This document shows, in pieces, positions 1 to 64,000 of a DNA stretch of 64,000 nucleotides (positions within the stretch are counted from its first letter, which is position 1; the number at the start of each line of letters is the position of its first letter). A program made the position numbers and the translations under genes. Location of the stretch: positions 19,778 to 83,777 of the forward strand of contig JAADHN010000066.1 of assembly GCA_013151865.1 (NCBI GenBank), given 5' to 3'. The stretch comes from Kiritimatiellota bacterium (GTDB lineage: Bacteria > Verrucomicrobiota > Lentisphaeria > Oligosphaerales > JAADHN01). The notes under the pieces are model-generated. The model saw only the letters and a list, made by a program, of their open reading frames with translations, was not told the origin of the DNA and did not search any database.

Positions 1-219
1 ACCCCGCGCTCCCCGCCGGACGCGGCCGCCGTGAAAGCCCTGCATGAAGTCCTGAAAAACGAGATTCGAGAGCTGGACGAACGCATTGAAGCATTCCTGG
101 ATTCCGCCTCGACCGACCCGGAAGAACTCTTGCACCTGGCGGCCGAACGCTATACGGACCCGATCCCCGAATCGGGACAGGAGCTATCTAAAAACGGAAA
201 GAAACCCCATGGGCAATGA
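1..219 (+). CDS. C-terminal part of a small hypothetical protein, open to the window edge
   Basis: Frame is open from base 1 (ORF track starts at 31); overlaps the start of the next gene by 11 bp, consistent with translational coupling. Confidence 0.4.
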   Translation, partial: TPRSPPDAAAVKALHEVLKNEIRELDERIEAFLDSASTDPEELLHLAAERYTDPIPESGQELSKNGKKPHGQ

Positions 220-1573
220 AAAAACGACTCGCGGAAACAACACGCAACGCAACCGGATCCTGGTTGTGGACGATGAAAGCGGTATCCGAACTGTCCTCAC
301 GGTGATACTCCGGCAAGGGGGATACGAGGCGTTGAGCGCTGCGAACGCCGAAGAGGCCCTCGAACTGCTTGAACAGGAGCCGGTGGACTTGGTAATCACC
401 GACTTGGCAATGGGCGGCGGGATGGATGGACTCGATCTGCTCCGAAACGTCCGGGCCCGGCACGATATCCCGGTGGTGATGATCACGGCGTTCGGGACTG
501 TCAAAGTCGCAGTCGAGGCGATGCGGCTCGGGGCGTACGATTTCATTCGCAAGCCCCTCAAAATGGACGACATTTTCGAAGTGGTCCGGGGTGCACTCTG
601 GCACCACAGCCTGGGCGGCAAGCGCCCCGCGGCCGATCCTGTGGCCCCGGTCTGTCATTTCGGACTCTTGGTGGGCGAAAGCCCGCCCATGCAGCGCATT
701 TATCGCCTGATCGAACAGATCGCCGACGTGGACGTGGCCATCCTGATCCAGGGAGAAAGGGGCGTCGGCCGCAGTCTGACCGCCAAAGCGATCCATTGCA
801 ACAGTTCTCGGCGCGACGGCCCCTTCCTCGAAGTCGATTGCCGGGACCAGACCCCATCCTGCCTGCAGCAACTCCTATTCGACACGGAAACCGGCAGCTC
901 GGCGGACGCCTTTGCCAAAACCCGGGGGGGCACGCTCTACATCGAAAACGTCCAGTGCTTGCCAATAGACCTGCAGGACCGCCTCACGGCGGTCCTGGGC
1001 GGCACGATGGAAAAACACTCCGGAAGTCCGAAAACGGATGCGGAGCCTTCTGGGGGTAGGGTCATTGCGGGCGCGGTCGGCTCATTGGGCGCCTCCGTCG
1101 ACGCGGGAACTTTTTCCGCGAAGCTTTACAACATTCTCAGCACATTCGCCCTGGATCTGCCGCCGCTGCGCCGTCGGCCCGAAGACGTCCCCCTGCTTGC
1201 GTTGCACTTCCTGGCCCGTGGAGAACTTCGACCCGAGGATGGAAGGGCCCTCCGTCTGGACGACCGGGCCCTGCACTGCATCCGGCGCTATTCCTGGCCC
1301 GGCAACGTGACCGAATTGCGGGACGCACTTGCCGCAGCCGCCGCCACGGCCGACGACGGCATGATCGAATTGAACAACCTGCCGGGATACATCGTCCGCG
1401 CCTGTCACGGGACGGTCGTCGATGTGACCGCGCCCGCCGGAGTGGGGGCGCCCGGGGCGCACGCGCGGGAATTTCTCCGCCAAAAACAAGAAGTCTACCG
1501 GCGGATCCTCCACCAGCGAACCCCGCCGAGAAGGCCGCCTGTTCCCGGTCCCGGCGACGAGAAAACAAACTGA
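209..1573 (+). CDS. Response regulator with degenerate NtrC-type AAA+ domain
   Basis: REC domain NRILVVDDESGIRTVLTVILRQGGYEAL...DLVITDLAMGG; AAA+-like GERGVGRSLTAKAIHCNSSR, GGTLYIENVQCLP, LPPLRRRPEDVPLLALHFL, YSWPGNVTELRD. Start set at ATG 209 (ORF track start 86 is too long). Confidence 0.85.
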   Translation: MGNEKTTRGNNTQRNRILVVDDESGIRTVLTVILRQGGYEALSAANAEEALELLEQEPVDLVITDLAMGGGMDGLDLLRNVRARHDIPVVMITAFGTVKVAVEAMRLGAYDFIRKPLKMDDIFEVVRGALWHHSLGGKRPAADPVAPVCHFGLLVGESPPMQRIYRLIEQIADVDVAILIQGERGVGRSLTAKAIHCNSSRRDGPFLEVDCRDQTPSCLQQLLFDTETGSSADAFAKTRGGTLYIENVQCLPIDLQDRLTAVLGGTMEKHSGSPKTDAEPSGGRVIAGAVGSLGASVDAGTFSAKLYNILSTFALDLPPLRRRPEDVPLLALHFLARGELRPEDGRALRLDDRALHCIRRYSWPGNVTELRDALAAAAATADDGMIELNNLPGYIVRACHGTVVDVTAPAGVGAPGAHAREFLRQKQEVYRRILHQRTPPRRPPVPGPGDEKTN

Positions 1574-1616
1574 CCGACCCGCGACGCCCGCGAGAAGCGA
1601 CGGCGGGAGCCTCCGT

Positions 1617-2831
1617 GTGATTCGCCCCGAACAGCCCGTCTCCCCACAGGCGAGACGACAGAAGGAGCAAGCGCAGGAAATGGCCTGGGACGCGGTGGAA
1701 CTTCTCAAGGAATTGGTGCAAATCGACAGCCGCAACACCACGTCGCTTCGCAGCGGCGCCGAACCCGCGGTCACAGAGGGCCCCATTTGCGACTTTGTTC
1801 GGGGCCTGCTCGTCAATCTGGGGTTCGACTGCGCGGTACAGTTCGCTGCTCCGCACCGTCCCAACCTGATTGCCCGGTCCGGGCGTGACGCGAAGCGGCC
1901 CTGGTTCGCCTTCGAGGCGCACCTCGATACAGTGGGCGTCGACGGCATGAGCATCGACCCGTTTTCCGCGAGAATACGAGACGGCCGACTCTACGGCCGG
2001 GGCGCCGCGGACACCAAGGGGAGTATGGCTGCAATGCTCGCGGCACTCTCGCGCCTCGTGCGCGACGATCACGCCCCCAATCTCATCTTCATCGGTGCGT
2101 GCGCGGAAGAAACCGGTTGCGAAGGGATCGCCCGGCTCGAACTCGACGGTCCGCCCATCGACGCGGTGGTCGCGGGCGAACCCACGTCGAACCGGCTGGT
2201 GACGGCCCATAAGGCCCACGCGTGGTTCCAACTCCTCTGCCGAGGCCGGGCCGCCCACGGCGCTCGTCCCGAGGCAGGCGAGAACGCAATCTACCGAATG
2301 ACCGACGCGATCGCCTGGCTGCGCCGCACGGTGGCCCCTCGCTTGGCCGCGCAAACGGGCGGCGGACTCCAAGGGTCCACCCTGTCCGTCAACGTGATCG
2401 AGGGAGGGCGACGCCTGAACATGGTCCCGGACGAATGCCGGGCCGCCGTGGACGTACGATTGGTCCCCGGGCATCCCCCCCGGGAATTCGTGCAGGCATT
2501 GACCGAAGAGGCGCGACAAACCTTGGGGCACAACGTCGAATGCAGTTGGCTCCATGTATCGCCCGGCCTTGAAACCGACGCTTCTTCACCCCTGGTACGG
2601 GCGTTTCAGACGGCCCTAAACCGGCGGGGAATGGCCTCCGCTCCCGAAGCAGTCAGCTACTGCACCGATGCAGGCGTCCTGGCGGCTCGAGGGACCGACG
2701 CAGTGGTATTCGGGCCGGGAAGCATTCTGCAGGCACACGCCGCCGAAGAATTTGTGGAACTCGAACAAGTCGAGACGGCCGCGGACATCCTGGAAGATGC
2801 CGCTCTTGCCTACAACGCCGCCCGAACCTGA
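1617..2831 (+). CDS. M20 family peptidase (ArgE/DapE-like deacetylase)
   Basis: FEAHLDTV, GRGAADTKGSMAAMLAAL, GACAEETGCEGI, VVAGEPT motifs typical of M20 metallopeptidases. Confidence 0.88.
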   Translation: MIRPEQPVSPQARRQKEQAQEMAWDAVELLKELVQIDSRNTTSLRSGAEPAVTEGPICDFVRGLLVNLGFDCAVQFAAPHRPNLIARSGRDAKRPWFAFEAHLDTVGVDGMSIDPFSARIRDGRLYGRGAADTKGSMAAMLAALSRLVRDDHAPNLIFIGACAEETGCEGIARLELDGPPIDAVVAGEPTSNRLVTAHKAHAWFQLLCRGRAAHGARPEAGENAIYRMTDAIAWLRRTVAPRLAAQTGGGLQGSTLSVNVIEGGRRLNMVPDECRAAVDVRLVPGHPPREFVQALTEEARQTLGHNVECSWLHVSPGLETDASSPLVRAFQTALNRRGMASAPEAVSYCTDAGVLAARGTDAVVFGPGSILQAHAAEEFVELEQVETAADILEDAALAYNAART

Positions 2832-2843
2832 GAAACACCCCTC

Positions 2844-3581
2844 TCACCGGCCTTGCGCGGAACCCCGCAGCGCGCGCTTCAAGCGCAAAAGATCGACCGC
2901 CGTCCGGACGGGGCCGAGAATCGAGGGGAAACGCGAGTCGGGGTCGTTCGTCCAGTCGACCGGGAACTCCCGAATGCGCCAGCCACGGCGCCGAGCCCGG
3001 AGGATGACCTCGATGTCGAAGACGAAGCCGTCGGAAATGCATTCACTGTAGAGGGTCCTTGCCACCTCGCCTTTGTACAGCTTGAAGCCGCACTGCGTGT
3101 CGGTGAGCGCGGGCAGGTCCATCCCCACCACCCATGGGACCAAGCTGCGGAACATACGCGACAGAAACCGCCGGTAGAGACGGTGGGGACGCAGCAACCG
3201 ACTGTCCGGCAGCCAACGGGAACCGTGGGCCAGCTCGCATTCGTTCCGCCGTAGGAGTTCGAAACCGCGCAGAGCATTCTCGTAGGGGATACACAAGCCG
3301 CTGTCTGCGAACATCGCAATACCGGCGCGCACCGCCCGCATCCCCTCCCGGACAGCCGCACCTTTCCCGCGGTTCCGCTCGAAACGAATGACTCTTCGGT
3401 CGATCCCGGCCGGGACCGGCGCCGCCCGAGCGACTCCGGTGGTGTCGTCAGGACTGCCGTCGTCCACGACAATGATCTCGCCGGACAGGCCTGCTCCCGC
3501 CAGGAACTGCCCCGCAGCCGTCACATCCCGCCCGATTTTTTCGGCCTCACGGTACGCAGGTATGACAATGGACAGGTCCAC
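2844..3581 (-). CDS. Glycosyltransferase family 2 (dolichyl-phosphate glucosyltransferase-like)
   Basis: MDLSIVIPAYREAEKIG...IIVVDDGSPDDT...NRGKGAAVREGM...DTQCGFKLYKGEVAR. Confidence 0.9.
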   Translation of the reverse strand: MDLSIVIPAYREAEKIGRDVTAAGQFLAGAGLSGEIIVVDDGSPDDTTGVARAAPVPAGIDRRVIRFERNRGKGAAVREGMRAVRAGIAMFADSGLCIPYENALRGFELLRRNECELAHGSRWLPDSRLLRPHRLYRRFLSRMFRSLVPWVVGMDLPALTDTQCGFKLYKGEVARTLYSECISDGFVFDIEVILRARRRGWRIREFPVDWTNDPDSRFPSILGPVRTAVDLLRLKRALRGSAQGR

Positions 3582-3741
3582 GGTCGACTCGCTTCCGGGC
3601 CTGGGGCCCCACGGCCGAACTCGAGGCCTGAGTTCGGCGGTTTCAGTGCGAAGGGCGCATAAAAGACGGAGACACGCAGCTGCTCAACCCGATTGCTTTG
3701 TTGAACTGCACAACAAACGGATGCCGCTCGCACGGGTTCAC

Positions 3742-3810
3742 CCTGATTAATCCATGAACTTCGTCGCGAGCGGGCGCAGCTTGTACGAATTCAAGTCATT
3801 GCGTCGAACG
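3742..3810. repeat. Dispersed repeat, copy 1 (second copy at 53081-53149)
   Basis: 69 bp aligned without gaps to 53081-53149 with 60/69 matches by eye. Confidence 0.75.
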
Positions 3811-4174
3811 TGCCCTTCTGCGGCCGAGCTTTGCGAGGTCCGCAGCAAGGGGCTTGTTCTCTTCCGGTGTTCTTCCGGGTTCCCGATCGTGCTCGTCCGT
3901 CGTCCTCGTCCCTCGTCCTCGATTCTCCGCATGCCCGGACCGCCGCCGGAATCGCGCCACCGCGCTCCGAGGACGAGGACCGCTACGCTGAGGACGACAA
4001 CGAGAACGATTCCCGGAGCGGAGCCGGCGCGTCCGCTCTCATCGTTCCCGGTTTTTCTGTCCGAGAGAACGACGAATAAGACCGGGGCACTCTGCCCCGA
4101 CCGACGGTTGAAGGCAGTGTCCCGAGCGTGCGGAAGATGCGTCGGCGCAAAGGATGGTTCGTGAATCGTTCGGG

Positions 4175-5254
4175 TCAGAGCACTCCGTACGGAAATTCGT
4201 CACGACTTTCGGGGAAGGAAAGGATCACCGGCTTCTCGGGCACAACCTTCCGCAGCTCGGCGATCTCGTCCATGCCGTCGTCTTCGAGCGGCAGTGAGAC
4301 CTGCCCGCCTTCAATGACGCTCCGGCACATCGCTGCCATGATTTGGAAGCCTGCGTAGGCGCTGTCGAAACAGTTCTGATGCGTCTCGATACGGCCGTCG
4401 AGCCAATCGGCCATCTCCTGGATGTAGGGCGGCATGTCCAAGTCGTAATTCATGGCGCCCTCCCCCCGCTGCACCCCCCGCGGCGTCACCGCCCGCCAGC
4501 CGCCGTTGGTCAGGACCTCGGCAAAGCCCTCGGTCCCTTGGACCCCGATCCGATTCTTTCCCCACCATTTGGCGACCTCGGGCTGATCCGGGGCGCCGGC
4601 GCCGCACTCGATGTAACCGCGGACCCCGCCGCGGAATTGGATCACGCCCGCGATGTAGTCGGGCGAAGGATGGTTGTCGTCGAACTTGCCTTGACCCGCG
4701 GCCTGGGCCATCGCCCATTCGGCCGGCATATCCCCGGCGTACCAGCGCATGTAGTCGATCAGGTGCGTGCACATGTGCAGCATCCAGCCGGGGGTGGTGC
4801 CGTACACGGTATGAATACGGCCGAGTTCACCGCTTCGGACGATCTCCTTGACTTTGCGGTAGTGGGCGCCGTATCGGTGTTGATGACTCACCACGGCCTT
4901 GACGCCCGAGCCGTCCAACAGGTTCTTGATGCGAACCGCCTCCCGACTCGTCATGGCCAGGGGTTTCTCGAAAGCAATAAGGCGGGCGCCGACCTTGACG
5001 CCGAGTTCGATCATCTCGTAACGGATGTTGGGATGGGTGCAGAAACAAAAAACGTCCGGCTTGAGTTCCTCGGCCAGGGCAACGGCGTCCGTTCCGAAGG
5101 CCGCCCCTCCGAGCTGCGCGGCCAGCTCCGGCAGCGCGTCCGGCACGATGTCGCAGATGCCCACCATCTCGAACCGATCATTGGCATGAAAACCGAAGGC
5201 ATGGTGCTTGCCGCGTTTCCCCATACCCACCACCATGGTCCTGTACTTGTCCAC
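4175..5254 (-). CDS. Gfo/Idh/MocA family oxidoreductase
   Basis: VDKYRTMVVGMGKRGKHHAFGF...RLIAFEKPLAMTSREAVRI...VVSHQHRYGAHYRKVKEIV; GTG start at 5254 preferred over the ORF-track start. Confidence 0.85.
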   Translation of the reverse strand: MDKYRTMVVGMGKRGKHHAFGFHANDRFEMVGICDIVPDALPELAAQLGGAAFGTDAVALAEELKPDVFCFCTHPNIRYEMIELGVKVGARLIAFEKPLAMTSREAVRIKNLLDGSGVKAVVSHQHRYGAHYRKVKEIVRSGELGRIHTVYGTTPGWMLHMCTHLIDYMRWYAGDMPAEWAMAQAAGQGKFDDNHPSPDYIAGVIQFRGGVRGYIECGAGAPDQPEVAKWWGKNRIGVQGTEGFAEVLTNGGWRAVTPRGVQRGEGAMNYDLDMPPYIQEMADWLDGRIETHQNCFDSAYAGFQIMAAMCRSVIEGGQVSLPLEDDGMDEIAELRKVVPEKPVILSFPESRDEFPYGVL

Positions 5255-5422
5255 GAGTTCTCGTCTCCCGAATGTTCCCTGCGACGGCGCGCAGCCGACG
5301 CGTTCCGCTGGATATTCCGTTCTGCACAAACCGAAACCCGGCGCACGGGCGTTCGGCCCCGAGCGGCACGCACGGCGCCCGACGCTCGCCGTCCCGGGGC
5401 CGGCCGACCCGCCGCACGCGGA

Positions 5423-6556
5423 TCAGCCCTGCGCGGCATCCCACTCCCGAACCTTGTCGATCACGTACTGGATCTCTTCGGGCAACAGTTCGGGAAACAT
5501 GGGCAGACTGACGCAGCTTGCGGCATTCTTTTCCGCATTCGCCACTTCCCCGACGATGCGGTAGGACTTGCCCCATGGGAAACCTTCCTGCCGGTGGATC
5601 GCGATCGAGTAGTGTGTTTTTGCGTCGATCCCGTTCTCCTTCAGGAACGACAGCAGCGCGTCCCGCTTGGCGGGATTCTTGGTTTCAACGACGTAAAGAT
5701 GATACACGTGCCGATAGCCCGGCTTGGCATAGGGAAGATCGATGTGTCGGCACCCGGCCAGGCCTGCATCGTAGAGCCGGGCGATGGCGATCCGCTGGTC
5801 CGTCCACGCCGTGATGTGCTTCATTTTGGCGCTCAATACACCGGCTTGGATGTCGTCCAGTCGACTGTTGAATCCGGGCGAGTGGTGGTCCCGGGCGGCG
5901 GAGCCGTGATTGCCGAGCTTGCGGATCGTCTCGTTCAAGTCCTCGCGGTCGGTGAAGACCATGCCGCCGTCCCCGAAGCAGCCCAGGTTCTTCTGAATGA
6001 TGTAGCTGGTGCAGACTGCATCGGAAAACTCGCCCTGCTTGAACGTATCGCCCGCGCCGTCGATTCCCTGGGCGTTATCCTCGATCACGGCCAGTCCATG
6101 TCTTTCGGCAACCTTGGCAATGGCCGGCATATCGGCGCACTGCCCGTACAGATGGACCGGAATGATCGCCTTGGTCTTGTCCGTCACCGCAGCTTCGATC
6201 AGGTTCGGATCGATGCACTTGGTCTTGGGATCGCAATCCACGAAAACGGCCGTGGCGCCGACAATCCAAATGGCCTCGGCGGTCGCGAAGAAGGTGTTGG
6301 GATGCGTAATGACCTCGTCCCCTTCGCCAATGCCGAGGGCCATCAATGTAAGCCAAATCGCATCGGTACCGTTGCCCACGCCAATGGCATACTTGCTTCC
6401 GAAGTACTCGGCAGCCTGTTCCTCGAAAGCGGCCAACATGGGACCGCGAACGTATTTGCCGCTCAATAGAACGGACTCGATGTTGGCGTCGATCTCTTCT
6501 TTGATGTTGAAATACTGGCGAACATGCCCATAGAATCCGACCTGCGAGACTGCCAT
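5423..6556 (-). CDS. DegT/DnrJ/EryC1/StrS family aminotransferase
   Basis: MAVSQVGFYGHVRQYFNIKEEIDANIESVLLSGKYVRGP...GVGNGTDAIWLTLMALGIGEGDEVITHPNTFFAT...PVHLYGQ...GFNSRLDDIQAGVL. The 827-aa ORF extends artefactually upstream. Confidence 0.92.
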   Translation of the reverse strand: MAVSQVGFYGHVRQYFNIKEEIDANIESVLLSGKYVRGPMLAAFEEQAAEYFGSKYAIGVGNGTDAIWLTLMALGIGEGDEVITHPNTFFATAEAIWIVGATAVFVDCDPKTKCIDPNLIEAAVTDKTKAIIPVHLYGQCADMPAIAKVAERHGLAVIEDNAQGIDGAGDTFKQGEFSDAVCTSYIIQKNLGCFGDGGMVFTDREDLNETIRKLGNHGSAARDHHSPGFNSRLDDIQAGVLSAKMKHITAWTDQRIAIARLYDAGLAGCRHIDLPYAKPGYRHVYHLYVVETKNPAKRDALLSFLKENGIDAKTHYSIAIHRQEGFPWGKSYRIVGEVANAEKNAASCVSLPMFPELLPEEIQYVIDKVREWDAAQG

Positions 6557-6868
6557 TTCCACTTTTCTCCTGTTGTTTGATCCTGTAGAGTATTGATGCG
6601 GCGCCAAGCGGACTGCGGAAGTCCCACAGTATACACCCCGGGGCCTCGACGGGCAACCGGGCAGACGGGAGATCCGCGACGGCAGACCAGGGGCCCGGAG
6701 GGATGAGAATACGGTCCGGTGCGCCTCGGACGGGGGAGGCGAACCACCGGTGCGGCGGGCCTGTCGCCGCGTGCCGTCCATCGAGGGCAAGTCATTGTCC
6801 CGAATGCCCGCGCGCGTCCTTAGGGATCGGAGCCGACGTGAAGTCTCGTTTCGGAAGGACCGACCGAC

Positions 6869-7654
6869 ATGGAAGTGGTCATACGCGACAGCCGTGAAGC
6901 CGCAGCCCTGTTTGTGGCCAAGACCATCGCCGACATGGTGCGACGCAAGCCGCACATCGTGCTCGGCTTGGCCACGGGACGCACCATGGAACCGGTCTAC
7001 GCTCACCTGGTCCGGTTTCATCGTGAGGACGGTTTGGATTTCTCCCTGGCAAGGACCTTCAATCTGGATGAGTACGTCAATATTCCCCCCGAACATCCGC
7101 AGTCGTACCGGGCATTTATGGACCGCACCTTGTTCGACCTGATCAACATCGACCGCCGCAACACGCGCGTATTGAACGGCCTGGCCGTGGACGCAAACGC
7201 GGAATGTGCGGCGTTCGAGCAGGAAATCGCGGACTGCGGCGGGATCGACCTGCAGGTGTTGGGCATCGGTCGATCCGGCCACATCGGATTCAACGAACCA
7301 ACCTCGTCGTTCGCGTCCCGGACACGGATCAAAACGCTTACCCCCGAGACGCTCCGCCAAAACGCCCCTCTTTTCGGCGGAGAACGCAATGTCCCCCGGC
7401 ACGTCCTCACCATGGGAGTGGGGACCATCCTCGAATCCGGCCGCTGTCTCATGCTGGTGACCGGAGCCGAAAAAGCGGAAGTGACCGCCGCCGCCATCGA
7501 GGGACCGCTCACTTCGATGGTCACCGCGTCGGCCCTCCAGCTCCATCGGCGGGCCACGTTCGTCCTGGACCGCGAGGCCGCGACCAAACTGAAACAGCGC
7601 GACTATTATGAATGGGTCTACGCCAACAAGCCCCATTGGGAGCGACCGGCGTAA
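6869..7654 (+). CDS. nagB: Glucosamine-6-phosphate deaminase
   Basis: GLATGRTMEPVY, NLDEYVNIPPEHPQSYRAFM, LGIGRSGHIGFNEP, TMGVGTILES, VTGAEKAE motifs. Confidence 0.88.
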   Translation: MEVVIRDSREAAALFVAKTIADMVRRKPHIVLGLATGRTMEPVYAHLVRFHREDGLDFSLARTFNLDEYVNIPPEHPQSYRAFMDRTLFDLINIDRRNTRVLNGLAVDANAECAAFEQEIADCGGIDLQVLGIGRSGHIGFNEPTSSFASRTRIKTLTPETLRQNAPLFGGERNVPRHVLTMGVGTILESGRCLMLVTGAEKAEVTAAAIEGPLTSMVTASALQLHRRATFVLDREAATKLKQRDYYEWVYANKPHWERPA

Positions 7655-7675
7655 TACAAACCCCGGGAGGTCTAC

Positions 7676-8485
7676 ATGGATCGATTCCGAGCCATCTCCA
7701 CCCTCATCCTGGCCGGCCTGCTGCAGGGATTCGTCACGGCTCAAACCCCGAATAGCGACCGACTCGCCCCCGGCACCGTGGCCGCCGGGCGCCTCTTGCA
7801 GGAAGCCGACACCCTCTTCCGGCAAAAGCAGTACAAGAAGGCATTCGATCTCTACCAAGCCCTGGCTCAGCAGGAGGATCTCTTCGCCCAATGTCGCGTC
7901 GGCCAAATGTATTACGAGGGCCTGGGCGTGGAACAGGATCTACGCAAGGCCTTCCGGGCATACTTGCGCGCCGCCAAAGCGGGCGCCCCCGTGGCCCAGT
8001 GTATGCTCGGGGTCATGTCCTACGAGGGACAAGGGACCCTGCCGGATTACAAGGCGGCCGCGCAGTGGTACGCCAAGGCGGCGAAGCAGGGCAACGACAT
8101 GGCCCAATTCAACCTGGCATTGATGTATCGGGACGGGCAAGGCGTCCCAAAGGATCCCGCAAAGTTCCTCGAACTCCTCAAAAAAGCCGCCGACCGCAAC
8201 AATCCGCGGGCCCTTTTCGAACTGGGGAACCTCTTTCGCGACGGACGCATGGTGAAGCGCAACCTGCGCAAGGCAGTAAAACTGTATGCACGGGCGGCGG
8301 AACAGGGTGAACCTGCCGCTCAACTCGCCCTGGGCTTGGCATACTGCCGAGGCGAAGGCGTCCCAAAAGACCTGACCAAAGGCAAGCGGTGCGTGAAACT
8401 GGCCTATGACAGTCCCGATGCCGACGATGCGCTCCGCCGGAAATGCGAAGGAGTCTGGAACCGGTTCAAGCTCTATGACCATTGA
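7676..8485 (+). CDS. Exported Sel1-repeat (SLR) protein
   Basis: Tandem motifs ARVGQMYYEGLGVEQD, LGVMSYEGQGTLPDYKAAAQWYAKAAKQGN, FNLALMYRDGQGVPKD and LGLAYCRGEGVPKD. Confidence 0.9.
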   Translation: MDRFRAISTLILAGLLQGFVTAQTPNSDRLAPGTVAAGRLLQEADTLFRQKQYKKAFDLYQALAQQEDLFAQCRVGQMYYEGLGVEQDLRKAFRAYLRAAKAGAPVAQCMLGVMSYEGQGTLPDYKAAAQWYAKAAKQGNDMAQFNLALMYRDGQGVPKDPAKFLELLKKAADRNNPRALFELGNLFRDGRMVKRNLRKAVKLYARAAEQGEPAAQLALGLAYCRGEGVPKDLTKGKRCVKLAYDSPDADDALRRKCEGVWNRFKLYDH

Positions 8486-8683
8486 TGATCGGGCCCCTCC
8501 GACCGGCACGGCGTCTGAGGCCGGACTGTCCGGTCCTTGTTGCGTGGACCGGGCCGACCGATGCGGGATAAGAAGCCTGATCGCGCTGCGCCGAAGCTCA
8601 ACGGGCAGTCGAATTCAGGGCTTTTCGGCGACTCTCGAAACGAACGGGCGGAGACGCCCGCGCTCGAGATGGTTCCGAGACGG

Positions 8684-9730
8684 TCACGACGTACTCCGAG
8701 GAGCCGGAAAAGGGTCCGACGCATCAAAATCGGGTCGATAGTCCGGGTCGCCGAAGTCCGGCTGAATGTAGACCTTCTCGAAACCCAGTTCTTCCACCTC
8801 CGCCACCACTCGCTCATACTCGCTCGCCGCCAGACGACGGTTCAGCAGGCCCCGCCGCCGACATTCCGGCGTCGGATGGTATTGGCTCATGACCGAAAGC
8901 GGCAGGCCCGGGCCGAACTCCTCGTGCAGGCGGCGCAGGACAAGAAGGCTGTTGTCCACATGGTCCGGCAACACCAAATGCCGCACCAGCACCCCGCGCC
9001 GCCCCGTCCGGCGCCCGTCCGGGCGCCATGGGCGGAGAAAACCCACGGCCCCCACCATGCGACGCAACGCCGCCAAGGCCAACTCCGGATACCGCGAGTC
9101 GCCCATGCAGCGAGCGGCCAACACCGGATCCATGAACTTGACGTCGGGCAAGAAGATGTCGATGATCTCGACCGCTTGCCGGACAACACACTCCGCCATG
9201 TACCCCGAGCAGTTGAAGACAAAAGGCAACGAAAACCCCCGGGCCCGAATTCGCTCGCAAAGCCATTTCATGTGCGGCCAGAAATGGTCCGGTGTGACCA
9301 AGTTCAGGTTGTGGACCGACTTCCGGACCAGCTCCTCCACGGCGGCCAACAGCTCTTCGGGAGAAACCGACCGGCCCTGCCCTTCGCGGGAAATGCGATA
9401 ATTCTGGCAGAAAAAACAACGGGTCGAACAACCGGCAAGAAAAACCGTCCCCGACCCACAGCGACCGGAGATGGACGGCTCTTCGCCAAAATGCGGACAA
9501 ACCGCCCCAATCCGACACACGGCGGTTTCCCCGCAAACCCCTCGTCGACCGGCGATCCGGTCGACCCCGCAGGCACGCGGGCACAGACGGCAATCCCGGT
9601 ACTGGTCCCGGTATCGCGTCCATGCATGCCCAAGCTCCGGCCCGGGACCGCCGCCGCTCTTCGAGGCAATCCGACGCACTGGCACGTCTCCCGCATTCTC
9701 TCCGCTCTCGGCCGGGCGAGAGCCAGGCAC
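8684..9730 (-). CDS. Radical SAM protein, PflX/COG1313-like (pyruvate-formate-lyase-activase related)
   Basis: CRLCPRACGVDRIAGRRGVCG N-terminal Cys cluster; CX3CX2C in GCSTRCFFCQNYRIS; FLPDVKFMDP. Confidence 0.82.
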   Translation of the reverse strand: MPGSRPAESGENAGDVPVRRIASKSGGGPGPELGHAWTRYRDQYRDCRLCPRACGVDRIAGRRGVCGETAVCRIGAVCPHFGEEPSISGRCGSGTVFLAGCSTRCFFCQNYRISREGQGRSVSPEELLAAVEELVRKSVHNLNLVTPDHFWPHMKWLCERIRARGFSLPFVFNCSGYMAECVVRQAVEIIDIFLPDVKFMDPVLAARCMGDSRYPELALAALRRMVGAVGFLRPWRPDGRRTGRRGVLVRHLVLPDHVDNSLLVLRRLHEEFGPGLPLSVMSQYHPTPECRRRGLLNRRLAASEYERVVAEVEELGFEKVYIQPDFGDPDYRPDFDASDPFPAPRSTS

Positions 9731-10556
9731 ATTCGATCCTGTCTTCCGGCAAACCGTCCGAATGCGCGCCGCTCCGGTCCGGCGACCCGGCCCATCGTGA
9801 ATCTCCGGCTTGCGCGGCCTTGCCCTTCGGCCGACGCATTCCGGAATCCTGAACGCGGCGGTTTCATTTCAGAGGCTTGCCGAGTCGAACGCCCATCCTT
9901 GACGCCGTTCCCGTGCTCTGCCGTGCTCGACCCGATCCGGCGAGACAATACTTCGATTCCGCTCTCGCACGCCGGTTCGCTTCAAGGGCACGGCCACGGA
10001 AGGAAAACGGGGCCGCACAATCGAGCAGACCCGATGAATCCGCCGTACAATACTGCCCGGAACCCGGGAGCGCCGCACGCACCCCAGGGTCGCTCGGGTC
10101 TATTTGGACCGGCTGAGTTCTCGCCGCACGCACCAAAGCGACGGGACAGGCCGCTTTGTTAACGGTCAGTTGCGACGAGGGGGTAAAACGACTCGGTATG
10201 GACCGGTACTGCGCGATTGCGCCCCGACAACGATAGCGCCGTTCAGTCCCCACGAGACTGAGGGGGTGCACCGCTTTGAGAGACGCCCATTGCATACTCG
10301 CTCCGGAACTTGTATGTTCCAACGTTTCTCCGGGGTGTCCGGGCACACTTGCAGACCGAGCCAGTTCGCCCACGCTCCGGATCGTACCGGGACAGTCAGC
10401 AAAAAGCCCGTCCGAAAAGAATGCGCGGCGCCGCGAGGCCCGGCAAACGGCTCCGATCATTGCCGGCGCACGGTTCAGGGAAGGGCCCCTTCCTCTTCAG
10501 CCCCCCTATCGGCGCCCTCCACTCGAGAGGGAGCGGACGGCAAGGAGTCTGGCGGG

Positions 10557-12278
10557 ATGGAGCAGCAACCGGGCGACAAGACCCTGATCATGCAACGGCC
10601 GCCCGCGAAGCGCAAGCGGGCCGTTTCGATCTGGAGCGTCGGACTGGGGACGGTGTTCCTCGTTGTCATCCTCGTGCTCACCGTTCTGCAGCCCATTCTT
10701 TCGCAACGGGCCACTCTCGGCAGCGCCGAAGAATGTACGAAGGCCCTGGAACGTTTGGCGGAGCAAGCTTCCACCACGCTCTCCCTTTTCGTGCAAACTT
10801 GTGCCAAGGACCTGCAACAGGCTGCCGTGGCACGCGACAGCCGGGACGCACTCCGCCGCCTTGGGCAAAGCGTCGACGCTGCCGGAAAACCGCTCTACCG
10901 CGCCCTGTTCCTGTTCGCGGAGAAAGGCCCCGGCGCGCCGGCGGCCGCCTGGCCCGACGGCGCCGAAGTCCCACCAACCGTACTCTCCGCCGTACGCACC
11001 TGCCTGCGGCGCGCCCCCGGGTTCCGAACTCTCCTGGTCGCAGACGATTCAATCCCGCCGCGTGCCGTCTTGGTGGCAACCACTGCCGTCGGACCTGAAA
11101 CCAAACGAGTGGTGGCTGTGGCGCTCGTTTCGATCAAAGCCCTGGACAGGGCCTGCGGCGACCTCTCGGCTCAGTGGCGCGCGGAACTGCAACTACTGGA
11201 CGAGCGGGGCAGGCCCGTCTTGGGACGACGCCCCAGAACCGGCGCCAACGCCGCCACGGCAACGGTCCGAGGCCTGGGTTGGCGGATCACCGCTTCGGCC
11301 GCCCCCCGGTTCCCGCGTAATATTCTGATCATGGGCCTATGGAGCGTCAGCCTGGCGACAATCGTTTTCCTGCTGCTGGTCGTCTTGCTCGCCGCCCGTA
11401 TGGTCCGGAATGAAGCCCGGTTGAGTCGCCTGCTGACATCGGCCAACGCCCATCTTCGCGCCTACGGCGGCAAGCTCGAACAGATGGTTGCGGACCAAAC
11501 AGTGGATCTCCGGCGCGCCAAAGAGCGAGCCGAGGAAGCCAACCGACTGAAAGGGGAATTCCTGGCCAATATGTCCCATGAAATCCGCACACCGCTGAAC
11601 GCCATCGTCGGGTTCGCGGAACTGATGGCCGAAATGGAACTGCCCAAAGACCAGGAAGAGTACATTCGACTGATTCGTGAGAGCGCCGATACGCTCCTCG
11701 AACTGGTGAACAATGTGCTGGACTTTGCAAAAATGGATGCCGACGGAATCGTTGAACTGACCAATAGTCCTTTCAACCCAGGGGCGGTTATCGACGACGT
11801 CTGGCGGTTGTTTCGTCCGGTCGCGGAACAGAAAGGGATCCGTTTTCATGCCGACCCGGGCTCGCTGCCGACGGAAATCCTCGGGGATGCACTGCGGCTG
11901 AAACAGGCGCTCGGGAACCTCGTTTCCAACGGCATCAAGTTCACACCGGAAAACGGCGAAGTCCTCGTCCGTGGCCGCACCGTCCGACAAACCGACACCA
12001 CGGTGACCCTCGAAATCTCCGTGACCGACACCGGCATCGGCATCCCGGCGGAGTTTCACGAGATCATCTTCGAGCCGTTTCGCCAAGTGGACGCCAGCTC
12101 GACGCGCGAGTACGGGGGGACGGGGCTGGGCCTGGCCATAACACGTCGCCTCGTGGAGGGCATGGGCGGAAGTATTTCGGTCGAGAGCCGCCCGGGCCGC
12201 GGCAGCCGTTTCAGCGTGACCTTCACCGCGCCGCGTGTCGGACCGGGAACGGTCCCCGGGACCGCGGGGATGGTCTGA
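10557..12278 (+). CDS. Membrane-bound sensor histidine kinase
   Basis: Two TM segments flanking an extracytoplasmic region; His[29 protein letters not shown]; HATPase [49 protein letters not shown]. Start set at ATG 10557. Confidence 0.9.
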
Positions 12279-12422
12279 GCGCACCGCCCCCCTCCGGGAA
12301 GGCCGTCCCTCCGGGTGCGGGAGATCCGGACGGACGGGCCGGGAAGCGGGAGAGGTCCCGGGCCTTCCCCTCCGTCCGCGCCGTTCACCTCGGGAACTCG
12401 GCTCTCGAAATGCCGTCGATGC

Positions 12423-13709
12423 TCACGGGGCTTCTTCGTCCGCCGTTTTTTTCGAGGAGAGAGTGACTGCGTTCGATTCGATCACAATCGTACTTTGCGG
12501 ACCGCGCCGGTCCACGACCGCCGCATGCCCGTGTGAGTCGATCATGTTGCCGGTGACCGCCGCCGAGCGTACACCCGACTCGATCACGACACCCGGGCCG
12601 TACGATTCGATATGATTCGTCCCGAGAACGACTCGGCCCCCTTCGAGCAACACCGCCGGGGCGTCGAACGTCTTCATGGGGCGAAGCAGGCTGCACCCGG
12701 TGAGCACGGCATGATCGCAGGAACGCACTCGCACGACCGGGGCCCCGTTCGACTTGAGTTCACTGCCGGTTACCCTGACCCGGGCGTCGCCCCCCTCCAC
12801 CACGAGACTCTCCTGGTGATTCCAGAAACTCCCGCCGCTGACCGATACCGTGTGTCCGCCCTTCACCGACATGCCGATGGCGCAAAAATCCGTGGCGCAC
12901 CCATTGAGCACCCCCCACGTCCCGCCCTCGATCTTGCAACCCTCGATCCTGTCCTCGAACCGGAAACCCCAATGCATACCGAACGCAAAACAGTCAGTCA
13001 TGCGAACCAAGTCATTCTTGCCCAGCAGGAAACCGGTCCCCGCCCGGAGACCCCGGGGAACAGGGCCCGCATTCCAAACCTCGATGTTGCACAGGCGCGG
13101 AACATCCCATGTGCCCGTGATCCGAATGCCCACATTGCGAATCGAGACCATGAATACATTCGCGATATTCACGCGGCCCACGTTGTGTTCGCCGTCCGTT
13201 AGGATCCCATCCCATGCGTAGCGGATACGAAGGTCCCGAATCGTTGCACCGATCCCCGAAATCAACACGGCAGGGGGACCCTCGTCCGGCTCCTCGTCCC
13301 AGTGGTAGGTGATGCCGAGACCGCTGAGTGCACCGCCGGCCCCGAGAATGATCGCCGGACCGTCGCGGTGCGTCGGAATAAGGGCCGGTAATGCGTCGAC
13401 ATCCGCGGGCCAGGCCCGAACTCCGGACCCATTCAACGCCACCTTGTCGAGCCGGAGCGGCCGGGAAATCCGGTATCGACCCCGGGGCACGAGCACGACG
13501 CCGTCGCCGGAATGGGCTCGGGAAATCGCCGCAAGAAAAGCCGCGGTGTCGTCTGCCTTTCCGTCGCCTTTTGCGCCCAGAGCGCGCACGTCGACCGCAG
13601 ATGCCTCGACCGCACCGGTCGCCGCCCGTTCCGCCCCCCCGACAGCCCCGCCCGTGAAAACCAGCGCGCCCAACAACCCCGCCGCCGGCAGCAGTTCAAC
13701 AGCTCTCAT
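12423..13709 (-). CDS. Exported right-handed beta-helix protein (pectate lyase 3-like)
   Basis: Signal peptide [52 protein letters not shown]...[16 protein letters not shown], typical of pectate_lyase_3 domains. Confidence 0.85.
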
Positions 13710-13858
13710 CGGATCGCTCCTCCGTGCATCTCCCGAGTCGCTCTCTCCTGCAGAACCGCCAAGAGAACATAATCCCCTCGAACAGCCCCGCAATGAACCG
13801 GGGCCGATGTGCTGGCGCCATGCCGAACAGGCAACTTGACGTATCGGTATCGGCCGAA

Positions 13859-15169
13859 TCAGGGTGCCCCCGGCCGTAGGTATCGCTTGAAAAAAGCCGC
13901 GATTTCATCCACGGGAAACCGGGGGGTATCTTCTTTCAGACGAAGAATGCATGGAATCCCGAGGGCGTCCATTCGCTTCTTGAGCATGAACCCGAACCTG
14001 GGGTGGTGAATATACTGTCGCCCGGAAGAATTCGGAGGCAGCTCCGTGTTCGGCTGACTGTAATAGACGTACACGGGGGGATCGTCAGCAGTCAAGTGGT
14101 GCAGGGGGGACGCCTCCTCGAACAGAGGCCAAAACTTGGGGTCTTTCACGTCCGCGGCGGATTTCATGCCGAAAAAGGAAATCAAGGCCCCATCGACCCG
14201 GTCCGTATTGAACAGCTCCTGAATAACGCGTGGATCGTAGGTCGTTTGGGCCGCGAACGGGGCGATGCATGTCAGGCGAGTGGATTGCCGGGCCACGGCA
14301 TCCTTGCTCTCGGGCTCGGCAAGATCGTCGTGAAAGGCCAGCCATTCGGAAATGCCGGCGCCCGCCGAGCCGCCGGTGGCGCCGACCCGCTTGGGATCGA
14401 TGTGGTACCTCTCCGCATTGAAACGAATGAACTGCAGGGCCCGGGCACAATCCCGCATTTGCATGGGAAAAGGCCCCACATCGGTCAGACGGTAGTTCAG
14501 GGATGCCACGGCAATACCCGCGGCGAGGAGCCTGTCAACGAGAGGTCCGTTCACACCGCGCTTGTCCCCCCCGCGGAACCCGCCGCCGTGAATGAAAAGA
14601 ACCAAAGGAGCCGGTTTGGGCCCCTTGACGGTCCAAATGTCGAATCGCTGTTTCTCGTGTGCGCCGTAGGCCACGTCCAGGTAAGTGGGCGGGACCTTGG
14701 GCGGCTGTCGGCGCCGGCGGGGATTTCGACGGCGGACAGCGGTCCGCCGGAACGCCTGTTCCTCGTCCGGAGTGACGACTCCGTCGCCGTTCCGGTCGAG
14801 TTCGGCAAAATGCGCCCGCACTTGGGGCGGCAACTCCTCTTTGCTCAGTTTGCCGTCGCCGTTCCGGTCGAGCCGTTCGAAGCTTCCGTCCGTCTTTTGA
14901 CCAGGGCCTCCAAGATGCCGGTTCCGTCTCGCCCGGAAGACGCGGTCTTCCTCGGCCGTGATGAACCCGTCGCCGTCGGCATCCACCCGACCGAAAAAAC
15001 GACGCAGCCGCACGGGCATTTCTCCGCGCGCCAACTTGCCGTCGCCGTCGCGGTCAAATCGACGAATGAACCCTTCCGAGCGGTCCGCCGGTTGGGCCCG
15101 TGCACCGCTCGCGAACAACACAAGTGCCGCGACCATGCCGACAAGTCTCGAATGTCGCCGGTGAATCAT
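13859..15169 (-). CDS. Exported EF-hand repeat / alpha-beta hydrolase (BD-FAE-like esterase) fusion
   Basis: Four DxDGDG EF-hand loops (DRDGDGKLARGE, DADGDGFITAEE, DRNGDGKLSKEE, DRNGDGVVTPDE) followed by VLFIHGGGFRGGDK, GATGGSAGAGISEWLAF. Confidence 0.88.
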   Translation of the reverse strand: MIHRRHSRLVGMVAALVLFASGARAQPADRSEGFIRRFDRDGDGKLARGEMPVRLRRFFGRVDADGDGFITAEEDRVFRARRNRHLGGPGQKTDGSFERLDRNGDGKLSKEELPPQVRAHFAELDRNGDGVVTPDEEQAFRRTAVRRRNPRRRRQPPKVPPTYLDVAYGAHEKQRFDIWTVKGPKPAPLVLFIHGGGFRGGDKRGVNGPLVDRLLAAGIAVASLNYRLTDVGPFPMQMRDCARALQFIRFNAERYHIDPKRVGATGGSAGAGISEWLAFHDDLAEPESKDAVARQSTRLTCIAPFAAQTTYDPRVIQELFNTDRVDGALISFFGMKSAADVKDPKFWPLFEEASPLHHLTADDPPVYVYYSQPNTELPPNSSGRQYIHHPRFGFMLKKRMDALGIPCILRLKEDTPRFPVDEIAAFFKRYLRPGAP

Positions 15170-15347
15170 CGTCTCTTTTCCCCGCTCGTCGCCAAATACC
15201 GCCCCACCACCACGTGACGCGCCCGGGGCGCCGGACGCACAAGCAGAACTCGCATCTCTCCGCACTATCGCCCGATAAACGCACGCGCCGAAAAGTTATT
15301 GCCGGCCGGCGCTCCCCCATCATCCTTGTTTCAGGCGCCCGGGGGCG

Positions 15348-16361
15348 TCAAGACTTGTGCGCGATCATCAGGCGGGTCGCGGTGTCGGCCTCCACCGTCT
15401 GCAGGCACGGGTCCACCAACCCCGCCGCCTTCAGCAATTCGGCCAGCTCACTCCGAGTGTAGCAACGCCCCGCAGGCGTATTCACCAACATGTTCAAGGC
15501 AAATACCGCGCCCGGCGCCGGACGAGTCCGATCATCTTCGAGAACAAAGTCCCGGACCACGAACCGGCCTCCGGGGTTCAGTGCTCCGGCGACCTTGCGG
15601 AAGAGCACGGCAACGTCCTCCCGGGCCATGCTGTGAATGACGTTCGAGAGCCAAACCAAGTCGTACCCGGACCCGATATCGTCGGCAAGCATATCACCGG
15701 CAAGCACCCGTATTCTTGCAGTCAATCCCGCTTCCTCGATGTACCGTCGGGCGAGACGGACCACAGAGGCGCGGTCGAAAACGGTGGCCGTCAAACACGG
15801 GGCGGCCCTGCAGAAAGAAATCGCATAAACCCCGGAACCGCCGCCCAGATCCAGCACATGCCGGACACCCGTCCAGTCGATCGCCTGAACGAACGGGCCC
15901 TGCTGCCGAAGACCGAAATGATGCATGGCCCCAATGAAACTCTCAACCTGATCCTCGCGGCACGCAGGCTCCTCAATGCGGACCGGCAGACTGCCTCCGC
16001 GCACGATTTCAGTGAGATGAGACCAGCTCTCCCAAAGGTGCCCCATGTGCTCCAGCATCGGCAGCACGAAACAAGGCGCGACACGACAGAGCATCTCGGC
16101 CGAAAGTGGGGTGCAACGGAAAAACGCGCCGTCCTTGGCCAGCAACCCGATGGCGACCAGTGCATTCAGCAGCATGGCCGTAGCCCGCGCGTCCGTCCCG
16201 AGACGCTCGGTGACCGTGCCGGCGTCAGCCCCGTTCTCGCCCACGGCCGGAAACACGCCTAACTCGACTGCCGTCAGAACCAAACGACTGACCTGAAAAG
16301 CGCGAACCGCATTCTCCAGTTTGTCCTCGCTGTCGATGTAGGGCCCGTACACGTGGTTCAT
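15348..16361 (-). CDS. SAM-dependent O-methyltransferase family 2-like with dimerisation domain
   Basis: VLDLGGGSGVYAISFCRAAP, LSNVIHSMAREDVAVLFRKVAGALNPGGRFVVRDFVLEDDRT; N-terminal winged-helix-like domain. Confidence 0.85.
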   Translation of the reverse strand: MNHVYGPYIDSEDKLENAVRAFQVSRLVLTAVELGVFPAVGENGADAGTVTERLGTDARATAMLLNALVAIGLLAKDGAFFRCTPLSAEMLCRVAPCFVLPMLEHMGHLWESWSHLTEIVRGGSLPVRIEEPACREDQVESFIGAMHHFGLRQQGPFVQAIDWTGVRHVLDLGGGSGVYAISFCRAAPCLTATVFDRASVVRLARRYIEEAGLTARIRVLAGDMLADDIGSGYDLVWLSNVIHSMAREDVAVLFRKVAGALNPGGRFVVRDFVLEDDRTRPAPGAVFALNMLVNTPAGRCYTRSELAELLKAAGLVDPCLQTVEADTATRLMIAHKS

Positions 16362-16868
16362 TTTTTCATTCTCCTTCCCTGCCCGGCCGCAAGGCCTGAC
16401 GCCGAGGACCGCATTCGAAATGCCCACAATTGCCGCCCGTGCCGCACAACCACCCCCCGTTCCCGACCGGGCACAACCCATGGACGCCGCGCGACGCCGA
16501 ATCCCGCCAACCGAAACGGGCGACGCCGTGAAAGACCGTCCCTCAGGTCACACCAACTTTGCGAGGGGGCTTTGCATGATATAATACACCCCGCCTCCGA
16601 ATTGTCCGGACGATGCCGCGAAGAGGGGCCGGAAGGCTCGCTCCGGACTAACGCTGCACGTGCTTCTTGCCGAAAACCGCCGGCACGCGGGGAATCCACC
16701 GCGACCGCCGGGCGGCTGTGAGTGAGCCGAACGGAGCGGGACCGGCGTCCGCAGAGCCTCGGTTTTTCGCGCCACGCAGTTGACCGCATGACCCCGTGGG
16801 ACGGTGATCGCCTGCACGATTTGCGGCGAACGAGCGGCGGCGAACAGGGAACGGAAAGGTGTCTACCG

Positions 16869-17855
16869 ATGACAAGACGATTTGGGACAGCGTCCTACAG
16901 TTTCCAGTACTCCCTCGCGCTTTGGGACCTTGGAGACCGACCGGGACGGCGGATGACTTTGGATGAACTGCTCGAATCCACGGCGGAAAGCGGAGCACAG
17001 GTGATTCAGCTCCGAAGCTCGGCTGTCGACGCCCTTGATACTCGGGGCGCGAGCGCCCTGGCATCGCGCGTCGCGCGCTTGGGATTGGACCTGGAACTGC
17101 TCGGCGGGGACGCCCGCAGGCGCGACTTTCCCCATAGCATCGAACGGGCCGCCGAACTCGGGGTGAAAGCCATGGGGTGCACGTTCGGATTCAAGACCCG
17201 ACCGGGCGCCATCGCGTCGTATGCGGAATGGATCCAGTACATCGAGAACGCAGAGATTCGCCTCCGCGAACTCGCACCGATCGCGGAACGACACGGGGTG
17301 AAAGTCGGCGTTGAACCGCACTTCGACTTCACCGTGGACGAAATCGCCGGCATCGTCGAACGGGTGGACTCCCCATGCATCGGCGTGCTGCTCGATATCG
17401 GCAACCCTGTCGCGACGCTCGACGACCCGCTCGAAGCCGCGCGGAGACTGGCCCCGTACGCGGTGGCCACCCACATCAAGGATTTCCGCGTGGACGAAAC
17501 ACCCCAGGGGTTCGACCTGACCATGGTCCCACTCGGAACCGGGAGCATTCGGGTCGGCGACATCCTCGAATTCTTGAATGTCCATGCCCCGCCTGAGATG
17601 TCGTTCTGCCTCGAACTGATCAACGGCTGGCATTGCAGCCTCCCGTGGCTGGCGCCCGAATACCTGATGGCCTTCGGCGACCGCACGGCGGCCCATGTGG
17701 CCGCCGTTCTCCGCCACATCCGATCGGTGACGGCCCTGCCCCTAAAACCTTCGCAGGACGAACTCGCGCAGATGACGCCGGAATCCCGGATGCAATTCGA
17801 GCGCGACAGAGTCCGAGAAAACATCGAGTGGATGCAGCAGCATACCCGGACGTGA
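16869..17855 (+). CDS. Sugar phosphate isomerase/epimerase (AP endonuclease 2-like TIM barrel)
   Basis: GTASYSFQYSLALW...GVKVGVEPHFDFTVDEIAGIVERVDSPCIGVLLDIGNPVATLDDPLEAARRLAPYAVATHIKDFRV. Confidence 0.85.
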   Translation: MTRRFGTASYSFQYSLALWDLGDRPGRRMTLDELLESTAESGAQVIQLRSSAVDALDTRGASALASRVARLGLDLELLGGDARRRDFPHSIERAAELGVKAMGCTFGFKTRPGAIASYAEWIQYIENAEIRLRELAPIAERHGVKVGVEPHFDFTVDEIAGIVERVDSPCIGVLLDIGNPVATLDDPLEAARRLAPYAVATHIKDFRVDETPQGFDLTMVPLGTGSIRVGDILEFLNVHAPPEMSFCLELINGWHCSLPWLAPEYLMAFGDRTAAHVAAVLRHIRSVTALPLKPSQDELAQMTPESRMQFERDRVRENIEWMQQHTRT

Positions 17856-17930
17856 ATTGGAACGACCCCCCGACAGACGGGGCCGGTCGGCGTACAATCG
17901 CAACCGAAACATGACGGAACAAGGAGACCG

Positions 17931-18677
17931 ATGATGACGCAACGCTTCAGCGGCAAAGTGGCGCTGATCACCGGCGGCGGCTCGGGTATCGGGGCCGAAA
18001 CGAGCTGCATGTTCGCGGCGGAAGGCGCGGCTGTCGCCGTGGTCGATATCGACGCCGAAGCCGCCGAACATGTGGCCGACGCAATCCGCAGCGCGGGAGG
18101 GACCGCAGAGACGTTCCAATGCGATGTCTCCGACTGGACGTGCGTCTCCCTTATGATCGACCGGGTGGTCGCCCGGCTCCGCCGAATCGACGTACTTTTC
18201 AACAATGCCGGGATCGCCCCGCGCGCCTCTGTCGAGGAAATGACGCCCGAACTCTGGCATCACGTGCTGGCGGTGGACCTCGATTCGGTGTTCCTTGTCA
18301 CCAAAGCCGCGCTTCCGCATCTGAAAGCCGTCCGCGGCTGCATCGTCAACACCGGTTCCCAGTGCTCCATCGCCGGGTACCCGCGTCTGGCGGCCTACAC
18401 GGCGGCCAAAGCCGGGGTCCTGATGCTCACCAAGCAGATGGCGGCCGAATTCCGGCCGCTCGGCGTCCGCGTCAATGCCGTTCTTCCGGGGGTCGTGGCG
18501 ACACCGCTGCAAATGCGCGCCTGGAAGGAAGAGGGCAAAAACTACGAGACCATGGACAAGTCCCGCATTCAGCAACCCGCGGACATTGCCCGTGCAGTGC
18601 TGTTTTTTGCGGACTCCGCAAACAGCCAGGTCTCCGGTAATTTTCTCGCAGTTAACGGGGTCTGCAGCTTCCTGTAA
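17931..18677 (+). CDS. SDR family oxidoreductase
   Basis: GKVALITGGGSGIGAETSCMFAAEGAAVAVVDID, LFNNAGIAPRAS, YTAAKAGVLMLTKQMAAEFRPLGVRVNAVLPGVVATPL. Confidence 0.93.
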   Translation: MMTQRFSGKVALITGGGSGIGAETSCMFAAEGAAVAVVDIDAEAAEHVADAIRSAGGTAETFQCDVSDWTCVSLMIDRVVARLRRIDVLFNNAGIAPRASVEEMTPELWHHVLAVDLDSVFLVTKAALPHLKAVRGCIVNTGSQCSIAGYPRLAAYTAAKAGVLMLTKQMAAEFRPLGVRVNAVLPGVVATPLQMRAWKEEGKNYETMDKSRIQQPADIARAVLFFADSANSQVSGNFLAVNGVCSFL

Positions 18678-18736
18678 GGCTGATTGAACGAAGTCGAGCG
18701 GGTATGGTATCGGACTGAGTCATTCGCGAGCCTTCT

Positions 18737-18767
18737 GCTGCGGAGCGCGTTGTACGCGCTCCGCAGC
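18737..18767. other. Strong intergenic hairpin between the SDR and Gfo/Idh genes
   Basis: GCTGCGGAGCGCGT-TGT-ACGCGCTCCGCAGC: perfect 14-bp stem with 3-nt loop, no following T tract. Confidence 0.8.
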
Positions 18768-18856
18768 GGTGCGAAAGAACTCGGCGCCCCACGGCGGGAG
18801 CACAGCGCCGAACTCCATGAGTTGAGGCCTTCCGACCAAGACAAGGAGGAAACCGC

Positions 18857-19981
18857 ATGTCCAATAAAACAAGAATCGGAGTCGTCGGGTTCGCCCACAT
18901 GCACGTCAACCACGTGGCCGAAATGTTCGCCCGCCATCCGAACACCGAGTGGGCGGGGTGTGCCGACACTGTGCCGCTGGTGCCCGAGAAGTCCACGGTG
19001 CGCTACACGCGGGCGTGGAACAAGCAACACGTGATGAGCGAGTTCGGCATCGCGCCCGAGTTCGATTCCGTCGAGGCGTTGCTGGCCGAAGGCAAACCGG
19101 ATGTGGTCATCGTGTGCAGCGAAAACGTATTCCATCCGGACATCGTCGAGACATGTGCCGCGGCCGGGACTCACGTCTGCGTCGAAAAACCCATGGCCAT
19201 GAATCTCGCCCATGGATTGCGTATGATACGGGCCGCGGAAGCCGCCGGGACGACTTTGGCGGTGAACTGGCCGATCGCGTGGTCCCCGCAAATGCACGAA
19301 CTCAAACGCCTGATCGACGCGAGCGCCATCGGACGCATCCTGCAGGTGAAGTACCGGGCGGGGCACACCGGACCGCTGGGACCCGGGGCGGCGCACACGG
19401 GCGGCGGGGGCAAAGTCGAGGGAAGACTGACGGACCCGGAGCGCGCCGCGTCCTGGTGGCATCGGACCGAGGCCGGCGGCGGGGCCCTCATCGATTTCTG
19501 CTGCTACGGGGCCATGCTGAGTCGCTGGCTGGTCGGCGAACAGGCCCAAGCGGCCGTGGCACTCAAAGCGAACCTCGACAGTCATTGGGGAGAAGCGGAC
19601 GACAACGCGGTTATGATCGTGCGGTTTCCCGGCGCCATCGGACTTTACGAAGGCACTTGGACAACCCGGCATCACGGCGTGCCGACCGGTCCGATTATAT
19701 ACGGCACAGAAGGCACGCTCGTGGCGGACCGGCAGGACGGCAAGCCCGTGGTCCGGCTGGAACGGGGCCGTGGCGCGGAAATCGTCGAGCCGCCCCCGCT
19801 TCCCCAGGGTCGAACCGATATCGCCGAGGAGGTCCTGCATCGTCTCGCGACTGGAGAACCTCTGAATCCCCTGGTGGACATCCCTCTGAATCTCGATGCA
19901 CTTGCCATTCTCGATGCCGGGGTCCGGTCCGCCGCCACCGGACGACTCGAAATGGTAAACAACCGGAACTGGCCGTCATGA
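18857..19981 (+). CDS. Gfo/Idh/MocA family oxidoreductase
   Basis: RIGVVGFAHMHVNHVAEMFARHP...THVCVEKPMAMNLAHGLRMIRAAEAAGTTLAVNWPIAW. Confidence 0.88.
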   Translation: MSNKTRIGVVGFAHMHVNHVAEMFARHPNTEWAGCADTVPLVPEKSTVRYTRAWNKQHVMSEFGIAPEFDSVEALLAEGKPDVVIVCSENVFHPDIVETCAAAGTHVCVEKPMAMNLAHGLRMIRAAEAAGTTLAVNWPIAWSPQMHELKRLIDASAIGRILQVKYRAGHTGPLGPGAAHTGGGGKVEGRLTDPERAASWWHRTEAGGGALIDFCCYGAMLSRWLVGEQAQAAVALKANLDSHWGEADDNAVMIVRFPGAIGLYEGTWTTRHHGVPTGPIIYGTEGTLVADRQDGKPVVRLERGRGAEIVEPPPLPQGRTDIAEEVLHRLATGEPLNPLVDIPLNLDALAILDAGVRSAATGRLEMVNNRNWPS

Positions 19982-20823
19982 CGTTTGCCTGCAGTACCTG
20001 GAATTTTACCGAGGAAATCGAGAACGGGACGCAGGACCTGCCAAGCGTGGTCGCAGAAATCGCCGGGCTCGGATTCGACGCGGTCGAGGTCATGGGCTAT
20101 CATCTCCCATCCGTGGACCGTTCTGCTCTTCGCGAACTCCGCAACCACGCCGAGGCCCACGGGGTGAGTATCTGTGCCGTGGATGCGCGCAACCTGCGGC
20201 TCGGCGCCCCCTGGCCGGAGTACCGCACCGAGATCGCCACGATGGAACTCTGGGCCCTGTGCGCCGCGGAACTGGCTTGTCCGGTCGTCGCCGTTTTCCT
20301 GGGCGGATTCGATGCGCCGGAGCAACGTCCGGCCCAACTGGCGCGTGACCATGCCGCGCTGAAAGAATGTGCGGAGTTCGCAGAACGGAGGGGTGTCCGC
20401 ATCGGCGTCGAGAACCACCGGATCTACCTGACGAAGAACGCAAACCTGGACCCGCCCGGCCAGGAAATCGAGGATATCTTGACGCTTTTGGCCCACCCGG
20501 ACTTGGCCGGGATCGGCACAGTGCCGGACACGGACAACGTCTTCCCCCGGCAATACCCGAACCTGACGCCGGCGGAACGCCGCTTCACCCTCGATGCGTT
20601 CGCGCGACTGCTGCCGCGAGCGGTTCACGTCCATGTCAAGGTCAAGGGAATTCCGGGCTGTGAGCCGGAAGCGCAATTCCCGGCCGAAGCTGTCGCCGGC
20701 CGCCTGCGCGACGCCGGCTACGACGGAGCGGTGAGCCTGGAACTCATGAAACCGGCGCTCGGCCCGAAGAGGGACGTATTGGCGGCGAACCTCGAGGTTT
20801 TGCGGACCGCCTGCAACCGGTGA
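19978..20823 (+). CDS. Sugar phosphate isomerase/epimerase (TIM barrel)
   Basis: MTFACSTWNFTEEIENG...GFDAVEVMGYHLPSVDRS...GVRIGVENH...IGTVPDTDNVFP; ATGA overlap with the upstream CDS; true start is internal to the 18949 ORF. Confidence 0.82.
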   Translation: MTFACSTWNFTEEIENGTQDLPSVVAEIAGLGFDAVEVMGYHLPSVDRSALRELRNHAEAHGVSICAVDARNLRLGAPWPEYRTEIATMELWALCAAELACPVVAVFLGGFDAPEQRPAQLARDHAALKECAEFAERRGVRIGVENHRIYLTKNANLDPPGQEIEDILTLLAHPDLAGIGTVPDTDNVFPRQYPNLTPAERRFTLDAFARLLPRAVHVHVKVKGIPGCEPEAQFPAEAVAGRLRDAGYDGAVSLELMKPALGPKRDVLAANLEVLRTACNR

Positions 20824-20862
20824 CCCGGCAGCGAAACGAGGCAGAGAGGCGCCGAACGCACC

Positions 20863-22962
20863 ATGTTCAAGTCCCGGAACAACATTTCACGACATGGCCT
20901 GTGCGGGGCGGCATGGGCGACCACAGTATGGATTGGAACGATGGCGGCCTATTCGGCGGACAGAGACCGGGGGCAAGCCGGCCGGCCTTCGGACCGGTAC
21001 GGTCGAGAACTCGCCGAAGTGGCCAGACTGGGGCTGAAAGGCTGCATGGACGCCGCGGTCGCCGGCAATGTCTTGTTTGTAATCGGCGGCGGGAAATTGA
21101 CCGTATGGGACATCAGCCGGCCGGCTTCCCCGGTACGTCTCGGTTCGCTGGGCAACCTGGGAAATACGCGCCAAATCGAGGTCAAGGACCGTGTGGCATA
21201 CATCACCGCCCGATCCGACGGCCTGTTTCTGGTCGACGTCGGCGTGCCGCAGACTCCGAAGCTGCTCTCACACTTTGACACGATCGAAATGGCCACCGGC
21301 ATCTGGATCACCGGCAAGATCGCGCTCGTGGCGCAGCGCACCTACGGGGTGCAACTCGTGGACGTGAGCAATCCGAAAAAACCCCTCCACCTCGGTACGG
21401 TGCGCACCGGGGAGGCGCAGTCGGTCGTAGCCCGGAACGGCATCGCGTATGTCGGAGTCTGGGCCGCCCGCAAATTGGTCGTTTGCGACATTCGCGATCC
21501 GCGCCGGCCGCAGGTGCTCTCCAAAACGTCGTTGGACGGGTATGGCGACGGAGTGTGGGTGCAGGGAAAGTACTGTTTTGTCAGTACGGGGCATCATGCG
21601 GCAGGAATGAAAAAACGGAACGAATCCGACCCTTGTTTCGGCGGCGGACACGGATTGGAGATCTTCGACGTGAGCGATCCGTCGAAGCCCGCACGCGTTT
21701 CGCGGATCAAGACGCCGCGTTTCTACCGCATAGGCATGGATATGTGGGACGTGGCGGTCAGCGGCCGTTACGCCTACCTGGGGGACACCTACAACGGGTT
21801 CTTCATTCTGGATGTCGGGGACCCGGCGAGGCCGCGCTTCGCGGCACATAAGCAATTGCCTTTTGTCAAGAGCCGAAACGCCCACAGTCCGGTCGGCGGT
21901 TTTGCGGTGACCGACGGCTACGTCTACGTGGCCGGAGCCTGGTCGGACCTCCACGTGTTGGCCGCGCCCGGTCTGGCCCGGCCTGTGGAAATCGCGGACC
22001 CCGACCCACCGGGCATTCGGCCGCCGCAGCCCGATGCACCGACCGGGTTCCGAGTTTATCGCCCGAAAGGGCAGGTTTGGGCCGTGACGTTCGCAGGAGA
22101 CACTGCCCTTGTCGCCGCCGGCAGCGCCGGTGTCCACACCGTGCAGCTCTGGCCGAAGATCACGAGACTGCACGTCTTTCCGACGGACGGTTTTGCCTGT
22201 GACGTCAAAGTGTACGGCAGTCGGGCGTACGTCGCCGAGGGGAAGGGCGGGCTGTCGATCTGCCGGCTTGGTCCGGGCGGCGTCCTCGAGCGTATCGGGC
22301 GATACCGTTCGCGCGGCAGGTCCATCCGACAGGTGGTGGTTCCCGCTCCGGGTCGATACGCACTCGTTCAGGCGGGCGGCTCCTGGTTCGAAATCGTCGA
22401 CGTTTCGGACCCACGCCGCCCGGTCCGGGTCCTGCGGGATTCCCAGCCCGGCTTGCTCTACGGGTACCAGATCATGGAGGGCTTGTACGAAAATCGCTAC
22501 GCCTGCTGCTTTTGGCATGTGAGCGGGTTCCACTGGTACGATCTCCGCGGGGAAAACGGCCCGATGCGATCCGGGGACAACTACCCTGAACGCGTCGGAG
22601 CGGCCAATGGGCTGGCGCTCTTGGAAAATGGGACGGAAGCGCTCTGCACACTGAACGACGGGCGATACTTCCTGTTGAAGCGGACGGAGAAGCGCCCGCT
22701 GGCGGAGCTGCCGAAGTTCGGTACGGGCCAGGCTGGACTGTCGGGAGGCAAGCCCAGCATATTCGGAAACACCCTCTACGTGTCCAACCGGCCCCGGGGA
22801 ACGGTAACCGTTATGGACATCTCCGACATCACAAAACCGAAACTGCTGGCGAAATACCGACTCGACGGCAATCCGGGGCTCGCTGTCGAGCACAACGGCG
22901 TGGCGGTGATTCCCGCCGGGTACCAGGGGCTGCTCGTTCAAGCTGAGACGCAAACACCATGA
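20863..22962 (+). CDS. Exported LVIVD/beta-propeller repeat protein
   Basis: Repeats VWDISRPASPVRLGSLGNLGNTRQIEV, LVDVSNPKKPLHLGTVRTG, IFDVSDPSKPARVSRI, ILDVGDPARPRF and VMDISDITKPKLLAKY. Confidence 0.85.
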   Translation: MFKSRNNISRHGLCGAAWATTVWIGTMAAYSADRDRGQAGRPSDRYGRELAEVARLGLKGCMDAAVAGNVLFVIGGGKLTVWDISRPASPVRLGSLGNLGNTRQIEVKDRVAYITARSDGLFLVDVGVPQTPKLLSHFDTIEMATGIWITGKIALVAQRTYGVQLVDVSNPKKPLHLGTVRTGEAQSVVARNGIAYVGVWAARKLVVCDIRDPRRPQVLSKTSLDGYGDGVWVQGKYCFVSTGHHAAGMKKRNESDPCFGGGHGLEIFDVSDPSKPARVSRIKTPRFYRIGMDMWDVAVSGRYAYLGDTYNGFFILDVGDPARPRFAAHKQLPFVKSRNAHSPVGGFAVTDGYVYVAGAWSDLHVLAAPGLARPVEIADPDPPGIRPPQPDAPTGFRVYRPKGQVWAVTFAGDTALVAAGSAGVHTVQLWPKITRLHVFPTDGFACDVKVYGSRAYVAEGKGGLSICRLGPGGVLERIGRYRSRGRSIRQVVVPAPGRYALVQAGGSWFEIVDVSDPRRPVRVLRDSQPGLLYGYQIMEGLYENRYACCFWHVSGFHWYDLRGENGPMRSGDNYPERVGAANGLALLENGTEALCTLNDGRYFLLKRTEKRPLAELPKFGTGQAGLSGGKPSIFGNTLYVSNRPRGTVTVMDISDITKPKLLAKYRLDGNPGLAVEHNGVAVIPAGYQGLLVQAETQTP

Positions 22963-25238
22963 ACAGGCCATCCGAAACCGTCAGCCCGGAAATCGCTTCG
23001 GGGCTGGATTTCACTGATCTCGACGTGCGTTTGGCCGAGCTGCGCCGAATCAAGGACCGATATACAGCCATCAAGCGCCGGGCCGGGCCGCGGGACAACG
23101 ATGACTGGGGCAACATTCCCCTCGAAAGCTCCTTCCGGTTTGAACCCGAGAGCGACCGACCCGACGGCCTGATTATCGGACCCCGGCTGTGCGGACTGAA
23201 CTTCCGGCGCTTCCTGGAACAGACCCCGTTGTACGTCAACCCGGTATCGTCGCTGCTCGGCGGGTACTTCACGGTCTTCGGCGGGACCGTGACGCGCTGG
23301 GATGAGGATGCAGCCCCGTACGATCGCCTGAAACCGTATCACGAGCAGTACAACATCATCCACGGCATTCAGGCCGCGCACCATTTCGGGATCGACCTCG
23401 GGATCGGTTTGGAGCTGGGATTCGGCGGCCTGCTCGAGAAAGTGCGACGCTGCCGGTCCACGCACTCGGCCCCGGATATCGAGTTCTACGAGGGGCTCGA
23501 ACACGCCGTTCTCGGCATCCAACAGTGGATTCGCCGGCACACGGCCGCGGCCCGCGCCCGGCACGAACGCGAACGCGACCCGTTCCTCCTGCGGAACCTC
23601 GAAGAACTGGTCGCCTTGAACGAACGCTTGGTCCAGGCCCCGCCGCGAACGTTTCGGGAAGCCTGCCAATGGACCGCTTGGTACCAAATGGCGGCACGCA
23701 TCTACAACGGCAGCGGCGCCGTCGGTCGGATCGACCGGCATTTCCTGCCGTTCTTTCGACAAGACATGGCCGCAGGACGTCTCACGGAGGCGGATGCCAT
23801 CCTCCACTTGGCTTGCCTGAACCTGACAGACCCCCAGTATTACCACGTGTCCGGAATCGACGAACAGGGCGGGGACGCCACCAACGAACTCTCGTTTCTG
23901 CTGCTCGAGGCGGTCCGTCGCCTGCACGTCCCGGCCAACGTATCGGTCGGCGTGCACCCGGGCATCGACCGCGGGCTGCTGCGCAAGGGGGTGACCATGC
24001 TTTTCCGTGAGAAACTGGGTATCCCCCGTTTCTTCGGCATCGAGAACATCGCCCGGGGATACGCCCGAAACAATGTGCCGCTCGAAGTGGCGCGAACCCG
24101 CGCCCAGGTAGGGTGCCATTGGACCTGCCTGCCCGGCCGCGAGTATTCATTGAGCGACGTGATCAAGATCAACTTCGCCAAAGTCTTTCTGGCAGCGTTC
24201 GATGACATGATGGCCGACAGTGGGACACGCGCCGTCGCGCGTCTCTGGACACTGTTCGTCGGGCACCTCGACAAGGCCGTGGCCGTGGCCGCGGACGGCA
24301 TCGATCTGCACATGGAATTCGAGCATCGGTTCGCCCCCGAACTGGTGCTCGATCTGCTCTGTCACGGTCCCGTGGAAAAAGGCGTGGACGCCTCGCACGG
24401 CGCGCTCGAGTACAACACCATCTGCGTGGACGGCGCAGCCCTGGCCACGACCGCCGATTCCTTCGCCGCACTCGAACAACGGATCGAACGCGAGGGACGC
24501 CTGGACTGGGACCGGGTGGCGGACGCCCTGGCACGGGATTTCGAAAACACTCCGGAAGTGCAGGCGTTGTTGAGCAGCGTGCCGGCTTACGGCCGGGGCG
24601 GCACGCGGGGCGATTTCTGGGCCGAGCGGATCAGTCGGACTTTCACCCACTTGGTTACACGCAAGCCGACCCCGGACGGCTGGCCCATGGTCCCGGGCCT
24701 GTTCTCGTGGGCCAGCACCATTCCCATGGGCCGCGTGACCGGGGCAACGCCGAACGGACGCAATGCCGCGACGCCCATTTCCTTCGGGGCGAACCCCGAC
24801 AACGGCGTCCGCAAGGGCGGGCCGGTAACACCCACCAGCCTCTCGACCGCCGTAGCCGCCGTGCAACCGGGTTTCGGGAACGCGGCCCCCATGCAGCTCG
24901 ACCTGGATCCGGGACTGGTCCAAGACGAACGCGGCATCCACGCCGTCGAGGCCCTGATCCGCGGACATTTCGATCAGGGCGGCACCTTGATCAACGCCAA
25001 TGTACTCAGCAAGCGCATGATCCGGGATGCGTACCGGCATCCGGAGAAATACCCGGACCTGGTGGTGCGCGTAACCGGGTTCAGCGCCTACTTCGCCAGT
25101 CTGTCTCCGGAATTCCGGAAACTGGTGTGCGACCGAATCGTCGGCGGCGCTGCCGACGACGAGGGCGATGCCTCCCGCGTCCGTGCAGACTCCAGTGGCG
25201 CCGCAGTGCAGCAGCAGCCCCCCCAGCCTGAGGCGTAG
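22959..25238 (+). CDS. Glycyl radical enzyme (pyruvate formate-lyase-like superfamily), divergent
   Basis: C-terminal glycyl-radical motif PDLVVRVTGFSAYFASLSPEFRKLVCDRI; candidate active-site Cys region VGCHWTCLPGREYS; GTLINANVLSKRMIRDAYRHPEKYP; ATGA overlap with the upstream LVIVD gene. Confidence 0.85.
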   Translation: MNRPSETVSPEIASGLDFTDLDVRLAELRRIKDRYTAIKRRAGPRDNDDWGNIPLESSFRFEPESDRPDGLIIGPRLCGLNFRRFLEQTPLYVNPVSSLLGGYFTVFGGTVTRWDEDAAPYDRLKPYHEQYNIIHGIQAAHHFGIDLGIGLELGFGGLLEKVRRCRSTHSAPDIEFYEGLEHAVLGIQQWIRRHTAAARARHERERDPFLLRNLEELVALNERLVQAPPRTFREACQWTAWYQMAARIYNGSGAVGRIDRHFLPFFRQDMAAGRLTEADAILHLACLNLTDPQYYHVSGIDEQGGDATNELSFLLLEAVRRLHVPANVSVGVHPGIDRGLLRKGVTMLFREKLGIPRFFGIENIARGYARNNVPLEVARTRAQVGCHWTCLPGREYSLSDVIKINFAKVFLAAFDDMMADSGTRAVARLWTLFVGHLDKAVAVAADGIDLHMEFEHRFAPELVLDLLCHGPVEKGVDASHGALEYNTICVDGAALATTADSFAALEQRIEREGRLDWDRVADALARDFENTPEVQALLSSVPAYGRGGTRGDFWAERISRTFTHLVTRKPTPDGWPMVPGLFSWASTIPMGRVTGATPNGRNAATPISFGANPDNGVRKGGPVTPTSLSTAVAAVQPGFGNAAPMQLDLDPGLVQDERGIHAVEALIRGHFDQGGTLINANVLSKRMIRDAYRHPEKYPDLVVRVTGFSAYFASLSPEFRKLVCDRIVGGAADDEGDASRVRADSSGAAVQQQPPQPEA

Positions 25239-25382
25239 GCACTTCGCGAACCGTCCTCGCGAGAGACGGTCCCCCGGGGGCCCTCGACTCGACGGCGGCC
25301 GTGTGCTGCGCCGGAGGAACAGGGACGCACTCAGTCACGCTACGTGAGCCCGACAGGACCCTCACCCAATTGGGAACGAGGC

Positions 25383-27482
25383 ATGCCCCAGAGCCCCCCA
25401 GGACACACGGCATTGGTTGCGATGGTGGCTGTCGCCGTTGCCGTTCAGACCGATGCGGACGCAGTTGACCCGCCGCCGCCATCCGCCGCGGCGAGTTCGG
25501 CGCAGGTCGTGAACCTGCTGGAGTCCCCGCAAAACTGGGCACAATCCCAACACCCTCCGCCGCCACGAGTCCACTTCGAGCCGGGTGGGACCATCCGCCT
25601 GGAAGGCGCGCAAACGCCCGAAACGCCGGTGCGAATCCGGTATGCACGCGAACTGCCGTTTCTTGCCGGGAGCATTCTCACATTCGCCGTCACGATCTCG
25701 AAGGCCGGACCGAACAGCGAAATCGGGTTGCAGCTCGATGGAATCAGAGATGCCGAAAACCGGACTGTCGCCGTCCGTTTCTTTCCCCGGATACCGGCGG
25801 TCCAAGTCGGCAACCGTCGTCGTGTCTTTGCGTATGTGGCCGAAGACGCCGGACTGGACCGACAATTCGATGTCGCATTCGACAACAACGCCTTGACCGT
25901 AATCTGGTCCGGCGAAAAACTGCTGGACCTGCCGGTCCGGTGCCCGTCCGGGCACATCCGACCGTCGTTGTTTGCGCGCGGGGCGAACGTGCGCGTCAAC
26001 CGGCTCGGGTTGGCGCTGACGTCCGGCGCCGTTGCTCCCGGCGCGGGCTCGGTATGTCGGATCGACGCCGGGCTCCGAACCATGCGACGCCTGCCCGATC
26101 CATGGCCGTTCTATTTCGGTGTCCATTACAGCCGTGCCGCCCCAGACCATCCGCCGGCGGCCTGGAAAACGGTGCGCGGTTACGGCGGCCCGCACGTTGC
26201 GCTTCCCCCGAAGGAGAACCGATCCGTTCCGGCCCGCCCCGGTCCGTTCACCGGCCGGAATGTGTACTTCTCATTGGCGGACTTTCGGCGTTACAGCCGC
26301 TGGGGAAACGGCCCGTCGATGTCGGTGCTTGTTCCCGAACTGATCCACTGCCGTCTCACCGGCATCTGTCCCCTGCCCGCCGTCCGTCTTTCGGGGACTG
26401 CACGTGCGCCCCAGAGTCTGGATAAAGACGTGCTTTACTGGGCGCTCAGAGACGTTCACGAGAAGTTCCCGCCGGCGCGCCGATGGCTCCGCTGGCAATG
26501 GGGCAACGAGGTCAATGGGATCGGCGGCTTCGACCCCTTCCACTGGAAAGCCCGCCTGGCGCGCACCGGCGGCTCGCCCTGGCCGTATTTTAATCGGAAA
26601 GAAACCGCGGACGCCTATGCGGAACAGGTGTTGGCGCCTGCCATCGAGGTCGTGCGCCGGGTGGCGCAGGACGTGTACGGAGAGCCCACCGCCGTCCCGG
26701 TGGTCGCCGGCAGCGTCGCGAACAGCTACAATCCAGCCTCCCGCGCCTGGCTGCGCCGGGTATTGTTCCACCGCATCCGCGGGGATGCCGCGCCTTCGCT
26801 GGCGGGCGAGCCGATTTGGAAATACGTCGATGTGATAACGGTCCATTACCCCTTTGCCCGGGACGCCGGTGCGGATGTCATGCAGGAACTGTGGCGTGAG
26901 TACGTCGATTCCGGCAAAGTCCGGGCGGTGTGGATCACGGAAGAACACGGACGCCGCGGGCGCGGCCCGGTCACCGTCGTCCGCCGGGGAATGGCCTTCA
27001 TCGATTGGGTGGCGCGCCATGCGCTCTCGGCACAGCAGGTGCGGCTGTGCTGGTGGGGAATCGACCGGGAAAAAGTTGGAGGCCGGGCACGGGATGCCGT
27101 GCAACGAATCGGGGAGTTTCTCGGAGACCGCCCCCTGTTCGAGCGCAGCCGGGATGTTCCCGGCGGTCGCCTCTACGTACTGGCCGCGACAGCGGGGGAC
27201 GGACGCGTGCAGCGACTGCTGGCGGCGCTGACGCATACGAAAAAGGCCGGCGCCCCGCCACAGCGCCTGGACTTGGCCATGTCCGCGGAAGAATTGGCCG
27301 GACGCGCAGTCTCCGTCACACAATTCGTATATTCCGAAACCCACCCGCCGCGGAAGAATGCCGGCCCCCAATTCCGGCTTGAGAACGGCGTTCTACACCT
27401 GGAACTGGCGCCCTCACCCCTCCAAGGGGCCGTTCTCATCCTTGCGGAATTCGGGGCCGCGTCCGCATCTTCGAACCGGTGA
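25383..27482 (+). CDS. Putative exported glycoside hydrolase-like protein with concanavalin-like N-terminus
   Basis: Hydrophobic N-terminus; RWLRWQWGNEVNGIGGFDPF (possible acid/base Asn-Glu) and VRAVWITEEHGRRG (possible nucleophile), resembling clan-A TIM barrels. Confidence 0.55.
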   Translation: MPQSPPGHTALVAMVAVAVAVQTDADAVDPPPPSAAASSAQVVNLLESPQNWAQSQHPPPPRVHFEPGGTIRLEGAQTPETPVRIRYARELPFLAGSILTFAVTISKAGPNSEIGLQLDGIRDAENRTVAVRFFPRIPAVQVGNRRRVFAYVAEDAGLDRQFDVAFDNNALTVIWSGEKLLDLPVRCPSGHIRPSLFARGANVRVNRLGLALTSGAVAPGAGSVCRIDAGLRTMRRLPDPWPFYFGVHYSRAAPDHPPAAWKTVRGYGGPHVALPPKENRSVPARPGPFTGRNVYFSLADFRRYSRWGNGPSMSVLVPELIHCRLTGICPLPAVRLSGTARAPQSLDKDVLYWALRDVHEKFPPARRWLRWQWGNEVNGIGGFDPFHWKARLARTGGSPWPYFNRKETADAYAEQVLAPAIEVVRRVAQDVYGEPTAVPVVAGSVANSYNPASRAWLRRVLFHRIRGDAAPSLAGEPIWKYVDVITVHYPFARDAGADVMQELWREYVDSGKVRAVWITEEHGRRGRGPVTVVRRGMAFIDWVARHALSAQQVRLCWWGIDREKVGGRARDAVQRIGEFLGDRPLFERSRDVPGGRLYVLAATAGDGRVQRLLAALTHTKKAGAPPQRLDLAMSAEELAGRAVSVTQFVYSETHPPRKNAGPQFRLENGVLHLELAPSPLQGAVLILAEFGAASASSNR

Positions 27483-27617
27483 GCGTCAGTGACGCCCGGC
27501 CGCGCGACAACTCCGGACGGACGTCATAATACGCACTCGCCCGAAAACGCACCGCAACAACGGGTACTCCTCCCCGGAGTGCGCAGGGCCTCGACATACA
27601 CAGTCGCCCCGGTCCCC

Positions 27618-29096
27618 TCACGGATTGTGGGCGCCGACAGCAGGACGCTTATCGACCGGCACGGGGTCCCCCCAAAAGTCGCGTCCGCCGTTCCCGGCCA
27701 CAATCCTGCCGGCGCCCCGGCATGGCGAGCCGGGCAGCAGTTTGTACACGTCCGCGGTGTTGCGGCCGTTCCCGCCGCCGCCCGGCCTGACAAGAAGGGG
27801 CTCGACGGTCAAAGCGTGACGGTCGACGGGGCGCTCGCGGTGGTTCCCGAAATAAAGATTGTTCGCAAACACCGCGTCCTCTACCGAGCCGAATTTGTAG
27901 GTCATGGCGCCGGCGGCGTAAAAGATGTTGTTGAAGTAGCGGACATCGCGGGGAATGCCGAACGTGTTCCGCGTCATGTTGACGGTCATGTCCGGCCCCA
28001 CATAGAAGACATTGTTGTAGATGGTGATGTTGCCGGTCCCGTTCCCCTCCAGACTGAAAGTGGCGACGGCATCGTTTTGGCTGATGTTGTAGCGGACAAC
28101 CGTGCCCCGGGCGCCGCCGCATGCGAGCAGAAAGCCGCCGGCGTTGTCATGACTGTAATTGTACTGGAAAACGGTGCCGCGGCAGCCGATGTCGTCGTCG
28201 AAGGCTTCACTGTCCCATACCGTTTTTCCACCCACAGCCGTATGGCTCACCTCGTTGAACTGGATGACGGTATTGTTGCAGCGCTGGGGCCAGATCCCGG
28301 CGCACGCACGCTCGCCCTTTTGCCTGCCGACGCGCTGATGTGCGTAGCGCAGCACGTTGCGCTCAATGAGTGCACCGTCGCATCCCAAGATAAAAATCCC
28401 GTCGCCGCCGATGTCGGACAGTCGGTTCCCGCGAATGACCACATTTTGGCTGTGATGTTTTTTCGAAAGCGTCGGGTAATCGGTGTGCAGAATCCCGTTT
28501 CGGTCCACATGCTCGATCCGACACCCCTCGATCAACAAGTCATCGAACCAAGTGGTCTCCCCCTCGCGCTTCAACAGGAATCCGCCGTCATCGCCCCGCA
28601 GATTGCCCCGAATGTCGTGGATGTGGAGGTCCTTGAAATGCAGGTGATGCCCGACGCCGAATTCTTTGAGGTAGACAAACACGCCCGTGCGACCGCCGGT
28701 CAGTTCCAGGTTGCTCACCTCCCAATACTCCACGTTGTAGAGCAAAACGACTGCACCTTGACCGAGCGGGGCAAGGATTCTCGGCTTCGGGCCGGCGCCG
28801 TATCGATCCACGATGATCGGCCGGCCGGATTCTCCGGAGCCGTGGAGCCTCAGAACGCCCTTGTACGAAGTGCCCGCCTTGAGCAGGATTCGGGCGCCCG
28901 GCGAGAAGGTGGCGTCGTTCACGCGGGCCAGGGAGCGCCAGGCTGTCCGGGGACTCGTGCCGGCATTTCTGTCGTCGCCGACTTCGCCGTCGATGTAAAA
29001 AGTGTTGCCGGACGCGTAGGTCGGGGGCTGCGCCGCCGCGAACGAAGCGCCCAGGACCGCAAGCACGGCGGACGTGCGAATACAAACGTGGATCAT
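27618..29096 (-). CDS. Exported right-handed parallel beta-helix repeat protein
   Basis: Signal peptide MIHVCIRTSAVLAVLGASFAAAQ; DGEVGDDRNAGTSPRTAWRSLARVN...NTVIQFNEVSHTAVGG...TVFQYNYSHDNAGGFLLACGG...TVVRYNISQND. Confidence 0.87.
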   Translation of the reverse strand: MIHVCIRTSAVLAVLGASFAAAQPPTYASGNTFYIDGEVGDDRNAGTSPRTAWRSLARVNDATFSPGARILLKAGTSYKGVLRLHGSGESGRPIIVDRYGAGPKPRILAPLGQGAVVLLYNVEYWEVSNLELTGGRTGVFVYLKEFGVGHHLHFKDLHIHDIRGNLRGDDGGFLLKREGETTWFDDLLIEGCRIEHVDRNGILHTDYPTLSKKHHSQNVVIRGNRLSDIGGDGIFILGCDGALIERNVLRYAHQRVGRQKGERACAGIWPQRCNNTVIQFNEVSHTAVGGKTVWDSEAFDDDIGCRGTVFQYNYSHDNAGGFLLACGGARGTVVRYNISQNDAVATFSLEGNGTGNITIYNNVFYVGPDMTVNMTRNTFGIPRDVRYFNNIFYAAGAMTYKFGSVEDAVFANNLYFGNHRERPVDRHALTVEPLLVRPGGGGNGRNTADVYKLLPGSPCRGAGRIVAGNGGRDFWGDPVPVDKRPAVGAHNP

Positions 29097-29453
29097 CGAT
29101 TTCAGGCCTCCTGCTCCGGGCCCAGGGGATTCCGGCCCGATTGCCGTCGTGTACGGATGCGGAGAGGACGATAGCGCCGGCTCACTGGGCTTGCAAGAAA
29201 CTGCCGGGGATTCGCCTGTGCTCATCCTCCCCGACCGACGGTGTCAAACTCGAACAGAAAGGATTATAGTCACAGGCAGCCCCCTGCGTAATCGCACGTG
29301 TCCCTGGGATGGCATCGCCCGGATCGCGGCACAGCTACTGCTGCTGCACGGAGACGTTACCGAAGCATCGAAGAAAACGCAGCGCGCGTCGGCACGGCTT
29401 GAAAACTCCCGTTCCCGCCGCTGCAGACCCCCGACAATAGAGAGGTCCGCCAC

Positions 29454-30333
29454 ATGCACCTGGGAACGGTCCGAAGTCTCGTCGTACTCGCCGGAATCCT
29501 GGCAATGAACACACCGCGCGCCGCCAAGGTGCGGTCCCTGGTTGTCAACGGCGGGTTCGATCGCGGTCTCTTGGGCTGGGAAGGCGCCAACGCGCGCACC
29601 GTGCCCCGGGAATCCGGCGGGCAGTGCCTCGAAGTCCGGGGCGCGGGCGGAGCGCGTCAAGACGTGTTCGCCAAAGGATTGTCCGGTACATTCACCGTCG
29701 CCGTGGATGTGGAAGCATCCGACATCCGCGCTCGGCAACCTGCCGGGTATGCGTTCGCCGCTGTGTACCAGCTTCGAGGCGACGGCCAACTGGCGGCGTT
29801 TCACGATTTCGTTCAAATCATGCGGGGAGCGCCCTGGCAGCGACGGAGTTGGACGTTTCGAATTGCGCCGGGTGTCGAGATCATTTCCCTGCGGTGCGGA
29901 GTATTCAATGCTGAAGGAACGGCCCGATTCGACAACTGGACACTGGTCGGAGGCCCCCGGGCCGCCGAGTTGGAGGAAGTCATGGGACCCCGATCTTTCA
30001 CCGGGGCCGAACGCGGACGAGTCGCCGTATTCCGCGAACCGGGCTTCCCCGCCGGGCCCGGTGCGACCAAGCCGGAACGACTGGCCGCGATCATGCGGCC
30101 GGCCGTGGAATCGGTCGAGTTCCTCGATGCCGACGCCCTGGCCGACCCCGCAGTCTTGAGCCCCGAACGTTTCGATCTCGTCATCCTCCCCTACGGTGAA
30201 AACTTTCCCGGAACGGCCCGCACTGCCTTTGTCCAATACCTTCATGGCGGGGGGGATTTCGTGTCCGTCGGCGGGTACGCATTCAGCACCCTCTACTACC
30301 GTGAAGCCGGGCCCGGATGGGTCCCCGAAAAAA
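29454..30333 (+). pseudogene. 5' part of a frameshifted gene: signal peptide, CBM-like domain, glutamine-amidotransferase-like domain
   Basis: MHLGTVRSLVVLAGILAMNTPRAAKVRSLVVNGGFDRGLLGWEG...VEFLDADALADPAVLSPERFDLVILPYGENFPGTARTAFVQYLHGGGDFVSVGGYAF; sensible sequence then continues in the -1 frame. Confidence 0.7.
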
Positions 30334-33300
30334 CCACTTGGCCGAAAAACTCGCCAAGGCCATGGCCCCGGAAAACTCGTTGTTGGTCGACGGTGGATTC
30401 GAGAGGCAGGAAACGCGCTCCGCACCGCCGCAGGACACCGGCGCACCGGACGCCCGCTGGCGACGCAACTCCACGGCGTGCCGAATCGTACAATCCTCCG
30501 CACTCGAGGGAGAATGGTGCGCCCAAGTCAGTCGTCCCGGGCCGGAAAGCGGGCCGGAAGCCAAATGGGAAGCACAACTGCCCGTGAAACCCGGGAGAAA
30601 CTACCGGATTCAAGCCGCCATACGAACCCGCAACGTCGCCGGACCGGGATTCGCCTACCTGGCCGTCTACCAATACAAAGAAAATGACAACTTACTGAAA
30701 TTCAAGGACTTCGCCCAGGTACGCGGTACGACGGAATGGAAAACGGTCCATTTCGATCTGACCCCGGCGCCCGGCGCGCGGTTTTTCTACATCAAGTGCG
30801 GACTCTACCGCGCCGGAGGGACCGCCTGGTTCGATGATGTCCGTCTCGGAGACATCACGGGCTGCCTCCCAGTGCCCATGAACACTCGCGCCGGCCTCCC
30901 GAAGGACGGCCTCGTGGTCGGTCCCACTCAAATCGGGGTCTTCGACGCCGGCTACCGCTTGAAGCGCGTCGCCCAAGTCCAATCAGCCCCTGGCCAGGAC
31001 ATCTTCCCGGCAAGCGTGCGGCTGCAGGCGGGACCGGTCCGGGGTTGGGCCGCCTCCGGCGTCCGGGGAACGGATGCAACGCGTTGGACCCAACTGCTGA
31101 CGGCCGTCGACCGATACGGACGCAGCCGCGGGGCCGCCGCCGCCCTCATGCGCCATTACAACGGCTTCTTCTCCGGCAGTTCGTGGGCATTCTTCGGCAT
31201 TGACAACCGGGACATCTTCGCCGACCCGACCCCGGGACTGGTCGAAGGAATGCAGCGGCTGGTCCGGAACATGGTCCGTGGACTGTACCTCCGCAACTTG
31301 GAAACTGATTCTGCCGCCTATGCGCCCGGGGCCGAGGTGCACGTCCGCGTCACGGTGGAGAATACCGGTTGTCGCACGCGCCGGGGAAAGGTCTTGTGGC
31401 AGTTCACATCCGGGCATGGGACCCGCCCGCTGCGGCAGAGCACCCGGACTTTTGTCGTCGAGCCCGGGCGACAGGCCCCGCTCGAGCAGACCGTTCGACT
31501 CCCCGACCACGAAACCGGGCTGTACCGGGTTGTCGCCGAACTGACCGTCAGCGACGAGAGCGAGACCGCAGACCGCGTGGAAACAGGTTTCGTAACATTG
31601 ACCGGACTCGAGACGCCGAACCGTTCCCCTCTCGACGTCCGGGATAACTACCTGCGCCTTGGCGGGCGCCCCCTTTTCCTGTTCGGTTCCGACAATTATG
31701 CCAACGTGTACCTGTCCAGCACGGAGTCGCCGCTCTGGTGGGCGCGCGAACACCGCGCGAGCCGCGATTTCGGGTTCGAGCTGTACGAGAATCTCCAATA
31801 CTCGAACCCTGATCACCGGATGACCGAACGCGACTGGCGCCGATTCCGGGCCATGACCTGGCTAACCCAACATTACGGACTGGTGTTCATGCCCGGCATG
31901 TTGATCGGGCACAATGTGGCGGTTTCGGATGCGGAAATCGCCGTGCAGGCACGCCAGTGCACCCAGTATGCCCGACAACTCTCCGCCGCCCCGCGCCTGC
32001 TCTGGTACATCAACGGCGACTATCGTCTTCAGCACGACGACCGGGACGCACTCCGGAACAAGTGGAATCGATTCCTCCAACAGCGCTATGGGACGGACGA
32101 AGCCCTGCGCCGGGCATGGGCCCCGGCAGTGCCGGACAACCCCCTCGGGCAACTCGACTTCCCCCCGAAAAGGTCCCATGACTGGACCGATGTCCCGGCC
32201 GTGGACCTGACTCGATTCCACGTGCGACTTGTGACCGAATGGAACCGCACCCATGTGGCCGCGGTCCGAAAAATCGACCGCCTCCACCCCATCACCAGCG
32301 AATACTACTCGACCCCCTTCAATGGAATCGACCTGCGCCTGAGTGTCGACGGACAGGACCTCTCGAATATCGGCTTCTTCGATCGCCCCGGACGCGACCT
32401 CGAGGTCCTCCCCCTGCGGTTGCGCTGGAACGATCTCCGCACCCGGGGAAAATCGGTGGGACTCGGGGAATACGGAGTCAAGACGCACCCGGCCTGGGCT
32501 CCGGAAAACGGGGGAACCGGATACCATATCCAGCGGACGGAACAGGAAGCAAAAGAGTTGTTCATGACCGTCGCGCTCGGCAGCTTCGGCATGGGCGCCT
32601 CCCGGGTCCAAAACTGGTGTCTGCGGGACGCCAACCAGCGCGTGTTCCCCTGGGGCGTGTTCTATCCGGGCCCGCTCGTGCCCAAAGACGTGGCGTACAC
32701 CCATCGCAACCTCAGCCTGCTGCTGCGCCTCTTCAGTCCCCGGTATCGTCCCCCGGCGGTCACGGTCCTGCTTTGCGACAACATGCGGTTCGGAAACCGG
32801 GGCGACCTCGGTATAGACGCTGGATATCATGCCTTCGAGGCGCTGTTCGGACTGCACGTGGATTTCAACGTCTTGGGCGATTCATTCCTGTCGAAACTTC
32901 CGGAAAGCACCCGGACAATCATCTATCCCGCCGCCCTCTGCCCCGGCGACGCCGCCTTCGATCTGTTGAAAGAATGGGTCGCCCGCGGTGGACGCTTGCT
33001 GGTGACCGGCGATTTCGGGTACGACGAAAACCGCCGGCACACGCGCGCAAAACGGCTGGCGGACCTGGCCGGGGTCGAGTCGGTCCGCTCCCGGTATGCC
33101 GTGAACCGCAAGAAGGTCCCTGCCGTGGTGACGAAGTCCACGGATCGCGAAACGAAAGTCCCCGTTTTCGAGGGCGTCCGTCTCCAGGTCCGAGTCCGCG
33201 CCAAGGACACGCAAGTCCTGGCCGCCGCACCGGACGGCGCGCCCGTGCTGACCCGCCGCCGACTCGGTCGCGGAACTGTGGTCTTTTTCGCCGACCCGCT

Positions 33301-33958
33301 CGAACTCGGCCCCGATCTCGCTCCCGTCCGACAACTGTACGCTTGGTTCCTCGAACGGACAGGGGCGCCCCGGTGTAACCTCCAGCCGGACCGCCCGGAC
33401 CTCTTCACGTTCGTCCAGCCGACCCGGACCGGGACAGTGCGAGTGATCATGGATCGCGCCGGCAACAAAGTGAGGACGGCACAGTTCCCCACCCCGGCCG
33501 GCCGGGTCCGCGTCGGCACGCAAGTCGGCCGACCCGCCATGGCGGCCGTGGCGGACGACGGCCGGTTCTATGCAGGCTGTACCACGGGCGAACTTCGACT
33601 GGGAGACCGCCCCCTGCTCCAGTCCGCCGGGACCGTCGCGGCGGCGGCGTTGGATGGACGCGATCTGCGCAAGAGCCGCGCCGTTCTCATCCTGCCGTTC
33701 TCCCAGGGACGGGTGCAAATCGCCGCGGGCCGCGCCGGTTTCCTGCGAAACCGGGTCCTCCTCCTCGGCGACGTGCGCAACGGCCGATACCGCGTGCTCG
33801 AACAACTCCCCGGCGGACGCGGCGGCACGGTGTCGGTCGACCTCGATGCGGACCGCGCCACACTCATCGGCTTGTGCTGTCCGGCCCGGGAACGGGAAAA
33901 ATGGGTCCGTGTACTGGACCAGTGGATTGCCGCCCCGGAACAGTTCCCGGGGTATTGA
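30317..33958 (+). CDS. GH42-like (beta-galactosidase-like) exported protein, 3' part of the frameshifted gene
   Basis: CBM NSLLVDGGFERQE...AWFDDVRLGD; TIM-barrel region YLRLGGRPLFLFGSDNYANVYLSSTESPLWWAREH...RFLQQRYGTDEALRRAWA...; trimerisation-like LLKEWVARGGRLLVTGDFGYDE. Confidence 0.7.
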   Translation: MGPRKNHLAEKLAKAMAPENSLLVDGGFERQETRSAPPQDTGAPDARWRRNSTACRIVQSSALEGEWCAQVSRPGPESGPEAKWEAQLPVKPGRNYRIQAAIRTRNVAGPGFAYLAVYQYKENDNLLKFKDFAQVRGTTEWKTVHFDLTPAPGARFFYIKCGLYRAGGTAWFDDVRLGDITGCLPVPMNTRAGLPKDGLVVGPTQIGVFDAGYRLKRVAQVQSAPGQDIFPASVRLQAGPVRGWAASGVRGTDATRWTQLLTAVDRYGRSRGAAAALMRHYNGFFSGSSWAFFGIDNRDIFADPTPGLVEGMQRLVRNMVRGLYLRNLETDSAAYAPGAEVHVRVTVENTGCRTRRGKVLWQFTSGHGTRPLRQSTRTFVVEPGRQAPLEQTVRLPDHETGLYRVVAELTVSDESETADRVETGFVTLTGLETPNRSPLDVRDNYLRLGGRPLFLFGSDNYANVYLSSTESPLWWAREHRASRDFGFELYENLQYSNPDHRMTERDWRRFRAMTWLTQHYGLVFMPGMLIGHNVAVSDAEIAVQARQCTQYARQLSAAPRLLWYINGDYRLQHDDRDALRNKWNRFLQQRYGTDEALRRAWAPAVPDNPLGQLDFPPKRSHDWTDVPAVDLTRFHVRLVTEWNRTHVAAVRKIDRLHPITSEYYSTPFNGIDLRLSVDGQDLSNIGFFDRPGRDLEVLPLRLRWNDLRTRGKSVGLGEYGVKTHPAWAPENGGTGYHIQRTEQEAKELFMTVALGSFGMGASRVQNWCLRDANQRVFPWGVFYPGPLVPKDVAYTHRNLSLLLRLFSPRYRPPAVTVLLCDNMRFGNRGDLGIDAGYHAFEALFGLHVDFNVLGDSFLSKLPESTRTIIYPAALCPGDAAFDLLKEWVARGGRLLVTGDFGYDENRRHTRAKRLADLAGVESVRSRYAVNRKKVPAVVTKSTDRETKVPVFEGVRLQVRVRAKDTQVLAAAPDGAPVLTRRRLGRGTVVFFADPLELGPDLAPVRQLYAWFLERTGAPRCNLQPDRPDLFTFVQPTRTGTVRVIMDRAGNKVRTAQFPTPAGRVRVGTQVGRPAMAAVADDGRFYAGCTTGELRLGDRPLLQSAGTVAAAALDGRDLRKSRAVLILPFSQGRVQIAAGRAGFLRNRVLLLGDVRNGRYRVLEQLPGGRGGTVSVDLDADRATLIGLCCPAREREKWVRVLDQWIAAPEQFPGY

Positions 33959-34038
33959 CCAGGGCCATAGGCCGTTCTCGGCCCCGTCGGCGTCGGCAGG
34001 AAAAGCGCGGGCCTTTTGCGGAATTCCCACCGCTCGAT

Positions 34039-36225
34039 TCACGCCGGGAAGATCAGGTAACGCTTGGGTGTGATCCCACCAAAATGGAAATAGTACCAGA
34101 TATTGAACACCATGATGAAAGCGGCAATGACGCATTCCCCCATGATCGCACCCATGAAAAACGGTTTGAAATTGTAGTAGGTCTTGCCGCCCCCGTACCG
34201 GACAATCAGCGACTTGATCCCGAACCCCACCAGAAACGACACGGAAAACCAGTGAGTAAAAGCGACCCCCCACCCCAGGAACAACACCGGGTGAATCATC
34301 CACCACGTGAACCGCAGACGCAGGGCGTAGCAGACGATGATCGCACCTGCGCCAAAGAGAAGCCACGGCAATACCCCCGGCTTCATGGACCAGTTGGTCA
34401 TGCGGAAGCTCAGCGCGTCCACCGAGAACCATCCCTCCCGTTTCTCCAGCTCGGAAACTTTGGCCAGCAGGCCGGGCTCCCGGTCGATTTCGGCGACCGC
34501 AGACGCCACCCGGTCGAATGTGCGGCGGGGAGGCCAGGTGAGGGCGTAATGATCTGTTCCGCGGCCGTTGTAGTTCACCCAGAGCACGGTCAAAAAGGCG
34601 ACCACCACGCAGGGAATCAGGACCAGGAGCACGACACGGCCCAATTGCCGAGGACGCAGTCGCTCGCGCTCGGCTACCTTGAATCCGTTGGTGAGGAAGG
34701 CGGCCAAGGACTCTCGGGGATCGCTGGCCAATGCGGTCGTGAGCAGACCCAAAGTGGCGACAGAGTACGGGCCGATCGCGGTTGCCCCGAACAACTTGAA
34801 GAAAAAATCCGCCGGCTTCCACCCGGCCTGAACCAGCGGCGAACCCGACTCGGCCGACACTCGGGCCAGGACAAGATACAGCACACCCAGGCTCAGGAAA
34901 AAGAACAACGAGAAAAAAATGTTGAGACCGGCAACACAGCCCAGAACCACCATGCCCGCGAACGCCGAAAGGAACGTGCGCGCCGCCCACACCACGTCGG
35001 CTTCCACGCCTTCCCTGTCGGTGCGCGGCAAGAGGGCGCACCGAAAAACCCGGAAGTAATAGTTGCGCCCCAAGTAAATGATGATGAGGAACATGGCGAA
35101 ATACGAACCCGTGAGTGCACTGTTGAGGTGGTAGTGGGTGAAATTGACGCCCATGGACCACATCAGCGCGGAAAACAGGGAAAGAACGAACATGCTGATC
35201 CCGAGCGAGAACGATGCGTCCGTGGGAATGAAGTAGGCAAACGCGATCACGCTGATATACAGCTTGTTGCGGAACACCGACCACGCGCCCATACCGTGAT
35301 AGTAATAATTGGGAAAACGCGCCGCGATCTCCGGAGCGATGTTCCACTCAAGCTTCACGTTGATCATGCGATCCGGATACCAAACGTAAATCCAGCGAAT
35401 GGTGTGGATGGCCGCGACCAGGAAGAAAGCGACCCAAAACTTGTTCGCATACCACATCCGCGGATAGGCCCGGCCGTCCTGGCGGTGCAGCATCTCGTCG
35501 GTGAATTCTGCCAGGGGATACGGAAGCAACTCGTGTTGAGACCACTGCGGGTGTACAATAACCATCATCGTGGTGATGAATACCAGAAAAAGAAGGATCA
35601 TGGGCCCCCAGAAGAGCATGGGACGGACCCAGGAATCCAGGGGGATAACCTCAGCTTTTTCACGGGTCGACCAATAGTAGATGTACTGCCTGCCGTGGAC
35701 CAGGCCGTTGCGAAAACCTTTGTTGACTTTCTCCGCCCGCTGGGTTCGGGCTTGGCGCTCCGCCGCAGTCATGGCGGCGTCGGCTTCAGGATCATCGCCT
35801 TCCACGTACCATCCCTCCGGAACCAAAGCGTCGGGGGCGTACTTGAGCACATGGTACGTCTGCCAATTCTGGCGTGTCGAGTACAGGTCGTACGGGCAGG
35901 TGATCACCTGCGGGAAATAGCGCATCAAACCCGAGGTCGGGATGGAACAGGACGCAAGAACAATCACGAATGCCACCGCCAGTTCCCCGTTGCCGAACCG
36001 ACAAAACCCGGGAAGCCGACGACTCAGCGGCCGATACAGCAGGTTGATCAGGAACAACACACAGAAAACACCGAACGGAAGTGAGCTGCCGATGAAGAGG
36101 TTCGACCGGGCCATGTAATCGTTGGGATAGGCGACGAGAGCGACGGTCAGCCCGCCGGTCAGTCCCAACAGAATCGCTTTGAGCGAAAAAGGCTTGCGGA
36201 GCACGGAACAGTCCTTGGGCAACAA
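34039..36225 (-). CDS. Large polytopic membrane protein (DUF6785/DUF6784-like)
   Basis: Many TM helices; LLGLTGGLTVALVAYPNDYMARSNLFIGSSLPFGVFCVLFLINLLYRPL...GNGELAVAFVIVLASCSIPTSGLMRYF. Family name from memory. Confidence 0.7.
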   Translation of the reverse strand: MLPKDCSVLRKPFSLKAILLGLTGGLTVALVAYPNDYMARSNLFIGSSLPFGVFCVLFLINLLYRPLSRRLPGFCRFGNGELAVAFVIVLASCSIPTSGLMRYFPQVITCPYDLYSTRQNWQTYHVLKYAPDALVPEGWYVEGDDPEADAAMTAAERQARTQRAEKVNKGFRNGLVHGRQYIYYWSTREKAEVIPLDSWVRPMLFWGPMILLFLVFITTMMVIVHPQWSQHELLPYPLAEFTDEMLHRQDGRAYPRMWYANKFWVAFFLVAAIHTIRWIYVWYPDRMINVKLEWNIAPEIAARFPNYYYHGMGAWSVFRNKLYISVIAFAYFIPTDASFSLGISMFVLSLFSALMWSMGVNFTHYHLNSALTGSYFAMFLIIIYLGRNYYFRVFRCALLPRTDREGVEADVVWAARTFLSAFAGMVVLGCVAGLNIFFSLFFFLSLGVLYLVLARVSAESGSPLVQAGWKPADFFFKLFGATAIGPYSVATLGLLTTALASDPRESLAAFLTNGFKVAERERLRPRQLGRVVLLVLIPCVVVAFLTVLWVNYNGRGTDHYALTWPPRRTFDRVASAVAEIDREPGLLAKVSELEKREGWFSVDALSFRMTNWSMKPGVLPWLLFGAGAIIVCYALRLRFTWWMIHPVLFLGWGVAFTHWFSVSFLVGFGIKSLIVRYGGGKTYYNFKPFFMGAIMGECVIAAFIMVFNIWYYFHFGGITPKRYLIFPA

Positions 36226-36728
36226 GTGATGCGTTCAGGTGCGGCCATGACCTCGGATGGCGACGAGCCGAGCGAAAGGACGACCGCGCACCGTCGCGTC
36301 TCCACACCGGCACGGTCGGCGGCCGCCGACGCTGGGGCGTGCGACGCCCGCACACCGAAAAGCAGGCCGCTGGGCAGGACAACCCTCGCACGGCACGCAC
36401 TATAAACCGGACATGGGTCGAAACAATCTGTCGGGCTGATCCGCGCCCGGTCGAAATCCCGGCAACACGAAACCATCGAAGTTCGACACGACACGTGCGC
36501 CGGAGAACCGAGGGTGCGCGGCACGACTCCCCCCGGAGTACGGTCATCGGTTCAGGCTTTGGCCGATCTCCGGCGACTTCCGCCCGTGGCCCGGCGACCC
36601 CCGCTGCGACGGCGCTCCGCCCCGCCCCGGAAATCGACCCCCTTGGGCAGGTCGGACCGCACCCGAAAAACCGACTTGGGTCGATGACGCAGTTCCGGAA
36701 TGAAGTGCACAATCGGGAGAATTCGATC

Positions 36729-39700
36729 ATGAAAACGATGCGGACCCTGCTCGAACGCGTTCGGGGCCGGATTCATTGCGCAGTGCACAATGCGGGGCGT
36801 CGTTCCCGATTCGGACTGTACGCGTTCGCCGCGTGCGGCTTCTCGGTCGCGGCGACGCTGGCCGCGGACGTCAACCCCGTGAGCAACGGCGGGTTCGAGG
36901 ACGTGGGGCCGGACGGACGACCGCGGGACTGGGAGTACGTGGGCCGCGAGGCCCGGCTGGTTCAAGATGCGCACAGCGGAAAACGGGCCATCCTGCTTCG
37001 GCGCACGCCGGAGATCGCAGCACAGAAAGGACTGGAAACCGGCCTCAATCGCGCTTGGCGGCCGCACTCCGGGGAACGGGGCCGAATGCTGACCGAACGC
37101 AAGGGCGGCATCCGTTTCTTTTACAAGGTAGTACGGGCGGACGCGGACGCGCAACTTCGCTTCTTTGTGATCCCCATGAACGCGGGGCCCATGGAAAACA
37201 CGGGGTCACCCCGGGCCGTGTTCGAAGTGCCGAAAACCTACGCCGGAGACGGCAAGTGGCACTTGGGCATTGTAGGATATGATTTCACGAAAGGCACGGC
37301 CTGTCGGTGGGTGCAGGTTTCGCCGCGCATCATGGGGCAGGGGACGGCGGAATGGCTCCTGGACGACATCCAATGGGTCCCGAACGCCGGCCCGGTCCCC
37401 TCGATTCGCGACCTGCGCGTCTACGAAACACCCGGGGCGGAAGGCCGATCTTGCACCCTGCGCCTGGTAGTCCGCAATGCCGGGGATCGACCGCTGAAGA
37501 CCCGGGCGGTGCTCTCGCTTTCCAACGATTTGCGCGTCCGGGAAAGCTCGACGCGCACGGTGGGACCGTTGGCGGCGCAGGGCACGACCGCCATCGAGTG
37601 GACCGTGCTCGGGGCACGCTCGCCGCGCAGCAGGGCCGCGGTACGATTGACGGCGGGCGAGATCGAGGCCACCCGCTCTGTCCGTTTTGCGCCGAAAATC
37701 GTCGAATCTTGGATCGAAACCGGGCGGTTTGTGCTGTGGCCCGGGGCACGGACACAGGCCACGCTGGTCCTGCGCAACACCGGGACCTGCACTGCCGACG
37801 GAATCACCGCCCGCATCGCGGTCGGGGCCGGGTTGCGCGTTCTCGGCCCGGCGGCGGTCTCAGGGCGAAGCGCCGTCCCGGGAAAGCTCACCCGCATCGG
37901 GTTTCAAATCGAGGCGACCGCCCAAACCCCGGTCACGGAGGTCCGCTGCACATGGCAGAGCGTCGCGGGCGAATGCGGCGAATGCCGAGCGGAACTGGTG
38001 GTGGGCGCGCCCGCACCCGCTGCGCCGCAAGACGCACCCAAGGACGCCCTGCGACTCACCGGCAGAACAGCGGAAATCATTTTCCCGCGAAACGGATTCG
38101 GTTACGGCATCGGCTGGGTGTATGCCCGCCCATCCGGGGAACCGATCGGCGTGATCCCCCGGCTGGGCCGCATTGTATCGGGCCCTGCGGACACCGCGGC
38201 AGTCCCCCTGTTTGCGGACTCCGCAAAGCGCGGTCCTCCCGGTCCGTGCCTGGGCGGCAAAACGGACGGAAGCAACAGAGGCGGGAGCAGTCTGACCTTC
38301 CTGGTGAAAAACGGCGCCTTGGCGAAGTGCGGACTCCCGGAAGGCGTGTCGATCCGATTCGCCGTCCCCGGCTCCGGGGCGAGCGGAGCGGCGGCACGGC
38401 TCATTACGGTGACCGTCCGCGCCCGAGTCACCCGCCCTGGGGCGGTTCGTGCGCTGGATGGGCCGTTTCTCTGCCCGGGCGAAGGCGCGTCGTCGTCGAA
38501 GCGCACCGAAGCACTCTTTCCCGGCCTCGAGTGGTTGCAGGGAGACGAGTACTCGTCTTGGGACACCGACATCGCGTTCGACCACCCGGACCGGTTGCGC
38601 AGCGCGCCGCATCCGCACAAGATCACGATCCCTCTTATGGTCGTGCGCCGAAACCGCGTCGCCACCGGGTTGTTCTGGCATTCCCGCGCGACCTGGAACG
38701 ACGGTGTGCAACCCCGCGATTTTGCGCCGGATGAAAGCGCCGTGGACCGACCATGCGCCGTGTTCGCCGCACCGGACCGGTTTGCCGGGCACGCGTCGTC
38801 GACCCTCGGGCTTTTCCTCCCGACGATCCCGCACTGGATCCAACCGAACGAGCGGGCAGCGGCACGCGCATGGCCGACTCAGGGCGCCGCGCCGTTGCGC
38901 ATCCGCTTGGTGTACGGCTTCTACGTCAATCCGGCAAGCGATTCCGTACTCGATGCGGTACTGGATTGGGCACGCGTTTTCGGCTTCCCGGCACCCCGGC
39001 GCTCACCTCGCGCCCGCGGGCCGGCGCCGGCGCCGGGTTCAGTGGACGTATACCGCGGGCCCGGTCTGCCGGACTGGGCACGGGCCGCCGATTTCAGCGA
39101 ACACTGGTCCCCGCCTGCGCCCGGTCAATGGGTCGATGAAGTCGAGTGGAGCATGAATGCTTATCTCAAAAGCTTGTGGGACCCGGAGCAGCACGGTTGG
39201 TGGAATTACTGGGGAGGACCGGGATTGACGCATAAGACCGGCGCGTACCCGGCTTTTCTCTTGGACTGCGTCATCGGCGAACGTTTGACCGACGACCCGG
39301 AACTCGGCAAACGCCTGAAGGCACTGCTGGACGATGTGCGCGGCCGCGCACCCGAGTCTGTGCCCGGCGGCGACGACATGGGGTTTCGATTCGGCGACCC
39401 GACCGCGGCACTTGCGGCATCCGCAGTGCAAGCCGGGGACATAATGCGTGCCCAACCGGCGGAGGGCGGTTGGCGATTCCGCCCTCGGATCGGCAAAGGC
39501 GGCGTATTCCGGGGAAGGGACTACCGGTTGCTCGGGCGGGACGGGGAGGAAGGAAACGGACTCACAGCGCGCCGGGCCTATAACATGCTGTTCGTGAGCC
39601 GGATGACCGGGGATGAAACGTTGCTTTCCGCGGGCCTCAAGGCTTTGAGAAGCATGGAGAAGTTCCGAATCCCACGTGCGGCCCAAGTGTGGGAAGTGCC

Positions 39701-40952
39701 GGTGCATACCCCGGATATCCTGGCTGCCGCCGACGCCTGCGAAGCTTACCTGGAAGCCTATCGAATCACCGGCGACAAACAATGGCTGGACCGGGCCGTG
39801 TATTGGGAAACCGCCGGCCTGCCCTTCCTCTATCTTTGGGACGTGGACGCTTTCCCGTTCCTCCGCTATGCCTCGATTCCCGTATTCGGCGCTACCTGGA
39901 AACGCGGCTCCTGGTTTGGGAGGCCCGTGCAATGGAACGGATTGCGCTGGGCTTTCGCCGCGCAGAAACTCGCGGAAGTCGATTCCTCCCTGCCCTGGCG
40001 GATGCTCGCCGCCGGCGTGACCATTTCCGCCATGTATCAACAGGGGTCGGACCCCGAAAGCAAGAGTTTCGCCCTTTGGCCGGACAGCATCAGCGCGGAA
40101 GACGCACGGAAATCGGCATGGGTCTTTCCCCCCGTTCACATCCTCGAAAACGTGTACAAACTCATGGGGTACGAACCGCGCCCGACTACGGTGGCGGTCC
40201 CGGCCGGGGCGGGGAAAATCCGCATCGATGCCTGCGGGCGTATCGGAGCGCCGCAATACGCCGGTGGGGTGCTGCGGTTCGCACTTTCGGCCCCGCCGCC
40301 GTTGCCGACGCAGGTTCTGGTGATCGGAATATCGAGCCCCACGGAAGTGCTCGTGGACGGGAAAGCCCTGCCCCGGGCCGACACGGCGGAAAGACGTGTA
40401 AGAACTGCCGCGTGGTGGACGTACGACAGGGATGCGCGCCTGCTCCGGGTGCGCCCCAACGTGACCGGGAAACACACGATTGCGCTGCGCTCGGTGCGGT
40501 GGCGGGCAGGCCGAGTCCTGCCTCAAGTCCAGACGCGATTGGATTTCGATTTCGATTCCGGACGCCAGGGCTGGCGTCCCGCGCACGACATCGCTGCGGC
40601 AGACGCCGCGGACGGCGTGCTGGACATCACCGTGAACGGACCCGATCCGTACCTGGTCCGCCCCATGTGCCGGATCGACGGGAACATGATCGCGAGAATC
40701 CATGTGCGTATGGCCGTGGACGGTGGAAACCGGGCGCAATTCTACTGGACCACGGCGAAAGCCCCGGCCATGTCCGAAGCCCGGGCCGCCTGGGTCGCCG
40801 TGAACGCGGACGGCAGGATGCACGACTATTCGTTCGATGTGGGCGCCCACCCTTTGTGGCGGGGGCAAATCATCACGGCCGTACGACTGGATCCGACGAA
40901 CGGGGTGAAACAGGCCCGCGCCCGCATCGACTTCGTTCGCGGCGATCCCTGA
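36729..40952 (+). CDS. Giant exported protein (~1400 aa) with CBM-like ends and an alpha/alpha-barrel-like hydrolase region
   Basis: Signal peptide after MKTMRTLLERVRGRIH...AACGFSVAATLAADV; NPVSNGGFEDVGPDGRPRDWEYV; LWDPEQHGWWNYWGGPGLTHKTGAYPAFLLDCVIGERLTDDPELGKRL; C-terminal beta-rich TRLDFDFDSGRQGWRPAHD. Confidence 0.6.
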   Translation: MKTMRTLLERVRGRIHCAVHNAGRRSRFGLYAFAACGFSVAATLAADVNPVSNGGFEDVGPDGRPRDWEYVGREARLVQDAHSGKRAILLRRTPEIAAQKGLETGLNRAWRPHSGERGRMLTERKGGIRFFYKVVRADADAQLRFFVIPMNAGPMENTGSPRAVFEVPKTYAGDGKWHLGIVGYDFTKGTACRWVQVSPRIMGQGTAEWLLDDIQWVPNAGPVPSIRDLRVYETPGAEGRSCTLRLVVRNAGDRPLKTRAVLSLSNDLRVRESSTRTVGPLAAQGTTAIEWTVLGARSPRSRAAVRLTAGEIEATRSVRFAPKIVESWIETGRFVLWPGARTQATLVLRNTGTCTADGITARIAVGAGLRVLGPAAVSGRSAVPGKLTRIGFQIEATAQTPVTEVRCTWQSVAGECGECRAELVVGAPAPAAPQDAPKDALRLTGRTAEIIFPRNGFGYGIGWVYARPSGEPIGVIPRLGRIVSGPADTAAVPLFADSAKRGPPGPCLGGKTDGSNRGGSSLTFLVKNGALAKCGLPEGVSIRFAVPGSGASGAAARLITVTVRARVTRPGAVRALDGPFLCPGEGASSSKRTEALFPGLEWLQGDEYSSWDTDIAFDHPDRLRSAPHPHKITIPLMVVRRNRVATGLFWHSRATWNDGVQPRDFAPDESAVDRPCAVFAAPDRFAGHASSTLGLFLPTIPHWIQPNERAAARAWPTQGAAPLRIRLVYGFYVNPASDSVLDAVLDWARVFGFPAPRRSPRARGPAPAPGSVDVYRGPGLPDWARAADFSEHWSPPAPGQWVDEVEWSMNAYLKSLWDPEQHGWWNYWGGPGLTHKTGAYPAFLLDCVIGERLTDDPELGKRLKALLDDVRGRAPESVPGGDDMGFRFGDPTAALAASAVQAGDIMRAQPAEGGWRFRPRIGKGGVFRGRDYRLLGRDGEEGNGLTARRAYNMLFVSRMTGDETLLSAGLKALRSMEKFRIPRAAQVWEVPVHTPDILAAADACEAYLEAYRITGDKQWLDRAVYWETAGLPFLYLWDVDAFPFLRYASIPVFGATWKRGSWFGRPVQWNGLRWAFAAQKLAEVDSSLPWRMLAAGVTISAMYQQGSDPESKSFALWPDSISAEDARKSAWVFPPVHILENVYKLMGYEPRPTTVAVPAGAGKIRIDACGRIGAPQYAGGVLRFALSAPPPLPTQVLVIGISSPTEVLVDGKALPRADTAERRVRTAAWWTYDRDARLLRVRPNVTGKHTIALRSVRWRAGRVLPQVQTRLDFDFDSGRQGWRPAHDIAAADAADGVLDITVNGPDPYLVRPMCRIDGNMIARIHVRMAVDGGNRAQFYWTTAKAPAMSEARAAWVAVNADGRMHDYSFDVGAHPLWRGQIITAVRLDPTNGVKQARARIDFVRGDP

Positions 40953-40960
40953 CCGTCCCT

Positions 40961-41166
40961 CAGAACTCGGTAACGCTGTAAAGCAGAATGCCCTCTTTTT
41001 TTTGTCACAGTCACCGCCAGTGTGGGCGACTACTTTACAGAAGATGACGCTAAGCTCAGATTCGCGCGAAACTGTAACGCAGTCGCCCACACCCATTCCC
41101 GGGAGTCCGTCCAAAAAAGGGAATCCAACTTTACAGACCTCCAAGCTCAATCTACTGAGGTCTGGT
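40961..41166. repeat. Left direct repeat of the SPFH cassette (206 bp)
   Basis: Aligns to 48067-48277 with 6 substitutions and two small indels (2 and 3 bp); contains a 21-bp-arm imperfect hairpin. Confidence 0.93.
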
Positions 41167-41283
41167 CCATGGATGGGACGCGCCCCGGGCCGAATCTGGA
41201 GGATTCTGTCAGGAATATTGGGTTTGTTTGGAACATGTGGAAATGCTCGGTGTCGGAATGGTTGTTACAAGGAGATTTCGTTT

Positions 41284-41739
41284 ATGATCCTGGGAACGCG
41301 GCCAGTCCGTACCATGCCGCTGTTGGTGTTGGGGTTGCTTGCCTGTGTCCTGGTCAACGCAGGGGGACACCCACGCGTCGTGGTTTGCTACGGAATGGAT
41401 GGCCATGTTTCATTGGAATCGACTTCCGGGGCACGCTGCAGCCAGGTTTCCGAGGTGATCGTTCGCCCGACTGCCGCGCCGCAGAGAAATGTGTCTCTCA
41501 CCGCGGCCGCCGGTCATTGCGCGCCTTGCGTTGATATCCCCATTCCGTTCAGTGGATTTGAACAACAGCCTTTTCTCACGCAGGGCCCTTCCGTACCAAG
41601 CCTTGTTCCGACCGGCCCGGTCTCGGCTGATGCTTCTCCCGTGTTCACATCACTCCCTGCCGTCCGTCTTGTTCCCCCATCTTCCCTCGACTTCAGTCTG
41701 GCGCTCACGTCCCTTCGCACCGTCATCCTTTTGATCTGA
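41284..41739 (+). CDS. Small exported hypothetical protein with conserved Cys residues
   Basis: AAGGAG ribosome-binding site upstream; MILGTRPVRTMPLLVLGLLACVLVNAGG signal peptide; CYGMDGHVSLESTSGARCSQ...HCAPCVDIPIPF. Confidence 0.65.
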   Translation: MILGTRPVRTMPLLVLGLLACVLVNAGGHPRVVVCYGMDGHVSLESTSGARCSQVSEVIVRPTAAPQRNVSLTAAAGHCAPCVDIPIPFSGFEQQPFLTQGPSVPSLVPTGPVSADASPVFTSLPAVRLVPPSSLDFSLALTSLRTVILLI

Positions 41740-41909
41740 CTTCCCCCCTCTCTTCCCGGTCGTCCGTATCCCCCTGAGCTGCCGACCTTGCGATGGCAGC
41801 ACACTCTTGGCACTCTTGGCATCCCCGGCTTTGCCCACGCCCGCTGGCGTGTGTAGGTCGCATCCAACCTCCCAGAACGAGAGAATCTTAACAGACGCAG
41901 GCCAGCACC

Positions 41910-43868
41910 ATGTCTCAAAAGTTCCTGATATTCGTGACCGTTCTGGCAGTCGCAGCCCTGACGCTGCTGCTTGTCCTGCTGGCTGTCAGAGAAGAGCAAA
42001 GTACGAAAAGGATCATTGTCGAACGGGACAAACGCATCGGTGAGAATGTCGTCGCCACCTTTACCGGCGGCGAGGTCACGACCAGCGAACTGCGCAAATT
42101 CATCAATGAACGAACCCGACGATCGGGCGAACACGCTGCTTGCGACAAACACAGCTACGATCATTCCAAATGTTCGCCCGACGAAAAATGCGAGAACCAT
42201 CCCCTCAATTCGGTCGAATCCTATCGGGCCCTGCTCAGGCAATTGGTCATGGACAAGATGGTTGAACGCTGGATCCGTGAAAAAGGGATGCTGTCTCGAA
42301 AACAGGTTAAACACCGATTAAAGCATCTGGTTGAAGAAATCAACTTGGGCGCCCTCGCGGGGGAAATGCACGCCGACAAGGTGAAACCCGACAAAATCGA
42401 GATGCGCCAGTACTATGAGGAACACAAAGATGAGTACAAGAATCGTCCTTTCAGCGAAGTGGAAGAGGAAATCGAGGGAATCCTGGTCGCTCGGAAACAG
42501 AGTGAGTTCATTCCAAAGTATATCGAGGAACTGAAAGCCAATGCGGTCATTGAGAGGAACTATGACCTGATTAAAGTCCCGGAACCGACCGAGGCGGAAA
42601 TCCGAGCTTACTACGACCAGCACAGCAAGGAATATGTCCGCGCAGAGTTCCTGCGCATTCAAATTCTGCGAATCGGAGCCGAAGACGAAAAAGCGGGTCG
42701 GGCAAAAGCCGAAAAGGCCCTGGCCAAGTTGCGCGCCGGGGCAGACTTCGAAGAGGTGGCCCGAGACTTTGCCGACGACAAGACCGCGCCCATCGAGCTG
42801 GTGGAGCGCGGCCGGAAAAGCAAACGGTTCGAGGAACGAGTGTTTCGCTATTACGCCGGCGAACTGACGCCGATTTTCAAAGACGGCGGATTCTTCTATA
42901 TCGTGAAGATCCTTGAACGGGAAGGAAAGAAAAAGAAGTCGCTTCCCGAGGTATTGGCGGAGGTTACCGCAGCCGTTCGTCGACAGAAAGAAGAAGAGAA
43001 ATTCAAGTATAACAAGTATGACGCTCTTTTCAGCGTGCACGGCAAACGTTTTACGGTCGAAGAATTCCAGCAAGAGTTCTCGGAACTCTCCCCTGAAGAA
43101 CAGAGGCAATTTGCCAGCTTCAAGGCCAAAAAGAACCTGCTCGATCAACTCATTGTCCGGCAATTGCTGATGGAAAAAGCCGAGGACAAAGGCGTGGAAG
43201 CTGAGAAGCGGAAAGAGATCGAGGAACTCAAGAAACGTGCCCTCCAGCAGATGCTGCATAAGGAAGAAGTGGACGAAAAAATCGAGGTCAGCGAAAAAGA
43301 GGCCAGAGAGCTTTATGAAAAACGGAAGAACGTCCTGATGGAACCGGCTAAAGCCAAGGTCAGCGTGATCCGGATCGGTACCGGGTTCAGCGCAGACGAA
43401 CGCAAGCGGGCGCGGGAGAAAATCGAGGCGGCCCAAAAGAAACTCAACGCCGGGGCTGATTTTGCCGAAGTGGCCAAGGAGTACTCCGAGGATTGGACCG
43501 CCACGCGCGGCGGAGAAATGGATCGGTGGATCTATGAAGGCGCCGGTCATCTCGGGGAAATCTACGAGCACGGATTTCACCGGTACGTTTTCGCTCTGCA
43601 ACCCGGTGAGACGAGCGACTTCTTCGAGTTCCGCAACAACTATTGGATCGTCAAAATGCGAGAACACCGCCCGAGCCGCCGGCAGACGTTCGAGGAAGCG
43701 CGGCCCACGATCGAAGCATATATCAAGGCCCTCAAGCACGAAGAGCGCATGTTCGAACTGCAGAACGAACTGTTGGAGAAGTCGCGACTGGTCATCCGGG
43801 ACTTTGTCTTGAGCCGGATGCTTCAGGCCGAATCCACCGGCCATGAACACGAACGGGCACTGTACTGA
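41910..43868 (+). CDS. Membrane-anchored tandem peptidyl-prolyl isomerase (PpiC/SurA-like)
   Basis: N-terminal TM; two parvulin-like blocks (EFLRIQILRIGAEDEKAGRAKAEKALAKLRAGADFEEVARDF and AKVSVIRIGTGFSADERKRAREKIEAAQKKLNAGADFAEVAKEYSED...GGEMDRWIYEG); SurA-N-like helical segments. Confidence 0.85.
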   Translation: MSQKFLIFVTVLAVAALTLLLVLLAVREEQSTKRIIVERDKRIGENVVATFTGGEVTTSELRKFINERTRRSGEHAACDKHSYDHSKCSPDEKCENHPLNSVESYRALLRQLVMDKMVERWIREKGMLSRKQVKHRLKHLVEEINLGALAGEMHADKVKPDKIEMRQYYEEHKDEYKNRPFSEVEEEIEGILVARKQSEFIPKYIEELKANAVIERNYDLIKVPEPTEAEIRAYYDQHSKEYVRAEFLRIQILRIGAEDEKAGRAKAEKALAKLRAGADFEEVARDFADDKTAPIELVERGRKSKRFEERVFRYYAGELTPIFKDGGFFYIVKILEREGKKKKSLPEVLAEVTAAVRRQKEEEKFKYNKYDALFSVHGKRFTVEEFQQEFSELSPEEQRQFASFKAKKNLLDQLIVRQLLMEKAEDKGVEAEKRKEIEELKKRALQQMLHKEEVDEKIEVSEKEARELYEKRKNVLMEPAKAKVSVIRIGTGFSADERKRAREKIEAAQKKLNAGADFAEVAKEYSEDWTATRGGEMDRWIYEGAGHLGEIYEHGFHRYVFALQPGETSDFFEFRNNYWIVKMREHRPSRRQTFEEARPTIEAYIKALKHEERMFELQNELLEKSRLVIRDFVLSRMLQAESTGHEHERALY

Positions 43869-43904
43869 CCGAGCACATACTGCTGTTGAAAGGAGAATGC
43901 CGAC

Positions 43905-45437
43905 GTGGAAAGAAAAGAGCAAACGGTCCTGATCAGCATCGGCGCCAACGGATTACTCATTTCCCTGCGTTTTCTGCTCGCCTTCGTGTCCGGAAGTCTG
44001 GCCCTGAAAGCCAATGCCTGGCACTCCCTGGCCGACGTGTTCGTGCTGGGCGTCGTTTACATTGGCTTGTTTGTGGCACGACAGCAGGACCAGCGTTACG
44101 CCGGGATCATCGCATGGATGGAGAACATCGTCGCCATCTTCGTCTCGATCTTCATCTTTTGGATGGGCTTCGAGCTGTTCGGAGAGGCCGTGGCGGGAGA
44201 GGCCGTGGAACTGGCCTACGTCGTCCCATCAGCAATCGGTGCGTTTCTGGGCGTATGCATTACTTACTTCATGGGGCGGTACATGCTCTTCGTGGGGCAC
44301 GCGACCGGCTCGCCCAGCCTGATTGCCGCGGGGTCTCATGCTCGAATGGACATGTTCTGCTCTACGGCGGTGCTGCTGGGGCTGGTGGGAAGCATTTTCG
44401 GCCTGGTCGGCCTCGATAAGGTTGCCGCCACCATTGTGGTGGTCTTCATCTTCATGGCGGCCATCGAAATCTTCATGGCCAACGTCCGTGCCTTGCTCAG
44501 CGGTCGCGCCGAACTCGCCCATGAGCACGCGCACGGCCTGAACAAACCCGGCAAGCTGGTCACGGCGGGCATCGCCATACTGATCGCGGCCGGGTACCTC
44601 GGCTCGGGAGTCTACTACGTCCAGCCGGACGAACAGGCGGTGGTGCGCCGGCTCGGCAAGATCCTCGAACGCCCCTTCGGTCCCGGCCTGCATTATCGCC
44701 TGCCGTACCCGATCGACCGGGCGAACATGGTCCGTACCGGCACGGTGCGCGAAGTCGGGACCCGGAAACGCCTGCTGCTGAGCGGCGACGAGAACCTCGT
44801 GGAGGTTGACGTATCCGTGCACTATCGCGTGTCCGATCCGGTGAAATACCTCCTCAAAGCGGCCGCACCCGACACCCTTGTGCGCGAAGCGGCTCAGGCC
44901 AGCGTGCGCAACGCCGTGGGGCATCGACGAATCGACGATCTGTTGACCACCGGCCGCGAAGACGTTCTGGCAGAGGTCCGGAGGACACTCCAAGAAGAAC
45001 TCGACAGGAGCGACACGGGTATCGAAGTGGTCGGTGTCCTCCTCTTGGAACTGCGCCCCCCAGAGGACGTCGTCGATGCCTTCTATGACGTAGCCAGTGC
45101 ACGGGAAGACAAAGCCACCTACATCAACGAAGCCCATTCGGCACGTAATGCCTTGGTGCCCAAAGCACGGGGCGAAGCCGCCGAGAAAATCCTCGCCGCA
45201 GAAGCTTACAGAGAACAAAAAGTGCAGTACGCCGCGGGCGAAGCAGGTCGTTTTCTCAGCAAGCTCGAAGAATACGCCAAAGCCCGCGACATCACTGAAG
45301 TCCGTTTGTATCTCGAAGCCATGGAAAAAGTCTTGCCGGGCGTCAGAAAATTCCTGGTGGACGGTGACGTCGAGACGGGAGAGACCGACCTCTGGTTTGT
45401 TGGTAAGGACGCCGGAAACCTGTTTGGCACGAAATAA
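43905..45437 (+). CDS. CDF-type cation transporter domain fused to HflK-like SPFH domain
   Basis: CDF TM domain with NAWHSLADVFVLG and GSHARMDMFCSTAVLLG (two HxxxD motifs), linker AHEHAHGLNKPGK, then SPFH GYLGSGVYYVQPDEQAVVRRLGKILERPFGPGLHYRLPYPIDRANMVRTGTVREVGTRKR. Confidence 0.88.
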   Translation: MERKEQTVLISIGANGLLISLRFLLAFVSGSLALKANAWHSLADVFVLGVVYIGLFVARQQDQRYAGIIAWMENIVAIFVSIFIFWMGFELFGEAVAGEAVELAYVVPSAIGAFLGVCITYFMGRYMLFVGHATGSPSLIAAGSHARMDMFCSTAVLLGLVGSIFGLVGLDKVAATIVVVFIFMAAIEIFMANVRALLSGRAELAHEHAHGLNKPGKLVTAGIAILIAAGYLGSGVYYVQPDEQAVVRRLGKILERPFGPGLHYRLPYPIDRANMVRTGTVREVGTRKRLLLSGDENLVEVDVSVHYRVSDPVKYLLKAAAPDTLVREAAQASVRNAVGHRRIDDLLTTGREDVLAEVRRTLQEELDRSDTGIEVVGVLLLELRPPEDVVDAFYDVASAREDKATYINEAHSARNALVPKARGEAAEKILAAEAYREQKVQYAAGEAGRFLSKLEEYAKARDITEVRLYLEAMEKVLPGVRKFLVDGDVETGETDLWFVGKDAGNLFGTK

Positions 45438-45470
45438 CCCAGACACATTCGCAACGAAAGGAAAAAGCCG

Positions 45471-46445
45471 ATGGACGGAACAAACGGAAAAGCAACCTGG
45501 TTCAAACTGGCGGCGGGCCTGGGGGTGTTCTTCTTCGCTCTCCTGATCAGCAACCTTGTACTGTTTGTGGTCGATACAACCGAATATGCCGTGATCACGC
45601 AGTTCGGTCGCCCGGTGCGGACAATCCTGGAGCCGGGACTCCACTGGAAACTGCCCGAACCCATCCAGCTCTTGCGGCGCTACGACAACCGGCTTCAGGT
45701 TTACGAAGCGGGACAAGTCGAGTTTCTCACTCAAGACAAGAAAAGTATCGTCGTGGACTATTACGCCTCCTGGAAGATCACCGACCCGTTGGCGTTCCTC
45801 AAGACCGTGCGCGACAAGATCGGCGCAGAAGCTCGCCTGTCGGACGTGGTCTCGTCCGTACTGGGTGTGGGCGTGGGGCAATTCGAACTGAGCGATCTGA
45901 TCAACACGGACCCCGCCCGCATGAAGCTGCACGAAATGCTGGCCGCCGTGACCCAGCGCTGCAACGAGCAAACCAGCCGGTACGGCATCCAGATCGTCAA
46001 CGTGGAAATGCGCACCCTCAATTTCCCGGAGAAAAATAAACTGAGCGTGTTTCGGCGTATGAAAGCCGAACGGGAACAGATGGCCAGGAAGTACCGGTCC
46101 GAGGGAAGCGAAGAGGCGGCCAAGATCCGCGCGGAAGCCCGCAAAGAGGAGAAAACGATCCTGTCCGAAGCCTACCGAAAAGCGGAAACAATCAAAGGCG
46201 AAGGAGATGCCGAGGCAATCCGTATTTATGCCCAGGCCTTTCAGAAAGATCCGGAGTTCTACCGTTTCATCAGAACTCTCGCGGCGTACGACAAGATCAT
46301 AGACGACAAAACGACGGCCATTCTACCGGCCGACTCGGACCTGCTGAAGTACTTCGCCCGGGGGAGAAGCAGCCCCGCGAAAAACCGGGGCGGAAGCAAG
46401 CGCGCCATGGTCCCGAACAGACGCCCGGAAGGAGCCGAAAAATGA
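45471..46445 (+). CDS. hflC: HflC-like SPFH protein
   Basis: VDTTEYAVITQFGRPVRTILEPGLHWKLPEPIQLLRRYDNRLQVY...RMKAEREQMARKYRSEGSEEAAKIRAEARKEEKTILSEAYRKAETIKGEGDAEAIRIYAQAFQKDPEFYRFIRTLAAYDKII. Confidence 0.9.
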   Translation: MDGTNGKATWFKLAAGLGVFFFALLISNLVLFVVDTTEYAVITQFGRPVRTILEPGLHWKLPEPIQLLRRYDNRLQVYEAGQVEFLTQDKKSIVVDYYASWKITDPLAFLKTVRDKIGAEARLSDVVSSVLGVGVGQFELSDLINTDPARMKLHEMLAAVTQRCNEQTSRYGIQIVNVEMRTLNFPEKNKLSVFRRMKAEREQMARKYRSEGSEEAAKIRAEARKEEKTILSEAYRKAETIKGEGDAEAIRIYAQAFQKDPEFYRFIRTLAAYDKIIDDKTTAILPADSDLLKYFARGRSSPAKNRGGSKRAMVPNRRPEGAEK

Positions 46446-47428
46446 GCGAGATCGAACGCCACGACAACCCATGGGACGATATTCGGCGAGCTTTCGGCCA
46501 TCTGAAACCGACCGTGCTTGTGCCGATCGCCGCGCTGGTCCTGGGCGCCGTCTACCTGGGCACGGGCGTCTACATCGTCAATCCCGGCGAGCAAGGGGTG
46601 GTCAAACGGTTCGGGCGAGTCATCGCGACTGTGGATGAAGGCGCCCACTATCGACTCCCGTGGCCGGTGGACACGGTCGAAGTCGTCAATGTGAGCAAGG
46701 TGCGGCGCGCAGACATCGGCATGGTCCTTCCCGAACACGAACATCCGGCGTTTCTGCCGGAAAAACTGCAACTGCTGACCGGGGACGAGAACCTCATCAA
46801 CGTCGAAGCAATCATCCACTACAAAATCAAAGATCCGGCCCGTTTCCTCTATCGCACTAACTTCGGCGAGGAAAGATTGCTGCACAACGCCGTCGGCTCG
46901 GCCCTGGTTGAACTCATCGGTCAAATGGCGGTGGACGACATCCTTACCACGGAGAAGATCAGTGCCCAGGCAAGAATCCTACGGAAAGCACAGAAGGTCC
47001 TCGATGAATACGAAAGCGGTCTGCAGATCAGCGCCTTCAATATTCGAGCCATCGTGCCGCCGGAGGATGTGGCGGACGCCTTTCGGGACGTCCAGACCGC
47101 CAAGGAGGATCGCGAGCAGGTGATCAACCAGGCCAGAGGCTTTGCCAACAGCATCCTTCCCGAAGCCCGGGGACGGGCCCGGGAGTGGACCAGCGAGGCC
47201 GAAGGCTACCGCACCGAGGTGGTCAACCGCGCCGAGGGGGACGCACAGAACTTCGAGGCAGTGCTGGCCGAGTACCAGAACGACGCCCGGATGTACAGCG
47301 AGGACATTACCCGCTATCGACTCTACCTCGAAACCATGGAAAAAATCCTCCCACGCGTCAAGAAGTACGTTCTTCGGGCGCGTGCCGGCGGCGAAAAAGT
47401 GAACTTGCGCTTCGTCAACAGGGAATAG
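46442..47428 (+). CDS. hflK: HflK-like SPFH protein
   Basis: NPGEQGVVKRFGRVIATVDEGAHYRLPWPVDTVEVVNVSKVRRADIG...RGRAREWTSEAEGYRTEVVNRAEGDAQNFEAVLAEYQ; ATGA overlap with the hflC-like gene. Confidence 0.9.
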   Translation: MSEIERHDNPWDDIRRAFGHLKPTVLVPIAALVLGAVYLGTGVYIVNPGEQGVVKRFGRVIATVDEGAHYRLPWPVDTVEVVNVSKVRRADIGMVLPEHEHPAFLPEKLQLLTGDENLINVEAIIHYKIKDPARFLYRTNFGEERLLHNAVGSALVELIGQMAVDDILTTEKISAQARILRKAQKVLDEYESGLQISAFNIRAIVPPEDVADAFRDVQTAKEDREQVINQARGFANSILPEARGRAREWTSEAEGYRTEVVNRAEGDAQNFEAVLAEYQNDARMYSEDITRYRLYLETMEKILPRVKKYVLRARAGGEKVNLRFVNRE

Positions 47429-47455
47429 GCGTTTCAAAGGACCGGAGAGATCGAG

Positions 47456-47629
47456 ATGCTGGAAATAGTGCAACTGGTCGCAATGGTCGTGCTTCTTGTG
47501 GCGATGACGGGCATGCTCGTATTGGTTGCCCGTCTTGCGCGGGTCGTGGAACGCTGGGAACGACGGCTTTCCCCAGCGTCGAGACAAACCGGTGATCGAG
47601 AAACGAAAGGAGGTGATCCGAGTGGATAA
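47456..47629 (+). CDS. Micro-membrane protein (57 aa)
   Basis: Hand translation MLEIVQLVAMVVLLVAMTGMLVLVARLARVVERWERRLSPASRQTGDRETKGGDPSG; single TM; follows hflK-like gene by 27 bp. Confidence 0.6.
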   Translation: MLEIVQLVAMVVLLVAMTGMLVLVARLARVVERWERRLSPASRQTGDRETKGGDPSG

Positions 47630-47777
47630 AGTGGGTGCAATCCTGGACGGCGTTGCCACGCTTATCGTGGGCGTCGGCGTACTGGTGGTCCTTCTCAAAA
47701 CGGGCGGCTTGGTCGCTGCTTTGGGAGGACGGCTCAACCCCGAAAACAAAGAAGAAAACGCAACCAGCCAGAGTTGA
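47622..47777 (+). CDS. Micro-membrane protein A (51 aa), paralogue of the next gene
   Basis: AAAGGAGGTGAT RBS 6 nt upstream of GTG; VDKVGAILDGVATLIVGVGVLVVLLKTGGLVAALGGRLNPENKEENATSQS. Confidence 0.65.
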   Translation: MDKVGAILDGVATLIVGVGVLVVLLKTGGLVAALGGRLNPENKEENATSQS

Positions 47778-47811
47778 ACATGGAGTCCTGACTTGAAAGG
47801 AGACAGGTAAA

Positions 47812-47943
47812 ATGAGCAATGTGGGAGAAATCCTCAGTAATGTGGCAACGCTGCTGGTCTCGATCGGGGCCGTGGTCGTGCTGTTCAAAACCGCGGGCCT
47901 CATCACGGCGCTTTCCGAACGCATCAAGGAGTGGAAGGAATAG
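47812..47943 (+). CDS. Micro-membrane protein B (43 aa), paralogue of the previous gene
   Basis: GAAAGGAGA RBS upstream; MSNVGEILSNVATLLVSIGAVVVLFKTAGLITALSERIKEWKE. Below the ORF-track length cutoff, translated by hand. Confidence 0.65.
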   Translation: MSNVGEILSNVATLLVSIGAVVVLFKTAGLITALSERIKEWKE

Positions 47944-48066
47944 CCCGTCGGCTGTTTCATTCGACCGTCAAGGGCAGTCGCTCCGCAGCAACCTGCGGGG
48001 CGCTGCCCTTTCCGCTTCTGGGCAAAGTCGACCTCTGTGATCCACAACCCCCGGCAAATCGTGCTC

Positions 48067-48277
48067 CAGAACTCGGTAACGCGGTAAAGCAGAATGCCCT
48101 CTCCTTTTTTTGTCGCAGTCACCGCCAGCGTGGGCGACTACTTTACAGAAGATGACGCTTCCAAGCTCAAATTCGCGCGAAACTGTAAGGCAGTCGCCCA
48201 CACCCATTCCCGGGAATCCGTCCAAAAAAGGGAATCCAACTTTACAGACCTCCAAGCTCAATCTACTGAGGTCTGGT
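48067..48277. repeat. Right direct repeat of the SPFH cassette (211 bp)
   Basis: See 40961-41166; same orientation. Confidence 0.93.
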
Positions 48278-48837
48278 GCTCATGTCCGATGCGAGGCATG
48301 GCAACTCGGATGATCCCATCTGGGTTGCTTCTCGCAACAATTCACTCGCCGAGCCGAACGAATCGACCTCCCGAAACGACCGTACGCGGACAGTGACGAC
48401 GCCCACACGCAACTCCTCGCCCTCGGCGTCCGACAGGCGCCAGCCACTCCGGCGGGGGGACCGCCTGATCGGCGAGCCGGCGGAGCAGAAAAAACGTCAG
48501 CGCGGAAACCAAGACCACAGGCCTGCACCGTGGCAGGCGCCGGGTGTGAACGCCACGCTTGTTTTGTACCAAAACCGTTACCTGCGCGACCCCACCTCAC
48601 GGTATGGAAGAAAACGCAGTAAGGCATTGGTTGGTGAATAGATAAGACAACAAGTCTTCTACCTTTTGCCGGGGCCGGGCCGTTGCCGAAAGTGGTACAC
48701 TTTTAACTTGGCGGTGAGACCGGGGGGCGCCACGTCCTCTCCACGCTCCGGCCCCACGCAAAAATGCCGGACAGGGCACCGCGCCACCGCCACTCCGAAA
48801 ACGGAAAACGACGCACCTTTTTTGGCAATCGCCGCTT

Positions 48838-48885
48838 GCATACCTCGGCATCCGTGGTATTATAACATCGACTGCCGAGGTATGC
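48838..48885. promoter_or_regulatory. Probable padR promoter/operator: perfect 13-bp inverted repeat
   Basis: GCATACCTCGGCA-N22-TGCCGAGGTATGC immediately upstream of padR; spacer contains TATTAT/TATAAC-like -10. Confidence 0.75.
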
Positions 48886-48925
48886 GTGGACGACCTGCGG
48901 AGTTCGCAACCGGGAGACCGCAACC

Positions 48926-49264
48926 ATGGAATTCACACCCGAATTGATCAAAGGAACCGTAGTGCCCATCGTGCTGAAGCTCCTGGATGAGCGGCCCATG
49001 TACGGATACGAAATCATTAAGCTCGTGAACCGGCGAACCGAGAACGCGTTCCAGTGGAAGGAGGGGACGCTGTACCCGTGGCTGCACCGCCTGGAAGCAG
49101 ACGGCCTGGTCCGCGGCGAATGGCAGGTCGCGCCGTCGGGTCGCCGCCGCAAGTACTACACCCTCACTCGACGAGGGCGTACCGCCATGGTGAGCAAACT
49201 CGAGGAATGGCGGGCACTCTCGACCGCGGTGAACACGTTACTCTTGGGGCCGGTTACAACATGA
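48926..49264 (+). CDS. PadR family transcriptional regulator
   Basis: IVLKLLDERPMYGYEIIKLVNRRTENAFQWKEGTLYPWLHRLEADGLVRGEWQVAPSGRRRKYYTLTRRGR. Confidence 0.95.
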   Translation: MEFTPELIKGTVVPIVLKLLDERPMYGYEIIKLVNRRTENAFQWKEGTLYPWLHRLEADGLVRGEWQVAPSGRRRKYYTLTRRGRTAMVSKLEEWRALSTAVNTLLLGPVTT

Positions 49265-49321
49265 GGCGACAGCATTGTCGGACCAATCCGTCCGATTATT
49301 CTTCCCGTCGGGAGGTCTCCC

Positions 49322-51529
49322 ATGAATGAACCGAATCGTGAGGGAATCCTGGACCGCCTGACCGAGCCCCTGCAGGACGACCCCGAGCTGCGGCTCGACG
49401 TCCGGGCCGAGCTGGCAGCACACCTCGAGGACAAGGCGTGCGAACTCCGCGAACAGGGGACCGCCGCGGAAGCGGCGCGCAACGAAGCGTTGCGTGCTCT
49501 CGGCGCCCCCGCGGAGATCGGCGCCGACCTGCTGGTTGCCAACCGACCGCGCATGAAACGTCGTGCCCGCATTCGCTTGGCGCTGCGCGCCTTGGCCGTG
49601 CCTCTGGCCATCGTTGCCGCACTCTGGTGCGCGGGCATGGGACAACTGCTGGATTATGCCGCCTCGGTTGACATGCTGACCGCAAATGCGATGACACCGC
49701 CTTGGTTACGCCGGAAAGGGCTCCGGGCAGGGCCGAAGCCCTTCACCCCGGAGCAAGAACTTGTCCTCCACGGCGACCGTTCCCGGAAAGGGCGCGCAAC
49801 ACAACAGCGGGCAATCTGGGAACGGTGGCCGGACAACCTGACGTATCTGCGCAATTACGCCACGTATCTTCTCGTCGATTACGGACAACTCGGTGAATCA
49901 CCGACGGAGCGTTTGAAGAAGTTCGAATCCGAGATGCGTATGGCCATGCGCAAAGATCCGGAGAACGCGCGGTACCATCACCTTCTTGCCGCCAAAATGC
50001 TCGAACAGGCCGCGGAGATCAAAAAGGGACCCACCGGAAAAGCGAAGGCGGACCGCCGATCTCCCCGATACCGCCTCGAAGTCAAAGACCGGGACCTGCT
50101 CGACCGGGCCATGGCGGAATTCCGGAAAGGCCTCGCGAAACCCATGCTCCGGCGGGGTGCGGCCGAGATGCTGAGCGAGCGTCTCCGGATCCTGGGACCG
50201 CCGCGCCGTCGACTGGACCAGATTCGTCGCATCGCGCTGGCCGCCGCGGTGCTTCTCCCCGATCTGGCTGTCTATCGAAACCTGGCCCGCGCTGCCGGAC
50301 CGTACGCGGGATTGCTGGTGGCGGAACACCGAAAAGACGACGCGGCCCCATTCCTCGACGCCTGGGAAAAACTGGCGCTGCAACTCAACGACGATGCCTT
50401 CACTCTCATCGACGAACTGGTCGTCCTTGCCGTCATCGACCTCGGTTCGTCCCAAGCCGCGGAAGTCTGTGAACGCGCCGGGACACCGGACCGAGCCGAG
50501 GCAATCCGACACCGAGCGGAGGCCCTTGGCGCGGTCATCCGCGACTGGCGCCGAAGCGTTCAGGACAAGACACACGGCGAGCAACTGAAACACCAACTCC
50601 GTCAGCATGCCGGCATCCTGAGTTCTCTGCTGCTGCCCGCCCTGGGCAGCGAGTCTCTCTCGGATATGGACGCGCTGGCTCCGGACCGTCTGCTCGATTA
50701 CACGCTGGCGGAGGAAGGTCTCGCCGGGGCGATCAGCCTGACGCTCCTGGCGCTGATGCTGGGAGCGCTGGGCGCCGCACTCTGGCGGCGCTTGCTCGAC
50801 CGCAAGCGACCGCCCCCGCTGTACCTGTTGCCGGATGCCCGCTCGCTGGCCGGGATCGTTCTGTTCGGTATTGCGGCTCCGGCCTTGGTGTACGTGATCC
50901 TGACGCACTGGACTTCCTTCGGCGGCCGGGAATACTCGTTACCCTATCAGTGGCCGAGATTCATGGCGCAGGCCACGGTCCTCCTGGCCGTCGTGACTGC
51001 ATCGTGCGGGGGCCTGGCCGCCAGTTGGGCGCGCCGGCGCTGTGAAGCGTTGGGCTTGCCTTGTCCCCGCCCTTGGCCAACGAAGCGGATGCGGCGTGTT
51101 TTCACTGCAAGCGTCTTCCTGCTTTTCCTCGTCAGCCTTCTCCCCGCCGAGGCGCTCAGCGGCACGGAGTTCGATTGGGCGACGATCACGGTCGTCGTTC
51201 TCTCCGCGCTCGTGGGCGTCATGCTGTTTCTTCGGGGGGCCGTTGCACTTGCGATGGCGCTTTGCGCACCGAGGGACCAAGCGTTCTACCGCGGCACGCT
51301 GGCCCGATCTCTGGTGCCCATGCTCGCCGTGGCCGTGATGGCGTGGAGCGCCGTCAGCCGTCCCTGGTTGATTCGTCAGGAAGGAGAATTGATCCGCCGG
51401 GACACGCTGATGAGCACTCCGTCCGAGGGGCTCATCGGCTTTACCAGCGTCGAAGCACACTTGGCCCGACGGTTGAAACAGGGGGTGGAGGAAGCGGCAA
51501 AACAGCTCGGGTCGAGGCGGGGTCGATGA
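49322..51529 (+). CDS. Polytopic membrane protein with N-terminal HAAS/permease-prefix domain
   Basis: LTEPLQDDPELRLDVRAELAAHLEDKACELREQGTAAEAARNEALRALGAPAEIGADLL, several TM segments, adjacent to padR. Confidence 0.8.
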   Translation: MNEPNREGILDRLTEPLQDDPELRLDVRAELAAHLEDKACELREQGTAAEAARNEALRALGAPAEIGADLLVANRPRMKRRARIRLALRALAVPLAIVAALWCAGMGQLLDYAASVDMLTANAMTPPWLRRKGLRAGPKPFTPEQELVLHGDRSRKGRATQQRAIWERWPDNLTYLRNYATYLLVDYGQLGESPTERLKKFESEMRMAMRKDPENARYHHLLAAKMLEQAAEIKKGPTGKAKADRRSPRYRLEVKDRDLLDRAMAEFRKGLAKPMLRRGAAEMLSERLRILGPPRRRLDQIRRIALAAAVLLPDLAVYRNLARAAGPYAGLLVAEHRKDDAAPFLDAWEKLALQLNDDAFTLIDELVVLAVIDLGSSQAAEVCERAGTPDRAEAIRHRAEALGAVIRDWRRSVQDKTHGEQLKHQLRQHAGILSSLLLPALGSESLSDMDALAPDRLLDYTLAEEGLAGAISLTLLALMLGALGAALWRRLLDRKRPPPLYLLPDARSLAGIVLFGIAAPALVYVILTHWTSFGGREYSLPYQWPRFMAQATVLLAVVTASCGGLAASWARRRCEALGLPCPRPWPTKRMRRVFTASVFLLFLVSLLPAEALSGTEFDWATITVVVLSALVGVMLFLRGAVALAMALCAPRDQAFYRGTLARSLVPMLAVAVMAWSAVSRPWLIRQEGELIRRDTLMSTPSEGLIGFTSVEAHLARRLKQGVEEAAKQLGSRRGR

Positions 51530-51537
51530 GCGCTGAC

Positions 51538-53064
51538 CTACCGATGAGCAGGACGCGGGGAGCCGGAAGCGGCCGCCCTCCCAAACGTCAACACGACGAT
51601 CGACGCCGGCGGCAGTGACAGCGTACGGTTCCGCACGCGGTACTCGACCTGCTCGACGCGGAATGCGTCGCCGCGTTCGCTTTCCCCGGTCAGCACGGCA
51701 GCCGTACAGCGAGCCGGCAAGCGCAGGCCGACCACGCTGACCGAAACCGAGCGTTCCGGATCTTTGTTGGCAAGAAGCAGGGTCGCCGAACGACTTTGGG
51801 GATCGGTGCAAGCCATGGCCTCGAGGTACGGTACGTCCACGGACGGGAGATCCGCCAGTTGCCCGTCGCGAACGAAGGTCGGCGTCTGCACGTCCACGGC
51901 CGCCAAACGTCCGCGCAGGGACCGGTGAAGCAGCCGAAACGCCCCGCCCGTCGGCCGCAACTCCGGCGGTGCGGCGTCGCGCCCCTTCGCCATGGCCGAA
52001 AAGTGCGCCTTCTTCGGAGCCGAGAGCAGAAAGAACTGGGCGGAACTCAGCCGCTCTTCCAGGTAGACGCGAACGGCACTGAAGACATACAGCGCGACGG
52101 CCATATCGTGCGACGTGTGGAACGGCGGTTTGTACGTCGGCGGGTGCACGTTCCACTCGGAACAATGCAAGGTCCATTTGCCCCGCCCGAAACGCTCGAC
52201 CAACGCCCGGTCCCGGAGCACGCGCTCCCGGAGCACGGGGCCGTAACCCGCACGGCGCAGGAACTCATCCCGCGGGCGGGACAACTTGTGCCAGCCCACG
52301 TTGTAGTAGTGGTTCACGAGGAAGTCGATCAGGCCGGGATCCAGCATCTTGCACAGGCGTTCGTTCCACTCCGAATCGCCCATGTGCAAAGGAACCCCGA
52401 CCTTGACAGGGAGGCCCGCGCCCTTCAGTGCCCCCGCACAGTCGTTGGCGTAACGAGCCAGGGCCTCGGGAGGCCATCCCCCATTCTTGTCGAACTGGGG
52501 TTCGTTCCACACCTCCCAATACAGCGGACCGTCGATCTCGATGCCGAGGCGTTGCAACCGCTCCAACGCGAAACGGACTCGCCCGACCACCGCATCCGGT
52601 TTCTGATAGGGGAAAAGGTTATTGTCGTCGCGATTGCGGTACACCACCTTCTCGGGATGCCAGGACTTGTCCACAAACGCGAGTGTACGGCACGGCTCGA
52701 TGTTGCGCAAACCGGGCGCGAGCTTCTCCCACCAATCGACCGCTTCCCGCGCCCAGATCCGTACGCTCGTTCCGGCAAAACACTGGCGGATCAAGACGCC
52801 CTCATCCCCGAACGGGGGGTGCATCAGGCACACGCCCAAGACACGCCGATTGACCGACCGGCCGGCCCCCCGGTCCGGATGCACAGTCACCACGGCGCGG
52901 TACACTTTCCTGCGGTTGGCAGCGCTTGAGTCCAGTGCTTTTATCCCGTCGGCGCGCGCCGGCGGGCCAACCTCCACAGCCGCCGAGCCGGCCACTACCA
53001 AACACCAAGCCGCGCCAAAGATCGCACGCAGTCCCCGGCCGTGCCCCGACGTCCGACTCGCCAT
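51538..53064 (-). CDS. Exported GH39/GH51-like glycoside hydrolase
   Basis: LYWEVWNEPQFDKNGGWPPEALARYANDCAGALKGAG; second Glu context WTLHCSEWNVHPP; signal-like N-terminus. Confidence 0.75.
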   Translation of the reverse strand: MASRTSGHGRGLRAIFGAAWCLVVAGSAAVEVGPPARADGIKALDSSAANRRKVYRAVVTVHPDRGAGRSVNRRVLGVCLMHPPFGDEGVLIRQCFAGTSVRIWAREAVDWWEKLAPGLRNIEPCRTLAFVDKSWHPEKVVYRNRDDNNLFPYQKPDAVVGRVRFALERLQRLGIEIDGPLYWEVWNEPQFDKNGGWPPEALARYANDCAGALKGAGLPVKVGVPLHMGDSEWNERLCKMLDPGLIDFLVNHYYNVGWHKLSRPRDEFLRRAGYGPVLRERVLRDRALVERFGRGKWTLHCSEWNVHPPTYKPPFHTSHDMAVALYVFSAVRVYLEERLSSAQFFLLSAPKKAHFSAMAKGRDAAPPELRPTGGAFRLLHRSLRGRLAAVDVQTPTFVRDGQLADLPSVDVPYLEAMACTDPQSRSATLLLANKDPERSVSVSVVGLRLPARCTAAVLTGESERGDAFRVEQVEYRVRNRTLSLPPASIVVLTFGRAAASGSPRPAHR

Positions 53065-53080
53065 GCCGCGTCCTCCTTAC

Positions 53081-53149
53081 CCTGAGTAAATCATGAATTT
53101 CGTCGCCAGAGGGCGCAGCTTATACGGATTCAAGTCATTGCGTCGCACG
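53081..53149. repeat. Dispersed repeat, copy 2 (first copy at 3742-3810)
   Basis: 60/69 identities without gaps by eye. Confidence 0.75.
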
Positions 53150-53246
53150 CTGGACGAGGTCGTATTGAAACACCGCCTCGGTCGGTGAGCGGCGGCAATG
53201 TCTTGAAGAGGTGTGAGATACGTCGTCGCAGCAGATGGCTCATGCA

Positions 53247-54188
53247 TTATTCAGGTTCGCTTTGTGGGCGGGTTTGCCGCTCGCAGTCGAACCGCAGCAG
53301 GAAGGGCCGATCGGCGGAGTGCGCATCGTGACACAAACCCCAGCGAATTCCGGGGCCGGAACCACTTAGAAACCCGTCCGCCCGATACGGTCCCGGGGCG
53401 GCGGGTGGATCGACCCGCGCCGTCGCCGCGAAATGAATGCCGTCCGGACTGTACTGCAGCGTGCCGCCCTCGGGACCGCAGCGGGACACCAACGCCGCGA
53501 CACCACTGCCCTGCGGCCAAACGCACACCTCGTGTCCGCTGCGGATGATCGGATTGGCCGGCGATTTGACGTAAGGTCCGAGAGGATCGCGGGCCACCGC
53601 CAGACACATTACGGTTTCCCCGGGAGTTTTCCCGGATTGCCGGCCCTTGTAGTACAACCAATACTGCCCGTTGCGCACGATCAGGCAAGCGTCGTCCACG
53701 CGGTGACTGTCCGGGGCGGCAGGGGCCGAACTCGGGATGAGAATCGGGTTCCGATGGAACTTACGCCACGGACCGTCCGGCGTGTCGGCCACAGCCGCGC
53801 CAAGGGCGGTCGGAGTGCCGCGCGGGCCGCCGCGGTCGTTGTCAAACGGGGCTGGCACAGCGGTGTAGAACAGGTAACAGCGACCCTGTGCCAACAGGAT
53901 CGTGGGAGTGAAAACCCCGTTCGAGTCCCACGCCCCGGGAGGACCGGGGCGGAGTGCGGGTCCCTGTTCAGTCCAACGGCGTCCGTCCGGCGATGACGCG
54001 TGCCAAACTTCGCCGAAGTATCCGCTTGAATCGTGCGTCGCACGGGTGTACCAAACGTGATACACCCCGTGCAACTGCACCACCGGACTCGGGTCCCGGC
54101 GGGTCACACCCGGTTCGTACGGAATCGCCGGGGAATACCGGAAGACGACCGGCGCCGAATCAGACCCAACTGACACCTTGCAGGTCAT
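53247..54188 (-). CDS. Five-bladed beta-propeller glycosidase-like protein (GH43/GH117-like)
   Basis: RRDPSPVVQLHGVYHVWYTRATHDSSGYFGEVWHASSPDGRRWTEQGPAL...WDSNGVFTPTILLAQGRCYLFYTAVPAPF...HRVDDACLIVRNGQYWLYYKGRQ. Confidence 0.82.
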   Translation of the reverse strand: MTCKVSVGSDSAPVVFRYSPAIPYEPGVTRRDPSPVVQLHGVYHVWYTRATHDSSGYFGEVWHASSPDGRRWTEQGPALRPGPPGAWDSNGVFTPTILLAQGRCYLFYTAVPAPFDNDRGGPRGTPTALGAAVADTPDGPWRKFHRNPILIPSSAPAAPDSHRVDDACLIVRNGQYWLYYKGRQSGKTPGETVMCLAVARDPLGPYVKSPANPIIRSGHEVCVWPQGSGVAALVSRCGPEGGTLQYSPDGIHFAATARVDPPAAPGPYRADGFLSGSGPGIRWGLCHDAHSADRPFLLRFDCERQTRPQSEPE

Positions 54189-54965
54189 GGACCGTCCTCG
54201 CTGCTTCCAGGCACAACCGTCCATGGCATGAACGGCGCCTAACCTGAACGACTCACGCGTCGTTTGTGCCGCATGTGGTTTCGCGGCGAGACGCCGGCGT
54301 GGTGACCACTCCAGTCGAGGCGTAGCCGAGACGGCCGCCCACCGGGTCGGAGTGATCCGCCTCAGGCGGAGAACGCCAACTTGCAGCCGCGAAATCAGAT
54401 GCAGTGCCGGCCTTCGCCGAGGCTACGGCCCGACAGGCAGGCGGCGCGCCCGGAGGGTGAAGCGCATTGCCGCTCTTCCGACGCAAGCGCCGGGAACCGA
54501 GTTCCGTCGCAGCACCGTCCGCAACCGCTTTCCGTCCAGTGTGGATCGGCACACTACTGTCGGCTTCGTGAATAGTTCAGGCTGACTTCACTCCGGCTGA
54601 AGAGGGTTGATCCAAAACAAGGCGTTGAGGCGCCCCCCAGGATCGCCTTCCAGCCGCCGGACCGCCCCATAAACGCCCGAACGTACTCCAACTTGCCCCG
54701 GCAACAAGCCCGTCCAGTCCGAACTGATTTTCCGAAAACGGCCGTTATGTTTGGTACGACAACTCTCTCGCCGCGAAACCGTCTGTCCTGAGTGACGCAT
54801 GAACCGTCTCCTGCGATGTTGTATTTCGCCTCGAAGTTCGTGACCAATCCGGGCTGGGGCGCGGGCGAACGCTCAATCCTGACAGCATCAGCCGGACGAA
54901 TCCGCGACGCGCCGGATCGCCGCGAGCCTCTCCGTTTCGATCTCCATTGCTGAAACGACCCACAG

Positions 54966-55499
54966 GTGCAATCGATGCAGATACCGAAAAACGTGTTCAT
55001 GCCCGACGAACCGCGGAAAGCCCCGCCGGAACCGGGTCTGGGGTGGTTTGCGCTGGGCATGGCGCTCGGAGCCGGCGGCGTGCCGATGTTCCTCCCCTGG
55101 GTTTCTCGAGATGCGTCCGGACCTCCCGGGATTCCCGACGGGGCCGCCTCCTACGGCGCCTACGTGCTGATCCTCCTTTTGGCCGGCGGCGTCGCGTTCG
55201 CCTGCTTTGCCATGGGCCGAGCCGTACGCCGCCAACGGCGACGGCCCCGGCAACGATTCATACCGCCGGTCACTTACGCCGTGATCGGGGCCCTGATCCC
55301 GACTGTGTTCCTGCTGGTGACCCGCTTCACGGATTGGGGTGAACGCATTGTGGGCTTGCATTGGGCCCTCACGATCGGTGGTCCTTTCCTGCTGGGCCTG
55401 TACACCGCACCCAATCCTTCGGCGACCCGGCAAGAAAACTCGGGGTCGAATGCGGACGTCGACGCTCCTCGACCGGGCGCCGGCAAGCCGGGGGAATGA
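54966..55499 (+). CDS. Hypothetical membrane protein (about four TM segments)
   Basis: GLGWFALGMALGAGGVPMFLPWVS, SYGAYVLILLLAGGVAFACFAMGRAVRRQRR, FIPPVTYAVIGALIPTVFLLVTRF, WALTIGGPFLLGLY. Confidence 0.65.
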   Translation: MQSMQIPKNVFMPDEPRKAPPEPGLGWFALGMALGAGGVPMFLPWVSRDASGPPGIPDGAASYGAYVLILLLAGGVAFACFAMGRAVRRQRRRPRQRFIPPVTYAVIGALIPTVFLLVTRFTDWGERIVGLHWALTIGGPFLLGLYTAPNPSATRQENSGSNADVDAPRPGAGKPGE

Positions 55500-55506
55500 T
55501 TCACAG

Positions 55507-56163
55507 ATGCATCCTGCGACATCAATGGCGCCTCCGCCAACGCCGGCGTTCAAACCCCGGAACTGGACCAAAGCCGAGGTCTACGTGCTGCCTGGCCTCC
55601 CTCCCCTGCTGGTGAAGGACTACGGTCGATGCCTCCTGCCGGCCCGCTTGATCGGTCGCCTTTTCCTGGCCGTCGAAGAACGCGCCCTGCGCCGCCTCGA
55701 AGGCGTCCCCGGGGTCCCGGGGGCCATCCGCCGGATCGGCCGCAATGCGCTCTGCATGGAATTCGTCGAAGCCCGGCCCCTATCCCGCCTCGACGGCGCC
55801 GGCGGAATTCCGCCGGAATTCGCGGACCGGCTCGAGGAACTCTTCGACGCGATCGAGGCGCGGGGCGTCGTTCACGGCGACCCGCATTTCAGTAACATCC
55901 TGTGCGATGAAAACGGGAAACCGTTCCTGGTCGATTTCGCGGTTTCGTATGTGCGCGGGACAATCCCGTTTCTGGACGACTGGATATTCCGAAACCTCAG
56001 GGCCGTCCGCGTGCACCGCCTGGCCAAACTCCGCCGTGTATTCTACGGACAACAAGCACTCGAACCCGAAGCCCCCGGGCGGATATACCGCCTGTTAACC
56101 GGAATGCGCAGGTTGTACAAGTTCCTAAAACGCAAAAGAAAACGGCAGATGCCCACGCCCTGA
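55507..56163 (+). CDS. Kinase-like fold protein (RIO/Kdo-kinase-like)
   Basis: ARGVVHGDPHFSNILCDENGKPFLVDFAVSYV, a catalytic-loop HGDPHxxNIL plus DFA metal site. Confidence 0.75.
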   Translation: MHPATSMAPPPTPAFKPRNWTKAEVYVLPGLPPLLVKDYGRCLLPARLIGRLFLAVEERALRRLEGVPGVPGAIRRIGRNALCMEFVEARPLSRLDGAGGIPPEFADRLEELFDAIEARGVVHGDPHFSNILCDENGKPFLVDFAVSYVRGTIPFLDDWIFRNLRAVRVHRLAKLRRVFYGQQALEPEAPGRIYRLLTGMRRLYKFLKRKRKRQMPTP

Positions 56164-56234
56164 GAGAACTCGCGCCCATTTCGGACAGTCCGTCCGGCTC
56201 CGTATAGGTCCACAAGAACGAGAGGAACAGCTGA

Positions 56235-56801
56235 ATGGCGCTCGTAAAGAAACTGCGCACGCGGCCCGTGGAGGGCTTGAAAGTCATCCTGGTCGCCGCC
56301 TTCGGGCTTGCCGTCCTGGGCTTGGCCCGCCCCACGCCGGGGTCGTTCCTGGCAGGGCTGCCGCTCGTGGTTGCGGGCGTCTGGGTCCGGGGTTGGGCTG
56401 CGGGACACCTTCGACGCAATAAAGAATTGGCGACCTCCGGCCCGTACGCCTACGTCCGCGACCCGCTGTACCTGGGCCGCCTGTTCCTGTTGATTGGGTT
56501 CACCGTGATGGCAAACACCACGGCAACGTACGTGCTCGGGGCCATCGGACTGGGCGTGTTTTTCTTGAATTACATGCCCCGGAAACTCCGCAAAGAAACC
56601 GCGCGCCTCCAAGGTGTTTTCGGTAAAACCTACGTCGACTACCGACGACAGGTTCGCAGCCTGGTCCCGCGGTTGACTCCCTTCCCGGGACACGACCGTC
56701 GCACCTGGAGCCCCACGGTGTACTGGCGGGAGAATCATGAACAGTGGCTCCTGCTGGCCGCCGCCGCCCTGACCCTGGTCCTGGCACTGAAAATCGGCTG
56801 A
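56235..56801 (+). CDS. Isoprenylcysteine carboxyl methyltransferase-like (PEMT/ICMT) membrane protein
   Basis: LRRNKELATSGPYAYVRDPLYLGRLFLLIGFTVMAN...KTYVDYRRQVRSLVPRL. Confidence 0.85.
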   Translation: MALVKKLRTRPVEGLKVILVAAFGLAVLGLARPTPGSFLAGLPLVVAGVWVRGWAAGHLRRNKELATSGPYAYVRDPLYLGRLFLLIGFTVMANTTATYVLGAIGLGVFFLNYMPRKLRKETARLQGVFGKTYVDYRRQVRSLVPRLTPFPGHDRRTWSPTVYWRENHEQWLLLAAAALTLVLALKIG

Positions 56802-57006
56802 CGCGCCGCAAGGCCGGACGAGTGCCGAAACCACACAAGGGGAACGCGGCGGCGAAGAAGTTGGAACGGTTGAAGGAGCATTCGGGTTCGCCGGGCATCC
56901 TTCGAAACAGTGCCCCTGCCGGCCCTTGCTCTGCGATCGACGCAACAACGAGCATGTCGCCCTGCCACGACAACCGGCAGGCTCTGCTGCAGCGGAGGTC
57001 CACATC

Positions 57007-59574
57007 ATGCCGACGACGGTTGACGGCCCTGCCTCACCTCTGTTCGAACCGATCCCTTTCCGGGGAAACATCTCCCTGAAACGCTTGACCCGGGGCCCGG
57101 TTTCCCAGGCCATGCGCAATGCCGTGGAGCACGCACCGTCCGGCGACTGCGTGTGCTGGGGCATTCCGTTCCGGGTCCGGGCTGCATGCCTGGTTCGGAA
57201 CCGACCGGTCTCCCGACAACTGCCCGAAGTCCGGGCGCGGTGGCTCGTTTTCATGCATACCACGGACATCGAGCCGCTCGAATGGGGACGAGACGGATTC
57301 ATCTCCCCGACGCGCGGCAGGGGACGCCTCGGGGAAGAAGTCGCCGTGTACACAATCGCCTACGCCGACGGCAGCAATGTCCGTGTCCCGATTCGGCGGC
57401 GACGCCAAATCGGCATGTTCGAACGGCCCTGGGGCGAAAACTGTCTCGAGGCAGTCGCACACGCCAAACCTCGACCGGTTCGGCCGCCCCACGAACAGCT
57501 CGCCGCGGGCTGGGGGCAAGCCCAGACCCGAGTCCGGAACCCGGACGCCGGCCCATGGGTTAATTGGCTGTGGGCCTGGGAGAACCCGCACCCCCAAAAA
57601 CCCATCTCGGCCCTGCGGATCGAACCGAGAACCGGCACTCTCCTGCTTTGGGGTATTTCCGCCGGACGCACCCGGAGTGTGCCGCTGCGATGGACGCCGC
57701 GGAGAAAAGCGGTCCTGACACTCCCCCGGGACATTACGTTCGATCCGAGACTGGACGCCGATGGAACGCTCAGCCAACTCCGACTCGATCTGGGCCAAGT
57801 CATTTCCGCCGTGCCGCGGCCGGTCTACCCCGCAGCCGAAACATGGCCGGAGTCGCCCAACAATTCCCCGCCCGAACTCTCCGAAGCCGAAATCTTGGTC
57901 GAGTACACGGCACACCCAGAAGCCCGATTTCATCTTTGGGATGGCCGGACGATTCGTACGGAACTGTTGGAAAAACGGAGGCGAACGGCCCGGTTGCGCC
58001 AGACCCCGCCCGCAAAACATCGCGTGCTGTTGCGGGTGGTCGAAAAGGACACGAGACGAGCCGTTCCGGTCAAACTGCACGTCCACGGCCCGGCTGGCGA
58101 GTACTTGGCCCCCGTGGACCGGCATCGCCGGCCGAATCCTGCCTGGTTCGAAGACTACAGCGTGGATTTTACCCATGTGGGACGGCATCACTGCACGTAC
58201 ATTCCGGGCGAAACCGTGATCGACCTCCCTTTGGGCAAGGTGTTCATCGAAGCCTCGAAAGGCTTCGAAATCCGACCCGTACGCAAAGTCATCCGGATCG
58301 ACGAAACAAACCGTGAAATCGTCGTCGAACTCGACAACGTCCTGCCGTGGCGCGAAAAAGGCTGGGTCAGCGCCGACACGCACGTGCATTTCCTCACACC
58401 CCCGTCGGCCCTGCTCGAGGGCAGCGGCGAGGGCGTCAACGTGGTCAACCTGCTCGCCAGCCAGTGGGGGGAATTGATGACCAATGTCGGAGATTTCGAC
58501 GGCCGCACAACCTTCGGGGCGCGAGAAACCGGCGGCGACGGCGAACACTTGGTCCGGGTCGGAACCGAGAACCGACAGCATGTGCTGGGCCACATCTCGC
58601 TGCTCGGGTACGAAGGACGAATCATCGCCCCCATGACAACCGGCGGACCGGACGAATCCGCACTTGGCGACCCGGTCGAAATCCTCCTGACCGAATGGGC
58701 CGAGCAATGCCGGCGACAGAACGGCGTGGTGGTGCTCCCACATTTCCCAAACCCGAGAACCGAGGGCGCCGCCGCCATCGTCAACGGCGTGATCGACGCC
58801 GTCGAAATGACCTCGTGGGGCAACCTCTACGGCGGAATCGACCCCTATTCCCTCTCGGACTGGTACCGATACCTCAATTGCGGATGCTTCGTGGCCGCCG
58901 TGGGCGGCACCGACAAAATGAGCGCCGCAACCGCCGTGGGCACTGTACGGACTTACGCCCGCCTGCCGGCGCACAGCACTTTCACCTACGAAGCATGGAA
59001 GGACGCTGTCCGGTCCGGACATACCTTCGTCACTTACGGCCCACTCCTTGAATTCACCGTGGACGGACACGTTCCGGGAGGCCGGGTACGCATGTCGGCC
59101 TCGGGAGGGACCGTGGACGTAAGCTGGACCGCCGCGAGCGTCACAATACCCGTCACGCGCGTCGAACTGGTCGTCAACGGCGAAATCCGCGAAAGCCTCG
59201 AACTCCCTCCGGACGGCGGTTCGGGAAGCTGGTCGTTCCGAGTCGACAAGAGCAGTTGGCTGGCACTGCTGGTGCGCGGACGCTACGCAGGAAAACCGGA
59301 ACTCATTGCCGCACACTCGTCCCCGGTCATGATCGAACTCGAAAACTCGCCGTTCATGAGCGCCGCCGACGCTGTTACGATCCTCGAACAAATCGAGGGC
59401 GCCATCGCCTATCTCGACACGATCGGCGCCCGCGCCGAAACAACCGCATACAAACGTATGCGACTCGTTCTGACTTCGGCCCGACGCCGGTTCCACAACC
59501 GGATGCATCAAGCCGGAATGTTCCATCGTCACACCGTGACCGAAGACCATGCCGAACATCATGCGTTGCACTGA
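57007..59574 (+). CDS. CehA/McbA-family PHP-type metallohydrolase
   Basis: GWVSADTHVHFLTPPSALLEGSGEGVNVVNLLASQWGE...VVLPHFPNPRTEGAAAIVNGVIDAVEM...VGGTDKMSAATAVGTVRTYARL. Start within the 56926 ORF is uncertain. Confidence 0.8.
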   Translation: MPTTVDGPASPLFEPIPFRGNISLKRLTRGPVSQAMRNAVEHAPSGDCVCWGIPFRVRAACLVRNRPVSRQLPEVRARWLVFMHTTDIEPLEWGRDGFISPTRGRGRLGEEVAVYTIAYADGSNVRVPIRRRRQIGMFERPWGENCLEAVAHAKPRPVRPPHEQLAAGWGQAQTRVRNPDAGPWVNWLWAWENPHPQKPISALRIEPRTGTLLLWGISAGRTRSVPLRWTPRRKAVLTLPRDITFDPRLDADGTLSQLRLDLGQVISAVPRPVYPAAETWPESPNNSPPELSEAEILVEYTAHPEARFHLWDGRTIRTELLEKRRRTARLRQTPPAKHRVLLRVVEKDTRRAVPVKLHVHGPAGEYLAPVDRHRRPNPAWFEDYSVDFTHVGRHHCTYIPGETVIDLPLGKVFIEASKGFEIRPVRKVIRIDETNREIVVELDNVLPWREKGWVSADTHVHFLTPPSALLEGSGEGVNVVNLLASQWGELMTNVGDFDGRTTFGARETGGDGEHLVRVGTENRQHVLGHISLLGYEGRIIAPMTTGGPDESALGDPVEILLTEWAEQCRRQNGVVVLPHFPNPRTEGAAAIVNGVIDAVEMTSWGNLYGGIDPYSLSDWYRYLNCGCFVAAVGGTDKMSAATAVGTVRTYARLPAHSTFTYEAWKDAVRSGHTFVTYGPLLEFTVDGHVPGGRVRMSASGGTVDVSWTAASVTIPVTRVELVVNGEIRESLELPPDGGSGSWSFRVDKSSWLALLVRGRYAGKPELIAAHSSPVMIELENSPFMSAADAVTILEQIEGAIAYLDTIGARAETTAYKRMRLVLTSARRRFHNRMHQAGMFHRHTVTEDHAEHHALH

Positions 59575-59760
59575 GGCGCCGCTCACTCAACCCGCGACGC
59601 GCCATGGCCCATGAAGCCGCCGGTCGAGCCCCCTGCAACGGAACGGCTTCGGGCGGGAACACCCCAAACTCGATCACCGGCTTCTCGCGACGGCTGACGC
59701 ACAGATTGGCGCGGTTCATCCACCGCGTAATACAACATGCCCCAAAAAGCAGGAGCCGCC

Positions 59761-61746
59761 ATGAACGAAATCGCTCGCCTGGAAAGCAGGGCACTGATCC
59801 TCCGAGTGCTCGAGGATGGCACATTCGTTGCGATCATGAAAAAGGTCGGTTGCGAATGGTTGCCCGATCCATGGCAGCATGTCCCCTGCCGAGTGACGTT
59901 CGAACCCGCAGCCTGCGGGGCCAGGACCGTTGATGTCGGGGGCGTGGGAAACGTCGAATGCCGGCCCCGGTCCGACGGGATCGAACTGGCGATGATCGGC
60001 CGAGGGAAAGGCGCGGGGGTCCGCGTCACGGTCTGGCTCGGCGTGACGGGATCTGTGTTGCATGTGGCGGTCCGTGCGGTGGAACTGCCCGACAACGCCC
60101 GGCTCGAATCGATCCAGTATCCCTTTCGCTCGTTCTTCCTTGAGACCGGCAAGGACATCGGTTATGTGGTCGTCCCCAGTCACGAAGGCTGCCTTATCCC
60201 GACCGGAACGGTCAAACTCGGCGCCACCGACTTCTGGCAATGGGAGGATGTCCGGCATAGCGCCATGTCGCATAAACGGGAAACCATGCCCACGATGCCG
60301 TTCTACGGCGCCCAGAAAGGCGGTCTCGGTTACACGGCCATCTTGGAAACAACGGACGATTTCCAGCTCGAATACCTCATCAACTCAAACTTTCAGCATG
60401 TCTTCGATGCGGACGGCAAACGGTCGCCGTACATCTACATCGCCTGCGTCTGGCCGTTATGGCTCTCTCAGAAAGGAAAACTTGGCTATGAACGGCGTAT
60501 GCGCTTCGAATTCTCCCCGGCACTGGACTACGTCGGCATGGCCAAAACCTACCGCCAGGAAGCCATCGCCCAAAGACATCTGGTCACACTGCGCGAAAAA
60601 GCAAAGGCCCGCCCCCAAATCGACCGCTTGGCCGGCGCGCCGTATTTGGCCTACTATGTGGGCTACCCGCACCTGCCGCCGGGCTATCCCGGCTTCGAGT
60701 ACACCTACAAGCAACTCCAGGAAGTCATTGACGATCTGGCCGGCCCCATGGGATTGGAGCGCGCCTTCGTGCACTTCTGGGGAGCCTATGCCAACCAGCC
60801 GCCGGGATGCCTCCCCTTCGATTCTGCGCCGGGCCCGATCAAGGACTTGGCCGAAGCCGTCCGGAAATGCAAAGACCACGGCTTCCTGTTCACCCTCTAC
60901 AACGACATTTCAGCACAACTCGAAGAAACGGAGTTGTGGATGCCGGAACTGATGTGGAAGACGGTTGACGGCAAAGTGCGACGGGGACGACGCTGGTCGC
61001 GAACTTGTTCGAGCCAATACATCAAGCTGCTGGCAAAACACATGCCCGAAGTCGTTGCAACATTGGGATTGGAAGCCGCCTACGTGGATTGCATCAACGG
61101 TGGATTCGCAACCGAATGCCACGACCCCAAACATCCGCTGACCCGCACTCAGGATCGGGAAGCGCGTACGGCTTTCTACCAATACCTCCATTCCCTGGGC
61201 CTCATCTTCGGTGGCGAACATGTCGGCTGGTGGAATGCCGCCGAGTTGGAGTACAGCAACGGCGTGGGACCCTGCCCCCAAACCCATCCGCTCCTGCAGA
61301 AGTTCCCCGTGCCGCTCTACCATCTGGTCTTCCACGACGCGCTCATCCCCTTTTGCCACGCGGGAGACGACTACACCACCACCAAGGGCGCCGCCTTCGA
61401 AGACAAGGTGCTGCGCGACCTGCTCCGCGGCACTCCCCCCATGTTCTTCCTGAACCTCCGGGACCAGGACAAATGGCGCTGCAAGATCCGGGACAGCTAC
61501 GCGGTCGTGTCGCCCGTGGCCGCCGCGGTCATGTACGATGAAATGCTCTCGCACGAGCTGATGACAGACGACCGGATGGTGCAACGGAGCACGTTCTCAT
61601 CCGGCGTGGAAGTCACCGTGAATTTCGACGAACTCGAACGCGAGGGACTCCCGCGCAAGGGCTTTCATGTCGATGGACTGCCCGGCGGCCCGCACCGGGG
61701 CCATCGGCCGTGCTCGACCTTCTGTTCCAAAACCATTCGCCCATGA
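59761..61746 (+). CDS. Putative TIM-barrel glycoside hydrolase-like protein (DUF6259-like)
   Basis: Beta-rich N-terminus, then PYLAYYVGYPHLPPGYPGFEYTYKQLQEVIDD...RAFVHFWGAYANQPPGCLPFDSAPGPIKDLAEAVRKCKDHGFLFTLYND. Family assignment from memory. Confidence 0.55.
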   Translation: MNEIARLESRALILRVLEDGTFVAIMKKVGCEWLPDPWQHVPCRVTFEPAACGARTVDVGGVGNVECRPRSDGIELAMIGRGKGAGVRVTVWLGVTGSVLHVAVRAVELPDNARLESIQYPFRSFFLETGKDIGYVVVPSHEGCLIPTGTVKLGATDFWQWEDVRHSAMSHKRETMPTMPFYGAQKGGLGYTAILETTDDFQLEYLINSNFQHVFDADGKRSPYIYIACVWPLWLSQKGKLGYERRMRFEFSPALDYVGMAKTYRQEAIAQRHLVTLREKAKARPQIDRLAGAPYLAYYVGYPHLPPGYPGFEYTYKQLQEVIDDLAGPMGLERAFVHFWGAYANQPPGCLPFDSAPGPIKDLAEAVRKCKDHGFLFTLYNDISAQLEETELWMPELMWKTVDGKVRRGRRWSRTCSSQYIKLLAKHMPEVVATLGLEAAYVDCINGGFATECHDPKHPLTRTQDREARTAFYQYLHSLGLIFGGEHVGWWNAAELEYSNGVGPCPQTHPLLQKFPVPLYHLVFHDALIPFCHAGDDYTTTKGAAFEDKVLRDLLRGTPPMFFLNLRDQDKWRCKIRDSYAVVSPVAAAVMYDEMLSHELMTDDRMVQRSTFSSGVEVTVNFDELEREGLPRKGFHVDGLPGGPHRGHRPCSTFCSKTIRP

Positions 61747-61881
61747 CCACCACACCCGCGAAGCACACCCCGCGGTCCCCCCAAGACGTGCGTACCGGAA
61801 GTCGCATGTCCCACGACGACTCGGATGCAGGCGGCCGGGGTCACCCCGCTTCCAGCAATCCCATGCCGGCGGGGCAGCCCG

Positions 61882-63150
61882 TCAACCGGCAACGCGTTCG
61901 GCTTCTTCGACCGCGATTCGGGACCATTCCCAGAGACGCTCGGGATGGTAGTCGACCGTACTGATGTCTTTCATGATGATCTCAACATGCAAACCGCGCA
62001 GGCGCTCGAGGCCGTCGCGGAGTTCGCGCCGGGCGCGTTCGGACGACCAATTCTCGTCCGTGAATATGGCCGGGTTCACCTTCCAGGAGAACACATAGTC
62101 GGTCCCCACATTCCGTGCAGCTACCTCCAAGTCGATCCAGGGGCTCATGGAAATCTTGCGCAAGTTCGGGACATTGCGGCGCAAGATATCCACCTTGCGG
62201 TCCAGCGGCTCGCAGCAACCGTAGTAGGTGAGCCCGAACCGATTCAACCACCGGCACTCGTACCGCAACGCGAACTCTTCGTGCATGGCGGGCGAAACGG
62301 CGGAGAAAATCTGCGACATGGTCCGCCCCCACATGTCACCGGGCCGGACCCGTGCGGGGTCCGCACCCGGCGGCGGCAGCTCTGTGGTATACTGGTAACC
62401 GCCACCGGTGTACGTGTCATTGTTGAAAGCCAGCACGTTGAGTTCCTCCCAGCGCTCCAGGCGCACGAGATAGGCGCGGGTCAGATGCTCCATGAGCCGG
62501 TGCACGTAGTCCGGACGCACGGCCATGTCCATGAGTACTTCCTCGATCCCGGTCAAACGACATACATAATCCCAGGGCGCGATACTCGTTCCTTTGATGC
62601 CCGTTTTCCGGACCGGCATGACCCCGTCGAATAACTCGGATAAAACCTCGAGACGCTGCCGCCAAGCGTCAACATCGAGCGATATCTCGGGCATGCGGAT
62701 CTTCTCGAAGTCCGCGTCAGTGCTGATCTGGATATGATACCGACGGGACACGACAGAGCTGCTCTCGTCCGTGCGCTCGATATCCACGTCCTCCCAAAGA
62801 CCGAACCCCGTGTCCCGAAGCACGGGCGGCACCTCGAACACCGGCCCGACGACCATGTCCCCGGGCATACGGCGCCACTGGTACAGCCGCTTCCGGAAAC
62901 CATCCTCGATGCCGCGGGCCAGCGGATGCGAACACCGCAGCCTCAGGTCGGCTTCCGCGTCCATCTCGTTCCATGGGACCTCGAAGATCCATACCATGGG
63001 ACGGACCGATTGCAGATCGTTCAATCGCGTCCAGAGTTCCCTCCGCTCCTGCTGCACGGCCAGGGCGGCAATCTCGGACATTCGTCTGCCGAGTTCGCGG
63101 AGGACACGCCGGTCCTCATCGGGAATGCCGGGGCCCGAAGCGGTATCCAT
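61882..63150 (-). CDS. Uroporphyrinogen decarboxylase-like (UroD-fold) protein
   Basis: GIEEVLMDMAVRPDYVHRLMEHLTRAYLVRLERWEELNVLAFNNDTY...CRWLNRFGLTYYGCCEPLDRKVDILRRNVPNLRKISMSPWIDLEVAARNVG. Confidence 0.8.
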   Translation of the reverse strand: MDTASGPGIPDEDRRVLRELGRRMSEIAALAVQQERRELWTRLNDLQSVRPMVWIFEVPWNEMDAEADLRLRCSHPLARGIEDGFRKRLYQWRRMPGDMVVGPVFEVPPVLRDTGFGLWEDVDIERTDESSSVVSRRYHIQISTDADFEKIRMPEISLDVDAWRQRLEVLSELFDGVMPVRKTGIKGTSIAPWDYVCRLTGIEEVLMDMAVRPDYVHRLMEHLTRAYLVRLERWEELNVLAFNNDTYTGGGYQYTTELPPPGADPARVRPGDMWGRTMSQIFSAVSPAMHEEFALRYECRWLNRFGLTYYGCCEPLDRKVDILRRNVPNLRKISMSPWIDLEVAARNVGTDYVFSWKVNPAIFTDENWSSERARRELRDGLERLRGLHVEIIMKDISTVDYHPERLWEWSRIAVEEAERVAG

Positions 63151-63379
63151 GGTCTGTAACCTCCCTTGCTTGCCCCCCGCAGCAACCAATCACGGGGCGT
63201 TTCGAAACTCTCCAGAGGATATGCGCGATGCAACGAATGCGCCCGGGCTCCACGCTGTTCGGAGACATCGGCAGGCGCCATACCTTACACACTCCCACCG
63301 CGGACCGCCAAGCCCGCGTGCCGATTGAACATGCCGCCGATCACCCAGCCCTGCGGGCCTGAGCGACAAAAACGTCCCG

Positions 63380-63651
63380 GTGCCGGCCGGGGCAACGGTT
63401 GCCGTCTTTCCGTCCAGCGGACTTCGCACTCCGAGCACGTTCCGTTTCGCCAGCAACCGATGCACCTCGCTCTCGGAAAGCACCACCGGCAAGCGCTTCT
63501 TCTGCTTTGCCCGCACCGCCTGCCGGACATCGCCCAATTCCCGATCCAGGGCATGACGATAGAAGTGCAGCAGCGCGTTCAATGCCTGGTTCTGTGTCGA
63601 CGCCGCAACGTTGCGCTCCACTGCCAAGTGACTGAGGAAACGCCGGACGAT
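63380..63651 (-). pseudogene. Integron-type tyrosine recombinase (IntI-like) remnant with internal deletion
   Basis: Translating past the ORF-track start: IVRRFLSHLAVERNVAASTQNQALNALLHFYRHALDRELGDVRQAVRAKQKKRLPVVLSESEVHRLL, then directly RNVLGVRSPLDG (IntI-like C-terminus); catalytic core missing. Confidence 0.8.
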
Positions 63652-63925
63652 CGAAAGGCTTTTCGATCAACTGAAGAACAAACTGATGGAACGCAAGGCC
63701 TGGGCCAAAAGCGCCACGGCAAAATGTCAACAGGCCGTTTTCATGTGCCTGGCCCACGACCTGATGCTACTCCTCGAACGAAGGATCGCTGTCGGGGAAG
63801 GGGTAACCGACCCGAAGATCCTGACCCGACGAAAAGCCCGCATAACCGAGAATGTTAAGAAGGCCGAGGCGGCTGGCAGGCCCATAAACTCCAAACCAAG
63901 GGACAGCTTTTTTTTCATCAACTAA
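63641..63925 (+). pseudogene. 3' fragment of an IS4-like (DDE) transposase
   Basis: RTIERLFDQLKNKLMERKAWAKSATAKCQQAVFMCLAHDLMLLLERRIAVGEGVTDPKILTRRKAR, resembling the C-terminus of IS4-type transposases; no N-terminal DDE region present. Confidence 0.65.
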
Positions 63926-63976
63926 GGGACAGTTGTTTTCTAGCCAACTAACAACTAAGGGACAGTTGTTTTCTAG
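63919..63976. repeat. Two 25-bp direct units CAACTAAGGGACAGTTGTTTTCTAG
   Basis: Exact copies at 63919-63943 and 63952-63976; a degenerate unit (CCAAGGGACAGCTTTTTTTT) begins near 63895. Confidence 0.85.
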
Positions 63977-64000
63977 TTGACAGCGATTGAAGGGGTGACG

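Follow-up and report, generated by a model that had tools for sequence, protein, structure and literature searches.

A CDF-HflK fusion in an operon that may encode an SPFH-scaffolded metal-export platform

The window, as we call the whole 64,000-nucleotide stretch of DNA that was analysed, carries an operon in which a CDF-type metal exporter is fused to the SPFH protein HflK, and which probably encodes an SPFH-scaffolded metal-export platform, a reading that we hold with moderate confidence. The case for it is built on four features apparent from the sequences: the fusion itself, the intact metal ligands of its CDF half, the conservation of the operon across genomes, and a rule by which HflK-HflC-HflK triads are accompanied by metal exporters.

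Gene cluster and the CDF-HflK fusion

Every gene between the two repeats that flank the cluster lies on the + strand (41284-47943), and the gene inventory and single direction given by the initial annotation were confirmed: a Cys protein, PpiC, CDF-HflK, HflC, HflK and three micro-TM proteins (Table 1). The exported Cys protein has no Pfam match; it has a counterpart at the equivalent position in locus L063 and a more divergent one in L067. The PpiC protein contains a Cys/His-rich insert (CDKHSYDHSKC...KCENHP), which 8 of the 10 proteins in the alignment have, and the second HflK forms the third gene of the HflK-HflC-HflK triad of the window. The micro-TM proteins can be taken as real genes: conservation of the 43-aa protein extends over several phyla (60-92% identity in seven other loci), with a substitution pattern by codon position of 445/200/935; substitutions in micro-TM protein 2 likewise fall mostly at codon position 3.

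Table 1. Features of the gene cluster and of the repeats on either side, in window positions.
Feature	Position	Strand	Length	Remarks
Upstream MITE-like dispersed repeat	40961..41164	.	204 bp	outside the system
Exported Cys protein	41284..41739	+	151 aa	motif VVCYGMDGHV...HCAPCVDIPI
Tandem PpiC/parvulin foldase	41910..43868	+	652 aa	membrane-anchored
CDF-HflK fusion	43905..45437	+	510 aa	
HflC	45471..46445	+	324 aa	TIGR01932 208 bits, cut-off 134
Second HflK (HflK2)	46442..47428	+	328 aa	TIGR01933 238 bits, cut-off 159
Micro-TM protein 1	47456..47629	+	57 aa	
Micro-TM protein 2	47622..47777	+	51 aa	VDKVGAIL..., GTG start
Micro-TM protein 3	47812..47943	+	43 aa	MSNVGEIL...
Downstream MITE-like repeat	48067..48275	.	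209 bp	outside the system

Both halves of the fusion scored above the cut-off in Pfam and NCBIfam profiles. The CDF half spans six TM helices (residues ~5-205), and the HflK half consists of a TM helix (217-233), an SPFH domain and a coiled coil. Two HxxxD pairs, at residues 40/44 and 145/149, provide the metal ligands, all four of which are invariant in 10 of 10 aligned fusions. With two metal-ligand pairs in a six-TM Cation_efflux domain, this half belongs to the CDF exporters, a family membership that alone fixes neither the metal nor the direction of transport. The SPFH (Band_7) domain, together with an HflK/HflC profile above the curated cut-off, assigns the other half to SPFH3, and instead of a two-gene hflK-hflC operon the window has three SPFH genes in the order K-C-K.

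An AlphaFold model of the CDF-HflK monomer, of moderate confidence (pLDDT 68, pTM 0.44), matched both E. coli HflK in the HflK/C-FtsH structures 7vhq, 9cz2 and 7wi3 and zinc-loaded YiiP (8f6k). The fusion lacks the YiiP-like cytoplasmic C-terminal domain, as the CDF match stops near residue 205 and the HflK TM helix starts at 217; CDF proteins without this domain exist. Since the CDF half ends in the cytoplasm, the HflK TM helix that follows would put the SPFH domain in the periplasm, and the topology of the fusion thus fits the periplasmic location of the SPFH domain of E. coli HflK (PMC2636767).

Flanking repeats and base composition

The initial annotation had described the cluster as a cassette bounded by same-orientation repeats of ~97% identity and, noting its lower GC content, had inferred a horizontally acquired module. 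The two repeats are in direct orientation, with a measured identity of 94.7%, and a 12-bp terminal inverted repeat, CAGAMCTCRGTA, is common to the aligned copies. Each repeat has a different target-site duplication of its own, gtccct/gtccat for the left copy (40955-40960 / 41165-41170) and gtgctc/gtgctc for the right one (48061-48066 / 48276-48281), and the two are therefore independent insertions of a ~205-bp MITE-like element, not cassette ends. A search of the window genome with the repeat returned 35 matches (~31 full-length, contig-edge or half copies), and 17 of 23 aligned copies lie between 6-bp target-site duplications agreeing at 5 or 6 positions, an agreement with a chance of <0.5% per site. 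Among the 60 genomes searched, the repeat is essentially confined to the window genome; the matches in two others were weak and partial. The downstream copy occupies the position where relatives have PpiC2 and/or a P1B ATPase. Neither a tRNA nor a known RNA was found at the ends of the cluster.

A composite-transposon-like cassette, recently mobilised by its flanking direct repeats, would agree with the placement of the operon between two same-orientation, 95% identical copies. The outer flanks of the pair (GTCCCT vs GTGCTC), however, form no single duplication, ~31 or more copies are dispersed through the genome, the repeat was not found at any other cassette locus, and GC3 is host-like. We give this explanation virtually no credence, as the target-site duplications have already refuted it; together with the copy number, they also rule out the repeats as cassette ends. 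The same gene order occurs elsewhere without repeats, and composition is host-like, an outcome that the initial annotation had itself named as contradicting its repeat-bounded cassette, and that claim is abandoned.

As had been noted, the cluster is less GC-rich than its surroundings (0.57-0.59 vs 0.62-0.66). GC3 is 0.74 in CDF-HflK, 0.735 in HflC and 0.75 in HflK2, within the 0.72-0.79 of the neighbouring genes, and falls below the neighbours only in PpiC (0.66) and the Cys protein (0.625). The dip is due mostly to codon positions 1 and 2, that is, to amino-acid content, and the host-like GC3 rules out low GC as a mark of foreign origin or recent transfer. Repeats and composition thus provide no argument for a recent mobile cassette.

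Distribution of the operon and of exporter-linked triads

In a scan of 84,980 genomes, the CDF-HflK fusion was encoded by seven MAGs (46-75% identity), labelled as Nitrospiraceae, Planctomycetota, Actinomycetota and Chloroflexi. GTDB appears to place the Actinomycetota-labelled MAG in Planctomycetota, since the genomes drawn for its phylum overlap with those drawn for the phylum of the Planctomycetota MAG. Two more fusion genomes, G276 and G227 (~59% identity), were found in the window's own phylum, where the fusion occurs in 3 of 289 genomes, the window genome included. The corresponding counts were 2-3 per draw of 199-246 genomes for Planctomycetota, 2 of 201 for Chloroflexota and 1 of 68 for the phylum of the "Nitrospiraceae" MAG; the operon is rare in the sampled phyla.

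Across these four phyla the order PpiC, CDF-HflK, HflC, HflK, micro-TM is conserved, usually together with a further PpiC, a Zn/Cd-type P1B ATPase or both, and the repeats are absent from the other cassette loci. A ZntA/CadA-type P1B ATPase lies within the operon at six other loci, so the initial proposal that the metal-linked SPFH genes travel together was borne out. The window operon has neither the P1B ATPase nor the PpiC2 of its relatives. A matching P1B ATPase is encoded on contig C16 of the same genome (58-67% identical to the cassette P1Bs, ~39% to others), and a search of this genome for the second PpiC of the operon yielded nothing beyond the PpiC already present in the cluster and a single weak match. 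With its P1B on a separate contig, the export platform could be incomplete in the window genome. In two relatives, L063 and L067, RND/HlyD or OEP efflux genes adjoin the operon, and HtrA-type proteases adjoin it in some others (L064, L069).

In a tree of HflC, the window sequence clustered with L061, L062 and L063, from "Nitrospiraceae" and Planctomycetota MAGs, and G276 and G227, which belong to the window's own class, clustered with the Planctomycetota MAG locus L067. This separation of the window from members of its own class supports a conserved module that spread horizontally, and in this respect the initial annotation's suggestion of horizontal acquisition is upheld by the phylogeny.

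The window genome contains two further SPFH triads, one on contig C24 with a P1B ATPase-HflK fusion and one on contig C82 followed by a P1B gene, which led us to survey ~100 HflK/HflC loci with ~6 kb flanks from the window's own phylum and Planctomycetota. The loci divided into HflK-HflC pairs and HflK-HflC-HflK triads, with exporters linked to 39 of 39 triads with complete surroundings vs 0 of ~54 pairs; in the HflC tree, the ordinary pairs formed one separate clade. Within the own phylum, 20 of 23 triads had a P1B beside or fused to them, and in a further one (L111, genome G012) the P1B lay just beyond the fetched stretch, which gives 21 of 21 complete triads when the two cut by contig ends (L118 and L124) are left out. 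None of the 39 pairs of this phylum had an exporter, for which P1B, CDF and ArsP genes lying up to 3 kb away and on the same strand were scored. All 18 Planctomycetota triads had an exporter (12 P1B, five ArsP_1-HflK fusions and one CDF fusion), compared with 0 of ~15 clear pairs. Incomplete or atypical loci in this survey were L198, L213, L214 and L202; at the last of these, NRPS genes come after a pseudo-CDF-HflK and HflC, and neither an exporter nor another HflK lies within view. An apparent K-K-C triad at L196 was rejected, being one HflK split over two frames.

Fisher tests gave 1e-16 for the own phylum (21/0 vs 0/39) and 2e-10 for Planctomycetota (18/0 vs 0/18, the atypical loci being counted as pairs), p-values that overstate the evidence because related genomes are not independent. 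Genomes hold 0-6 P1B genes each, so that chance adjacency is expected at ~1%. Genome kinship does not weaken another observation, that transporters of three unrelated families occur fused to HflK: besides CDF, these are P1B (C24 of the window genome, L108, L109 and L135) and ArsP_1 (L200, L207 and L210-L212). Taken together, the surveyed loci suggest that one whole SPFH branch exists to house metal pumps.

In triads with a separate P1B, the first HflK has about six TM helices ahead of its HflK part. A model built with good confidence from an alignment of 18 such six-helix domains (pLDDT 87, pTM 0.81) had CDF/ZnT zinc transporters as its best 30-odd PDB matches, with a Foldseek probability of 1.00 for most, E-values from 0.003 upward and TM-scores of 0.35-0.49. 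When the profile of this domain was compared with that of the fusion's CDF half, 193 columns aligned (P 1.8e-5, probability 78%). The metal-ligand aspartates are missing in 18 of 18 of these domains vs invariant in 10 of 10 CDF-HflK fusions. The six-helix domain is thus probably homologous to CDF, a decayed form without metal ligands. On a wider view, which we regard as evenly balanced, the K-C-K triads would form a distinct, widespread SPFH branch housing CDF, P1B or ArsP exporters, in which the first subunit was originally a CDF-HflK that often decayed to a metal-dead anchor once P1B took over transport.

Proposed function and relation to known systems

We infer an assembly in which CDF-HflK, HflC and HflK2 would form a ring or cage of the HflK/C type at the inner membrane, on its periplasmic side. 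With a CDF exporter at the N-terminus of one subunit, such a cage would surround, or be studded with, divalent-metal exporters. The exported metal would probably be Zn/Cd, and the partner P1B-2 ATPase, encoded on another contig in the window genome, may be held in the same microdomain. Periplasmic folding, stabilisation or metal hand-over could be served by the anchored PpiC protein, which carries the Cys/His insert, together with the exported Cys protein and the three micro-TM proteins.

An alternative, close to the reading of the initial annotation, is a role in metal-stress quality control, in which HflK/HflC would recruit the host FtsH, CDF-HflK would bring the protease to damaged or surplus transporters, and PpiC would triage envelope proteins. 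In E. coli, HflK/HflC and FtsH together make up a cage complex (PMC13220708), the structures best matched by the fusion include 7wi3 and 9cz2, the window genome has a single FtsH gene (contig C91), and HtrA-type proteases stand beside L064 and L069. Nothing, however, links the C91 gene to the operon, the only FtsH at the surveyed loci adjoins an HflK-HflC pair (L141), and the exporter link is constant in triads whereas the protease neighbours vary. We consider this role unlikely, and for the present operon it is unsupported.

The accessory genes could instead point to metal delivery, with CDF and P1B loading periplasmic or secreted metalloenzymes in a protected compartment and PpiC and the Cys protein folding them or handing over the metal. 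Foldases and Cys/His-rich exported proteins are, in our judgement, unusual in pure efflux operons, and in other systems some P1B ATPases contribute to the assembly of metalloenzymes. Yet the P1B belongs to the Zn/Cd/Pb-export type, and the genes adjoining the operon at L063 and L067 are efflux genes; we find delivery quite improbable and retain the export platform as the preferred reading.

No description of CDF-HflK, P1B-HflK or SPFH proteins with metal efflux was found among open-licence PMC papers. SPFH, CDF and P1B proteins are each already known, and it is their joining, and the exporter-tied triad branch, that we provisionally regard as undescribed. To the question of which roles SPFH cages have besides holding FtsH, a fusion that writes the cargo into the gene offers a testable answer, namely metal pumps. 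Such cages would connect membrane microdomains, metal resistance and envelope folding. Natural exporter-HflK fusions would also be useful for structural work, since their cargo is unable to dissociate.

Compared with E. coli HflK/HflC-FtsH, the operon has the same K-then-C order, HflK/HflC domains above the TIGR01933/TIGR01932 cut-offs and, in chains of 7vhq, 9cz2 and 7wi3, its best structural matches; it differs in having three SPFH genes, the first of them exporter-fused, and no adjacent FtsH. With YiiP/ZnT CDF exporters (TIGR01297) the fusion shares six TM helices and two HxxxD metal sites, but it has HflK in place of the cytoplasmic C-terminal domain. In the PacL1-CtpC "effluxosome" of M. 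tuberculosis, P1B ATPases and small TM proteins are assembled in membrane platforms whose scaffold is PacL, not SPFH, and whose foci form without flotillin (PMC9374683, PMC13043812). In the window, by contrast, the exporter is part of the same polypeptide as the SPFH scaffold, and the micro-TM proteins resemble PacL, a DUF1490 scaffold paired with P1B, solely in their small size and single TM helix. SPFH cages are known to enclose FtsH in the case of HflK/C (PMC12407830, PMC13220708) and aquaporin-1 and UT-B in that of stomatin (PMC12407830). The stomatin cage offers the parallel of an SPFH cage around a membrane transporter, the cage here being predicted from genes; it is eukaryotic, non-covalent and on the cytosolic side, whereas the window system is bacterial, predicted to be periplasmic and partly covalent.

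Surroundings of the operon

A MITE-like repeat of ~205 bp is scattered over the genome of the window (G000) at about 31–35 places (L001–L030); it ends in inverted repeats of 12 bp and is associated with target duplications of 6 bp. Upstream of the operon lies a very long ORF of 1537 aa, for which Pfam returned zero matches.

Exported Cys protein family

Members of this family, from the window and from loci L063 and L067, share the motif CxGxDGHV...HCxPCVDxP, have no Pfam match, and are encoded next to metal-export genes.

Coordinates of the described features
Feature	Location
Very long ORF	window 36339-40952
Exported Cys protein	window 41284-41739
Exported Cys protein	L063:3422-3859
Exported Cys protein	L067:3228-3890
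P1B-HflK fusion locus, G000:C24	L070:5881-11031

HflK fusions and an atypical locus

On another G000 contig (C24), HflK is joined to a P1B ATPase in one 1055-aa protein, followed by HflC and then HflK; such fusions also occur in three genomes of the same phylum (G007, G020, G053). In five Planctomycetota loci (L200, L207, L210, L211, L212), the triad is headed by HflK fused to an ArsP_1 permease. At locus L202, an NRPS gene directly follows pseudo-CDF-HflK and HflC, in place of HflK and P1B.
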